A stretch of 52,890 bases of DNA from Candidatus Poribacteria bacterium (lineage in GTDB: Bacteria > Poribacteria > WGA-4E > WGA-3G). Below the pieces are notes generated by a model, which ran no database searches, was not told the origin of the DNA, and saw only the letters and a program-made list of their open reading frames with translations. This document shows, piece by piece, positions 1 through 52,890 of the stretch. The stretch's first letter is position 1, and every line of letters begins with the position of its first letter. The stretch spans positions 1 through 52,890 of the forward strand of contig JAJECK010000048.1 in the NCBI GenBank assembly GCA_022822085.1, in the 5' to 3' direction. The position numbers were made by a program, and so were the translations under genes.

Positions 1-2
1 AA

Positions 3-113
3 GCGGCAATGAGATGGAAGAAACCGGGTATCAATGCAGTTCTAAAAATGCGGTGTCTGTTGAAAAATGGTGGCTGGAATAAATATTGGTATCCAGACAC
101 AAAAGCCGCATAA
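3..113 (+). pseudogene. C-terminal remnant of a transposase (ISKra4-like, tentative)
   Basis: The window opens inside a reading frame that ends at the TAA at 111-113. The visible tail contains MRWKKPGINAVLKMRC followed by NGGWNKYW. This resembles the end of ISKra4-type DDE transposases, which finish with MRW...G...L.LR...NG.W...W. Only about 36 residues are in the window, so I cannot tell whether the gene is intact upstream. No terminal inverted repeat is evident just downstream. The family is recalled from motif shape only. Confidence 0.4.
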
Positions 114-290
114 TCTTTTGTGCAAAAACTTTACACACCCAGTGGTGCGCGTCCAGCAGATTTGGCACGAATAACGTGGACGAATCTTGATGCGGGATCT
201 ATTAGACCTTACGGTGGTATGACTCGCTTCGGTAGGGCGCGTCTGTACCCTTCAGACTATTTTCCAGATTTTATTGATGTTCCCAAATAA
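114..290 (+). other. Unrecognised open tail in the same frame after the transposase stop
   Basis: After the TAA at 111-113 the same frame stays open to the TAA at 288-290. It encodes a composition-balanced segment with ARPADLARITW, LDAGSIRPYGGM and YPSDYFPDFIDVPK. A GTG at 120 could start it, but no ribosome binding site is seen. It may be the 3' end of a gene joined to the transposase by deletion, or a readthrough tail. I recognise no family. Confidence 0.25.
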
Positions 291-1734
291 AAGGAGGGAT
301 TTCAAATGTTTAAAAGAAGTTTCGTTTATGCCGTGCTTATTGTTAGTGTGTTCTCTTTCTTTTCTATCAAGCACATACATATCGGACGCAGGCACAGGAT
401 TAACTACTTGGTCGAATGCCAGAGAAAATGTGTATAACGCAAAGGTAACAATGGACACAGAACGAGATAACTATCATGTCATTCGGGGTGACCTGGAGAC
501 GTTGATAGACGAGTGGAATGATAATGAACAATCTAAGGCTGACCAGGACCTTTTGAATTTCCTTGCTGCTGCTGGTGCGATTATCAGTGTGGCAAGTGGA
601 GGTTCTCTATATCCAGCGGCTTATGTGCTCGCCGTAACTACGGCAAAGGCGACGCATAATAAGGCATCATATAATAAGGCAAAGAAGAAATATTTGACAT
701 CCATGTCAGCACTATTGTCGTTGATGGATACGGCGCGTGTGAATGTAGACGCAGCGTATAATGGGGGTTATCTAACTAAAGAACCTCCAGGAATTTATGA
801 AGGCTCTGTAGACTATATGGAACACACCCCCGGCTATGTTCCTGAGTATAATGCGTATTTGAGTATGGCGGTAGCTCATCTGAATGGGTATACGTATTAT
901 GTAGGGAAGTACGAGAATGAAGTGACGTTGGAGTTCGGGGTGTTGGAGAGTTCAGTAAAGGGTGGTGGCAAATCGGGCTATTATCATAGAGGGGTGCACG
1001 ATGGCGATGAGAATAGTAAACAAGACCATGTGTTTACGAAATTTATGACATTTGCCGATTTTGTGGTGAGGCCGGACCTTCCCTATAATTATGTGTGTTA
1101 TGGTGTTTGCGGTACGACGTTTAGAACGCCGTACGAAGCGTTTTATGCCCATCGCACGCGATGTGGCACAGCAGGTGAGACAATACATGCAGAAACGGGT
1201 CGTCGTTATAATGAAGATAGTAGTAGTAGATCATGGACGGGTTGGTATAATAAAGTTCTTGAGGAACGCAGAGCAAATCCTTCTCTGGGCTGTGGTGAAT
1301 GGTATTATATTTGTAAAGACTTAGTCAAACACGAGTTACGTTTCGTTGATAGTTGTCGTTGTCCTTATAGGAAATGTTTAGGGCGTATAACGCATGTTTG
1401 TGATGATGAGGCCCAGGGGGCTCTGTCTCCGGGGTTATCTCCAGCGAATGGTTCTTATTATGCGTCTGCGGGAGGCACACACGAGGCGAAACTTGTCACA
1501 AGTGAACCGTATTACTATGTCCGTTGGTATGTCAAGGGGCCTGGTGATACAAGTTCGTTGGGAACGCTTGTCGAAACAGATGAAGGTTGGTCTACGGGCA
1601 CGGAAACGGAAGCGAGTTTGAGTTACACTTTCTCTACAAGTGCGTCAGGTGAATACACAATCACTGCTGTGTCAGAACGGTATTCGGATTTGTCTCAGGG
1701 GTCTACGAGGAGTTACACCGTAACTGTTGAGTAG
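277..1734 (+). CDS. Secreted protein of unknown function with Cys-rich middle and Ig-like end
   Basis: I do not recognise this protein as a whole. Near the start is a hydrophobic stretch (MPCLLLVCSLSFLSSTYISDA), so export is likely. Residues of about 85-150 are helical with a small apolar segment (LLNFLAAAGAIISVASGG) and a Lys/Ala-rich run. The middle has Cys/His-rich stretches. One, near residues 270-296, has a CYGVC...H...C spacing like a zinc finger. The next, near 330-375, has many Cys. The last 100 residues (SPANGSYYASAGG..., YYVRWYVKG, SGEYTITAVS) look like an Ig/PKD-type beta domain. The start is uncertain: the only good ribosome binding site (AGGAGG, 292-297) serves an ATG at 306 in another frame (see findings). 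ATG 277 is the first ATG in the long frame and ATG 328 is the alternative. Confidence 0.6.
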   Translation: MFPNKRRDFKCLKEVSFMPCLLLVCSLSFLSSTYISDAGTGLTTWSNARENVYNAKVTMDTERDNYHVIRGDLETLIDEWNDNEQSKADQDLLNFLAAAGAIISVASGGSLYPAAYVLAVTTAKATHNKASYNKAKKKYLTSMSALLSLMDTARVNVDAAYNGGYLTKEPPGIYEGSVDYMEHTPGYVPEYNAYLSMAVAHLNGYTYYVGKYENEVTLEFGVLESSVKGGGKSGYYHRGVHDGDENSKQDHVFTKFMTFADFVVRPDLPYNYVCYGVCGTTFRTPYEAFYAHRTRCGTAGETIHAETGRRYNEDSSSRSWTGWYNKVLEERRANPSLGCGEWYYICKDLVKHELRFVDSCRCPYRKCLGRITHVCDDEAQGALSPGLSPANGSYYASAGGTHEAKLVTSEPYYYVRWYVKGPGDTSSLGTLVETDEGWSTGTETEASLSYTFSTSASGEYTITAVSERYSDLSQGSTRSYTVTVE

Positions 1735-1758
1735 ATTTATAACCGCGTAGGTAAACAC

Positions 1759-1796
1759 AGGCAGGTATCCTTTTTGGGTATCTGCCTTTTCTTTTA
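1759..1796 (+). terminator. Rho-independent terminator
   Basis: An 11-bp stem (GGCAGGTATCC with GGGTATCTGCC, two G-T wobbles) closes a TTTTT loop and is followed by TTTTCTTTT. It lies 25 bases after the preceding gene and separates it from the convergent C25 peptidase gene. Confidence 0.8.
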
Positions 1797-1839
1797 GAAA
1801 ATTGGCAATTTTTGACAGTGTTTCGTGCGTGTGCTGCTA

Positions 1840-4800
1840 TCAACGCAAGATAGCGAGTTTTCCTATCTTTTCTACAGAGCCTTTATTGGTATGTGCAATG
1901 ACACGATAAAGGTAGACACCGTTGGCACAACGCATTCCAATTTCGTCTCTTCCATCCCAGAAGGTTTCATTTGCACCGCGTGCTGCGCTTGCCTCTGTAA
2001 TGGTTTTGATAAGTCTACCGTTAACCGTGTAAATTTTGATAGTGACCTTATCAGGGGGTTGCAACAACTGATAAGTGAAATGCGTTTTTCCATTCTCTGT
2101 TGGGTTCGGAACGTTGAATACTTCACTGAGGTTGACTGCTTCATCAAGCGTTAAGACGACTTCGTATTCAGTCGTGTTTTCACTGGTATCCGTTGCAGTT
2201 ACTTGAAGTCGATAGGTCCCGTTTTCCAGATTTGGTGCGAAACTGAAGTTTGCGGTTCCAGGCTCGTCTTCATCAAAATTCCATGTAGCTTCATCAAATT
2301 CACGATACCTAAGCGTTGTATCACCCGCCACTGCATCTGCGGTTATCCGGTTGAATGTGATGTTGAGGAGAGAATTGTCAAGTGCTGTTTCATCCGTAAC
2401 CCGAATTTCACAATGCGGTTGTTCAGTAATACGGTTTTTTCCCATATCTGTCGTTGATGTATTGGTCGTGATATCTGTCCCTTCAAGAACTTCATCATTT
2501 ACAAGGATTTCAATAACAGGAGGTGTAACGTCAGGCATATCAATAACTGTGAAGCGTGTTTTGAATATACCTTCTTTACCACCAATAGCATTTCCATTAA
2601 AATCGCTGGCTTCAATTTCAAAGGCGTACTCACCTGGAAATAAGATAGGTTTGTATTCAATTGCGACAGTATTGACATCTTTTGGGTTCCGAAGTTTATA
2701 GTCAGAAATGGGTTTTAAGGGTTTACCGTTATCTCCCCTCCGAATGATCAACGTATCCAGATTAATACCGTCAACATCTTCAAGTAGAATGGACATCTTT
2801 GGACGAGGTGAGATGACACTTCCGGCTTGTGGGTGGACACCATCTATCCACAGACTAAATTCAGGAGGTTCGTCATCATCGCTTCTAAGAAATGTGAAAG
2901 GTGTCAGTTCCTCTGTTTCCGCCGTGATGGTTGCGACTTGTGCTGTACTAAATTTGATCTTATCACCAAATTCGAATTCTATGGAACTTGGTGAAACAAG
3001 TATCTCAAAACCGAGACGACTGATGTATAGACTTTTATTGACTGTGCCGTCAGCAAGGATATCATTCGCCAAATAGATCTGAGCCCCTGTTTTATCTCGG
3101 ATTTCATAAGATTGTCTGGATGTGAAAAAGATGAACCAATCGCCGACAGCGAACTCTTGCCTGGGACCGACTCTCACTTTGACTGTTGCGGTGCCGTTGC
3201 CGACATTCTGATTGCTACTTTCTACCAGCACTGCCTTTTCATCTACATAATCGGTTTTAAAGGTGAGAATATCTCCAAATTCAAATGGCACAGGCGGTGT
3301 ACCATTACTAAGTTCTGTGGGTGGATCCCATTTTTTGGGGATAGTGAATTCGATTCCGATATTTTCTTCCCGAAATGGGTGATCAAGTTCTCCGACTTCT
3401 TCAAATCTTTGATATAGGGTTGCATGTTTCTTTTTTAAGTAGACGGTGTATTGGGTTGGATCTAAAAACAGTATGACCCAAATACCAGCAGGTGTCTGAA
3501 ATGGGTCAATTTTTATGTTTTCAAGTGGTAAGCTTTGTTTACTGGCATTTTCTGTTTGAATAGGTGTGACGTAGTTTTCAAGTTTAAATAACGGTCCGTC
3601 ATCTTCTGGATTCGGTTTATTATTTTCAGCGACATAATCAACTTGTGAAGGCAGACGTTTCCACTTTTCATAAGTAGGGTGCCATTGATAAATGCCGAGA
3701 TTTTCTGCTTCTTCAATAACAGCAGCTCTGTAATCTTTACTCCCCTCTTTCCACGGTGTGTTTACTCTGACTAAATCTTCTAAACTGATACTATCAAACC
3801 TAAGTTTAAGGGTAACAGGTTTTTTCAGGGTGACATCGGCTGCACGAAAACCAACTTCATACTGCTGTGCATATTCATCACCCGTGCGGAGTAGTCCTCT
3901 ACGCAGCGCAGCGACGCGCGGAATCGTGGCGAAACTTAAGGAGGGTTGTGTTAAACTATACGGGGCACTTGATGATACAGTGAGTGGCACCCGATCCCCT
4001 GCTACCTCTGCAGAGGCAGCAGGAAAATCAATATCAAACACTCTATCTAAACTATATGCATTCAACGGTTTTTTAGGTTCATAGTAGAATTCATTGACGA
4101 CAAAAGTGACGTGTAGTTTATTGTCGTATTCGTTCGGTTCAGCCACATCCCCTTTAATGTCATCTTCGGTATCTACATCTGGATCAACCATCACATATAT
4201 ATCATGCACACCGGTTTCAAGGCTTTTGCTTAACTGTAATTTTACAGTAGTACGCTGCAAGACGGTATCACCTTCCTGCCACTCATCAGGTTTGACTGTC
4301 ACGGTGCCTAATATATCAGCATCTTCGTCTATCATCAGAACATTTGTTTTATCAGGATTACCCTCTGCGAAAATCACATCAAAATCAGTTTTGACTGTCC
4401 GTCCACCATCATTAGTTAGTTCAGCTGTTAGAATGTATTTTTCTGTTTCTTCATCAAAAGTATAACGTATCGGGACTGTGCTTGCCCCATCAGTTCTGAT
4501 GGAGATGTTTGGTCCCTCCGGAACGTCGATTCTAACTCGTCCTGTTGATGATGGGTGATAGACTTTTAGCCCATCAGTATCTGTAACGATAATACGGTAT
4601 TTAATTATATAAGCACCTTGTGGTAATGGGATAGGTGTTTGAATTTCGTACCACTGTCCACCAGGAAGTAATTCACCGGTGCCTGGCGGTTGTGAGATTT
4701 TGACCATCGGTACGTATTTGTCCACAGGTTTAACTGTATCATGCCATATCACTTCAATAGAACGAATACCCTTTTCCCCACCTTGATCGTCATAAATCAG

Positions 4801-7800
4801 TACTTGGATGTTGAGCGTATGTGTGTTTACTGCATCCAATTCGTCCTGGACATCACCGATAATAGGTGTGTCCACCCAAAATTCACCGCCCCCAATAGCC
4901 GCACGATTGTCGTCATACGCAAACAATCTAACGACCCCTCTACCGGGTAATGCCTTATTCGGAATATTCAACCGAATAGTGCCATATTCACCTTTCCAAA
5001 TTTTGCTTTGAGTCCGCTGTGGGGTTTCATTATTATTAATGTCGTCAAAGTGATTCTGGAAAACAGCGGTCGCAAAGAACCTTCCGGTGTCAAACCTATC
5101 TGCTTTCCACCATTTGTCGTTATTGTCATAAGCACCAACTTCATTGTTCAGAATGACGATCTTATTGTCAGAATTAAGGGCAAATGCTTCCAGTTTTGTG
5201 CGTATATCCAGGTTCGGAAATGCTAACCGTGTTGCGGGGTCCCCGAAAAGCACATATTGCTCAGTTCCGGGAATCCACCGGTCAACAGTGATCCGTGAGA
5301 TAAATCTGATTTTGGCATCATTGACAATTTTACCGACAGTTGGTGAAATAGATGCGATCTGAGTTACGCCTTGCTTTGCTGCAAACGGTTCGCGCGCAAA
5401 CATTGCCAGAAATAGATCATCATCAAAGTCTGCATTTGCCTGTGCATAAGTTAGTCGTGAGGCAGATAGGGACGCTATTGCCCCGTATTTCCCAAGCAAG
5501 AACTCTTCACTGAGACAGTGTCTTCCAAATTCTTGAGGTTTATCAAATTGACCATTTAAGCAGGTGGTTGTGATAACAAATGGTAGATACCTATTCCGCA
5601 AAGCGACTGCATCCTGAAGCCGAAATATACCTTCATCTGCCCATGTGCTGATTCCCCCGTGTCCTGCATATTCTACGATAAGGGCACCATCGTTAAACCC
5701 TTTTTTAATGAGAGCACGGGTTTTTTCAGTTTTGTTTATACTGTCAACCAGTCGCAAATAGATGGGGATTGTATTGTAACCTACAGGTATGATCTCTTTG
5801 ATCAGTCTGTTTCGTGTTTTCTCAAAAATATCATCGGAGGGATTGTCTAAATTGTCGTCCGCAACCTGGACAATAGTCCCTTGCCACGGACCAATTTTAG
5901 CGTTATGTTCGTAGTCTATTATTTTTTTCACCATATCGTCAAGATCGTCTGCGGTTTGAACAGATAATCGACCGATAAACATATCTGGTAGTTTATCAGT
6001 CCCGCTAACGTTGACGAATCTTTGATCCATAGCGGTTTCACCACTTTCTGGTGCCCAACTGTGATACGTAGGTACAAAATTCGGATAGAGATCGTAGTTT
6101 CCGTGATAACGTTCAACGATTACCTCTTTATAGTCATAGTGTGCGTCCCCGACGAGTAAGACATAGGTTGGGGCAGGTGACTGCCATGTGTGATACGCAT
6201 AACGTAAAAAATGTTGGATAGCAAATGGGTTGAAAAGTCCGAAACCGAATTCGTTATAAATTTCGTCTATATCTACGACTAAAACTGTTAAACCTTGTTC
6301 CTCTCTAAACTTAACTAGTGGTTGAATGCTATCTATAAATGTATTATGTGTGATTACAATGTAATCCCATTGGTTAGTGGGGTTTCGTAAAGTACTTGCT
6401 GGCATTTCAGTGAGGACTCCAATACTTTTATATCCGCTGTTGGAAACTGCAAAGTAATTGGTTATTTGTGTTACATCGTCCTCAAACACGATCTGGTATG
6501 TGTCATTATATTCTGTCACTAATCCATCAACCAGTTTAGCGGTTAAACCCCTGCTCCGATCCATCGCATAGACATCAATTGCTTCGGAGGTGAAGTTGGT
6601 TATTCTATAGTGTGTTTTACCATCTACTTCAGGTTCTGTATCACTGCTGAAATCAAGTCGGTTAGAGTGTGCCCGAAAAGTATGCCAATAATCAAATTCG
6701 TACCAATCAAGATAAAAATCATATTTTCCAGGCGGTGTGTTGTTCCTATCATTTGTTTCAATGCGCAATTCATTAGTCGTAGTAGGGTCAATTTTTCTCT
6801 GCGGAAAATCCCGTGTAACAATTGGTGCCTGCTGTCGTGTCCATTTCTCTTCCTGACCAAGTTGTTCATTATTGAAGTAGATTTCAGCGTAATGTTTGGC
6901 TGCATTTTTCCGCCAAGAACCTTGTAATCTCACCCGAAGTGTGGCATCTCGATTAATCTCATTATTCTCTCGAGATACTGCCCTTGGTAACTCAACGGGA
7001 AACTTCTTTATACTTATGTCAGACCCATCACCTCTAAGACCAGTCCAAAAATAGTGATCAACCAAATCAGTTTTTACATTTAGGTCGTTGCCATCAAGCG
7101 GATCGTGATGAATGTTTTTCTCAAAACGGACTCTTGTTTTAAAGGCTTTAGGGGGGAGAATGTCTTTGGTAACTGGTGCTGCAGACCGTGTGTCAATGCG
7201 AAATGTGTCAGCTTCACCTTGTGCAGGGCCTCTTCCTTTTTCGGAAAAACTGAAGATATAGACATTTCTTTCCGTAAATTTGTTAACGATACCACGGGCA
7301 TAAAAGACAATCATATCTTCCGGATCAAACGTCTCATTTTGGTTATGATCGAAAATGTAATACCCTTGTTTACTCCCACTTGTTTCTACCAAGATGGTAT
7401 CAAAATCTATGTCTGCTGGCGTAACACTTGCTGATCTAAGATTGTTATAGGTGATATGATACATATCATTGCGTAGAATGTTGATTTTAAACCTTCTACG
7501 CGTTGGAGTTGGGGCAGCAGGTGCCGCTTGTACCCCCGCTGCATGCATCCGATCCAGTCCTTGTCGCCAAGCGGACGCTTGCGTGTTGTTAATCAACATT
7601 GATCGGAATAGATCTTCATAAGCAGGACTGTCGCGAAAAAGCGATGTGGCAGGTGTTGACGCTATTTCTGGTGCACCGAAAAAATCAATACGAAAAGTGA
7701 TGTTTTCAGTGATTTTTATCTGTTGTGTTGCGCTGTTATATTGTATCGGATGAATACGCAGAACGCCGATCCGTTGTGCTCGCACATATCCCACCGGAAC

Positions 7801-8334
7801 AACTTGGACCATTTCAGCTGGATATAATGCAGAGTTATATCCTCCTGTCGGTTTATTGAATTCCGATGTAAGAACATCTTCTTGATGCGCATCTGGGAAA
7901 AAAGGATCTACAACTTGAAATGTAGTTAGGGGGTATTCAACTTTTCTGAAAGTACTCTGCTTATTAATTACCGTCGTTGATACACTACTTGAAGACGGTA
8001 ACCCGATTTGTACTGTGTAAGTAGGAAGTTTCGGTTTTCCTATTTCAGTTGTTGAGTACGATCCATTGAAATGTATTTGTGTGAAGGATTTCCCATCTTG
8101 TTGGATTTGCTGTATCTTTGGTTTGGGCAGCCGGAATCTTAAGATCAGATAATGTGGCTCTGTTTTTAATACTTCTAATAGGTTATTCGATGCTGTGCCG
8201 GGCTTGATATTCAAACTGGGAGATTGCATACCATCAGTGATCGGGTTACATAACCCACCAACATTTACTTCAACAGGCAGAACTGCTAACATAAGACATA
8301 AAAATAATAAAATGGATAGATAACGTATATTCAT
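1840..8334 (-). CDS. Gingipain/PorU-like C25 cysteine peptidase with FlgD-like C-terminal domain
   Basis: A 2164-residue exported protein. It has a signal peptide (MNIRYLSILLFLCLMLAVLP), a long N-terminal beta region, then a caspase-fold C25 peptidase at about 655-1040. Visible landmarks are YVLLVGDAHYDY, the histidine in VEYAGHGG (His892) and the cysteine in TTTCLNGQFD (Cys925). The 33-residue His-Cys spacing matches my recollection of gingipain RgpB (His211/Cys244). Many Ig-like and CARDB-like domains follow. The end (2077-2164) is a FlgD-type domain with VPNPTENGKTHFTYQL, IKIYTVNGRLIKT and NGVYLYRV. In type IX systems PorU is the C25 sortase that cleaves the C-terminal domain of cargo. This protein may be that sortase or a secreted C25 protease that is itself cargo. 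Its ATG overlaps the pdxA stop (TAATG), implying translational coupling. Confidence 0.85.
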   Translation of the reverse strand: MNIRYLSILLFLCLMLAVLPVEVNVGGLCNPITDGMQSPSLNIKPGTASNNLLEVLKTEPHYLILRFRLPKPKIQQIQQDGKSFTQIHFNGSYSTTEIGKPKLPTYTVQIGLPSSSSVSTTVINKQSTFRKVEYPLTTFQVVDPFFPDAHQEDVLTSEFNKPTGGYNSALYPAEMVQVVPVGYVRAQRIGVLRIHPIQYNSATQQIKITENITFRIDFFGAPEIASTPATSLFRDSPAYEDLFRSMLINNTQASAWRQGLDRMHAAGVQAAPAAPTPTRRRFKINILRNDMYHITYNNLRSASVTPADIDFDTILVETSGSKQGYYIFDHNQNETFDPEDMIVFYARGIVNKFTERNVYIFSFSEKGRGPAQGEADTFRIDTRSAAPVTKDILPPKAFKTRVRFEKNIHHDPLDGNDLNVKTDLVDHYFWTGLRGDGSDISIKKFPVELPRAVSRENNEINRDATLRVRLQGSWRKNAAKHYAEIYFNNEQLGQEEKWTRQQAPIVTRDFPQRKIDPTTTNELRIETNDRNNTPPGKYDFYLDWYEFDYWHTFRAHSNRLDFSSDTEPEVDGKTHYRITNFTSEAIDVYAMDRSRGLTAKLVDGLVTEYNDTYQIVFEDDVTQITNYFAVSNSGYKSIGVLTEMPASTLRNPTNQWDYIVITHNTFIDSIQPLVKFREEQGLTVLVVDIDEIYNEFGFGLFNPFAIQHFLRYAYHTWQSPAPTYVLLVGDAHYDYKEVIVERYHGNYDLYPNFVPTYHSWAPESGETAMDQRFVNVSGTDKLPDMFIGRLSVQTADDLDDMVKKIIDYEHNAKIGPWQGTIVQVADDNLDNPSDDIFEKTRNRLIKEIIPVGYNTIPIYLRLVDSINKTEKTRALIKKGFNDGALIVEYAGHGGISTWADEGIFRLQDAVALRNRYLPFVITTTCLNGQFDKPQEFGRHCLSEEFLLGKYGAIASLSASRLTYAQANADFDDDLFLAMFAREPFAAKQGVTQIASISPTVGKIVNDAKIRFISRITVDRWIPGTEQYVLFGDPATRLAFPNLDIRTKLEAFALNSDNKIVILNNEVGAYDNNDKWWKADRFDTGRFFATAVFQNHFDDINNNETPQRTQSKIWKGEYGTIRLNIPNKALPGRGVVRLFAYDDNRAAIGGGEFWVDTPIIGDVQDELDAVNTHTLNIQVLIYDDQGGEKGIRSIEVIWHDTVKPVDKYVPMVKISQPPGTGELLPGGQWYEIQTPIPLPQGAYIIKYRIIVTDTDGLKVYHPSSTGRVRIDVPEGPNISIRTDGASTVPIRYTFDEETEKYILTAELTNDGGRTVKTDFDVIFAEGNPDKTNVLMIDEDADILGTVTVKPDEWQEGDTVLQRTTVKLQLSKSLETGVHDIYVMVDPDVDTEDDIKGDVAEPNEYDNKLHVTFVVNEFYYEPKKPLNAYSLDRVFDIDFPAASAEVAGDRVPLTVSSSAPYSLTQPSLSFATIPRVAALRRGLLRTGDEYAQQYEVGFRAADVTLKKPVTLKLRFDSISLEDLVRVNTPWKEGSKDYRAAVIEEAENLGIYQWHPTYEKWKRLPSQVDYVAENNKPNPEDDGPLFKLENYVTPIQTENASKQSLPLENIKIDPFQTPAGIWVILFLDPTQYTVYLKKKHATLYQRFEEVGELDHPFREENIGIEFTIPKKWDPPTELSNGTPPVPFEFGDILTFKTDYVDEKAVLVESSNQNVGNGTATVKVRVGPRQEFAVGDWFIFFTSRQSYEIRDKTGAQIYLANDILADGTVNKSLYISRLGFEILVSPSSIEFEFGDKIKFSTAQVATITAETEELTPFTFLRSDDDEPPEFSLWIDGVHPQAGSVISPRPKMSILLEDVDGINLDTLIIRRGDNGKPLKPISDYKLRNPKDVNTVAIEYKPILFPGEYAFEIEASDFNGNAIGGKEGIFKTRFTVIDMPDVTPPVIEILVNDEVLEGTDITTNTSTTDMGKNRITEQPHCEIRVTDETALDNSLLNITFNRITADAVAGDTTLRYREFDEATWNFDEDEPGTANFSFAPNLENGTYRLQVTATDTSENTTEYEVVLTLDEAVNLSEVFNVPNPTENGKTHFTYQLLQPPDKVTIKIYTVNGRLIKTITEASAARGANETFWDGRDEIGMRCANGVYLYRVIAHTNKGSVEKIGKLAILR

Positions 8335-9428
8335 TATTGACTACTCGCTAATTGTGCTGCTGCCGTTAATGCAGCAACAAGACTTGTTTCACTTGCTGTC
8401 CCTTTTCCGGCGATATCGAACGCTGTGCCGTGGTCAACGCTTGTCCGGATAATTGGCAAACCTAATGTAATATTCACAACCTGTCCAAATCCTATCAACT
8501 TAATCGGTATATTGCCTTGATCATGATACATTGCGATGGCTGCATCCCATTCTCCCATTATCACCCTTTTGAAAAGTGTGTCTGCCGGTAAAGGCCCATC
8601 CACTTGCAATCCAATGGTGCGTGCACGATTAATCGCTGGTATAAGATAGGTCTGCTCTTCTATTCCGAACATCCCTTCTTCCCCCGCATGAGGATTTAAG
8701 CCTGCAACAACTAACCGAGGGGTGTCAATACCGAATTGAACCAATGCGTCATGTGTTATATGAATGACATCAGAAATTCTTCCCACTGATAACTGCTGCG
8801 GAACTTCAGAAATCGGAATATGATTTGTGACAAAAGTAACCGTAAGGTTCTCCACTGTGTTAGTTGAAATAGAACTGTTTTTCTTCTCTTTTTTTGTATC
8901 AGGATTGAAGTGATTGGGAATGTTCCATGTCTTGAGCATCATAACAGATTTTTCAGATTGTGTAAAGTTTGCAAGCATTTCAGTGTGTGCAGGAAATGGA
9001 GAACCGGCGCGTTGTATGGCAGCCTTACAGATCGGAGCTGTTGTAATCGCATCAAGCGTCCCGTCCATAGTTAGTTTCACAGCAGTTTCAATAGACTGAA
9101 TAGCTGCAGCACCGCATTTGGCATCAACTGTTCCAAACGATATGTCTTTAGGCTGCAACGTGCTTGCTTCAAGCACATCAATCCTACCGGGCGTTGTTGT
9201 AACGTCCTTCGGAGATTGTATATAAGAAACTTTAGGAAGACTTTTTTGATCTATGGGAGAAATGTCTTTTGTGGAAATCAGGCTAAGGGCGTTCTGAATT
9301 ATGGATGGACTACCGATGACAATCGGATGACATATCTGGTAGACGTTTTTGTTAGAAAGGGTTTTTACGATAATTTCAGGACCGATGCCAGCAGCATCTC
9401 CCATAGTTATCCCGATCCGTGGCAACAT
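8334..9428 (-). CDS. pdxA: 4-hydroxythreonine-4-phosphate dehydrogenase
   Basis: Catalyses NAD-dependent oxidation of 4-phosphohydroxy-L-threonine in DXP-dependent pyridoxal phosphate synthesis. It starts with the family signature PRIGITMGDAAGIGPEII. The three metal-binding histidine motifs are present: PFPAHTEMLA, AGLNPHAGEEG and AMYHDQG. At 364 residues it is a little longer than usual (about 330). The extra length includes a charged insert (PDTKKEKKNSS) about halfway along, probably a surface loop. It overlaps the C25 peptidase start by one base, an unusual partner for a vitamin gene. Confidence 0.95.
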   Translation of the reverse strand: MLPRIGITMGDAAGIGPEIIVKTLSNKNVYQICHPIVIGSPSIIQNALSLISTKDISPIDQKSLPKVSYIQSPKDVTTTPGRIDVLEASTLQPKDISFGTVDAKCGAAAIQSIETAVKLTMDGTLDAITTAPICKAAIQRAGSPFPAHTEMLANFTQSEKSVMMLKTWNIPNHFNPDTKKEKKNSSISTNTVENLTVTFVTNHIPISEVPQQLSVGRISDVIHITHDALVQFGIDTPRLVVAGLNPHAGEEGMFGIEEQTYLIPAINRARTIGLQVDGPLPADTLFKRVIMGEWDAAIAMYHDQGNIPIKLIGFGQVVNITLGLPIIRTSVDHGTAFDIAGKGTASETSLVAALTAAAQLASSQ

Positions 9429-9526
9429 GTTTGATTTCGTGCGAGATATTCACAATCCGTTGTTATTCTTGAACAAGTTGGTAAACGCGTTGATAAATCA
9501 AAATTCTACTTTACGAACTTACGTTC

Positions 9527-9790
9527 TTATTCAATAAGGCGATACAGTGTAGTAGCACGGGCTTTAGACACATTCCCTGTCGGAACTTCAAGAATCTCAT
9601 AAGTCAATTCCTGTGCTTCTTCTGTAGGTAACCGAGCAGAAATGATCGTAATCCGGTCCCCGATGTTAACAGTTTTACCTGCTTTTGTTGGATGGTTGTT
9701 GAGTAGAACATTTCCACGACCACACAACGCATTTGCAGCAGAACGCCGTTTGACAAGTCGTGAAAGTTGCAAGAATTTGTCTACACGCAT
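9527..9790 (-). CDS. S4-domain RNA-binding protein, RqcP/YabO/HslR-like
   Basis: A single S4 RNA-binding domain of 87 residues: MRVDKFLQLSRLVKRR, GNVLLNNHPTKAGKTVNIGD, then a short tail. The layout and length match the YabO/RqcP and HslR group. RqcP helps add C-terminal tails to nascent chains on obstructed 50S ribosomes; HslR also binds 50S subunits. That would fit its position just upstream of lon and pdxA on the same strand. I chose ATG 9790 (MRVDKF) over the TTG two codons earlier because the family starts M-R-L/V-D-K. Assignment to RqcP rather than another small S4 protein is inference. Confidence 0.8.
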   Translation of the reverse strand: MRVDKFLQLSRLVKRRSAANALCGRGNVLLNNHPTKAGKTVNIGDRITIISARLPTEEAQELTYEILEVPTGNVSKARATTLYRLIE

Positions 9791-9831
9791 TGGCAATGTC
9801 TACCAAAATTTATTTTACATACACAAAAATA

Positions 9832-12345
9832 TTAGTTTCCAGTTTGTCCTATTGTATCTGGGTTCTGCAGCGTTGCCTCGTCTACGGGAGGTGTTATTTC
9901 CTCTGGTTTAGCATCGGAGGTATCTTCAGTCTCTTTTATCAATGCTAATTCAAGCACCTGAGTGAAATCCTTAACCTGATGCCATTTGATATTCTCTCGT
10001 ATTTCATCTGGGATGTCAGCAAGGTCTTTCTCATTATCTTCTGGCATGATGATATCAACGATGCCGTTCCGATAAGCTGCCAATGCTTTTTCTTTGAGTC
10101 CACCGATAGGAAGGACATGCCCACGTAGAGTAATTTCTCCTGTCATAGCGAAATCTTTACGAACTTTTTTCCCGGTAATCGCACTGAGGATTGCCGTAGC
10201 AACGGTGATACCTGCTGAGGGACCATCTTTCGGTACTGCACCTTCCGGAATATGAATGTGAATGTCGGACTTCTCAAAGGTGTCTTTGTTTATATCAAAG
10301 TGATCAGCACGTGAGCGAAGATATGCTACTGCAGTTTGTACGGATTCTCGCATCACATCTTGGAGTTGACCTGTCATATCTAACTTGCCTTCACCCGGCA
10401 TAAGCGTGGCTTCAACAGAGACAATGTCACCAGCGACTTGTGTCCAGACCATTCCTGTTGAGACACCGACTTCATCCTGTTCTTGCGCTTTGGTCCGTGT
10501 CCACTTCGGCGGCCCGAGATAGTCACTTATATTCAGTGTATTGACATTAACCTTCAAATCTGGTGTGTCATCGGTTACAATCTGCTTTGCAATTTTTCTG
10601 CATACATTTGTGATACTCCGTTCAAGACTTCGCACTCCCGCTTCACGCGTATATTTGTGGATAATATCAAAAATAGCAGAATCCTCAAACTTTATGTTAT
10701 CTTCCTTTAGTCCGTGGCCAGTCAACTGCTTTGGAATTAGGCCATTTGGATGGAAGGTCGCGATTTTGTGTTTCTCAAAATCAGTATAACCCGGAAGTTC
10801 AATAACTTCCATTCGGTCTTCAAGGGCAGGTGGGATTGTAATACGCGTATTTGCAGTAGTCACGAACATCACATCCGATAGATCAAACTCAACATCCAGA
10901 TAGTGGTCTCTGAAAGTTTCATTCTGTTCCGGATCCAGCACTTCAAGAAGAGCTGATGCGGGGTCACCGCGCCAATCGGCACTCAACTTATCAATCTCAT
11001 CAAGCAGGAAAAGCGGGTTTTTTGTTTTGACATCACGCAAACCTTGTATAATCCGTCCAGGGATAGCACCGATATAGGTGCGTCTGTGCCCGCGTATCTC
11101 TGCTTCATCACGCACCCCGCCGAGTGACATCCGCACAAATTTTCTACCCGTAGCACGCGCAATAGATTTACCTAACGATGTTTTACCGACTCCCGGTGGA
11201 CCGACTAAACAGAGTATCGGCCCCTTTAACCTCTCAACCAATTTCAAAACGGCAAGATATTCCAAGACATTCGATTTGGGTTTATCTAATCCGTAATGGT
11301 CTTCATCTAGAATTTTTTCTGCGTTTTCAAGTTCAATAGTGTTTTCCGTACGCTCTTTCCACGGCACCGCAAGAAGCCAATCAATATAGTTGCGAATCAC
11401 ACCAGACTCTGCAGACATAGGCGGTATTTGTGCCAGTCTGTTGAGCTCCTTGGTCGCTTTCGTTTCTGCCTCTTCAGTCATGCCAGCATTTTTGATCTGT
11501 TCACGAAGATCATCAATTTCATCAATCTCATCTCCCCTGCCAAGTTCCTGTTGAATTGCTTTCATCTTTTCTTGGAGATAAAATTCACGATGCGTTTTCT
11601 TGACTGAGACACTTACCTCATTTTCAATTTCTTCTTCTAAGTCTAATAGATCCAGTTCTGCTTCAAGAAGGGAAACGACATAAGTGAGCCGTTTGATAGG
11701 ATTCAGTTCTTCAAGAATCTCTTGCCGTTTATCAGGTGGAGGGAACTTATTCTCTGTATATTGTGAAACATAACGAGCAACATTATCTGCAAGGATTCCA
11801 GGCTCCTCGATATCACGGATGTGTCTTTCTATGTCCGGTAACATACGTTTAGACAATGATTTTATATAACCGCGAAACCTCTTTTTCGCATCATCAATAG
11901 AGGGTTTAGAAACGTTTGCCACTCCTGTGAGTTCGGAAACAATTTTTACAGCAGCGGTTAGGTGCCCTTCAGTCTGTGTACATTGCGCGACAATAGCGCG
12001 GGCAGTGGTTTCTATAGCAATCCGTATCGTCCCATTTCCCGGATCATGGTCTTGTATGATATTCGCTACGATACCAACGGTATGAAGATCATCGGGCGTA
12101 GGTTCAGCATCTTCTTCCAGTTCAGTTTTTTGATGTAGGAGCAAGACTTTCCAATTTGAATTGAGTGCCGCCTGAACGGCAAGAACTCCCATTTTTCGCT
12201 GGATGGTTAAGGGGGTCCAATCCACTAATCTATTATCAAGGAAAGCTTTAGTTTTTGGGAAAAAAGTATCAAAATGGGGTGGTAAAGCGATGACAGGCAA
12301 CAAGACTGGTGAATCGCTTTCATGTCTCACAGGCTCTTGACTCAT
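9832..12345 (-). CDS. lon: ATP-dependent endopeptidase Lon
   Basis: An 837-residue LonA protease. The N-terminal substrate-binding domain ([21 protein letters not shown]) is followed by a coiled helical region ([15 protein letters not shown]). The AAA+ domain has Walker A GPPGVGKT near residue 382 and Walker [10 protein letters not shown]. The C-terminal peptidase domain has the catalytic serine in GPSAG (Ser710) and the catalytic lysine in [12 protein letters not shown], about 43 residues later as in other Lon proteases. It degrades misfolded and regulatory proteins in the cytoplasm. It lies 11 bases after clpX with its own AGGAG site and probably shares its transcript. Confidence 0.97.
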
Positions 12346-12356
12346 AGGTTGCTCCT

Positions 12357-13649
12357 TTAAGCGGTTTTGAGTTCTTCAGACGAAGTATCAACTAATTCAG
12401 GTGGGCATTTACCCAAGACACTATCTTTTGTTATCTGGCATGTGTGGACTTGCGAAAGTGAGGGTATCTTATACATAGTTTCCAGCATGATTTTTTCCAT
12501 AACTGCCCGTAATCCACGCGCACCAGTTTCGCGTTCAATTACCTGATGCGCAATCGCAGAGAGTGCATCATCGGTTACATCAAACTGCACACCTTCGTAG
12601 GCTAAAAGTTGCTGATATTGTTTAACAATCGCGTTCTTCGGTTCTGTAAGAATCCGAACAAGTGCGGATTCATCCAACTCCTGAAGAATGGCAACAACAG
12701 GAAGTCTGCCAATAAGTTCTGGAATGAACCCGTACTTTATGAGATCCTTGGCAGTTGTATGTTCAATAATTTCGTGAACCTTCTGTTTTTGTTTGGATTG
12801 GAGGGTTGACCCAAAACCGATACTCTGTTTGCCAAGCCGATTTTTGATAAGGTTCTCTAACCCGATAAAAGTACCGCCGCAGATAAAGAGGACATTTTTA
12901 GTGTCAACTTCTAACATCTCTTGGTGCGGATGTTTTCGCCCGCCACGCGGCGGAATACTTGCCACAGTGCCTTCTAATATCTTAAGAAGGGCTTGCTGCA
13001 CCCCTTCACCGGAAACATCGCGAGTTATTGATGGATTCTCGGATTTGCGGGTGATTTTGTCAATTTCGTCTATGTAAATAATCCCAGTTTGAGCACGCTT
13101 GATGTTGCCATCCGCTGCTTGAACCAGTTTCAGAATTATGTTTTCTACATCTTCACCGACATAACCGGCCTCTGTAACAGTTGTAGCATCGGCGATAGCA
13201 AGAGGAACATTCAATACCTTTGCCAGAGTTTGGGCAAGTAGGGTTTTACCTGTACCAGTAGGCCCTATTAGCAAGATGTTACTTTTATCTAATTCAACAT
13301 CGTTTGCGTTATCATGCTGTAATCGTTTATAGTGAGTGTAAACAGCAACAGAAAGTATCTTTTTAGCGTGTTCTTGACCGATAACATATTCGTCAAGTTT
13401 CGCTTTTATCTCTGATGGTTCAAGGAGTAAAACAGGAGGTTCAATGTCTTCCTCTTCCGATCCATCAACGTCGGGAGGTGGTTGTTCAGGTAAATCTACA
13501 GTGGGATTCCCCTTCGCAAGTATCCTATTACATTCATTAACGCAGATGTCGCATATCTTCGCTTCTGCTCCCTGAAGGAGTTCAGTTACTTGGCTACGTT
13601 CTCTATTACAAAATGAACAAAACATTCTGTTATCAACTGATTCTGACAT
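12357..13649 (-). CDS. clpX: ClpX, ATPase subunit of the ClpXP protease
   Basis: A 430-residue AAA+ unfoldase that recognises substrates and feeds them to ClpP. The N-terminal zinc-binding domain has cysteines at 11, 14, 33 and 36. A Pro/Asp/Glu-rich linker follows, then Walker A GPTGTGKT, Walker [11 protein letters not shown] and the pore-loop/Arg-finger region around YVGEDVENI and PELIGRLPV. The ClpP-binding IGF-type loop appears as SIGFGS. It sits between clpP and lon on the minus strand; the gap to clpP contains a palindromic repeat. Confidence 0.97.
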
Positions 13650-13704
13650 TCTATCCTCCGCCTTCTTCCCTAATGAATTTTGACGTTCAAGTTAGGTATT
13701 CGTC

Positions 13705-13768
13705 CGGGCGTGGTTTCCACGCCCGATGTACGGAAACTCGCAAACCAATCGGGTTGGGAACCCAACCC
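13705..13768. repeat. Paired palindromes between clpP and clpX
   Basis: Two perfect hairpins lie 25 bases apart. The first is CGGGCGTGG-ttt-CCACGCCCG (13705-13725) and the second is GGGTTGGG-aa-CCCAACCC (13751-13768). Neither is followed by a T-run on either strand. The GGGTTGGG/CCCAACC word recurs in other palindromes of this window (near 37560 and 25553). They look like REP-type sequences and may affect clpX mRNA stability. Confidence 0.6.
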
Positions 13769-13875
13769 CTACGTATTCAACTACCGATTTTGATTGTCAA
13801 AGTTCATTAGGACTTGTTAAGAAAGTTGGTACGTTCTACCTTCTTTGAAAGTATAAAACATACAACTTAATGTTG

Positions 13876-14466
13876 TTACTGCCGATGTGTCACAACAGTA
13901 TCAACAATGCCATACTCAAGTGCTTCTGAAGCAGTCATATAAAAATCTCGGTCAGCATCCGTCTCTATTTTTTTTATGCTTTGTCCAGTATGTTCTGCTA
14001 AAAGCGAGTAAAGCCGTTCCCGTTCACGCAAGATTTCATTAGCATGAATGCTAATGTCCGCTGCTTGTCCACCAATCCCACCAGCCATAGGTTGATGAAT
14101 CAGTGCTTTGGCATGCGGCAATGCATATCTTTTACCGGGCGTTCCAGCAGCCAATAAGACTGCTCCCATGCTGTAGGCCCGTCCTAAACACCACGTCTGA
14201 ACATCGGCTTTAATATACTGCATTGTGTCATAAATAGCTAAACCTGCTGAAACCGAACCCCCAGGTGTGTTGAGATATAGTATAATATCCGCATCCGGGT
14301 CTTTCCCTTCAAGAAAAAGCATCTGTGCTGTAACTAAATTTGCAACAGTGTCATCTTCTATCGGAGTACCAATCATGATAATTCTATCTTCAAGCAACCG
14401 AGAATATATGTCATAAGACCTTTCACCTCGATTGGTTTGTTCAACAACAAAGGGTACAAGATTCAT
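13876..14466 (-). CDS. clpP: ClpP, peptidase subunit of ClpXP
   Basis: A 196-residue serine peptidase. Catalytic residues are visible: the serine in AYSMGAVLL (Ser99), the histidine in ALIHQP (His124) and the aspartate in [28 protein letters not shown] forms the oxyanion region. The length is standard. It forms two stacked heptameric rings that degrade proteins unfolded by ClpX. It lies between tig and clpX on the same strand, the classic tig-clpP-clpX-lon order. Confidence 0.97.
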
Positions 14467-14614
14467 TCTATTTTACTCAAACTTGGAACTAAGAAGCACT
14501 CACATCGTAGGGTGGTACCCGTTCCTGCTGTTTTCTTAAACAAGAGAAGTAAGACACAGCACCTTATCCTACAGATGTTTTATGTAATGCACTGTAACTG
14601 GATTAAATAATAAA

Positions 14615-15922
14615 CTAACCCGTAATAATTAAACTCTTTTTCTCGGATGCTTGTTGAATAAGAAAATCGTATATTTTTTGGTGCTGTAGTTCTATCCTAA
14701 ATTCTTCCAACCGATTGTTCGCCCTCAGCAAATCGGCATATTTCTGGGCATCCCTATTCATCTGTCGTGCAGCGAGTTGAATTTCCCACTCCAACTCATC
14801 TTCACTCACGTATATACCTTCCATATCAGCGATTTCTTCAAAAATCCAATTCTGTTTAGTCTGCTTAATCACACTCTCTCGCATTTTTGATGGATAGGTC
14901 TCCATATTAATGCCTGCTTCTTCAGGGGTCTGTCGATTTGTTTTTAAACGTTTCTTTAAATTTTCAAGAGTTAACTGAACATGTTGGTCAATCAGTTCAT
15001 CTGGAATCGCTATATTTGTCTTGGCAATAAGTTGGTCAAGTATATCTTCCTTTTGCCTTTCTATTTGCAATATACGTTCATCTTCAACCATATTATTCCA
15101 GATAACACCATGCATTTGATTATATGTTTCATACCCAAGGTCCTTCGCAAATTCATCGTCAAGGGCAGGCAAGTGCTTCATGGTAATCGCATGCAGTGTA
15201 ATATCGTATGATGCCTTTTTCCCAGCAAGCATAGGAACCGGATTTGTCTCCTCATAGTTTACCTCAATCACCTTCGAATCACCTATACGCATACCAACGA
15301 TACCTGCCGCCAGCTCCGCTTGGATATTTTCTGATGTCAAGTCAAGATCAACATCAAACGATGATTCGTCTTCAAGTTCTATTCCATCTATAGCACATGT
15401 CCAATCTACACGCACACAATCTGTAGCCTCAACAAGACGATCCGCTTCGATTGGTTCATAAGTTGCCGATTGTAGCTGTAAACGTCGGATATGCTCTTCA
15501 ACATCCTCACGCGGTACATTGACAGCAGTCTTGTCAGTTTCAATATCTTCGTAGGAAGGGAGTATAATTGTCGGTTTTACATTAACAGTAGCAGAGAATA
15601 CTAAAGGTTGATTCTCCGAAACTTTCATTTGTTCCAAGGGCGGATCAAATGTCGGTCGCTCAAGCGGAACGAGTTCTTCGTCAATCAGAGCATCTTCAAA
15701 GGCAGGAAAAACGAGTTGGTTTATAACTTCACTATTAATATGATCAGGAAACCGTGATTTGATTATTGCTAAAGGCACTCTCCCTTTTCTGAAACCCGGA
15801 AGTGTGACATAACTCCGCAATACATGATACGCCTCTTGTAATTTTTCGTCAACTTCTTCCGCGGGGACCTCAATCTTTAATCTGACTTGTGTACTATCAA
15901 GTTTTTCAACATCAACTATCAA
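14615..15922 (-). CDS. tig: Trigger factor, ribosome-associated chaperone
   Basis: A ribosome-bound chaperone and peptidyl-prolyl isomerase for nascent chains. The N-terminal domain carries the ribosome-docking loop GFRKGR. The middle part has a PPIase-like domain (around VDWTCAIDGIELEDES) and the C-terminal part is the long helical chaperone arm. I place the start at the TTG at 15922 (LIVDVEKLD), because an AAAGGGAGA site lies about 8 bases upstream and homologues begin with a similar beta strand. An upstream TTG at 15943 would add seven residues and overlap that site. Length is about 435 residues. Confidence 0.93.
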   Translation of the reverse strand: MIVDVEKLDSTQVRLKIEVPAEEVDEKLQEAYHVLRSYVTLPGFRKGRVPLAIIKSRFPDHINSEVINQLVFPAFEDALIDEELVPLERPTFDPPLEQMKVSENQPLVFSATVNVKPTIILPSYEDIETDKTAVNVPREDVEEHIRRLQLQSATYEPIEADRLVEATDCVRVDWTCAIDGIELEDESSFDVDLDLTSENIQAELAAGIVGMRIGDSKVIEVNYEETNPVPMLAGKKASYDITLHAITMKHLPALDDEFAKDLGYETYNQMHGVIWNNMVEDERILQIERQKEDILDQLIAKTNIAIPDELIDQHVQLTLENLKKRLKTNRQTPEEAGINMETYPSKMRESVIKQTKQNWIFEEIADMEGIYVSEDELEWEIQLAARQMNRDAQKYADLLRANNRLEEFRIELQHQKIYDFLIQQASEKKSLIITG

Positions 15923-15976
15923 GGTAGAATCTCCCTTTATCAACTAACGATAAGGTAGGTCTGGTACGGTTTTGCA

Positions 15977-16001
15977 GCCTCAAACTCTTTTTTCTTGAGG
16001 C
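15977..16001 (-). other. Hairpin in the tig leader
   Basis: GCCTCAA pairs with TTGAGGC around an 11-base loop, between the last tRNA and tig. No T-run follows it on the minus strand, so it is not a clear terminator. It could be a processing or attenuation structure between the tRNA cluster and tig. Confidence 0.35.
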
Positions 16002-16072
16002 AAACAACATAACCTATGGACAGACGACTATCTTATTACTTATTACCATAAGCGGTGTTGTTATTCTGTAAG

Positions 16073-16158
16073 TGGGCGAGGAGGGACTTGAACCCTCACG
16101 AGGCATAACCCCAATAGATCCTAAGTCTATCCTGTCTACCAAATTCCAGCACCCGCCC
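16073..16158 (-). tRNA. tRNA-Leu (anticodon TAG)
   Basis: Class II tRNA with a long variable arm, 86 bases. The acceptor GGGCGGG pairs with CTCGCCC, the T-arm is GAGGG-TTCAAGT-CCCTC and the anticodon loop CTTAGGA gives TAG. The 3' CCA is not encoded. Last of the six-tRNA cluster before tig. Confidence 0.93.
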
Positions 16159-16227
16159 TTTGTCTGACTCTCTCAATATTTTCCGTAGAGGCTGCTATTC
16201 GGGCATCCGTTCGTTTGATCGAACTGA

Positions 16228-16300
16228 TGCGCCGTGAAGGAATCGAACCTTCAACCCTCTGATTAAGAGTCAGATGCTCTGCCAATTGAGCTAACGGCGC
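16228..16300 (-). tRNA. tRNA-Lys (anticodon CTT)
   Basis: A full cloverleaf: acceptor GCGCCGT with ACGGCGC, D-arm GCTC/GAGC, anticodon stem TCTGA/TCAGA with loop CTCTTAA (CTT), T-arm GAAGG-TTCGATT-CCTTC. CCA is not encoded. Confidence 0.95.
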
Positions 16301-16301
16301 A

Positions 16302-16374
16302 CGCGTCCGGAGGGATTCGAACCCCCAACTTATAGTTCCGAAGACTATTGCTCTATCCATTGAACTACGGACGC
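16302..16374 (-). tRNA. tRNA-Arg (anticodon TCG)
   Basis: Acceptor GCGTCCG pairs with CGGACGC. The anticodon stem ATAGT/ACTAT encloses CTTCGGA (TCG). The T-loop is TTCGAAT. Discriminator G. CCA is not encoded. Confidence 0.95.
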
Positions 16375-16385
16375 ATCTAAAAAAA

Positions 16386-16458
16386 GGTGGATGATGGGAT
16401 TTGAACCCACGACCTCCTGATCCACAGTCAGGCGCTCTACCCCTGAGCTACATCCACC
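16386..16458 (-). tRNA. tRNA-His (anticodon GTG)
   Basis: Acceptor GTGGATG pairs with CATCCAC. An extra G at -1 opposite C73 is encoded, the tRNA-His identity pair. The anticodon loop CTGTGGA gives GTG. A run of seven T follows the 3' end. Confidence 0.95.
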
Positions 16459-16467
16459 ACATCAATA

Positions 16468-16541
<74 letters not shown>

Positions 16542-16549
16542 ATGTGGAA

Positions 16550-16625
<76 letters not shown>

Positions 16626-16661
16626 ATAATAAAAGACGTTCATTTCAGAATATGTCGTTAT

Positions 16662-16690
16662 ATTATAATACAAAACCTTGTCTATTGCAA
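16662..16690 (-). promoter_or_regulatory. Sigma70-type promoter for the tRNA cluster
   Basis: On the minus strand TTGCAA (16685-16690) and TATAAT (16662-16667) are separated by 17 bases. The first tRNA begins about 37 bases downstream. It is divergent from the plus-strand promoter at 16720-16748. Confidence 0.7.
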
Positions 16691-16719
16691 ATTAATCGTC
16701 ACATTCTTGCCATATATTC

Positions 16720-16748
16720 TTGTCATATTTAAGCGAACGTGCTATTAT
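16720..16748 (+). promoter_or_regulatory. Promoter upstream of the triple-cohesin gene
   Basis: TTGTCA and TATTAT are separated by 17 bases. Just upstream is CGTCACATTCTTGCCATAT, also found exactly at the promoter near 25814, so the two surface-protein genes may be co-regulated. A 135-base leader follows before the ATG at 16883; I see no strong ribosome binding site. Confidence 0.6.
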
Positions 16749-16882
16749 AGTTTCGGAAGATATACGAGATTTGAGTTATGCGGCATTAATGTTGACAGTC
16801 GTAATTCAGTTTAGTATTTGGACTATTGAAATATCATTTATAGAACCTACTTACAATTCATGCATTCAAGAGCGTAACTTTA

Positions 16883-18919
16883 ATGGCTACAGTTAGTAGA
16901 AAATGCCTCTATGTTTTATTTGTGTGTCTTTGGGCATTATCATTCTTTACGTTTTCGTATACGACAATGGCACAAACTGCAAACATCCCTGAAGATAATA
17001 CAATTCAAAACCCACTACTCTCCTTTTCTATAGAAAAAACACCCATATATGTTAAAGATACGTTTAAGTTACATCTGCATGTAGAAAATATTACCGATAT
17101 GGCAGGTTGGCAATGTGATATTGTATTTGATTCAGCTGTGCTTGAAGCAGATGAGGTGGTCGTTAGCGATTTTCTGGACGTAGGAGATTCAAAAGCATTT
17201 TTTCAATCAGGTACAATCGACAACACCTCCGGAAGAATTACCAATATAAGTTCCGCGAGAATTGTGAAGGGCGGTACAAGTGGTACGGGTAATTTACTTT
17301 CAATAAATTTCACTGCAAAGACGGTTGGGGAAAGTCAAGTCTCACTTAGTAACTTTCATGCTGGAACACCAGAGGGTACAATCCAATTGGATACCCCTGA
17401 AACTATTATCGCTGTAGTTGAGAAAAATGACAACGCTCCAATATTGTCTTTTTCTACAAATGTAAATTCTGTTAGCGTTGGAGATACATTTACACTTCAT
17501 CTAAACGCCAATCAATTCGCTGACTTATCCGATTGGGAGTGTGCTCTTTTATTTGATGCCAACCTACTTCAAGCGTCTGAAGTCCTTGAAGGTGATTTTT
17601 TGAAAGAAGGCAATGTATCAACTCGCTTTCGAAATATCAAAATTGATAACACTACCGGTGAGATTACAGGTCTGAGTGTTACGCGTCTCGCTGAAAAAGG
17701 TGTGGAAGGTACAGGTAGACTACTGTCAGTCGTATTCACTGCTAAGGCAATTGGAGAAGCGCGAGTCACACTTAAGGACTTATATGCATATTCCAGCAAT
17801 TCAGAAGAAATCCTTTTGAGTATTCCAGAGTTTACAGTTGCTGTATCGGACTTGAATAGTGTTTCCCTTTCTTTTTCAATAGATGAAGTTCCTGTTCGCG
17901 TTAATGATACATTTAAACTAAATCTTAATGTAGAAGGAGCAATTGATTTTTCTGGATGGTTCTGTGATATTGTATTTGACCCTACTGCGCTTGAAGCAAT
18001 TGAAGTAAAAGAAGGTGAGTTCCTGAAAGATGGAACTTCAGTCCCTTACTTTCTTGAAGGAACAATTGATAACACAGCAGGAAAGATCAGAAATGTAGGT
18101 TCAGTACGTCTTAGCAGAAACGGGGTAAGCGGCACAGGTAAGCTGCTATCAGTGACATTTACTGCAAAAACAGTCGGTGACACACAAGTCAACCTTGCTA
18201 ACCATCATGCGGGTTCAAGTGACTTACAGATAATCCGTTTGAATAGTTCAGTATTTGTCATCACTGTGGAAGAACATATATTTCCACCTTGGGATGTAAA
18301 TCAGGATGGACAGGTGAATATTTTAGATCTAATGCAGGTGGCACAATTCTTAGGAACTGATGCGTCCGTTACACCTGAGGCTGACGTGGATAGCGATGGC
18401 ACTATTGGTATTTTAGACCTTATTATAGTCGCCCAACATATTGGTGGTCCAATGGGTTCTGCTCCAACCTTAAGTCTTAATCGTGATGTTAGGATAGAGA
18501 GTAAAGAACTCACTTCAGTAATCGTACGCGCGTGGATATCGCAAGCGATCTTACAAAATGACGGTTCTATTGTTTTCCGAAAAGGTATAGCAAATCTTCA
18601 AAAACTTCTAAAATCACTTGTTCCTGAAAAGACCATGTTGCTTCACAACTATCCGAATCCGTTTAATCCAGAGACGTGGATACCTTATCAACTTGCCGAA
18701 GCTACTGATGTGCGTATAACAATCTATGCTGTGGACGGTATGATAGTTAGAACGTTCATGTTAGGTTATCAGGAAGCGGGAAAGTATAAGCGTCGAAGTC
18801 GTGCAGCATATTGGGATGGTACAAATAGCATCGGTGAACCTGTGGCAAGTGGCATTTATTTCTACACGTTAACGGCTGGCAATTTTACTGCTACAAGAAC
18901 AATGTTAATCAAAAAATAA
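16883..18919 (+). CDS. Scaffoldin-like surface protein: three cohesins, dockerin, sorting-like C-terminal domain
   Basis: A 678-residue secreted protein. After a signal peptide (residues 1-33) come three consecutive cohesin-like beta domains at about 45-182, 187-323 and 328-463. Each has the pattern LSFS...V.DTF.L.......GW.CD..FD...L.A.EV..G.FL...GT(I)DN. A type I dockerin at about 468-523 shows two Ca-binding loops (DVNQDGQVNILDL and DVDSDGTIGILDL). A linker follows, then a FlgD/type-IX-like domain at 586-678 with NYPNPFNPETWIPYQL and ASGIYFYTLTAG. Cohesins bind dockerins in cellulosomes, so this protein could scaffold the dockerin proteins encoded downstream. Whether these cohesins bind those dockerins is not known. 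Confidence 0.85.
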   Translation: MATVSRKCLYVLFVCLWALSFFTFSYTTMAQTANIPEDNTIQNPLLSFSIEKTPIYVKDTFKLHLHVENITDMAGWQCDIVFDSAVLEADEVVVSDFLDVGDSKAFFQSGTIDNTSGRITNISSARIVKGGTSGTGNLLSINFTAKTVGESQVSLSNFHAGTPEGTIQLDTPETIIAVVEKNDNAPILSFSTNVNSVSVGDTFTLHLNANQFADLSDWECALLFDANLLQASEVLEGDFLKEGNVSTRFRNIKIDNTTGEITGLSVTRLAEKGVEGTGRLLSVVFTAKAIGEARVTLKDLYAYSSNSEEILLSIPEFTVAVSDLNSVSLSFSIDEVPVRVNDTFKLNLNVEGAIDFSGWFCDIVFDPTALEAIEVKEGEFLKDGTSVPYFLEGTIDNTAGKIRNVGSVRLSRNGVSGTGKLLSVTFTAKTVGDTQVNLANHHAGSSDLQIIRLNSSVFVITVEEHIFPPWDVNQDGQVNILDLMQVAQFLGTDASVTPEADVDSDGTIGILDLIIVAQHIGGPMGSAPTLSLNRDVRIESKELTSVIVRAWISQAILQNDGSIVFRKGIANLQKLLKSLVPEKTMLLHNYPNPFNPETWIPYQLAEATDVRITIYAVDGMIVRTFMLGYQEAGKYKRRSRAAYWDGTNSIGEPVASGIYFYTLTAGNFTATRTMLIKK

Positions 18920-18949
18920 ATTTTGTAATTCATTATGGAGAAACAAGAA

Positions 18950-21900
18950 ATGAGAATATTGAAGAATGTGGTTACTATTAGTATTGTATTGATGTTCATA
19001 TTGGGTTTCCAAGGTGTTGATGCACAAGAAAGCATTGCACAACAAGCGTATGCAATATTTGAGAATAGTTGCAATGGATGTCATGGTGAAGGTGGTTCTT
19101 ACACGGAGCAATTACTCATTCAATATCCAACTATAATTGATGATGGCTCTGTTATTCCTGGGGCCCCTGATAATTCTGAGTTCTATAAAAGGTTAATCGA
19201 AACTGATATATTAAAACGGATGCCGTTTGGGCAACCCCCGCTTTCCGCTGATAAAATTGAAACGATCCGTCAATGGATTTTGGCAGGTGCACCGGATTGG
19301 AATGTTGGTCCCTCACTACGTCCATTCATCACCACTAACGCGATGCTCGATTCCATACAGAAGCATCTGGACTCACTTGCAGCATTTGACCGTCCTTATG
19401 CACGGTATTTTACATTGACACATCTTTATAATGCAGGTGAACTTGCTGAAACACTCGTTGACTATCGGCACGCGCTTTCAAAACTGGTGAACAGTCTTTC
19501 CTGGGGGCGTAATGTTGTCAATCCGGAACCGATTGATACTGAAGAAACAATCTACTACATTGATCTGCGCCGCTACCAATGGGAACAAGGCATTAATCGG
19601 TGGACGCAGATTGAAGAAGCGTATCCCTATAGCCTTAATTTTACTTTAGAAACAGAAATAGGGCTTCTGAGAAAACTGACAAATTTGCGTGAAACAATGG
19701 AATGTAATGTGCCGTTTGTGCATGTGGATTGGTTTCTTGCGACTGCATCCTTACCTCCGCTTTATAACGACATCCTTGGGCTCCCCGAGACAGACCGTGC
19801 GTTGGAGGCGGAACTTGATGTGGATGTTGCCGGGAATCTACAAGATGCCCCTGGTATTCGCGTTTGGCGTGCGGGATTCGATGGCGAAGCTTCCGGCGTT
19901 TCAAACAACAATCGAGTTGTAGAGCGGCATGAATCTCGTTATGGAGCGTATTGGAAAAGCTACGATTTTGCCGGAGGTATAGGGACGAAAAATATCTTTA
20001 ACTATCCGCTTACCTTTACACACGATGGTGGCGAAATTATTTTTAACCTACCGAACGGTTTGCAGGCATACTACCTTGTAGATGCCAATGGCAACAGACT
20101 TGATGTAGCACCTACAGACATCGTTTCTAATCCAGCTGCAAGCGATCCTGCTGTGCGAAACGGACTTTCTTGTATTGGGTGTCATACAGAAGGGATGAAG
20201 ACGTTTGAGGATACGGTGCGTGGTGTAATTGAAGCGAATGCGAATCTACCTGGTAGAGACCATGCGTTGCGCCTATATGTAGAAAAAGCAGTGATGGATA
20301 AACTTGTGAACCAAGATGCCGAGCTTTATAGAGTGGCACTTGAAGCGGCAGGTGGTAACATCAAAGATATTGAACCTGTGCATCGTTTCTATGAAGCGTT
20401 TCAGGGACCAGTTGACGCAGCACACGCTGCAGCCGCTGTTGGATTTCAAACAGCAGACTTCCTTGAAAAGATACGTAATGATACACGTTTACAAGCCCTG
20501 ATACCGCTAACAGTTGAAAACGGACGGATGGATCGGGATGCATGGACAGTAGGTTTTCCTGACGTGATTTCTGTAATATATGATGACATTTATGATGGTC
20601 GCGGAGAACCTGACCCAGGCATTGGACCAGGCCCCGTGGTTCTTATACCTGACCTAAGCCTACGCGATGCAATTAGACGAACCCTCAACATGGCACCTGA
20701 TGCTACTATTACTCAGGTAGATATGGAAAGATTGAGGATCATTGTAGCAGATGAGCAAAACATTAGTGATTTAAGCGGACTTCAGTTTGCAACAAACCTG
20801 CAACGGATAGAATTTCGTCGCAACAATATATCAAACTTATCTCCACTGAGGAACTTAACTCAGTTGAACAACATCAAATTGCGTGATAACCAGATAACAG
20901 ACATTACCCCATTAGAAAATTTAACCCGAGTGGATTGGTTAGGACTTGAGCAGAATCAGATAGAAGATTTATCTCCTTTGCGAAAGTTAACAAAATTGCA
21001 AGGCGTAGGGATTTCAGGTAACCCAGTAACGGACGTGTCACCTCTTGCGGACTTAACAAGTTTAGAGCGGATAGATGCATGGCGCACACCTGTTTCAGAT
21101 TTCACTGTGTTGGCATCGTTACCGAGGCTAAGGTGGTTAGAATATGGCAACGATAGAAATATAACTGAACTACCATCAATGCAAGGATTAAAATCTTTGA
21201 GGCGGTTGGAAATTCATGGCTGCACTATTTCAGACCTAACCCTACTGTCAGAATTTACAAACTTGGAATGGTTAGAATTGGTAAATAACGGAGTATCAGA
21301 TCTTGCGCCTTTGAGCAATCTAACAAATCTAACGACTCTGAATCTTGATGCTAATCTGATAACAGACGTGTCGGCGTTGTCGGGCTTAACACGTTTGAAT
21401 GTCTTGTACCTTGAAAACAATGTTATAACAGACGTGTCACCTCTCAGCAACTTAAGTAACTTGGAAAGGTTAGACCTTCGGAACAATGCGATATCCGACT
21501 TTACACCTTTAGACAGTTTATCTGATAAGACATTTGTACGAATGGTCGGGAATCCAGGGTTCCCCACTGGCGGTCCAAAGATACGCGGCCCGTGGTTATG
21601 GGCAATAGTTCCGGGGACACGATTGGATACACGTACAGATTTTCTGGCACGCGCAACTGGTGGTGCGGCAACGGAAATAAAGGTTTCCACCAACGGTCCG
21701 GTCGCAGGAAAGGTAGTCGGAGAAAGTACTTGGACTTGGCACTCGCTCGGATCAGGCGGAAATAACATCAATGAAATGACGGAATCACTTGGTTGGGGAA
21801 CAGGTGAAGAGATATATGACCATATCGTTTACGGTTCTGTCACCATAGATTCTCCGCGGGAACAACAGCTCTCTATGTTCGTGGGCAGCAGTGACTCTGT

Positions 21901-23152
21901 CAAGGTATGGCTCAACGGTGAGTTAGTTCACCAAGCCTTCGTTAACCGTGGGGCAAACGATTTTGAAGATTTTTTCCCCGTCACGCTAGAACAAGGGCAA
22001 AACGTAATGTTAGTTGCTCTTGACAATCACGGACATGGTAGTTTTAGCGGTCATTTTGGCTTTGCACTTGATGCTCAATACACTTTGTTCCGTGCAGGCA
22101 CAAGATTTTTGTTTGACACAGATGCAACGAGTTTTGAAGTTGGGGATACGTTTACGCTGAATCTGAATACAGAAAATGTCAAAAATTTAGCAGGATGGCA
22201 AGCTGACCTTGTGTTTAATCCTGATGTACTTGAGGCATTAGAGGTTAGCGAAGGTGAATTCTTAATGTCAGAAGAAGGAGAACCTCGTTTTAGTGAAGGC
22301 ACAATTCAAAATGATATCGGGAAAATCGTTGGTATAAACGCGTTACGACTTGACAGGAGCGGAGTCAGTGGGAATGGAACTCTGTGTTCAGTCCGTTTCA
22401 CAGTTATCGGCACCGGTGAATGCCACTTTACACTTGAAAACTTTGAGGCAGCTTCACGCAGTGGACAACAAATTCCTTTTGTTCCACCGGAGTTCCTCAT
22501 TACCGTGGAGGGGGACGAACCTACCAGACCGGCATGGGATGTGAATAAGGATGACGTTGTGAATATCCTGGATCTGATACAGGTCGCACAATTCTTTGGT
22601 TCTGAGGCATCTGATAATCCACACGCTGATGTAAACGGTGATGGTATTATCAACATCTTTGACTTGATCGCTGTAGCACAGAACTTCGGGGAATCTACTG
22701 CGGCTGCTCCTACATTGATCTTAATGAAGGACAGAGGAGTGACACCGGCAATGGTAGAAGACTGGATAGAACAAGCACAAGCTGAAGATGACGGTTCTAT
22801 CGCTTTCCGCGAAGGTATAGCAAATCTCCAGACACTTTTGGAAACGATTACAGTGCCAAATAAAACAGTGCTGCTCGTTAACTATCCGAACCCATTTAAT
22901 CCAGAAACGTGGATACCTTATCACCTCGCAGCATCAACGGAAGTCAAGTTGGCTATCTATACTGTGAATGGTACGTTAGTTCGGACGTTAGCATTAGGAC
23001 ATCAGGTTGCTGGCATTTATCAAAGTCGTGCCCGTGCAGCATATTGGGATGGCAAGAATGAGATCGGTGAACCTGTCGCAAGTGGCATCTATTTTTATAC
23101 TTTCAGCGCAGGCGATTTTACTGCTACCCGTAAGATGTTGTTAATGAAGTAA
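18950..23152 (+). CDS. Surface protein: two-CxxCH cytochrome region, LRRs, cohesin, dockerin, sorting-like domain
   Basis: About 1400 residues. A signal peptide (MRILKNVVTISIVLMFILGF) is followed by a planctomycete-type cytochrome c region with haem motif CNGCH (Cys41/Cys44/His45) and, 367 residues later, CIGCH (Cys408/Cys411/His412). LRRs of the 22-residue N.I.DLSPL..LT.L type span about 600-860. Next are a beta-rich module (870-1047, GPWLWAIVPG, DSVKVWLNGELVH), one cohesin (1050-1187), a dockerin (1194-1247, DVNKDDVVNILDL) and the FlgD/type-IX-like end (1309-1400). I prefer the ATG at 18950, because GGAG lies 9 bases upstream; the ATG at 18935 would put that GGAG inside the gene. It starts 30 bases after the triple-cohesin gene, so co-transcription is likely. 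Confidence 0.85.
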   Translation: MRILKNVVTISIVLMFILGFQGVDAQESIAQQAYAIFENSCNGCHGEGGSYTEQLLIQYPTIIDDGSVIPGAPDNSEFYKRLIETDILKRMPFGQPPLSADKIETIRQWILAGAPDWNVGPSLRPFITTNAMLDSIQKHLDSLAAFDRPYARYFTLTHLYNAGELAETLVDYRHALSKLVNSLSWGRNVVNPEPIDTEETIYYIDLRRYQWEQGINRWTQIEEAYPYSLNFTLETEIGLLRKLTNLRETMECNVPFVHVDWFLATASLPPLYNDILGLPETDRALEAELDVDVAGNLQDAPGIRVWRAGFDGEASGVSNNNRVVERHESRYGAYWKSYDFAGGIGTKNIFNYPLTFTHDGGEIIFNLPNGLQAYYLVDANGNRLDVAPTDIVSNPAASDPAVRNGLSCIGCHTEGMKTFEDTVRGVIEANANLPGRDHALRLYVEKAVMDKLVNQDAELYRVALEAAGGNIKDIEPVHRFYEAFQGPVDAAHAAAAVGFQTADFLEKIRNDTRLQALIPLTVENGRMDRDAWTVGFPDVISVIYDDIYDGRGEPDPGIGPGPVVLIPDLSLRDAIRRTLNMAPDATITQVDMERLRIIVADEQNISDLSGLQFATNLQRIEFRRNNISNLSPLRNLTQLNNIKLRDNQITDITPLENLTRVDWLGLEQNQIEDLSPLRKLTKLQGVGISGNPVTDVSPLADLTSLERIDAWRTPVSDFTVLASLPRLRWLEYGNDRNITELPSMQGLKSLRRLEIHGCTISDLTLLSEFTNLEWLELVNNGVSDLAPLSNLTNLTTLNLDANLITDVSALSGLTRLNVLYLENNVITDVSPLSNLSNLERLDLRNNAISDFTPLDSLSDKTFVRMVGNPGFPTGGPKIRGPWLWAIVPGTRLDTRTDFLARATGGAATEIKVSTNGPVAGKVVGESTWTWHSLGSGGNNINEMTESLGWGTGEEIYDHIVYGSVTIDSPREQQLSMFVGSSDSVKVWLNGELVHQAFVNRGANDFEDFFPVTLEQGQNVMLVALDNHGHGSFSGHFGFALDAQYTLFRAGTRFLFDTDATSFEVGDTFTLNLNTENVKNLAGWQADLVFNPDVLEALEVSEGEFLMSEEGEPRFSEGTIQNDIGKIVGINALRLDRSGVSGNGTLCSVRFTVIGTGECHFTLENFEAASRSGQQIPFVPPEFLITVEGDEPTRPAWDVNKDDVVNILDLIQVAQFFGSEASDNPHADVNGDGIINIFDLIAVAQNFGESTAAAPTLILMKDRGVTPAMVEDWIEQAQAEDDGSIAFREGIANLQTLLETITVPNKTVLLVNYPNPFNPETWIPYHLAASTEVKLAIYTVNGTLVRTLALGHQVAGIYQSRARAAYWDGKNEIGEPVASGIYFYTFSAGDFTATRKMLLMK

Positions 23153-23160
23153 TTTATAGT

Positions 23161-23195
23161 ATGCAATGGCGCGCTTAAGCAGCGCGCTATTGCAT
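23161..23195 (+). terminator. GC-rich hairpin after the cytochrome-LRR gene
   Basis: TGCAATGGCGCGCT and AGCGCGCTATTGCA form a near-perfect 14-bp stem. No T-run follows, so it could be a terminator without U-tail or an mRNA-stabilising end. Confidence 0.5.
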
Positions 23196-23199
23196 TATG

Positions 23200-23345
23200 A
23201 TACCATTTCTACTTTATGATGGACCTTTTTCGTAGGTCGGGTAGAGGCACGAAACCCGACTTGTATAGATTGTGGTTATCCTGTCGGGTTTCGTACCTCT
23301 ACCCGACGGACGGAAGAATGGTCCAAAAATAATTAGAAATGGTAT
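23200..23345. repeat. 146-bp palindromic element with terminal inverted repeats
   Basis: ATACCATTTCTA at the left is the exact inverse of TAGAAATGGTAT at the right. Inside, GGACC/GGTCC and a long inner palindrome (GTCGGGTAGAGG..CGAAACCCGAC and its inverse with one mismatch) continue the symmetry. It encodes nothing and looks like a miniature mobile element or large REP structure. Confidence 0.7.
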
Positions 23346-23373
23346 TACTTATATCGCTTAGGAGATAGACTGA

Positions 23374-25512
23374 ATGTACAGATTAACATCATTGACATAT
23401 ATATTCATATTTTGTATGCCGTTTTTCATTATTGCAATGGATATATCTGCACAAAACGTAGATATTCCCGATGCAAACTTGCGAACTGCTGTTGAAGAAG
23501 CTCTCGTTAAACCAGCAGGAGCACAGATAACAAGAGCAGATTTGGCAACGTTAATAAACCTGACAGCACGGAACAAGGAGATTAGAGATCTAACAGGACT
23601 TGCGTTTGCTAACAAATTGCAGGTACTTGACCTTCGCAACAATGTGATAGATGACATATCCGAACTTGCGGAATTGACCGAACTAAATAATGTACAATTG
23701 GGAGAAAATGCGCTCATAGATATTTCGCCTCTTGATGGAAAAATCACTCTGGAAGTTCTAACGATTGATAATAATTCGATTTCCGACCTATCCCCTTTGT
23801 CGGGTTTAATCAACTTGGAAATTCTAAATATATCAAATAATGTGATTGACGACCTGTCTCCACTCTCTGGTCTAATAAGATTAGTAGATATAACGATGCA
23901 TAACAACCCACCCGCTGACCTATCACCGCTCGTCGGGTTAATTAGTTTGAGATTTTTTCGATCGGTAAATACCCGCATATTAGATCTCAAACCCTTGGCA
24001 AGTCTGCCAAAATTACGGTTTATCAGCATCAATAACGGAGAAATACAAGACCTTACACCTCTAACAGGATTAACAGGTTTGAAAGAGCTGCATTTTACTA
24101 ACAACAATATAAAGGATATATTACCATTAGCGAGTTTAACAGGTCTGACACGATTGACGCTAAATCATAATGAAATATCAGATATCTCCTCGCTTGCCAC
24201 ATTACATAATCTGACGTTTATCAATCTTGAAAATAATGACATATTAGATTTTCTGCCTTTAAATGCGGCGATTCGTAGAGGGGCTGTCATTTTACGGAAC
24301 AACAATCCTGGATTCATAGTTGAGGCACCGAAAATAAGAGGGCCGTGGCTATGGGTGATAGTCCCAACGGGAGAACTGTCCGGATCGGAAGCAGCAAAAT
24401 CAGGCACAGATTTCTTGGAACAAGCAACTGATGGCACTATAACGGAGGAGATGGTGGCAACTCAAGGGGCTGTCCGAGGCACTTCCGTCGGGAATAAGGA
24501 ATGGAAAATCGGTGAACTCCCGAGAAGAGGCGGCAATAACATCAACGAACTTGTAAACGAAATAGGGCTTGGAATAGATGATATAAATCATCATGTGGCA
24601 TACGGTTCAATCATCTTGGATTCTCCGAGTGAACAACCTTCAACGATGTTTATAGGTAGCGGGGACTCTGTAAAGGTATGGCTCAACGGTGAACTGATTC
24701 ATGAAAACGCCGTAGATCGAGATGCTGACGATTATCAAGATACTGTTGGTGTTGTGCTCAAAAGGGGTGAAAATTTCTTATTGGTCGCTGTTTATGAAGG
24801 CAAAGGTTGGTGGTCAGGTTTTTTTGGACTTGATCCTGCTGCGGAATTTAGTGTGCGTATTCCTAATTATCGTGCACCAGTACCTCACCGCGCTGATTTA
24901 AATGGAGATGGAAGAGTGAGTATCCTTGATATGCTTGAGGTGGCATTCTATTTTGGAAAAGAGATCAAACCCGAAAATTCCTTCATTGACCTAAACAACG
25001 ATGGTGTCATCAACATCTCAGACCTTATAGTTGTCGCACAACATTTAGGCACCCAGACAGATATTGAAGAATCTGCTCCACTTTCTCCTGCAATAGTAAA
25101 AAATTGGATTGCACTTGCATGGGACGAATATGATGGTTCAATTGAATTCCAGAAAGGTATAATGAATTTAGAAAACCTACTTGTATCTTTAACTTCCGAA
25201 CCATCTGGGAATATAATAGAGAAAACGGCACTGTTTGCAAACTATCCAAATCCGTTCAACCCAGAAACATGGATGCCGTATCAGTTAGCAATGCCTTCGG
25301 AAGTGGTTATGACTATCCATTCTGCAACAGGTAAAGTCGTACGAACCCTAACATTAGGGCATCAACCTGCGGGAATTTATAAGACGCAGCATCGTGCAGC
25401 ACACTGGAATGGCAAGAATGAACAGGACGAACTTGTATCAAGCGGAATCTATTTCTACACCTTAACCGCAGGCGATTTCACCGCAACACGCAAAATGCTA
25501 ATCGTAAAGTAA
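23374..25512 (+). CDS. Secreted LRR protein with beta-rich module, dockerin and sorting-like domain
   Basis: A 712-residue protein with GGAG 9 bases before its ATG. Signal peptide at 1-25 (YIFIFCMPFFIIAMDISA). It then has LRRs at about 30-310 (LSPLSGL.NLE.L.ISNN.I.D pattern) and the beta-rich module at 315-500 (GPWLWVIVP, DSVKVWLNGELIH). A dockerin follows at about 506-560 with two loops (DLNGDGRVSILDM and DLNNDGVINISDL). The FlgD/type-IX-like end lies at 622-712 (NYPNPFNPETWMPYQL, SSGIYFYTLTAG). Unlike its neighbours it has neither cytochrome region nor cohesin, so it could be a pure dockerin-bearing client of the cohesin proteins. LRRs of this kind usually bind proteins or glycans; the target is unknown. 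Confidence 0.85.
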   Translation: MYRLTSLTYIFIFCMPFFIIAMDISAQNVDIPDANLRTAVEEALVKPAGAQITRADLATLINLTARNKEIRDLTGLAFANKLQVLDLRNNVIDDISELAELTELNNVQLGENALIDISPLDGKITLEVLTIDNNSISDLSPLSGLINLEILNISNNVIDDLSPLSGLIRLVDITMHNNPPADLSPLVGLISLRFFRSVNTRILDLKPLASLPKLRFISINNGEIQDLTPLTGLTGLKELHFTNNNIKDILPLASLTGLTRLTLNHNEISDISSLATLHNLTFINLENNDILDFLPLNAAIRRGAVILRNNNPGFIVEAPKIRGPWLWVIVPTGELSGSEAAKSGTDFLEQATDGTITEEMVATQGAVRGTSVGNKEWKIGELPRRGGNNINELVNEIGLGIDDINHHVAYGSIILDSPSEQPSTMFIGSGDSVKVWLNGELIHENAVDRDADDYQDTVGVVLKRGENFLLVAVYEGKGWWSGFFGLDPAAEFSVRIPNYRAPVPHRADLNGDGRVSILDMLEVAFYFGKEIKPENSFIDLNNDGVINISDLIVVAQHLGTQTDIEESAPLSPAIVKNWIALAWDEYDGSIEFQKGIMNLENLLVSLTSEPSGNIIEKTALFANYPNPFNPETWMPYQLAMPSEVVMTIHSATGKVVRTLTLGHQPAGIYKTQHRAAHWNGKNEQDELVSSGIYFYTLTAGDFTATRKMLIVK

Positions 25513-25514
25513 CG

Positions 25515-25571
25515 TGAGTTTGATAATTCAACACATAAGTCTCCGTCCGTTGGGGTGAGGGACGAAACCCA
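25515..25571 (+). repeat. 57-bp dispersed repeat, copy 1
   Basis: TGAGTTTGATAATTC followed by CTCCGTCCGTTGGG and GACGAAACCC. A second copy of equal length at 37527-37583 differs at only a few positions. Both lie just after stop codons on the plus strand. Confidence 0.75.
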
Positions 25572-25612
25572 TAGTTGTCAACTTAAGGAATTTTGATTTT
25601 GAGTGCATCTCT

Positions 25613-25716
25613 TTAGTCCCGTCCGGACGATATGTTTATCTTTATATGTCGTTCGGACAGAACTCAAGAGAGGTGGATAACATTTTTCTATAAACATTCC
25701 GTCCAGACGGGACTAA
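25613..25716. repeat. Nested palindrome
   Basis: TTAGTCCCGTCCGGACG (25613-25629) is matched by CGTCCAGACGGGACTAA (25700-25716) with one mismatch. A smaller palindrome built on GTCCG...CGGAC lies in the left half. It could form a large cruciform or long RNA hairpin. Confidence 0.65.
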
Positions 25717-25813
25717 GGACTCGGATAATATGCCAAAATTTAACATGAACGGAATAGCAAAATATTATCAAAAATATTGAAAACTAAATAACCCTGGCAC
25801 ACCCGTCACATTC

Positions 25814-25843
25814 TTGCCATATTTTAGAAGATCATGCTATAAT
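25814..25843 (+). promoter_or_regulatory. Promoter upstream of the triple-LRR cytochrome gene
   Basis: TTGCCA and a perfect TATAAT are separated by 18 bases. It carries the same CGTCACATTCTTGCCATAT block as the promoter region of the gene at 16883. A 165-bp palindromic element lies between this promoter and the gene. Confidence 0.6.
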
Positions 25844-25854
25844 CATTTTATATG

Positions 25855-26019
25855 TTATAGTAAAATTCAAAAATATATGCACACTTTTGGTCCTTGGAAC
25901 TTAAACTGCCTTATTGGACTGTGCTGTCCCATAAACTTCCCAGTTTGTGCAGTCCCGTACGCCAACTAAAAATTTGCACTATAATAATTGTGTGCAGGTC
26001 CTTATGGTTTCCACTATAA
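25855..26019 (+). mobile_element. MITE-like element, copy A
   Basis: Begins TTATAGTAAAAT and ends TTCCACTATAA, so the ends are inverted repeats. The interior has TATATGCACACTTTT and GACTGTGCTGTCCCATAAAC. A second copy, inverted, is at 50844-51002. It encodes nothing and ends 25 bases before the TTG start of the next gene, so it forms part of that mRNA leader. Confidence 0.7.
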
Positions 26020-26044
26020 TAAGTCGTGAATAAAGGAGAAAAAA

Positions 26045-29000
26045 TTGATACGCAATAAAATATACATTGTAATCAGCACTGTTACCTTGATATTCGTTAT
26101 AATAAATCAGAACGTCCAAGCACAACAAAATATAGCACAGCAAGCTTATGCAATTTTTGAGCAGTCATGCCTAATATGCCACGGTGAAAACGGTTCTTAT
26201 AGAGAATCACTCATCATTGAACACACAGCACTCATAAATGATGGAAAAGTCATTCCCGAAGACCCAGCCGGTTCTGTATTCTATCAACGACTCATTGAAA
26301 CAAACCCTGCCAAACGGATGCCGCAAGGACAACCACCGCTTGCCCCTGAAGCAATTGAGACGATCCGTCAATGGATTTTGGCAGGTGCTCCCGATTGGGA
26401 TGCCATACCTAAACCCAAACCCGACTTTATTACAACTGATGCAATGCTTGAGACGATTGAAAACCACATCAATTCTCTTTCCGCACGTGACAAATCGTTT
26501 GCACGCTATTTTACGTTAACGCATCTCTACAACGCAGGTGAGACGACTGAAGCACTCAACGCCTATCGACGCGCCCTCTCAAAACTGGTTAATAGTCTCT
26601 CTTGGGGACGCACCGTTGTTAAACCGCAGCCTATTGATGCGGAACAAACGGTTTTTTACATTGACCTGCGCGATTACGAATGGGATGTGAGAAACGATGC
26701 ATGGACACAGATTGAGCAAGCGTATCCCTACAAAATGACGTTTGATGCACCGACACAAACACATCTTCGCGAAAAACTAACAACCTTACAACAAGAGATG
26801 AACTGTGAAGTGCCGTTTGTGCATGTGGATTGGTTTATCGCTACTGCCTCGCTACCACCGCTCTACCATGACATTCTTGCGTTGCCCGAAACAGACCGTG
26901 AATTAGAGGCATCACTTGAGGTGTTTGTTGCTGAAAACCTGCAAAATGCCCCTGGGAAACGCGTTTGGCGTGCGGGTTTTAATAATTCCCGTGTTTCAAG
27001 GCACAATAGAGTTCTTGAACGTCACACGTCTCGGTATGGAGCGTATTGGAAAAGTTATGACTTTGCGGGGAGTTCAGAATCACAAAGTGTCTTTACACAT
27101 CCGCTTGATTTTTTACAAGATGGTGGTGAAATTATCTTCAATTTACCGAATGGTTTACAGGCATATCTTATTGTAGATAAGGAAGGCATCCGCCTTGATG
27201 CGGCACCGATCAGCATCGTTTCGAATCCTGCTGTGGCGGATCCGACAGTGCGTACGGGTCTCTCCTGCATCGGTTGCCACACAAAAGGCATGCAAACGTT
27301 TGAAGACGAGGTGCGAGCTGTTGTTGAACAAGCTGATAACCCACCTTTTAATAAAGAACGTGCGTTAGACCTCTATGTTGAAAAAACAGAGATGGATGAA
27401 CTTGTAGCGGAAGATATGAAACGTTTTCGTGTAGCACTTGAAGAAACAGGCGGGGTGTTCGGTGGTATTGAACCGGTCCAACGATTGCACGAGGCGTTTC
27501 AAGGCTCCCTCAGTGCAGCACATGCTGCAGCTGCCGTTGGATTAAAAACAGATACATTCCTTGAAAGAATTAGTAATAATGTGAGTTTACAAAACTTATT
27601 AGGAGCACTGGTATTAGAAAACGGTGCCATCAAACGAGACGCATGGACAACGGCTTTTCACGATGTGATTACTGCGTTAGATTCTCCTGATAGCATTCTG
27701 CCACCTGTTGAACAGCGGCCAGAGCGTATTCCCGGTGCTGGTGTTTATATTCCAGATCCGAACTTACGTGCTGTAATTGAGGAAGTACTCGGCAAAACAC
27801 CTGGTGATGTGATTACGACTGAAGATATTGCGACGTTGACTCAACTAAATGCAGAAGGAATGGGAGTTCGTAATATCACGGGACTTGAATTTGCAACAAA
27901 CCTGGAAGAACTTATTATTAGAGGTAATCCACTAACCGATTTATCTCCTCTGACGAAGTTAGTAACGTTGAAATTCCTTGAATTTTCCGGCGAGTCTCTA
28001 TCAGACCTATCTCCTCTTGCAGATTTAATAAACTTAGAAAGGTTAGGTTTTTGGAATACTTCTGTTTCAGACCTATCACCTTTGGCAGGATTAACAAAAC
28101 TAAGATGGTTAGGATTTTTTAGCAATCCGATGATTTCTGATCTGTCACCCTTGGCAGGATTAACAAATTTGAAAGAGCTGCGTACTTACAGTTCCAACAA
28201 ACCTAGTCACTTACCCCTAAATCTCTTACCTCTAAAAAGTTTAACAGGTTTAGTAACGTTATCGGTTAATGGTAGTGGCGTGTGGGACATCTCGCCATTG
28301 GCAGAATTGATTAATATAGAACAACTTATGTTACAAGGGAACCGTATATCAGACATTTCAGCTTTGGCATCTTTGAAAAAACTTGTAAACCTGAATCTTC
28401 ACACCAATCAGATAGAAGACGTATCACCCCTTGCAGGTTTGCACAACTTGGAACGCCTGCAGCTTGAACGTAACAACATATCAGACTTCTCGCCTTTGGA
28501 TGGATTGCGTGAACACACAGAAATCTTTTGGTTCAGCAATCCAGGTTTTGCTCAAGGCGGTCCTAAAATAGAGGGTCCCTGGTTATGGATGTTGGTGTCA
28601 GGATCTGATTTATCCAATTTCTTTGATGGAGTAGATTTACTTTCCCAAGCAAGTAACGGTGCTGTAACTGAACTGGAAATCGCAACAACCGGTGCTACAA
28701 TAGGAAGTCCTGTTGGAGAAAATGTGTGGACACCAAACAAAATCGCACCTAATGAATATCAGAACATTGCCGAGATGCTTAGAACGACTCGTATTTGGGA
28801 GAAGCGGGATAGAGATAATGTAATTTATGGATCCATCATCATACATTCACCACGTGAACAGAAGACAACAATGTTTACTGGAGCTACTGGGGAGTACAAA
28901 GTTTGGTTCAATGGTGATTTTCTTCACGAATATGGTTACAGTGGTGTGTGGGGTACCGATTACCAAGAATTCGTGCCTGTCACACTAAAGCAAGGGATAA

Positions 29001-32000
29001 ATGTATTGTTATTTGGGATTTATAGTAGGAACGATAAGAACGATTGGAATGTTAAATCCGGTTATTTCGGATTTGCCCCTGATGCAGACTATACGGTATT
29101 ACCTCCTCGTATTATCGCAGACCCAAACCTCCGCGCCGTTATCGCAGAGGCATTTGACAAAGAGGATGCTGTACCGGTTACGCTTGAAGAAATGGCAACC
29201 TTAACAATCCTAAGAGCAAGCAATAGAGACATTAAGGATTTGACAGGCATTGAGGCTGCTGTAAATTTAGAAGGGTTGTGGATTTCAGGAAATCCTGTTT
29301 CTAACATTTCGCCACTTGCTGCATTGAAAAACCTTATCGGTTTAGCTGCTTGGGATATGGCTATAGAAGATTTTTCGCCACTTGCAGAATTAACAAAGCT
29401 AAAATGGTTAGAATTGTTTAATACACCAATATCGGACATTTCACCACTGGCACGCCTTACAAACCTGGAAAGATTGAGTCTCTATGGAACTGGCACAGAA
29501 AACCTGTCACCACTGGCAGAGGTAACCAGCCTAATACAACTGCAGATCGCTAACAATGAGACGCTATCGGATGTTTCACCCTTGGCTGGCCTCATCAATT
29601 TAGAATGGTTGGACCTTCATCGTTGTGATTCACTATCGGATATTTCATCATTGGCAGGGTTAACCAAATTGGAGTATATAAACCTTAATCATACCAGAAG
29701 AGTGTACGATTATTCTTTATCACCATTATCGGGTTTAACAGGATTAAGACGTTTACGACTTGCCGAGAATAGAATATCAGACGTATCTTCACTTGCGGGG
29801 CTAATCGGCTTGAACAGGTTAGATTTAAATAAGAACCAAATAGTTGATATATCACCGTTATTAGGTTTAACAGGATTAACAGAGCTTTACCTACACGCAA
29901 ACAGGATATCAGACGTGTCTCCACTTGCCGGGTTAATCAACTTAGAATGGTTAGATTTACGTGTAAATCAAATAGTTGATATATCCGCTTTAGATGGGTT
30001 AGCTGCACGCACTTATATAACTTGGGTTGAAAACCCTGGTGCCCCTATAGGCGGTCCTAAAATAGAAGGACCTTGGTTGTGGTTGCCAATCCCAGAAAAA
30101 CAACTTAATAGCGATACAGATTTATTGTCAGAAGTGAGTGGAGGTGCTGTAACAGAACATCAGATTGCTACGACAGGCGCAACGACTGGAAAAGCAGTCG
30201 GAAATTATGAATGGGCAGCCCATAAAATTTCTCCTATCGGTACTGATAATGGGTTTATAAATAATATGCCAGAAATGTTGCGTGCTTTTGGCTTACCCGA
30301 AGAATATGAATGGAGTACAGAAGTTATTGTTGTTTACGGTTCTGTCCTCTTAGATTCGCCGCGGGAACAAAAAACAAGAATGTTTGTTGGAAGTGAAGGT
30401 CGCAACAAGGTTTGGCTAAATGGTGAGTTAGTCTACGAGCAGCTAATCAGACCTACTGAATTTGATTATTGGTGGGACGATAGTGACGGTTTCAATCAGT
30501 ATTTTCCTGTTACGCTGAAACCGGGAGCAAATGTCTTGTTAGTCGCTGTTGGTAATGGAAATGCAATTACGGGCCACTTCGGTTTTGAAGAAGGCACAGA
30601 ATATACGCTGTTACCGCCTTCAGAGGTTGATATTCCTGACCCGAACCTCCGCTCCGTTATCGCAGAAGCACTTGGCAAAGAGGATGCTAATGTTCCGATT
30701 ACGCTTGAAGAGATGGCAACATTAACAATCTTAAGAGCAAGTAACAGGGACATTAAGGATTTAACAGGTATTGCGTTTGCGGTAAATTTGGAAGAGTTGT
30801 GGATTTCAGAGAATCCTATATCCGATCTCTCGCCACTTGTGGGATTGAAAAACCTTATCGGTTTAGGAGCATGGGATACACCTGCTATATCTGATTTATC
30901 GCCACTTGTCAAACTGCCCAAACTGAAATGGTTAGACTTTGGTAGTTTCCCGGCACCTGACCTTTCTCCCTTGGCTGATATAAAAAGTCTGAGAAGATTG
31001 ACATTTCATGATGGGGGCATAGAAGACATTTCGCAGCTGGCAGAGTTTACAGGGTTGACTATTCTTGACATTGCCTATAATTCCACAACAGATTTATCCC
31101 CCATTACAAAGTTAACAAACTTGGAAAAATTTGTAGCGAATACCAATGGTATTTCAGATATAAGGCCTTTGGCAGCATTGACGAATTTGAAACATTTGGA
31201 TATTCACGGAAACAAAATATCGGACGTGTCTCCACTGGCAAAATTGGTAAATCTGGAAATGGTTAAACTTTATAACAACTCAATATCAGACATTTCTTCT
31301 TTGGAAAGTTCCCCTATATTCCCTAATGTTTTTTGGCTTGAAAACCCAGGTTCCGCTATGAGCGGACCGAGAATAGAGGGACCTTGGACGTGGCTAAAAT
31401 TACCCGTTGAACATTTTGACGCAGATTGGTTAGCTGAAGCGAGTGGCGGTGCCATCACAGAACAGCAAGTCGCTACATACAGTGCAACAGACGGACAACA
31501 TGTCGGAGATAACGTGTGGAAATCTGCCAAAATTGACGAAGAAGGCATTAATATCCTTGAAATACTGTCTCTTACTGGAAAGGAGCACAGATGGAAATAC
31601 CCCGGAAAACCTCCCTTAATTTACAGTACTATCGTCTTGAATTCACCTCGTGAACAGAAAACAAAAATACTTGAAGGAAGTGAAGACGTGTCTGTAAAAA
31701 TCTGGCTCAATGGGGACTTGGTACATAAAGCCGTTAGTACACGTAGTGGTGCACGGCTCTATGATCGATTTTCCCATGTTACACTCAAAGAAGGCGCAAA
31801 TGTATTGTTAGTTGCAATTCTAAACTTAAATGAAAGGCATTATAGGTTATGCTCTGTCGGGTTTGATGCAAGCACAGAGTATACTGTGGTACCTCCAGGT
31901 GTCGGCTTTTCGTTTTCTGCAACGGAGACAACAAACCTTCTCGCTGGCGATACGTTTACACTCAATCTCAACGCAGAAAACATTTCCGATTTAGCGGGAT

Positions 32001-32947
32001 GGCAAGGTGATATTGCGTTTGACCCTGATGCACTTGAAGCGATAGAAGTCACTGAAGGTGATTTCCTGAAGTCGGAAGGTGGAAATACCTTCTTTCAGGG
32101 TGGCACAATTGATAACACAGCGGGCAAAATCACAAGTCTGTATTCAGCGCGGATAGCTCAAAGCGGTGTCAACGGCACAGGCACATTGTTGTCAGTAACA
32201 TTCAAGGCAAAAGCGGGCGGTGAAACCTACGTGACACTGGAAAATTTTGAGTTCAGTTCTATTACAGGTGACATTATTCCTGCTGTGCCGCCGAATATTA
32301 CCATCACTGTAGGGGAATATCCCGCATGGGATGTGAATCAAGATGGACGTGTAAGTATCGTGGATCTGGTTCTCGTAGCGAAGGATTTGGGTTCAAATAC
32401 ACCCGCTAACTTGCGAACCGATGTAAATCGAGATGGGGTGATCAATATCCAAGACCTTATTCTTGTAGCACAAAACTTTGGTGCAACAGCGGATTCCGCT
32501 ACTGCGCCTCCTTTACTTGCTATTGACAACAAAGAATTAACGCCTGCAATGGTCCAAACATGGATAGAACAAGCGCAGCTTGAAGATGACGGTTCTATTA
32601 CTTTCCAACAAGGAATTGAAAACCTTCAGAAACTATTAGAATCCTTGATCCCTGAAAAGACTGCACTCTTAGCAAACTACCCAAACCCTTTCAACCCCGA
32701 AACGTGGGTCCCGTATCACCTTTCAAAACCTGCAGAAGTTACTTTGACGATCTATGCAACAAATGGCACGGTTGTCCGAACATTGACATTAGGACATCAG
32801 GCAGCTGGTATGTATCAAAATCGTGTCCGTGCAGCACACTGGAATGGCAAGAATGAACAAGGCGAGCTTGTATCAAGCGGAATCTACTTCTACACATTAA
32901 CCGCAGGCGATTTTACAGCAACGCGCAAAATGCTAATCCTAAAGTAG
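26045..32947 (+). CDS. Giant surface protein: two-CxxCH cytochrome region, three LRR/beta units, cohesin, dockerin, sorting-like domain
   Basis: A 2300-residue paralogue of the protein at 18950. TTG start with AGGAG 7-8 bases upstream, then a signal peptide. The cytochrome region has CLICH (Cys42/Cys45/His46) and CIGCH (Cys408/Cys411/His412), and the second haem site has the same residue number as in the paralogue. Three LRR-plus-beta-module units follow at about 567-1019, 1019-1522 and 1528-1950. Each begins with an IPDPNLR-type cap and ends with GPWLW...KVWLNGELV. Then come one cohesin (1952-2089), a dockerin (2092-2149; DVNQDGRVSIVDL and DVNRDGVINIQDL) and the FlgD/type-IX-like end (2209-2300). 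Role inferred: exported redox and adhesion protein. The DUF58 gene starts 10 bases downstream. Confidence 0.85.
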   Translation: MIRNKIYIVISTVTLIFVIINQNVQAQQNIAQQAYAIFEQSCLICHGENGSYRESLIIEHTALINDGKVIPEDPAGSVFYQRLIETNPAKRMPQGQPPLAPEAIETIRQWILAGAPDWDAIPKPKPDFITTDAMLETIENHINSLSARDKSFARYFTLTHLYNAGETTEALNAYRRALSKLVNSLSWGRTVVKPQPIDAEQTVFYIDLRDYEWDVRNDAWTQIEQAYPYKMTFDAPTQTHLREKLTTLQQEMNCEVPFVHVDWFIATASLPPLYHDILALPETDRELEASLEVFVAENLQNAPGKRVWRAGFNNSRVSRHNRVLERHTSRYGAYWKSYDFAGSSESQSVFTHPLDFLQDGGEIIFNLPNGLQAYLIVDKEGIRLDAAPISIVSNPAVADPTVRTGLSCIGCHTKGMQTFEDEVRAVVEQADNPPFNKERALDLYVEKTEMDELVAEDMKRFRVALEETGGVFGGIEPVQRLHEAFQGSLSAAHAAAAVGLKTDTFLERISNNVSLQNLLGALVLENGAIKRDAWTTAFHDVITALDSPDSILPPVEQRPERIPGAGVYIPDPNLRAVIEEVLGKTPGDVITTEDIATLTQLNAEGMGVRNITGLEFATNLEELIIRGNPLTDLSPLTKLVTLKFLEFSGESLSDLSPLADLINLERLGFWNTSVSDLSPLAGLTKLRWLGFFSNPMISDLSPLAGLTNLKELRTYSSNKPSHLPLNLLPLKSLTGLVTLSVNGSGVWDISPLAELINIEQLMLQGNRISDISALASLKKLVNLNLHTNQIEDVSPLAGLHNLERLQLERNNISDFSPLDGLREHTEIFWFSNPGFAQGGPKIEGPWLWMLVSGSDLSNFFDGVDLLSQASNGAVTELEIATTGATIGSPVGENVWTPNKIAPNEYQNIAEMLRTTRIWEKRDRDNVIYGSIIIHSPREQKTTMFTGATGEYKVWFNGDFLHEYGYSGVWGTDYQEFVPVTLKQGINVLLFGIYSRNDKNDWNVKSGYFGFAPDADYTVLPPRIIADPNLRAVIAEAFDKEDAVPVTLEEMATLTILRASNRDIKDLTGIEAAVNLEGLWISGNPVSNISPLAALKNLIGLAAWDMAIEDFSPLAELTKLKWLELFNTPISDISPLARLTNLERLSLYGTGTENLSPLAEVTSLIQLQIANNETLSDVSPLAGLINLEWLDLHRCDSLSDISSLAGLTKLEYINLNHTRRVYDYSLSPLSGLTGLRRLRLAENRISDVSSLAGLIGLNRLDLNKNQIVDISPLLGLTGLTELYLHANRISDVSPLAGLINLEWLDLRVNQIVDISALDGLAARTYITWVENPGAPIGGPKIEGPWLWLPIPEKQLNSDTDLLSEVSGGAVTEHQIATTGATTGKAVGNYEWAAHKISPIGTDNGFINNMPEMLRAFGLPEEYEWSTEVIVVYGSVLLDSPREQKTRMFVGSEGRNKVWLNGELVYEQLIRPTEFDYWWDDSDGFNQYFPVTLKPGANVLLVAVGNGNAITGHFGFEEGTEYTLLPPSEVDIPDPNLRSVIAEALGKEDANVPITLEEMATLTILRASNRDIKDLTGIAFAVNLEELWISENPISDLSPLVGLKNLIGLGAWDTPAISDLSPLVKLPKLKWLDFGSFPAPDLSPLADIKSLRRLTFHDGGIEDISQLAEFTGLTILDIAYNSTTDLSPITKLTNLEKFVANTNGISDIRPLAALTNLKHLDIHGNKISDVSPLAKLVNLEMVKLYNNSISDISSLESSPIFPNVFWLENPGSAMSGPRIEGPWTWLKLPVEHFDADWLAEASGGAITEQQVATYSATDGQHVGDNVWKSAKIDEEGINILEILSLTGKEHRWKYPGKPPLIYSTIVLNSPREQKTKILEGSEDVSVKIWLNGDLVHKAVSTRSGARLYDRFSHVTLKEGANVLLVAILNLNERHYRLCSVGFDASTEYTVVPPGVGFSFSATETTNLLAGDTFTLNLNAENISDLAGWQGDIAFDPDALEAIEVTEGDFLKSEGGNTFFQGGTIDNTAGKITSLYSARIAQSGVNGTGTLLSVTFKAKAGGETYVTLENFEFSSITGDIIPAVPPNITITVGEYPAWDVNQDGRVSIVDLVLVAKDLGSNTPANLRTDVNRDGVINIQDLILVAQNFGATADSATAPPLLAIDNKELTPAMVQTWIEQAQLEDDGSITFQQGIENLQKLLESLIPEKTALLANYPNPFNPETWVPYHLSKPAEVTLTIYATNGTVVRTLTLGHQAAGMYQNRVRAAHWNGKNEQGELVSSGIYFYTLTAGDFTATRKMLILK

Positions 32948-32957
32948 ACAAAACATC

Positions 32958-33836
32958 ATGCTAACTCCAGAATTTCTTACAAAACTTGACCAACTGCGTA
33001 TCCAGTGCCAAAAACCATTTCGCGGGAGATTTAGAGGAGACCGTCGTAGTCTCAATCGCGGAACTGGCGTTGAATTTGCCGATTATCGCCTCTATCAACA
33101 TGGAGACGATCTCCGTTATCTCGACTGGAACATCTACGCACGTTTGGAAAAGTTGTTTATCAAATTGTTCCAAGCAGATGAAGAATTACCCGTTTCCATT
33201 CTGATAGACACAAGCCAATCCATGCAGTTTGGCGAACCTACAAAACTACATTATGCAAAACAACTTGCCGCAGCATTCAGTTACATCTCATTAGCAAATT
33301 CGGATCGGGTGTCACTCTATACGTTATCAGAACGTCTGACTTCAGTATTTCCAGCTACTTACGGTAAATCGCAATACGCACGTATCCAAAAAGCATTGGC
33401 GACCATTGCGGCAGATGGAACAACCAATATAACCGAATGTCTTAAACATTTGGCAACACATCAACCGCATGCAGGTGTTGTCATTGTTCTCAGTGATTTT
33501 TTGGACTCAGCTGGCTATACCGTAGGTATCAATTCGTTGTTAGGACGCGGATTTGCATTGACATTGGTCCACATTCAGTGCCAAGAAGAAATAGAACCGC
33601 CACCAACGGGAGAATGGCGTTTGGAAGACGCAGAGACAGGTGAGACAAAGGAAATAACAATTAACGAAGAAACTATCACCCACTACCAGAATCGGCAAAA
33701 AGAATTCTGTGAGAACCTACAGAGTTATTGCACAAAACAGGGTGTCGGCTATATTAGAGGACGCACAGATTTTGACTTTGAATCTGTTATCATGCAAGAT
33801 ATGCAACGTGCAGGTTTCATACAACGAAGATACTGA
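32958..33836 (+). CDS. DUF58 family protein with von Willebrand A-like fold
   Basis: A 292-residue protein typical of the DUF58 family: RGRFRGDRRSLNRGTGVEFADYRLYQHGDDLRYLDW shows the family's G..F.D.R.Y..GDD.R.IDW signature in parts. A vWA-type metal site is present (LIDTSQSMQFG, DxSxS). No transmembrane segment is present. DUF58 genes usually travel with MoxR ATPases and vWA (Bat) proteins in envelope or metal-insertion clusters; here no MoxR gene is in the window. It begins 10 bases after the giant surface protein, without a clear binding site, so it may be translationally coupled. Confidence 0.85.
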   Translation: MLTPEFLTKLDQLRIQCQKPFRGRFRGDRRSLNRGTGVEFADYRLYQHGDDLRYLDWNIYARLEKLFIKLFQADEELPVSILIDTSQSMQFGEPTKLHYAKQLAAAFSYISLANSDRVSLYTLSERLTSVFPATYGKSQYARIQKALATIAADGTTNITECLKHLATHQPHAGVVIVLSDFLDSAGYTVGINSLLGRGFALTLVHIQCQEEIEPPPTGEWRLEDAETGETKEITINEETITHYQNRQKEFCENLQSYCTKQGVGYIRGRTDFDFESVIMQDMQRAGFIQRRY

Positions 33837-33868
33837 ACACAATAACATAGTGAACAAGGAGGAAACAC

Positions 33869-34411
33869 ATGCAGAAGCAGTTAGCACATACGACTATAGA
33901 ACTAATTCAAGGCGATATAACAAAGGCAGCAGTTGACGCAATTGTAAATGCAGCAAACAAAGAACTCGTCGGCGGTGGTGGCGTTGATGGAGCAATACGC
34001 CGCGCAGGCGGAGAAGCAATCGTCCAAGAATGCAATGAAATTCGGAAACGCCAAGGAGGATGCCCAACAGGGACTGCAGTTATCACAACGGGTGGCAACT
34101 TACCGGCAAAGTCCGTTATCCACACAGCAGGACCGGTGTGGCAGGGAGGTGATGCCGGTGAATCCGATCTGCTTGCAAGTTGTTATAAAGAGTGTCTTAG
34201 GTTAGCATCAGAAAATGAAGTGAATTCAGTCGCTTTCCCATCTATCAGCACAGGTGTTTATGGCTATCCTACAGAAAAAGCAGCAAATGTCGCACTACAA
34301 ACAATTCGCGATTTAGCCGAAAGTGGTACAAAAGTACCTGAAAGTATTCAGTTTGTCTTATTTGATGATGCTACCTATAACTGCTATGTAGAGGCACTTT
34401 CCGAACTATGA
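33869..34411 (+). CDS. Macrodomain protein, O-acetyl-ADP-ribose deacetylase-like
   Basis: A 180-residue single macrodomain. Ligand-binding motifs are clear: AIVNAANKELVGGGGVDGAIRRAGG, then GTAVITTGGNLPAKSVIHTAGP and SISTGVYGYP. This matches the YmdB/MacroD group, which hydrolyses O-acetyl-ADP-ribose or removes mono-ADP-ribose from protein. A strong AAGGAGG lies 9 bases before the ATG. It follows the DUF58 gene by 32 bases. The C-terminal LFDDATYNCYVEAL is also typical. Confidence 0.92.
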   Translation: MQKQLAHTTIELIQGDITKAAVDAIVNAANKELVGGGGVDGAIRRAGGEAIVQECNEIRKRQGGCPTGTAVITTGGNLPAKSVIHTAGPVWQGGDAGESDLLASCYKECLRLASENEVNSVAFPSISTGVYGYPTEKAANVALQTIRDLAESGTKVPESIQFVLFDDATYNCYVEALSEL

Positions 34412-34438
34412 GTTGAACTTCAATTCATATCACCCACG

Positions 34439-35079
34439 GGGTTATTTAGTTGAGGGTGTGCATAAATAATTCCGATTTAAATACGTGCTTAAAGGTAGTC
34501 CGCACACGCCAGGTGCCCATTTTCAAGTTCAAGTAGCACAAACTTCATGAAGATTAAGAAAATAAATCGGTACTTTGGCGAGGTTAGGAAACCTCGCCAG
34601 CGGAAGAGCAAAACCTGCCTCGGACTGATAAAAAAGTACCGAATTAATAAATTAATCTTCATCCAGTTTGGGCATATTAGCCCCCAAACTAAATGAAGAT
34701 TAAAAAATAAATCGGTACTTTGGCAAGGTTAGGAAACCTCGCCAGCGGAAGAGCAAAACCTGCCTCGGACTGATAAAAAAGACCAAATTAATAAATTAAT
34801 CTTCATCCAGTTTGGGCATATTAACCCCCAAACTAAATGAAGATTAAGAAAATAAATCGGTACTTTAGCGAGGTTAGGAAACCTCGCCAGCAGGAGTACA
34901 ACTGCCCTTGCCCAGAAGGAAAATTACCCAATTAATAAGTTAATCTTCATAAAGTTTGCTGGACAAGGACAAATGGCAGTGGGCCTGAAGTCCGTTCCTG
35001 TCTGTGTCCAAGCACCAAATAATTATGCACACCCCTCAGTTAAATTCACGAACTGACAATTCTTAAAACTAAATAACCC
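34439..35079. repeat. 641-bp element with terminal inverted repeats enclosing a triple tandem repeat
   Basis: GGGTTATTTAGTT and TGAGGGTGTGCATAA at the left are the inverse of TTATGCACACCCCTCAGTT and AACTAAATAACCC at the right. The right arm has about 27 more bases between the two blocks. No coding region lies inside, so it may be a non-autonomous mobile element. The AACTAAATAACCC word also occurs at 25782-25794, just upstream of another promoter. Confidence 0.6.
34547..34950. repeat. Tandem repeat, three copies of about 115 bp, period about 145
   Basis: Each unit runs from ATGAAGATTAA to TTAATCTTCAT and is itself an inverted repeat (34547-34662, 34693-34806, 34837-34950). A GCGAGGTTAGGAAACCTCGC hairpin forms its core (one mismatch, CAAGG, in unit 2). 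The 28-30 base spacers between units form their own hairpin (AGTTTGGG / CCCAAACT). The unit is far larger than a CRISPR repeat, and the spacers are nearly identical rather than unique. Confidence 0.85.
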
Positions 35080-35099
35080 GGCCCACCGTTTAACTATGA

Positions 35100-35129
35100 T
35101 TGACATTTTGCGGATTTTCGTTGTATACT
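35100..35129 (+). promoter_or_regulatory. Promoter of the hicAB operon
   Basis: A consensus TTGACA and TATACT are separated by 18 bases, 37 bases before the hicA ATG. It sits just outside the right end of the 641-bp repeat element. Confidence 0.7.
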
Positions 35130-35166
35130 TTTAATATCAGTTGTGTATTCTAATAGTGGAGCGTAA

Positions 35167-35361
35167 ATGAAAAGCCGAGAGGTCATCAAGATATTGAAAT
35201 CCGATGGTTGGTATTTGTATAAGACAAAAGGGAGTCATGCGCATTTTAAACACCCTGTCAAAAGTGGAAAAGTTACGGTTCCTGTTAAAAAAGGTAAAGA
35301 CATACATGCTGGAACATTGAGCAGTATATTCCGGCAAGCATCAATTGAGCGGAGGAACTAA
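35167..35361 (+). CDS. hicA: HicA-family mRNA interferase toxin
   Basis: A 64-residue double-stranded RNA-binding-like fold protein: MKSREVIKILKSDGW, then KTKGSHAHFKHP with the catalytic histidine in GSH, and VPVKKGKDIHAGTLSSI. Length and motifs are standard for the HicA/YcfA family, whose members cleave mRNA and tmRNA when not bound by HicB. GGAG lies 7 bases before the ATG. Its TAA is one base from the hicB GTG. Confidence 0.92.
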   Translation: MKSREVIKILKSDGWYLYKTKGSHAHFKHPVKSGKVTVPVKKGKDIHAGTLSSIFRQASIERRN

Positions 35362-35362
35362 T

Positions 35363-35878
35363 GTGAAATATCTTGTGATGTTTGAACATGGCGAATTAAA
35401 TTATAGCGCCTATGTTCCAGATGTTCCGGGTTGCATTACAGTTGGCGATACATTGGAAGAGACGCGCGAAGAGATTAGAGACGCTATTGAATTTCATCTT
35501 GAGTGTTTAGTAGAACAAGGTGATCCGATTCCACTCCCTAAAACAGAACTATCTGATATGATTGCTGATGGTGTTATCGCCGAATATGTCAATGTCGACT
35601 TAACTGATATTGCGATGCATGTTGCCAAAATGTTCGTGGCTGAAAATGAAACGGAGCTTCTAACATTAACAGGGAACGAGCTGCTTGAAATAGTCAAAGA
35701 TTTCGGTGCTAACAACGCGCTTAATATTGCTGCATCAATCGTTGATACAGATGTTTGGACATTTATTAACAGTATTGATGACGATGAGTATATTAATCGA
35801 ACAGCATTGAATCTATGTCATTTATTAACAAATGACGATTTCGTCAATCAGGTTGTGTCCTTAGCGAAAGAAACATAG
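35363..35878 (+). CDS. hicB: HicB-family antitoxin with unusual C-terminal extension
   Basis: The N-terminal 70 residues form the HicB fold: YLVMFEHGELNYSAYVPDVPGC, then GDTLEETREEIRDAIEFHLE. I place the start at the GTG at 35363, 8 bases after GGAGG (35351-35355). The upstream TTG (35345) would put that site inside the gene. Normally a HicB ends in a ribbon-helix-helix or HTH DNA-binding domain. Here the roughly 90-residue tail (AMHVAKMFVAENETELLTL..., NALNIAASIVDTDVWTFI) is acidic and helical, with no such motif that I can see. The pair forms a toxin-antitoxin operon; the antitoxin neutralises HicA and usually autorepresses. Confidence 0.88.
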   Translation: MKYLVMFEHGELNYSAYVPDVPGCITVGDTLEETREEIRDAIEFHLECLVEQGDPIPLPKTELSDMIADGVIAEYVNVDLTDIAMHVAKMFVAENETELLTLTGNELLEIVKDFGANNALNIAASIVDTDVWTFINSIDDDEYINRTALNLCHLLTNDDFVNQVVSLAKET

Positions 35879-35912
35879 ATTGTCTTATATAAAAATTAAC
35901 TTATCAATAAGT

Positions 35913-36016
35913 AGGACTTACGCATTCCCGTTAGGGGGTAAAAAGCCGTTATTTAAGTGATTTATCCTCTAAACACCCCTTATTAGTGGGACTTTTGAAT
36001 ACATTGCGTAGGTCCT
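35913..36016. mobile_element. 104-bp MITE-like element with AGGACTTACGCA ends
   Basis: AGGACTTACGCATT at the left and its near-inverse AATGCGTAGGTCCT-type end (ATTGCGTAGGTCCT) at the right bound a short non-coding interior. A single related end, AGGACTTACGCATT, occurs at 52430-52443. The right end sits 15 bases before the DUF4159 ATG. Confidence 0.6.
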
Positions 36017-36031
36017 GAATAAGGAGAAAAA

Positions 36032-37483
36032 ATGACATTCGCAATCCAAAAATCAAATCGTAGAAAGAAACAGCTGCGAGCACTTATTATCTCTCTCTCA
36101 GTCCATCTTATCGCAATCATCGTATTAGCCTTCTGGTTAATAAGACCGCTCATTCAAGAAATTGACGATAGCATGTATGTAGAATTAATGGATTCGTTTA
36201 CCGATACTAAAGAGGTCAGACAGGAGATACCAAAACCGAAACCTAAAATGATACCAAAGATAGAACGTAAAGTCGCAACATCCGGTCTCAAAGGTGTTTC
36301 AAGTTCGCAACGCATCCCTACCCCTGTTACCCCTATTACCCCTATTCAAGATGAAATACCCATTGATGCCCCGTCAATGATACAAAACGTAACAAGACTT
36401 GCCCCATCCCCAGAAAGTGTCCTAAATGAATCTCAACTTGACGGTCCAAAGTTGACAGGTGGTGACGGTCCAACCGAAAGCACTACTCCTGTCCGAAGTA
36501 AAGGGAGTAGCAGTTCAATTGGCATAGCTAATCGTGGTAAAGGCAGTTCAGGATTTGGAAATTTCACCAAAGGCACAGGTACAGGTTCTGGATATGCAGA
36601 TTTAGGTGAAGGATATGGTAAGTTACGAACGTTAAAAGATGAAATTGGGGATAAATTGGGCGGTATCATAAAAGGCACGGGGTCAGACCTTGAAGCACAT
36701 ATTCGTATAATCCGACTAAAGCATACACTTAGTGATTGGTGGCAGGATCCAACCGCAATTCCATCACTGATTAAGTGGTTGCGGGAAAACACTCCTGTCA
36801 GTGCTGATATGAGTTACGCTGGTGGGGCATTAACTATGACAAACCCAGACATTATGAACGCGCCGCTCATCATCATGACAGGGCATGAAAAGGAAATGGT
36901 AGGCAACCGAAATCTAATGAAAGATGGTGAGAAAAGAACGGATGGCTTTACAGATGAAGAACGCGCAGCATTACGGAAGTATGTGCTTGATCAAGGCGGC
37001 ACACTCTTCTTCGACGATTGCGGGTTGAAGGCAGGTTTTTCAGGACTGATAGAACGAGAACTGTACATGATATTTCCCGAATATGCTTTAGAAAAACTCC
37101 CACATGATCACGAAATATATAATATCTACTACCAACTGTCTAAACCCCCAGAAGGCGGCGAGGTATTTTGGGAAAGTGAAAACAAAGCACGACCAACCAA
37201 ATATAAGTTTCATCGTGGCATATATGTACCACGCACACCTGGCGGAAGAAAAACACCCAACCTAAAGTATAAAGATTCACAAGGAGTTCTCCGCACTTCA
37301 AACAGACTGGGTGTCATATTCAATAGAAAAGATTATCTCTGTGCTATGGAAACAGCGGAGATACAATCAAGGACAGCACTTCGGAATCGACGTTCCACAG
37401 ATGTGTATCGGTTCATGACCAACCTAATGGTTTATACCCTAAAATACGGCGGCAACACTGACCGTTCAGAATATAAAGATTAA
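36032..37483 (+). CDS. DUF4159 protein with N-terminal TonB-like membrane anchor
   Basis: A 483-residue protein. A short basic N-terminus is followed by one transmembrane helix (LIISLSVHLIAIIVLAFWLI), then a Pro/Lys-rich periplasmic stretch (EIPKPKPKMIPKIERKV) like TonB. A Gly/Ser-rich low-complexity linker (about residues 140-195) leads to a C-terminal DUF4159 domain. That domain is recognised from APLIIMTGHEKEM, LRKYVLDQGGTLFFDDCG, EHEIYN-type (here DHEIYNIYYQL) and DVYRFMTNLMVYTLKYG. DUF4159 domains have a glutamine-amidotransferase-like fold and commonly occur with DUF58 and MoxR genes. The DUF58 gene 2.2 kb upstream may be its partner, separated by inserted repeat DNA and hicAB. Confidence 0.8.
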   Translation: MTFAIQKSNRRKKQLRALIISLSVHLIAIIVLAFWLIRPLIQEIDDSMYVELMDSFTDTKEVRQEIPKPKPKMIPKIERKVATSGLKGVSSSQRIPTPVTPITPIQDEIPIDAPSMIQNVTRLAPSPESVLNESQLDGPKLTGGDGPTESTTPVRSKGSSSSIGIANRGKGSSGFGNFTKGTGTGSGYADLGEGYGKLRTLKDEIGDKLGGIIKGTGSDLEAHIRIIRLKHTLSDWWQDPTAIPSLIKWLRENTPVSADMSYAGGALTMTNPDIMNAPLIIMTGHEKEMVGNRNLMKDGEKRTDGFTDEERAALRKYVLDQGGTLFFDDCGLKAGFSGLIERELYMIFPEYALEKLPHDHEIYNIYYQLSKPPEGGEVFWESENKARPTKYKFHRGIYVPRTPGGRKTPNLKYKDSQGVLRTSNRLGVIFNRKDYLCAMETAEIQSRTALRNRRSTDVYRFMTNLMVYTLKYGGNTDRSEYKD

Positions 37484-37526
37484 GTCAATATCAGAACAGA
37501 GAACAATTTCAAATACTATTTCAACA

Positions 37527-37583
37527 TGAGTTTGATAATTCGACACAAATGCCTCCGTCCGTTGGGTTGAGAGACGAAACCCA
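37527..37583 (+). repeat. 57-bp dispersed repeat, copy 2
   Basis: Same order of words as the copy at 25515-25571 (TGAGTTTGATAATTC, CTCCGTCCGTTGGG, GACGAAACCC). Lies 44 bases after the DUF4159 stop. Confidence 0.75.
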
Positions 37584-37621
37584 ACGGATAGCGGTTATTT
37601 AATTTAATTATCTAACTTACG

Positions 37622-38065
37622 TTATTTCAACAATTCCTTTAACTTCTGTGAACGATATGCAAAAATCTGTTCTATATCCGGACGAACAATCAGTTTATTA
37701 ATCAACTTCCCACCGGGAACAGCATATAATACCTCATCTCCAACAAGTGTCCCATCATCCGTTTCAACAAATGTGTGTTTATGAATCCAGCAGCGAAAAG
37801 GACCTTTGAGCTGTTCATCAGCGAAAAAATGCGGTGGATTCCATTCTGTTATTTTGGTGCGCCATCGGACAGGAATACCACGGAGTTTCAATCGGTAATC
37901 TATCAGTGTACCAACTTCCATCTCTATTGGGGCAGGTGTAAGCACTACAAGATGTAGCCTCGGTGGCGTTAGTTCTACAAGATTATGCGCATTAGAAAAA
38001 AATGAAAAGACTTCATCCTGCGGTTTTTCAATCAGATGTTCGGTTGTCAGCTTAAAAGTTTTCAT
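37622..38065 (-). CDS. SRPBCC-fold ligand-binding protein
   Basis: A 147-residue single-domain START/Bet v1-like protein. Its features are typical: FKLTTEHLIEKPQDEVFSFFSNAHNLVELTPPRL, then IDYRLKLRGIPVRWRTKITEW, and a C-terminal helix. Family members bind hydrophobic ligands or act as cyclases; the ligand cannot be read from sequence. A GGAGG lies 8 bases before its ATG. It is 33 bases downstream of the membrane cytochrome gene on the same strand, so the two are likely co-transcribed. Confidence 0.85.
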   Translation of the reverse strand: MKTFKLTTEHLIEKPQDEVFSFFSNAHNLVELTPPRLHLVVLTPAPIEMEVGTLIDYRLKLRGIPVRWRTKITEWNPPHFFADEQLKGPFRCWIHKHTFVETDDGTLVGDEVLYAVPGGKLINKLIVRPDIEQIFAYRSQKLKELLK

Positions 38066-38098
38066 TTTCTATTCCTCCGTGGTCCTTTATGTTTTTTC

Positions 38099-39163
38099 TT
38101 ATTCTTCTATCACATAGTTTTCATTCACATAACGTGCGATCAATTCAATCTCTTCCTCTTCAAGATAGAGTCCGTGTTCAATCATCCGATTGATAACTTC
38201 AGTTGTATCTTCTGTAGTTTCAGGCGGATAATCTTCTACATCAGTTATCGGATGGCATTGTGAGCATTTATCTTCAAAAAGTGCTTTTGCTTCCCCTTCG
38301 TCATACGTGTCTGTAATCACATCAGTTGCCTGTTCTACCTCCATTGCAACAGATGCCTTTACAGCTGCGTCTTTCGCAACATCGGTTCGTATCTGTTCCG
38401 CGCGCTGCTGTTTAACTGCGTTCTTGATATCAGGTGTAATTGCAATCAGATATGTAGATACGCTCCACTCCTCCTGTTCGGATATCGGTTCTCCAATCAC
38501 AGGTTTTATCGCCATCCGATGCACTAAACGAACCCAATCTGGTGGTGTCCGTGGTTTAGCAAGAATCGTCCGCAAATCGTGGCAAACAACACATTTCCGT
38601 TGTAACACATGGCGTCCCTCCCGCAACTTCCGTTTTGACGCAAGTTGATCTAACGGTGCCTGAGGGGGCAACTCAGCCGAATCTAATAACTGACGCGTTC
38701 TTGCAATCCCCGCATCACTAAACGCACCTGTCTTTGCTGTCAAGACAGTTTCATGGAATGAAAATGGCACGGACAACCCAATCAACAGATAAGTACATAT
38801 CAGTAAGCATACACCGATATACGGCATTGATTCCTCAAAATGCCGAAAAAAGCGAAGGATAACGACCTTCACTAAAATCAGCACACCGATCGTAATACCA
38901 AGCATCAAGTGTGCAACAGTACGCGGCGGTAATTCAACCTGATATGTCCACAACCGAGGCACCATGTACCACATCATAAAGAGATAGAGCAATGCATAAG
39001 CATAACCCAAGCAACGATGTAAGAGTATCAATGATCGTGGTGCTTCACTCTTATGTGTCTCTTTGTCAAATGGGTATCCCCATAACTTAAACATCAAGAA
39101 AACGGAAGCATTCGCTAATCCCAAAAATATCAGTCCAAATATTGCACTTGTTGATGTTGACAT
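38099..39163 (-). CDS. Membrane-anchored cytochrome with two CxxCH sites
   Basis: A 354-residue protein. The N-terminal half has four likely transmembrane helices (LIFLGLANASVFLMF, CLGYAYALLYLFMMW, HLMLGITIGVLILVKVVIL, YIGVCLLICTYLLIG) with histidines in or near helices, resembling a cytochrome b561-like anchor. The C-terminal half has two c-type haem motifs, KCVVCH and KCSQCH, separated by an Ala/Glu-rich helical linker. The layout suggests electron transfer from the membrane to the periplasm. It is tempting to pair it with the exported CxxCH proteins at 18.9 and 26 kb, but that is inference. Confidence 0.75.
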   Translation of the reverse strand: MSTSTSAIFGLIFLGLANASVFLMFKLWGYPFDKETHKSEAPRSLILLHRCLGYAYALLYLFMMWYMVPRLWTYQVELPPRTVAHLMLGITIGVLILVKVVILRFFRHFEESMPYIGVCLLICTYLLIGLSVPFSFHETVLTAKTGAFSDAGIARTRQLLDSAELPPQAPLDQLASKRKLREGRHVLQRKCVVCHDLRTILAKPRTPPDWVRLVHRMAIKPVIGEPISEQEEWSVSTYLIAITPDIKNAVKQQRAEQIRTDVAKDAAVKASVAMEVEQATDVITDTYDEGEAKALFEDKCSQCHPITDVEDYPPETTEDTTEVINRMIEHGLYLEEEEIELIARYVNENYVIEE

Positions 39164-39253
39164 TATTAGATTTCCTTTATGAATTGTTCGGTGTATATCT
39201 AAACACAGTAGAGGCGGTTCCTAACCGTAATAAAAACCACAATTACCTGGACA

Positions 39254-39317
39254 TTGGCGAGGTTAGGAAGAAATCAACGGTATGAATGCCATTTAGGCAT
39301 TCCCCGCCTCGCCAGCG
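39254..39317. repeat. GCGAGGTTAGG...CCTCGCCAGCG palindrome
   Basis: Same arms as the core hairpin of the tandem repeat at 34547-34950 (TTGGCGAGGTTAGGAA and CCTCGCCAGCG), here with a longer loop that holds a second hairpin (ATGCC-attta-GGCAT). It is the main feature of the 252-base gap between the cytochrome and PhyH genes. Confidence 0.6.
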
Positions 39318-39415
39318 TGAGTGTGTGGGATTGTTGTTCATTGAAATGTGAACGTATTTTCGGATTTTACTACCGCACAAACTACAATTAAATATCTACA
39401 TTGAGTTTTTCCCAA

Positions 39416-40216
39416 TTACGCATCCAACGTAGGACGACTCAATCGCGAGTGATATGGCGGTTCCATAACTGCCCGTTGCCGTTCATTTGCCCATTCTGGT
39501 ATCGGATAAGCTGGCACATAAGCCAAGTTCCCCGCTGTATATCGCGTCAAAATTGAACGTCTCGGATGGTCTGCTGTCCACGGAAGTGTACCGTGCGTCA
39601 CCGCCTCTGTAAAAATAATGGCATCTCCAGCATCACAGACAAGTTGACGGATATGTTCCTGATGCTTCTGATAAAGTCGCATCTCTTGCGGACAAGGGTA
39701 GTTACTCTTATGACTCCCCGGTATAACTATCAATCCACCAGCACCCGGAGGCACATCGGTCAGTTGAATCGTCACAACTGTCAATCCATTGTGCATCCTA
39801 CCATCCCTAAAGATGTAATACTGATTTGGATCAAACCCCGGCCCAGATGAACCGTGAAAGATGAAACCTTCCGCACCTTTATCCATAGAAAGTAGGAACA
39901 TCTGATGATCCATACGGAAACCCTTACCCAATATTTCATTCAGATATGGTACAAGTGTTGGATGTGCCAGCATATCTCGGAATGGGTTACACCACGGTTC
40001 CTCCCATCCAAGCATTCCACCGAGTTCACCTCTACCAAATTCACCTTGCAATTGCTCAGAACCACCATCAAGCGTTTGCTCTTTTGAACGGACGTTCTGT
40101 TGATCAATATGTTTATCAATGGCTTCATTTGCCAACGCCACCTCTTCTGATGTCAACACATTTTTTACAACGATATAACCGTTCAGATCAAATAGATATT
40201 TATCATCAGCATTCAT
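39416..40216 (-). CDS. Phytanoyl-CoA dioxygenase (PhyH) family protein
   Basis: A 266-residue double-stranded beta-helix protein of the Fe(II)/2-oxoglutarate dioxygenase superfamily. Recognisable parts are FDLNGYIVVKNVLTSEE, the strand FIFHGSSGPGF with the proximal iron histidine (His121), GAGGLIVIPGSHKSNYP, and AVTHGTLPW with the distal histidine (His208). Arginines follow for 2-oxoglutarate binding (around 219-225). The canonical HxD motif reads HGS, so the carboxylate ligand is missing at its usual place. Adjacent on the same strand is a sugar-acid dehydratase-like gene 73 bases upstream, suggesting a catabolic operon. Substrate unknown. Confidence 0.85.
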   Translation of the reverse strand: MNADDKYLFDLNGYIVVKNVLTSEEVALANEAIDKHIDQQNVRSKEQTLDGGSEQLQGEFGRGELGGMLGWEEPWCNPFRDMLAHPTLVPYLNEILGKGFRMDHQMFLLSMDKGAEGFIFHGSSGPGFDPNQYYIFRDGRMHNGLTVVTIQLTDVPPGAGGLIVIPGSHKSNYPCPQEMRLYQKHQEHIRQLVCDAGDAIIFTEAVTHGTLPWTADHPRRSILTRYTAGNLAYVPAYPIPEWANERQRAVMEPPYHSRLSRPTLDA

Positions 40217-40289
40217 ATTATATCTCCTCTATTCTGTACACTTTATCTGTAAGACAAGGTCTCCGTGCCGCAACCTACTACACAATCAC

Positions 40290-41417
40290 TTACACTGCAT
40301 ACGCAACAGATCCATCTTCACGCAACGGTGTCGTACCAGTATTCATCGGATGGAATGGTGTTTCTGCAATGAGATCATCGTTAATTTCAACACCCAACCC
40401 AGGAACATCAGGGATCGGAATATATCCGCCTTCCCGTTGATATGCAACTTTGTAGACAGCGAACGCATCCGATTCATCCGCTTTAGTGTATTCCTGTGTG
40501 ACAAAGTTTGGTATACTCGCGTCTAAATGTAGCGAGGCAGCTGTAATCACCGGACCGAGGAAGTTATGTGTAACAACCGCGCTGTGATATGCCTCCGCTA
40601 TCGCAGCGATCTTTTTACAGTGCGTCAGTCCGCCTGCTAAACCAACATCAGGACGCACATATTGCGGTCCTCCTACCTCCAGGAGTTCACGGAACTCCCA
40701 GATACTTACATTGCGTTCACCTAAAGCGAGAGGCGTTGTCATCCGTTTCGCTAATTCCGCTTGCGTTGTGATCGTGTCAATCTGAATCGGGTCTTCAATG
40801 AAATAGAGATTGAAAGGTGCTAATGCCGACTCCAACACAATACTATTCATCGGTGTCAGTTTCCGATGCACCTCAACAATCAGATCCAGATCAGGACCGC
40901 CACCATCTCTCGCTGCAGCAACAAGGTCGCGCGCTGTATTCACCAACCGATCCAATCCCATATCTTGAAAATTACCGACTAACGGGTCAAACTTCAGAGC
41001 AGTAAAACCCTCTTCTACGGCAGCTTTCGCCGCTTCAAACATCGTTTCAGGTGTGCCACCACCACCCAACAGATGCAACCGAATTTTATCCCGACAGTTT
41101 CCCCCAAGCAATTCCCAAATCGGCACATCAAAATATTTGCCCTTAATATCATGTAGGGCGATGTCAACTGCACTTATTGCCCCACTCAATGCAGTTCCCT
41201 TAAACGGACCCATTCGGTACAGGTGCTGCCAATGGTGTTCAATACGCAACGGATTTTGGCCAATCAGGTATTTCTCAAAAGTTTTTACCATCCGCTCCAC
41301 TGCTTCAGGATAACCCCAACACGCAGTTTGACCGATACCACTCAGACCTGTATCTGTCCAAATCCGAATCACGTAACCGTTTCCAATAAAAAACGACTCA
41401 ATCTTATCAATTTTCAT
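40290..41417 (-). CDS. Enolase-superfamily acid-sugar dehydratase (galactonate dehydratase-like)
   Basis: A 375-residue mandelate racemase/muconate lactonizing enzyme family protein. Metal ligands are visible in LIVEVH, FIEDP and ALGERN. The histidine two residues after the first ligand (EVH) and the later VVTHNFLGPV histidine are the arrangement known from D-galactonate dehydratase and related sugar-acid dehydratases. The exact substrate cannot be read. I set the start at ATG 41417, because GGAGGGTACT precedes it; the TTG at 41429 would add four residues. It likely forms an operon with the PhyH gene. Confidence 0.88.
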   Translation of the reverse strand: MKIDKIESFFIGNGYVIRIWTDTGLSGIGQTACWGYPEAVERMVKTFEKYLIGQNPLRIEHHWQHLYRMGPFKGTALSGAISAVDIALHDIKGKYFDVPIWELLGGNCRDKIRLHLLGGGGTPETMFEAAKAAVEEGFTALKFDPLVGNFQDMGLDRLVNTARDLVAAARDGGGPDLDLIVEVHRKLTPMNSIVLESALAPFNLYFIEDPIQIDTITTQAELAKRMTTPLALGERNVSIWEFRELLEVGGPQYVRPDVGLAGGLTHCKKIAAIAEAYHSAVVTHNFLGPVITAASLHLDASIPNFVTQEYTKADESDAFAVYKVAYQREGGYIPIPDVPGLGVEINDDLIAETPFHPMNTGTTPLREDGSVAYAV

Positions 41418-41549
41418 AGTACCCTCCAATGAATATTGTCTTTTCTACGCTTGAACGTATTGTAGCATAAGGCGTTGACAATTGACAATAGTCAAGCGAA
41501 ATTCTTGCATCCGCTTCAAATGACTTGCTTGAAATACCTTTATTTTCTG

Positions 41550-41578
41550 TTGAATTTGTGCCCATTTTATGCTACTCT
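41550..41578 (+). promoter_or_regulatory. Possible promoter of the Rpn-family gene
   Basis: TTGAAT and TACTCT are separated by 17 bases, with the coding start at 41600. The -10 match is weak. Confidence 0.35.
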
Positions 41579-41599
41579 ATATGTATATCATGGGCAGGA

Positions 41600-42676
41600 A
41601 TGAGTATGGCACAAGACACAACATCCAGAGAGCAAGAACTCCGAGAACTATATAAACCTATACTGACAAATTTTCAAGATAGAAGCATAAAATGGTTGTT
41701 AGAGGACAAAGAGAATGTGCGGGGTCTCATAGAAATCCTCACAAAAGAGTTGGCAGACCTGATTGATTTCAGTCAACTTGAGTTCCAAGATAGGACATCC
41801 ATGTCAAGCAAACTACGGGAACAAGTCTCGGATATGCTTTTCAGTGTGCCCTTCAAGAAAGGTTCTGAAACAGATGAACTTCTCATTTATATCTTGATAG
41901 AACATCAATCGACAGTAGATGTGTCTATGGGGTTCCGTTTGCTGTTTTATATGATGAATATCTGGGATGCCCAACGTCAAAGATGGGAACAGGATAACGT
42001 GTCAAAAAGCGAATGGCGTTTGCGTCCGATACTTCCCATCGTGTTTTATAGTGGGGATCGACGGTGGCATGTTCCGTTATCTGTCACAGCAATTATGGAT
42101 ATACCGGAAGTGTTGACTCGGTTCGTTCCCAATTTTGATACACTCTTTCTAAATGTCAAGAAGATAGAAACTACAGAACTTACGAAAACGGATCATCCTT
42201 TTGGATGGTTGCTCAAAGTGCTTCAGAATGAGAAGTCGGATAAGGAAATTATAAAAGAAGCATTAACCGAAGCGATTGCGTCCCTAAACACATTGGAATC
42301 GGAACAGGCGGAATGGAGAAAACGGGCAATTCACTATTTTGTAATGTTGATCACAAGTCGCCGTCCGTCTGGTGAGCATAATGAGTTGATAGATTTAGTG
42401 AATCAGCATTCAGAGGAGGAGGTAGAACTGATGGTAAAGTCAATGGCAGATGTGATGATGGAAAAAGGCATAGAACAGGGCAAAGCACAAGGCGAAATGG
42501 AAGCGAAACAGGTAGCCATCATAAAGTTGATGACGCATCAGTTTCCAGATGTCCCACATACTTTTGTTGAGGCGATACACGAAATTCAGGAGCGTGCCCG
42601 ACTTGACACACTGTTTGATCAGATTTTAACTGCAACATCCTTTGATGATATTGATTTGAATGGGATCGGTAGTTAA
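41600..42676 (+). CDS. Rpn-family (YhgA-like) recombination-promoting nuclease
   Basis: A PD-(D/E)XK superfamily protein of 358 residues: DELLIYILIEHQSTVD carries the ExQ part of the nuclease core, and LRPILPIVFYSGDRRWHVPL is a signature of the YhgA/Transposase_31 family. Rpn proteins are DNA endonucleases that raise recombination and often have variable C-termini. The end here is a charged helix (EKGIEQGKAQGEMEAKQ) followed by a small domain. I chose ATG 41600 (MSMAQDTTS), preceded by GGCAGGA; an ATG at 41525 would overlap the probable promoter. Confidence 0.85.
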   Translation: MSMAQDTTSREQELRELYKPILTNFQDRSIKWLLEDKENVRGLIEILTKELADLIDFSQLEFQDRTSMSSKLREQVSDMLFSVPFKKGSETDELLIYILIEHQSTVDVSMGFRLLFYMMNIWDAQRQRWEQDNVSKSEWRLRPILPIVFYSGDRRWHVPLSVTAIMDIPEVLTRFVPNFDTLFLNVKKIETTELTKTDHPFGWLLKVLQNEKSDKEIIKEALTEAIASLNTLESEQAEWRKRAIHYFVMLITSRRPSGEHNELIDLVNQHSEEEVELMVKSMADVMMEKGIEQGKAQGEMEAKQVAIIKLMTHQFPDVPHTFVEAIHEIQERARLDTLFDQILTATSFDDIDLNGIGS

Positions 42677-42910
42677 TGATACCGTTCTTAGTGTTGAATT
42701 GCGGATTGCACAAAAACCTGTGCACATCCCAGAGGTGCAGTCCAAAACACATCAAACCAATGCAAACCTTTCTTATTTCGCGTAATCTGAGTAATCCGTG
42801 ATTCTGACAACCTTGCACAATCCAGAAAATATTTCCATACATAAGTAAACCCACCCATTTCTTCTGCGTTACAATACTATTACAATCCAAAACAACAATG
42901 GAGAACTCTC
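42677..42910. other. Gap of 234 bases before the SprA-like gene
   Basis: No gene seen. It holds a short GTGCACATCCC..GAGGTGCAGTCC region and a GTAATCTGAGTAATCCGTGA segment, words that occur in dispersed intergenic repeats of other genomes. GGAG at 42900-42903 is the ribosome binding site of the following TTG start. Confidence 0.5.
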
Positions 42911-45900
42911 TTGAACCCAATATCCGAAGATGGATATAGATGTCTATTTATCCTCGCGCTCATATTGTTTTTTCTCGCAAAACCTGCCTTGACTGCGAAT
43001 AAGGACGAATCCACACCACCCCCACAGCAAGAAAACACTGCGAATACACCAATTGAGAACCCCTTTGCCAAAAAACCGAAAAAAGACAATTGGTTACAAA
43101 GTGAAACACAGACAGAACCCCCTGAAGATACATCTGACACACGAGACGAAGGGACAGAACAGGCACTGCGTCGTCAGTTACTAATGCCATATTTAGAGTC
43201 CATACGCCGCTGGAGAAATCCGCCTGACCTCGGAGACCTATCCGAGCTATATAATTGGAAACCCAGAAAAAAAACCGATACAAAAGGTATTGATCTACCT
43301 ATGGATTCAAACCTACAGATAACAGGTTTCCAGTCAGTAACAGTTGAAGTCAACAAAACACACTATTTCGGGGAAGGGGACCTGAACAGATATGGAGGAT
43401 ACGGATATGGCAGCTATGGTGGTTACGATTCCGGGCTTGATCTCGGTTTAAGTTCATCCTACGGATATGAAGATTTTGGCTACAGCGGTGGCTTTGGTGG
43501 TGGATATGATGGATTCGGTTCAGGATATTCAAGCTACGGAAGCGGATATAGCACCTATGGGAGTAGAGGTATCCCCCGCGCATCCGGCATCAACATACGG
43601 CAACAGCAGAAGATAGGTCTACACGGACGTGTCGGGGAACGGACACATATTGCTGTGGACTACAACGCAGGTGATTCTTATGGGGGTGGATATGGCGGCG
43701 GTTACGGGGGGTATAGCGGATATGGACTCGGGGGGGCAAAAGAACAGAAGATTAAAATATGGTATGAAGGAAAACCTGATAGCATCATCAAGACTATCTC
43801 TTTCGGAGACATCACACTTAGCCTACCTAATACACGTTTCCTAAATATCAACCGAAATCTGTTCGGACTTGAAGGTGTTTTTGAATATAAAAACACACGC
43901 TTAACCGCATTCGGTTCACGAAGTAAAGGTATCCGTGAAGTGCGCACGTTCCGAGGACAATCGCGCAGAGCAAGTTTCGGATACGGTCCACGCGGTATTC
44001 AGGTCGCTGATTCAAATTATGTTAAAAATAGATATTATCTAATTCATAAAGGTGAAGATGGGCTGCTACACGACGCATATCTCCCAATCAAATCAGGGAG
44101 TGTTGAAATCTATATTGATGATAGCGTAGTCGGAAACAACCAAGGTGGACAACGAACCAGCCAAGGATATTTCAACCCACAGTTCCCCGGACAAGACTAT
44201 AATATTGACTACGAAACAGGTGAGATTGAATTCCTCTCACCAATCTCTTCAAGTTACACCATCGTTGTCGCTTATGAATATTTAGGCGATGACGGAGGGA
44301 GTGTCGGAAATCCTGGAAATGTATTTTCAGATGAAAATGCGGACGGTTCTATTGATGAAGAAGGCGAAGAAATTGGTTATGTTGTCCTAAAAGAGAAAGG
44401 GTTTCGTGGTACCGCTGCATCACACGTCTACTACATCGGCAACAGAAACATAAACCCACGCGATTTTACATTAACTATTATTAGAGAAGGGCAAAGTGAA
44501 ACCTTTGATACAGATACAGGACCTGTGCCATACATTGAAATATTTGGATTAGACCAGAACGGCGATGGAATCGTTGACCCTGAATTCATTGATTATGACA
44601 GAGGGTTACTCCGTTTTCCAAGTATGCGTCCTTTTGAGATACAGGATCCGCAACACCCATATTATAAATATCGAGATTCCCTAAACAATGAGGCAATTTA
44701 TCAGGAATCATTACGCAGTACCGACCAAATATACACTATCGTCGCTGATTATTCCTATCAATCCGAAACATATAATGTCGGTCTATTCGTCATTCCCGAC
44801 AGCGAAACCGTACGACTAAACGGCAGACTCCTCACCCGGGATACAGACTATATGATGGTCTACGAAGTCGGTTCCATACGATTTTTCAAGGAACTCGACG
44901 AGTTTGATGAAATCGTAGTAGAGTTTGAGAAAACACCATTCGGTGGCGGCACACAGCAAGCAGTCGCTGGTCTATGGCTTGAATACACACACAAACCCAA
45001 ACCGAAATCAGAAAAACAACAAAATCTTGAAGACAGGTTTAATAGACTCGGTGGGTTTCAAACCACGCCAACTGGTTTAGATAACAACCTAAATACAGAC
45101 CCTTTTTCTGTCGGTTTTCCTAACACAGGTTCACGCACAGGACGCGGATTCGGAAATACCGGCTTTGGAACAAGTGGTTTCGGTGGTGGGTTCGGCAGCG
45201 GTTTTGGCGGTGAAGGATATAGTAGCTTTGGTGGTTTCGGTGGACGTTCCAGAATCGGACCCAGTTATTATGGCGGATACGGAACAGGTATGAACTATTT
45301 CAACCCTGTCTTCCAAAAAGGCTTTAACATCTCAACTGGATACATCCTAACTACAGGACAAAAACCAGCACAGATACCAGATGTCAACAGTGTTCCAAAC
45401 AGATTGCAAGCGTTTAATATCAACACAAGCTTTGGCAGAGAATTCAATATCGCATGGTTAGTTAATCCACTTCCCTTTGTCAACACACGCTACTTTCCAC
45501 TTTCCTTTGACTTCAGCGGAGAAGCCGCATATTCACATAATAACCCAAACAGCGTTGGTGTTGCAATGATTGATAGCATGGAAGGTGTAAAGCAAACCTC
45601 AACAATATCCACTATAAAATATAATTGGAAACCGAGTAGCCTTCCTTATATCCCTGATGTACCTGCTTCAGAATACAATGTGATCCCAACACAGGAAAAT
45701 AGGGCACTCTTTAATGTTGTCCTCAGAGACAGGGAAGAAGCAGACGCTGTCGGAAATTATATGAGAAACAGAGATATCCCCTCATCCTCTATACAACCGC
45801 TATCTCTATCAACTGAAGAACGCACGATTATGGAAATCGGATACGATTTTACAGATCTCGTTGAAGAATGGGGGGGCTTCTCAAACGGTATCTCAAACTC

Positions 45901-48900
45901 CGGTGCTGATTATTCTGAACGCGGTTTCATTGAAATGTGGATACGGGTACAAGGTGATGACGATGTCACTCTTTATCTCAATCTCGGTGCTATCAGTGAG
46001 GACTCAGACACAGATCAAAGACTTGACAGTGAAGACCTACCACAATCTTTAGAGGACACTAATGGTGACGGCAACGTTGACGCTCTTGACCTTGATTTGG
46101 AAGAACTACCCGAACAATATCGGCATAGCGGAAACGGTGAACTGAATACAGACGAAGATGTTGGATGGCGTTTTGACGGGGAATTCCAACCAGAATCTTT
46201 CGGTGAAAAAAACGATATATTAGATAGCGAAGACCTAAACGGAGATGGCGTGCTGGATACCGTTAACGCATATTTCCAAATCGCAATTCCACTAAATGAA
46301 ATCCCAAACGAATGGATAAAAGGCAAAAACAACAATGGATGGACATTCCTTAGCATTCCTCTCATAAAATTTATACCTGTAGGCACACGCGTCCCAAGTC
46401 TTGTGTTTGTTCAACATTTCCGCTTGTGGTTGATGAAGAACCGTCCCGGAAACGTTAATGGCACATTTCAATGGGCGTCTATTGAAATCGTAGGGAATAG
46501 ATGGCAACAAGGAGTCGTCACAAAATCATTAACCGATACAACATCTAATCTTACCGAAAGCCAAGTTGTGGAAGATACGTTAGAAAAGTTCATTGTCGGT
46601 ACAAAGGACAACTTCAGTTTTGACGACTATCAGAGCGCATACCTTGAAATTGAGGATGATGAACTCTTCAGAAAATTACATCCATTCACAGCCGCTTCAG
46701 TCGGATTCCAAACACAACAACAACGAGAACAAACACTCAGTTTGGAATATTATCTCTATCCCGGTTCACACGGTATCACATCAAAACAACTCAAAGGGTA
46801 CACACAAAGTGAAGGACAAGATTTTAGCCAGCATGATACGCTTCGATTTTGGTTATACGGGGACAATAGTGATAATACCTTTGTCCTACAACTCGCACCC
46901 AGCGTGCGTACAGGATACAGAAGTTCCTTTTACAGTTCAGACCCGTTCCTCAATCAACCACAGCAGGAAGAAAATGTCAACATATTTGAAAACCTAACGG
47001 ATTACTATGAATATACAATACCCATTGACTTTGATGGTTGGAAACTGGTCGAAATTGACCTGCGGGACAATACCCGCAACGAATATCCCGATAGTGTTGA
47101 GAATCAGGATGATGGCACCGATATTCCGAACCAGAATATTCAGACCGCCCCTGTAGAAAACGCACCCGATGGACATCCAGATGGATTCGCCGTCAGAAAA
47201 ACAGGAACGGGGGTTAGTGGAACGCAGTTGACAATTAAAAACATCGGTGGAATTTTACTCGGTATTCGAAACGATACTGACCAAGAACTTAGCGGTGAGG
47301 TATGGGTCAACGAAATACATCTCGGTGCCCCACTGATACGTTCCGGATGGGCACGTCGCGGTGATATGTCTGTCTCCCTTGGTCGCATCGTCCGACTCCG
47401 TGGCGGATACGCAAGTCAAGACAAAGATTTTGAGAGTGGTGCAGGTGAAATCGGAAGGCAACGCCTATCTTCACGAGGATATAGCACAACTAACAACGAT
47501 TACAATATCAACGCAGATGTCACTATCTTTCAATGGTTACCCATCCGATATTCTATACGAGAACAGGAGTCTGAAACAGAAGCTAGACGCGGCAGCTACA
47601 CCTCTTTCCAAAGTGGTAAAAGCCAAACACATAGCAGAGATGTGTCCGTGCAGTTCAACCGAAATCCATATCCAAACCTCGGATTTGCCTACAACTTTCA
47701 AGACTTCTGGAATGAACGGCAAGGTACACAGATTAGCCACCTTTATACAGGAACTTTTCGCTACAATCTCGGCACAAAACTCGGATTCAATGTCCAATAC
47801 CGACACGAAGATATTATCGCACAACCTGAAACCGCAACCGATACAACTACATCATCTACCTCTTTCTACAGTTACGGATACGGCAGAAATCGTGATGAAA
47901 AAACGGATAGCGGCTCCATTTCGCTCAACATCAGTCCTATCAACGCATTTAGTCTCAATCCAAGTTATGATATCCGTAGAACGCTTGAAAGACGTGATCA
48001 GAGAAGATACAGCCCCACCTCTTTCACAACTGGATTTGACACCACTACCGACGAAGAGGACACACCGACAGGCTTTTCTATTGCCGAAAGAGAACATCGC
48101 GTTTCTCTTACGCCACGACTCAACCGTGATCTCCTCGGTTTACGCCCAACTGTGACAAGCCGTGCCAGTTTCCGTGAAAACTGGTTCACCACACAAAAAG
48201 ACGCATCTCTCAATGGGAACATAAACCTCGGCTTGAACTTACGTATCCAAAAATGGTTCGGCTGGATATTCAAGAGTAAAGAACCTGAGAAGGAAGGCAC
48301 ACAAAATGGCACTGCAAAACCTACAAATACACAAGCACCAAACCAGCAACTAATTGAACAATTACGGGAAAGTGGTATTGATGAAGCAAAAATTCAAGAA
48401 TTAGCAGAAGCGCAAAGCGATTGGATTAACCGAGACAAAGCGGAAATAGACCAAAGTCGACCAACTAATCTCGCAACACAACCGAAACAGGAACGACTCA
48501 CCCAACGCATCATCAATACATTTTCAATCAATACAAGTGCCAATTTCACCGCAACCGAATCGTTCCGTCAACTTGAATCAGACCAGACCCTATTAGATGT
48601 ATGGCAACTTGAAAACGATGCGGAAGAACGCACAAATTCACGTAAAAGCAATCGTTACTCAATTCGCACTTCCGTGGAACCGTGGAAATGGCTTACCTTC
48701 GGCACAAATCTCAGCACCGCCGATAGTTTCCGCAAAAGTTACGCAACAACCTATACATCACACGCAGAAACCTATGAGGGAGACATAAAACTAAATACTC
48801 AAAAAGCAACAAGTTTCCAACTCCGCTATAGTTTCACGACGCGGAATAGTACAAACCTTGATGTCACTCTCAGCGATAGTACGGCACACACACCATCACT

Positions 48901-49324
48901 CAGTTGGATACATAAGTGGAGCGACGAAACCAGGACTTCATTAGGTATCCGCACAACTCTTCGAGACCATCTCCGAAGTGGTATTGAGAGCAATGCCCTC
49001 ATTATCACACCAAACTTTAGTATTGACTACAAATACCATACGGAAGGTGGTATCCGTTTACCCATTTTCGGTAGGATACCGCTAAGACACGACCTTGACC
49101 TGACCAACACCTTATCGTTAGCAATCCGCAGAGAGAACTACGGTGCCAACAAAGAGGAACGTTCCGAACGGTATGAAACAACGCTACGCGTCGGCTACAA
49201 ACTCAGCAACCATCTCACTGCAAATCTACATCTTGGGGTAAGTTACAACAACGACAGAGTTGAGGAAGGAAGGGATTTCATATCAGTCGCAAGTGCACTA
49301 ACAGTCAGAGGCGAATTCCAATAG
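42911..49324 (+). CDS. SprA/Sov-like outer-membrane translocon candidate (type IX-like secretion)
   Basis: A 2137-residue exported protein. TTG start with GGAG 7 bases upstream, then a signal peptide (LFILALILFFLAKPALTA). Gly/Tyr-rich low-complexity stretches lie at about 160-220, 254-278 and 741-796. The order of motifs recalls SprA. These include KIWYEGKPDSIIKTISFGD, VKNRYYLIHKGE, GLDQNGDGIVDPEFIDYDRGLLRFP, a tyrosine-rich YKYRDSLNNEAIYQ segment, then RLLTRDTDYMMVYEVGSIRFF and many barrel-like strands up to the end (ALTVRGEFQ). In Bacteroidota SprA is the giant 36-strand barrel that exports type IX cargo. Size, export signal, the repeated amphipathic strands and the nearby cargo-like proteins support the call. 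It remains a remote-homology guess without a profile search. Confidence 0.7.
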   Translation: MNPISEDGYRCLFILALILFFLAKPALTANKDESTPPPQQENTANTPIENPFAKKPKKDNWLQSETQTEPPEDTSDTRDEGTEQALRRQLLMPYLESIRRWRNPPDLGDLSELYNWKPRKKTDTKGIDLPMDSNLQITGFQSVTVEVNKTHYFGEGDLNRYGGYGYGSYGGYDSGLDLGLSSSYGYEDFGYSGGFGGGYDGFGSGYSSYGSGYSTYGSRGIPRASGINIRQQQKIGLHGRVGERTHIAVDYNAGDSYGGGYGGGYGGYSGYGLGGAKEQKIKIWYEGKPDSIIKTISFGDITLSLPNTRFLNINRNLFGLEGVFEYKNTRLTAFGSRSKGIREVRTFRGQSRRASFGYGPRGIQVADSNYVKNRYYLIHKGEDGLLHDAYLPIKSGSVEIYIDDSVVGNNQGGQRTSQGYFNPQFPGQDYNIDYETGEIEFLSPISSSYTIVVAYEYLGDDGGSVGNPGNVFSDENADGSIDEEGEEIGYVVLKEKGFRGTAASHVYYIGNRNINPRDFTLTIIREGQSETFDTDTGPVPYIEIFGLDQNGDGIVDPEFIDYDRGLLRFPSMRPFEIQDPQHPYYKYRDSLNNEAIYQESLRSTDQIYTIVADYSYQSETYNVGLFVIPDSETVRLNGRLLTRDTDYMMVYEVGSIRFFKELDEFDEIVVEFEKTPFGGGTQQAVAGLWLEYTHKPKPKSEKQQNLEDRFNRLGGFQTTPTGLDNNLNTDPFSVGFPNTGSRTGRGFGNTGFGTSGFGGGFGSGFGGEGYSSFGGFGGRSRIGPSYYGGYGTGMNYFNPVFQKGFNISTGYILTTGQKPAQIPDVNSVPNRLQAFNINTSFGREFNIAWLVNPLPFVNTRYFPLSFDFSGEAAYSHNNPNSVGVAMIDSMEGVKQTSTISTIKYNWKPSSLPYIPDVPASEYNVIPTQENRALFNVVLRDREEADAVGNYMRNRDIPSSSIQPLSLSTEERTIMEIGYDFTDLVEEWGGFSNGISNSGADYSERGFIEMWIRVQGDDDVTLYLNLGAISEDSDTDQRLDSEDLPQSLEDTNGDGNVDALDLDLEELPEQYRHSGNGELNTDEDVGWRFDGEFQPESFGEKNDILDSEDLNGDGVLDTVNAYFQIAIPLNEIPNEWIKGKNNNGWTFLSIPLIKFIPVGTRVPSLVFVQHFRLWLMKNRPGNVNGTFQWASIEIVGNRWQQGVVTKSLTDTTSNLTESQVVEDTLEKFIVGTKDNFSFDDYQSAYLEIEDDELFRKLHPFTAASVGFQTQQQREQTLSLEYYLYPGSHGITSKQLKGYTQSEGQDFSQHDTLRFWLYGDNSDNTFVLQLAPSVRTGYRSSFYSSDPFLNQPQQEENVNIFENLTDYYEYTIPIDFDGWKLVEIDLRDNTRNEYPDSVENQDDGTDIPNQNIQTAPVENAPDGHPDGFAVRKTGTGVSGTQLTIKNIGGILLGIRNDTDQELSGEVWVNEIHLGAPLIRSGWARRGDMSVSLGRIVRLRGGYASQDKDFESGAGEIGRQRLSSRGYSTTNNDYNINADVTIFQWLPIRYSIREQESETEARRGSYTSFQSGKSQTHSRDVSVQFNRNPYPNLGFAYNFQDFWNERQGTQISHLYTGTFRYNLGTKLGFNVQYRHEDIIAQPETATDTTTSSTSFYSYGYGRNRDEKTDSGSISLNISPINAFSLNPSYDIRRTLERRDQRRYSPTSFTTGFDTTTDEEDTPTGFSIAEREHRVSLTPRLNRDLLGLRPTVTSRASFRENWFTTQKDASLNGNINLGLNLRIQKWFGWIFKSKEPEKEGTQNGTAKPTNTQAPNQQLIEQLRESGIDEAKIQELAEAQSDWINRDKAEIDQSRPTNLATQPKQERLTQRIINTFSINTSANFTATESFRQLESDQTLLDVWQLENDAEERTNSRKSNRYSIRTSVEPWKWLTFGTNLSTADSFRKSYATTYTSHAETYEGDIKLNTQKATSFQLRYSFTTRNSTNLDVTLSDSTAHTPSLSWIHKWSDETRTSLGIRTTLRDHLRSGIESNALIITPNFSIDYKYHTEGGIRLPIFGRIPLRHDLDLTNTLSLAIRRENYGANKEERSERYETTLRVGYKLSNHLTANLHLGVSYNNDRVEEGRDFISVASALTVRGEFQ

Positions 49325-49330
49325 GCACTA

Positions 49331-50368
49331 TCAATTCCCAATAATCGGAGGCGGTATATCAGGAATCACAAAATCAACCCGTTTCGGAATACCCGAAGAT
49401 ATAGGAAGACCAAGAAACCGCTTGACTCCCTCAATCCCTTCAACATCTTTACCGATATCGCGATAGTATCCGGGGATTTCAGTTTCATATTTCACTGTAA
49501 TATAAACGGTATTTCTATTTACAGAGATGCAATTATCAAAGCGGTACTCACCTTTAGCATTTGTTAAAACAGGTCTCCACTTCTTGGGAATCTGTCTAAT
49601 TAAATCACCTTCAAAATTTAAAGAAACCTGTATATTTTCTAATCGGTTGGTATTCCCATCTTCCCTGATGACTTGTCCGTAGATTGTTCCTTCAAAAAAC
49701 CTACTCCATATCTCCATTGATGTCCCTAAGAATAAGAGTATAATCGTCACAATCCCGAATATTGCCCCAGGAATATAGTGATAGTTGAAGGTTGTGCGTA
49801 CGGGTCTGCGCGTTGCAATAGTATTTTGTGGTATATCGGGAATAACAACGTCAACCTGTTTCGGTACTCCGGACGAAATTGGTAATCCGAAAGTAGGCTT
49901 CCCAAACAACCATCGCACCCCCTCAATTTCACCGACATCTTCGGTAAGAACCCTACTATTTCCAACATCTATCCCTAACGTAAATTTACGCCTCAATGGG
50001 ATTTTACATTGGAAAAGATATTCTCCCCTTATGTTTTCAGAAACTGATCCGACTTTAACATGGTAATCAAGGGCACGCAAAGATATCTCTATATCTTGAA
50101 CTTCTTTTAGTAGAACGTTACTCTTTTCAATAACAACCTTGCCGTTAACCGTTCCGAAAAACAGCCTCCGCCATATCTGTGCAGCAAATGAAAAAAAGGC
50201 GACAACAAACAGATATGCATAAACTTCGTAGTCATAAATAATCCAATCAAAGTCCAGGATTTTTGCAATGGCAATGAAAATCCCGAACAATAAACTACCT
50301 CTCAACCAATCTATCAGATAGGACCAGAAACTTGTATTCTTTCTACGCGGTGGTTTATACCTTTTCAT
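49331..50368 (-). CDS. Membrane protein with internal duplication and carboxypeptidase-regulatory-like domains
   Basis: A 345-residue protein built of two similar halves. The first half has two membrane helices (about 24-44 and 50-64) and then FFGTVNGKVVIEKS followed by a beta domain ending GEYLFQC and FGLPISSGVPKQVDVVIPDIP. The second half has one helix (about 205-223), FFEGTIYGQVIRED, GEYRFDN, and FLGLPISSGIPKRVDFVIPDIP. The beta parts resemble CarboxypepD_reg/CNA-B-like folds. Function unknown. Its ATG is 4 bases after the stop of the small gene upstream, so the two are coupled. It converges with the SprA-like gene, 6 bases apart. Confidence 0.75.
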   Translation of the reverse strand: MKRYKPPRRKNTSFWSYLIDWLRGSLLFGIFIAIAKILDFDWIIYDYEVYAYLFVVAFFSFAAQIWRRLFFGTVNGKVVIEKSNVLLKEVQDIEISLRALDYHVKVGSVSENIRGEYLFQCKIPLRRKFTLGIDVGNSRVLTEDVGEIEGVRWLFGKPTFGLPISSGVPKQVDVVIPDIPQNTIATRRPVRTTFNYHYIPGAIFGIVTIILLFLGTSMEIWSRFFEGTIYGQVIREDGNTNRLENIQVSLNFEGDLIRQIPKKWRPVLTNAKGEYRFDNCISVNRNTVYITVKYETEIPGYYRDIGKDVEGIEGVKRFLGLPISSGIPKRVDFVIPDIPPPIIGN

Positions 50369-50372
50369 GATA

Positions 50373-50576
50373 TTACCTACAGATGTCTCTGCTATTTTCT
50401 ATGGCGACCTTTGCGTTTACCGGACCTTTCATAAGTTCCTCAACACAATCAAAGACTGTATCAAATATCAAACTACCTACTCCAGCAACTATACCAAGCA
50501 AGGTATCTCCAATCAAATCTATAATCGGCTTCAACCGATTATTGTAAATTGGGTCAACAGGTTTATGTTTTGACAT
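50373..50576 (-). CDS. Small membrane protein resembling the start of the following gene
   Basis: A 67-residue protein starting at ATG 50576 (MSKHKPVDPIYNN) with AAGGAG upstream. One apolar helix (DLIGDTLLGIVAGVGSLIF) leads to MKGPVNAKVAIENS. That ending resembles VNGKVVIEKS at the corresponding place after the first membrane segment of the next protein, but the frame stops seven residues later. It may be a truncated paralogue or a real small partner. Overlap of signals with the next gene (4-base gap) suggests coupling. Confidence 0.55.
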   Translation of the reverse strand: MSKHKPVDPIYNNRLKPIIDLIGDTLLGIVAGVGSLIFDTVFDCVEELMKGPVNAKVAIENSRDICR

Positions 50577-51274
50577 TGCGTTTCTCCTTTGTATAATATT
50601 TCCTGTATAATATTTCTTCTTCTTCTGCTTACAAGGTAGGAGAGGATCAAATTCCCTCACTGTTTTACTACAGTCTCTATCTATTAGGGTTTATGGACCA
50701 ATCCACCCAATGGTATTGCATCGTCTCAAGGCTTATTATATTCGTCTCTTCGGTGTTTGAATATATCATGGACTTCCCGTTCGGATTGAAGGCACCCCCA
50801 TCCTTTCGCGATTTTGGTAGGAGAGAGATCTTCAGGTCCGATGTTATAGTGGAATCTATAATTACTTGCACACATTTGTCCCGTCCACTTCCCAGTTTGC
50901 GCACACACTACTGCACAAACTGGAAGTTTATGGGACAGCACAGTCAGGCGGTTTAGGTTTAACGTACTAAAAGTGTGCATATATTTTTTGATTTTACTAT
51001 AAATAGCAAGAAGATTAATCTTTAGAAAATTAATCTTTTCCAAATATAAAAAACAAGGTGATCACCTTTTATATTAAGTACATACGTTTCAAACAAAATT
51101 CTTTAGCTTTTTTACAAAAAATGCAAAAAAGCATAAAATTCTATGGAAAATTTATGTCTGCATAAGGGAATAACGAATGGTGGGTAGAAAGTAATGCACT
51201 TTTTACCTCCATAAGTAGTAGATAGAAAACGCTTAACTTTGTCAGAAAATCGGTATGAGGCACGGCATTTGCAA
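50577..51274. other. Intergenic 698 bases with a possible coding remnant and repeat copy B
   Basis: On the minus strand 50677-50843 a frame reads LKISLLPKSRKDGGAFNPNG, then KSMIYSNTEETNIISLE, and stops at TAG. This looks like a fragment of a longer protein but has no start of its own. From 50844 to 51002 lies the MITE-like copy B. From 51003 to 51274 I see only AT-rich sequence. Confidence 0.4.
50844..51002 (-). mobile_element. MITE-like element, copy B (inverted)
   Basis: Begins TTATAGTGGAAT and ends TTTTACTATAA. Read on the minus strand it matches copy A (25855-26019) through TATATGCACACTTTT, GACTGTGCTGTCCCATAAAC and the terminal TTCCACTATAA. It contains an internal hairpin, CTTCCCAGTTTGCGCA with TGCACAAACTGGAAG. 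Confidence 0.7.
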
Positions 51275-51347
51275 TGGGGCGTACTGGATTTGAACCAGTG
51301 ACTTCTACCGTGTGAAGGTAGTGCTCGTACCCCTGAGCTAACGCCCC
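51275..51347 (-). tRNA. tRNA-Val (anticodon CAC)
   Basis: Acceptor GGGGCGT pairs with ACGCCCC. The anticodon stem CTACC/GGTAG encloses TTCACAC (CAC). T-loop TTCAAAT. CCA is not encoded. Confidence 0.94.
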
Positions 51348-51359
51348 GATAGGAGAGAA

Positions 51360-51432
51360 TGGGCCCACTAGGACTCGAACCTAGGACCAGCCGGTTATGA
51401 GCCGGCGGCTCTGACCACTGAGCTATGGACCC
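51360..51432 (-). tRNA. tRNA with anticodon CAT (Met or Ile2)
   Basis: Acceptor GGGTCCA pairs with TGGGCCC (one T-G pair). The anticodon stem GCCGG/CCGGC encloses CTCATAA (CAT). T-arm CTAGG-TTCGAGT-CCTAG. The first acceptor pair is G-C, so it is not a typical initiator. Elongator Met and lysidine-modified Ile2 cannot be separated by eye. It lies 12 bases upstream of tRNA-Val on the same strand. Confidence 0.92.
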
Positions 51433-51828
51433 GCATTAGAATTAATTATACAGTGTTTCTCATCATAAATCAAGTTATAATGTCCTACCCATCAACATTC
51501 GTAGGACGGGACTTTGTGCCTCGCCAGGTCTTACATATAGAAACAACGAACAAGCACTAATCGTAGTAGACATTAGAATTACGACTTGTGTAAATAACTT
51601 ATTGTACAACATTGTTTCACATAAGTCCAATATTCAGTGAGTTTTCCTCATGACAGATAAACTCTTCAGTCCCAACAAATCATGCAGAATACCACACGCG
51701 TATCCTGCCACGCGCATTTGGCGTTGATTTGGTAGGAACGGTATCTGTAATTACAAAGCATAATATCTGTGAGAACATCAAAAACAATCAGTTAACTGGC
51801 ACAAGTCGTTAGAATTAGGAGATATATT
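51433..51828. other. Gap of 396 bases, nothing recognised
   Basis: No gene, tRNA or clear inverted repeat seen. It contains GTAGGACGGGACTTTGTGCCTCGCCAGG, cut here as GACGGGACTTTGTG plus CCTCGCCAG, words shared with intergenic palindromes elsewhere in the window. Confidence 0.5.
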
Positions 51829-52293
51829 TTATTCTATTGGTTTATCCTGATGTTGTGATGGTGGCGGTTCTGTAAACTTCTCACCCCGTTCTTCCGCTTC
51901 TTTTCGCCTACGTTCCCATTCTGCGATCTCGCGGTAAACCTCCGCCTTGCCTTCTTCTCTACCTTCTTCTCTACCTTCCTTCTTGGCTGCTTCTTTGGCT
52001 GCTTCTATACGCTTCTCGCGTCTTGCTTGAACAAAGTCTGATAATAACATGATTAGGTCTATGCCTCCTATTATCATTCCGACTAATACACCGCCAATGG
52101 GGATAAATGCCGAAATGTCTTTAATTACATTTTGAACGGATACGTGTCCCTTCCAACCTTGGACAACTTCATAGTCCAAGGCAATATATCCGTATATGAG
52201 AGCGAATAGGGAAATTAGGAATAAGGCAACACCTGTTTTTCCTGTTTTCCAGAACTCCCGCACGGTTTGCCACAAGGTTCTAAACTGATTCAA
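51829..52293 (-). CDS. Small membrane protein with charged coiled-coil tail
   Basis: A 154-residue protein with a TTG start preceded by AGGAGAACAAT. Two membrane helices (GVALFLISLFALIYGYIAL and FIPIGGVLVGMIIGGIDLIMLL) are followed by a very charged helical tail with the repeat EGREEGREEGKAE and a Pro-rich end (EPPPSQHQDKPIE). Such tails also end Rpn and Uma2-type proteins. No function can be assigned. Confidence 0.65.
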   Translation of the reverse strand: MNQFRTLWQTVREFWKTGKTGVALFLISLFALIYGYIALDYEVVQGWKGHVSVQNVIKDISAFIPIGGVLVGMIIGGIDLIMLLSDFVQARREKRIEAAKEAAKKEGREEGREEGKAEVYREIAEWERRRKEAEERGEKFTEPPPSQHQDKPIE

Positions 52294-52651
52294 ATTGTTC
52301 TCCTGATTTTATATGCAATAATATAGCATATTTAGAACTGAACTCATATTGAGTAAGACATAAGGATGTTGTCCAATAAGGATTCGCAAGCGTGTATTTA
52401 TGTCCTTTTTCTTAACTTTATATATCTCAGGACTTACGCATTATTTAAAAATTATTGCAGGATTGGAGAGTTGATATCGCATATAATCATCCAATAAACT
52501 TTGTTTAACTTCATAGATTGTTTTGCCAAGTGCAAGTGCAACACTTTTGAAACAGACCCATACTTGATAACAACAAGCAATATGATTTCTTTGGGCACAC
52601 AACTTGCGGCATTGACATTTACCGATACTCTGCCTTTTTCATACTTTTGCC

Positions 52652-52677
52652 CCTTTTTAGGTATAAAACTGTGTCTT
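52652..52677 (+). repeat. 26-bp direct repeat, first copy
   Basis: CCTTTTTAGGTATAAAAC followed by TGTGTCTT. An identical second copy is at 52842-52867, 190 bases downstream. Flanks are also similar (TATGAAG after the repeat). Confidence 0.75.
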
Positions 52678-52841
52678 AAGCTATGAAGAGTAAAAATGTG
52701 ATCAAATTCCATACTTGTTGGAATTCTAATTGATGATTTGTTAGAGGAGCTCAATTTGAGTAATTTTCACGGAATCTATCGTTTTTTGCCCGTTTTGACT
52801 GAAATTTTAGTAAGAACTTCATTTTTCTTTCATTTTATGCA

Positions 52842-52867
52842 CCTTTTTAGGTATAAAACTGTGTCTT
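52842..52867 (+). repeat. 26-bp direct repeat, second copy
   Basis: Identical to 52652-52677. The window ends 23 bases later, so further copies may follow. Confidence 0.75.
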
Positions 52868-52890
52868 TAAGTATGAAAGCAATTTTATGC

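What the first reader, a model, noticed from the sequence alone, without database searches (positions are those of the whole stretch)
39416..40216. PhyH protein lacks the Asp of the HxD iron motif
The proximal motif reads H-G-S (His121, Ser123), with the distal histidine kept (His208). In SyrB2-type halogenases loss of this carboxylate lets chloride bind iron, so this enzyme might be a halogenase, use another ligand, or belong to a PhyH branch with changed chemistry.
Basis: partly seen in the sequence, partly recalled or inferred. Interest (0 to 1): 0.5.

Follow-up and report, generated by a model that had tools for sequence, protein, structure and literature searches.

The report
Oxygenase lacking its iron-binding aspartate
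This bacterial enzyme of the PhyH oxygenase family really does lack the usual iron-holding aspartate, but so does a branch of its relatives that includes the structurally solved antibiotic-making enzyme HygX, so it is more likely an active two-histidine oxygenase than a chlorinating enzyme.

Summary
In detail: minus-strand ORF 39416-40216 is a 266-aa PhyH protein with H121-G122-S123, H208 and R219. It is neither a chance mutation nor an evident pseudo-enzyme. In 86 of 86 orthologous ORFs examined H-G-S-S-G is kept, with all four TCN serine codons used at position 123.

The halogenase reading is not supported. The closest solved relative by profile and by Foldseek is HygX, a sugar-antibiotic oxygenase that itself reads H-G-G and falls in the same branch when the motif columns are left out (SH-aLRT 96). 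In the window's genome 24 of 114 PhyH ORFs lack the acid, and 21 of the 24 lie in one branch. AspH shows that an HXG enzyme can hydroxylate. The gene follows a galactonate-dehydratase-like gene in 48 of 50 close relatives, suggesting a sugar-type substrate.

Lead: acid-less members mostly carry Glu four residues before the distal His (E204 here, also in HygX), possibly a relocated carboxylate. Counterexamples exist, the phylogeny-aware test is not significant, and no coordinates were available. Open.

The parts
39416..40216 (-). PhyH-family Fe/2OG oxygenase, 266 aa (P0001)
   Evidence: PF05721 E 6e-18; AlphaFold model mean pLDDT 85.2, pTM 0.85; top Foldseek match HygX, E 5.7e-17
39842..39856 (-). 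Codons of H121-G122-S123-S124-G125, the proximal motif without Asp
   Evidence: Translation; HGSSG in 86 of 86 orthologous ORFs
39605..39607 (-). Codon of E204, four residues before the distal His; candidate relocated carboxylate (inference)
   Evidence: Kept in 85 of 86 orthologous ORFs; in 29 of 31 rows flagged acid-less in the branch and 1 of 26 outgroup rows
39593..39595 (-). Codon of H208, distal iron histidine
   Evidence: Invariant in alignment A1; H in 113 of 114 PhyH ORFs of the genome
39560..39562 (-). Codon of R219 (H+11), expected to bind the 2-oxoglutarate C5 carboxylate (role recalled for the family)
   Evidence: Invariant in A1; R or K in 31 of 31, 8 of 8 and 26 of 26 rows
40290..41429 (-). 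Mandelate racemase/enolase superfamily gene, galactonate-dehydratase-like, just upstream on the same strand (TTG-start ORF as listed; an ATG lies a few codons downstream)
   Evidence: PF13378 E 3.7e-51; NCBIfam PRK14017 galactonate dehydratase E 1.2e-84 but below its cut-off, 284.6 of 311 bits; adjacent in 48 of 50 loci whose PhyH is 85% or more identical
38099..39163 (-). Downstream membrane protein with a cytochrome c-type C-terminal domain, conserved neighbour
   Evidence: PF13442 E 2.5e-6; found in 46 of 69 loci

Best explanation
An active Fe(II)/2-oxoglutarate oxygenase of a HygX-like branch of PhyH. Iron is held by two protein histidines, H121 and H208, with R219 anchoring 2-oxoglutarate; the third facial site, vacated by the loss of Asp at H+2, is filled by water or a second-sphere-held ligand rather than by chloride. 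The ferryl intermediate then hydroxylates or oxidises (possibly cyclises) a small polar metabolite, most likely a sugar or sugar-acid derivative handled together with the neighbouring galactonate-dehydratase-like enzyme. Shown: the sequence motif, its conservation, the fold match, the branch with HygX and the gene neighbourhood. Inferred: iron binding, activity, the nature of the third ligand and the substrate.
For: HygX is the best solved match by profile (E 1e-12) and takes the first six Foldseek ranks; in VIA-align it is tied with SptF (Z 21.5 against 21.7). HygX reads H102-G103-G104 with H206 (read off) and falls in the branch with SH-aLRT 96, motif columns left out. Purifying selection on H121, G122, S123, H208 and R219. 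21 of the 24 acid-less PhyH ORFs in the genome lie in one 23-row branch (SH-aLRT 98). AspH, a human HXG enzyme with two iron histidines, hydroxylates; FIH Asp-to-Gly keeps some activity (passages of PMC8252765). Neighbour galactonate-dehydratase-like. In more distant relatives, sugar-type genes lie nearby in some loci: xylose-isomerase-like in L085 and L086, epimerase in L088, GFO/IDH/MocA in L092, from nine flanking ORFs chosen by eye.
Against: No assay or metal-site structure. In prolyl 4-hydroxylase Asp-to-Gly or Ala abolishes hydroxylation (passages of PMC2767507), so absence of the acid is not neutral everywhere. The metal coordination of HygX could not be read: the PNAS paper is not held. 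HygX sits on a long branch (2.14) joined near another long row, so its place is unsure within the branch. HygX is at only 17-18% identity in the structural alignment. The substrate guess rests on neighbourhood; outside the close relatives the dehydratase gene is absent from the 19 loci below 85% identity except L098.
Confidence: 0.55

Rival explanations
1. Relocated carboxylate: E204, four residues before the distal His in the turn between two core strands, supplies the third iron ligand, giving an H...E-x3-H triad instead of H-x-D...H.
For: Among 114 PhyH ORFs of the genome, 21 of 24 acid-less ones have Glu or Asp at distal His -4 against 5 of 90 HxD ones; the 3 exceptions are HxH. Wider set after 80% redundancy removal: 39 of 45 against 11 of 99. 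E204 is the only acid conserved in the branch and rare outside it; D10, E25 and D154 are also acidic in the outgroup, in 8, 17 and 24 of 26 rows. HygX has it too (E202). In the model, strands 199-203 and 207-211 leave 204-206 as a turn. Within one sub-branch, HRD members lack Glu and HAS/HGGF members have it. Recalled, not verified: the same position in SyrB2 (Ser231) lines the chloride site.
Against: The association is mostly one branch: the independent-pairs sign test is not significant (median p 0.5; p 1 in the genome-only tree). HGGHKG members (three rows after redundancy removal) have neither acid nor Glu; the HADYG group has both Asp and Glu. No coordinates, so no distance.
Confidence: 0.2
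2. Radical halogenase: chloride binds iron in the vacant site, as in SyrB2.
For: HXG/A is the residue pattern used to flag such halogenases (passages of PMC12871659 and PMC11186838).
Against: The same preprint warns that HXA/G searches give false positives. HygX and AspH are HXG without halogenation. About 20 acid-less paralogues in one genome. SyrB2 is only a weak profile match (E 0.014). A conserved Glu beside the site would disfavour an anion there (inference). Sugar-acid neighbourhood.
Confidence: 0.07
3. Another third ligand such as H104 (a three-nitrogen site).
For: H104 is invariant in 86 of 86 orthologous ORFs and in 16 of 18 acid-less rows of the sub-branch, and is Arg in 38 of 38 HAD-type rows.
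Against: Two acid-less rows (L284, L285) have Arg there; it is not conserved across the wider acid-less branch (not listed at 75%).
Confidence: 0.06
4. A non-catalytic or non-metal-binding PhyH homologue.
For: One paralogue in the genome, L189_m402, has lost both histidines (N and Q), so dead copies occur in the branch.
Against: Both histidines and R219 are conserved under synonymous variation.
Confidence: 0.07

Closest known systems
HygX (hygromycin B biosynthesis oxygenase; PDB 4xc9, 4xca, 4xcb, 4zpi)
   Same: Fold (Foldseek E 5.7e-17), proximal H-G-G without acid, Glu at distal His -4, Arg after the distal His, same branch in the tree.
   Different: 17-18% identity in the structural alignment; H-G-G rather than H-G-S; a longer loop after the motif; antibiotic context (recalled) rather than a sugar-acid dehydratase neighbour.
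Human AspH
   Same: HXG...H with two iron histidines, active hydroxylase (passages of PMC8252765).
   Different: Not in PF05721 to my knowledge (recalled); different substrate class; no relation tested here.
SyrB2 halogenase (PDB 2fct)
   Same: Acid replaced at H+2 (Ala118; PMC2767507 passage), related fold.
   Different: Profile E only 0.014 over residues 83-184; acts on threonine (passage).
Ectoine hydroxylase EctD (3emr, 4mhr)
   Same: PhyH fold; profile E 1.6e-8 and 1.2e-7.
   Different: Has H-S-D and no Glu at -4; groups with HxD paralogues in the tree.

Membership tests
PhyH (PF05721) | Profile match above the curated cut-off | tested here: met
   66.3 bits against a cut-off of 22
PhyH (PF05721) | H-x-D...H iron triad | tested here: not met
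   H121-G-S123...H208; 90 of 114 PhyH ORFs in the genome meet it
HygX-like branch | Groups with HygX apart from HxD PhyH proteins | tested here: met
   39-row branch, SH-aLRT 96, quick tree, motif columns removed; HygX on a long branch
HygX-like branch | No acid at H+2 and Glu at distal His -4 | tested here: met
   HGS and E204; HygX HGG and E202
HygX-like branch | Metal coordination as in the HygX crystals | not testable with these tools
   No coordinates returned; paper not held
HygX-like branch | Oxidative cyclisation of a saccharide | not testable with these tools
   Needs enzyme and substrate
Fe/2OG radical halogenase | HXG/A in place of HXD/E | tested here: inconclusive
   Acid absent, but the residue is Ser, not Gly or Ala
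Fe/2OG radical halogenase | Close kinship with characterised halogenases | tested here: inconclusive
   SyrB2 E 0.014; no other halogenase chain recognised among 45 sequence hits at E <= 10; no tree with halogenases was built
Fe/2OG radical halogenase | Halide bound to iron and chlorinated product | not testable with these tools
   Needs assay or structure

The most novel reading that the evidence does not exclude
The branch has moved the iron carboxylate: a Glu in the turn before the distal His (E-x3-H) replaces the Asp of H-x-D, a facial triad wired differently, which freed the H+2 position to drift (G, S, A, V) and which in HygX and Poribacteria goes with bulky sugar-type substrates.
Probability: 0.18. 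Interest if true: 0.65.

Novelty: new member of a known kind. Interest (0 to 1): 0.35.

Why it matters
HXG/A is used as a flag for radical halogenases. A branch that supplies about a fifth of the PhyH ORFs in this genome (23 of 114) would raise that flag mostly wrongly if it works like HygX. If the Glu does take over as iron ligand, it would show a way for a 2-oxoglutarate oxygenase to rewire its metal site in evolution, testable in HygX itself, for which crystal structures already exist.

Tried and rejected
Halogenase: rejected as the leading reading (see rivals). D129 (of P-G-F-D) as substitute ligand: kept in 86 of 86 orthologous ORFs, but not listed as an acid conserved at 75% or more in the acid-less branch. 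H104 as substitute: weakened by L284 and L285.

A first association of Glu -4 with acid loss looked very strong (21 of 24 against 5 of 90); sampling more of the phylum brought counterexamples and the phylogeny-aware test did not reach significance, so it is kept as a rival only.

Known misalignments: one row, L190_p1353, has its proximal motif out of register and is flagged 'acid'; it reads HVV. Read by hand, one search's figures would be 30 of 32 acid-less rows with Glu/Asp and 3 of 7 acid-bearing rows. In some searches HMMER does not set HygX H102 on H121; the MAFFT alignment does.

Rows dropped: one search left out L288_p1279, L290_m1342 and L259_m610 as fragments or adjacent genes, and removed redundancy at 80% (219 to 144 rows). 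No SyrB2, WelO5 or BesD chain was seen among the 50 rows shown by Foldseek or VIA-align; those lists are capped, so this excludes nothing. Papers on HygX metal coordination: four searches gave none that describe it; the key paper is not held. SyrB2 Ser231: searches did not confirm it.

Full report
What is there. The ORF at 39416-40216, minus strand, encodes 266 residues with a PF05721 match over residues 9-220. The AlphaFold model (38-row alignment, mean pLDDT 85.2, pTM 0.85) is a double-stranded beta-helix, but the stretch after the motif, residues 121-140, averages 53-54, so the metal site is not modelled well; the tools give no coordinates.

Is it real and selected? From 69 loci, 86 ORFs at 60% identity or more keep HGSSG without exception, and 85 of 86 keep E204, H208 and R219; the other one is truncated. 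All four TCN codons occur at S123 and several codons at each of the other motif positions, so this is protein-level constraint. Orthologues at E <= 1e-90 are in 71 of 84 genomes of the phylum. The record titles of the 69 loci are mostly Candidatus Poribacteria, with some Latescibacterota, one Gemmatimonadota, one Armatimonadetes and one unplaced bacterium. Poribacteria are known for very many PhyH genes (passages of PMC3909097); the window's genome gives 113 PF05721 matches.

How unusual is the missing acid? I fetched the stretches around those matches and recovered 113 PhyH ORFs, 114 with the window's. 90 have Asp at H+2; 24 lack an acid: 11 Gly, 4 Ala, 2 Ser, 2 Val and 4 His after a proximal His, and one with Asn in place of the proximal His. 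In a tree built without the motif columns, 21 of the 24 fall in a 23-row branch (SH-aLRT 98); the other 3 are HxH types elsewhere. The other two members of the branch have Asp: L163 (HAD) and L167 (HRD).

What is the branch? Its solved relative is HygX: profile E 1e-12, Foldseek ranks 1-6, VIA-align Z 21.5, tied with SptF at 21.7. HygX reads H102-G103-G104 and E202-x3-H206, and falls within the branch (SH-aLRT 96, quick tree, long branch). HygX belongs to a group of oxygenases tied to orthosomycin saccharide linkages (passage of PMC8234114; PMC8210684 passage). I recall, but could not check, that its authors reported a variation in metal coordination. So the missing acid has a precedent in the nearest characterised relative, and AspH shows hydroxylation by an HXG enzyme (passages of PMC8252765). 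Against a neutral view of acid loss, P4H variants D414A and D414G have neither hydroxylase nor halogenase activity (passages of PMC2767507).

A candidate replacement. In the acid-less set, Glu or Asp at distal His -4 is found in 21 of 24, against 5 of 90 HxD ORFs. No other acid is both conserved in the branch and rare outside it. To see whether this is compensation or shared descent I sampled 108 further matched ORFs from the phylum. After redundancy removal: 39 of 45 acid-less rows have it, 11 of 99 HxD rows do. Within the L167/L176 sub-branch, HRD members lack it and HAS and HGGF members have it, as compensation predicts; but HGGHKG members have neither acid nor Glu, and the HADYG group, nested among acid-less rows, has both. 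The independent-pairs test gives no significance (median p 0.5; p 1 in the genome-only tree). I therefore give the relocated-carboxylate reading 0.2.

Neighbourhood and substrate. Directly upstream on the same strand, 73 bases away, lies an enolase-superfamily gene nearest to galactonate dehydratase (below that model's cut-off; best solved match 3rr1, putative D-galactonate dehydratase, E 7.8e-62). It is adjacent in 48 of 50 loci whose PhyH is 85% or more identical; of the two others, L047 lies at the locus edge and L033 has 4.3 kb of upstream sequence without it. In 18 of 69 loci the PhyH gene is duplicated in tandem. In more distant loci the dehydratase is not found, but sugar-type genes occur near some (nine ORFs chosen by eye, not a systematic survey). 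A sugar or sugar-acid substrate is the best guess, inferred.

Verdict. Observation confirmed. Interpretation partly supported: altered PhyH branch yes, halogenase not supported. Most likely an ordinary but uncharacterised HygX-like two-histidine oxygenase; the conserved Glu is the part worth a structural look.

Noticed in passing
L040 4133-4930, L054 4105-4902 and 16 other loci: Tandem second copy of the PhyH gene in 18 of 69 loci; in most of the poribacterial pairs seen one copy reads GHTFHGSSG and the other GFIFHGSSG. The window has one copy here.
   Followed up: partly
L180_m451, L131_p1480, L134_m1322, L153_m561: Four PhyH paralogues in the genome have His at H+2 (HSH, HSH, HQH, HMH), which could make three-histidine metal sites.
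   Followed up: no
L163 and orthologues (L228-L257, L278-L283, L286): HADYG group with Asp at H+2 nested among acid-less rows: possibly an Asp regained after loss, with Glu -4 kept.
   Followed up: partly
L189_m402: PhyH paralogue with both iron histidines lost (N and Q), likely non-catalytic.
   Followed up: no
L260-L265, tandem pairs: Tandem pairs of one HRD copy (no Glu -4) and one HGGHKG copy with neither acid nor Glu.
   Followed up: partly
41525-42676: Transposase_31 (YhgA-like, PF04754) gene beside the locus.
   Followed up: no
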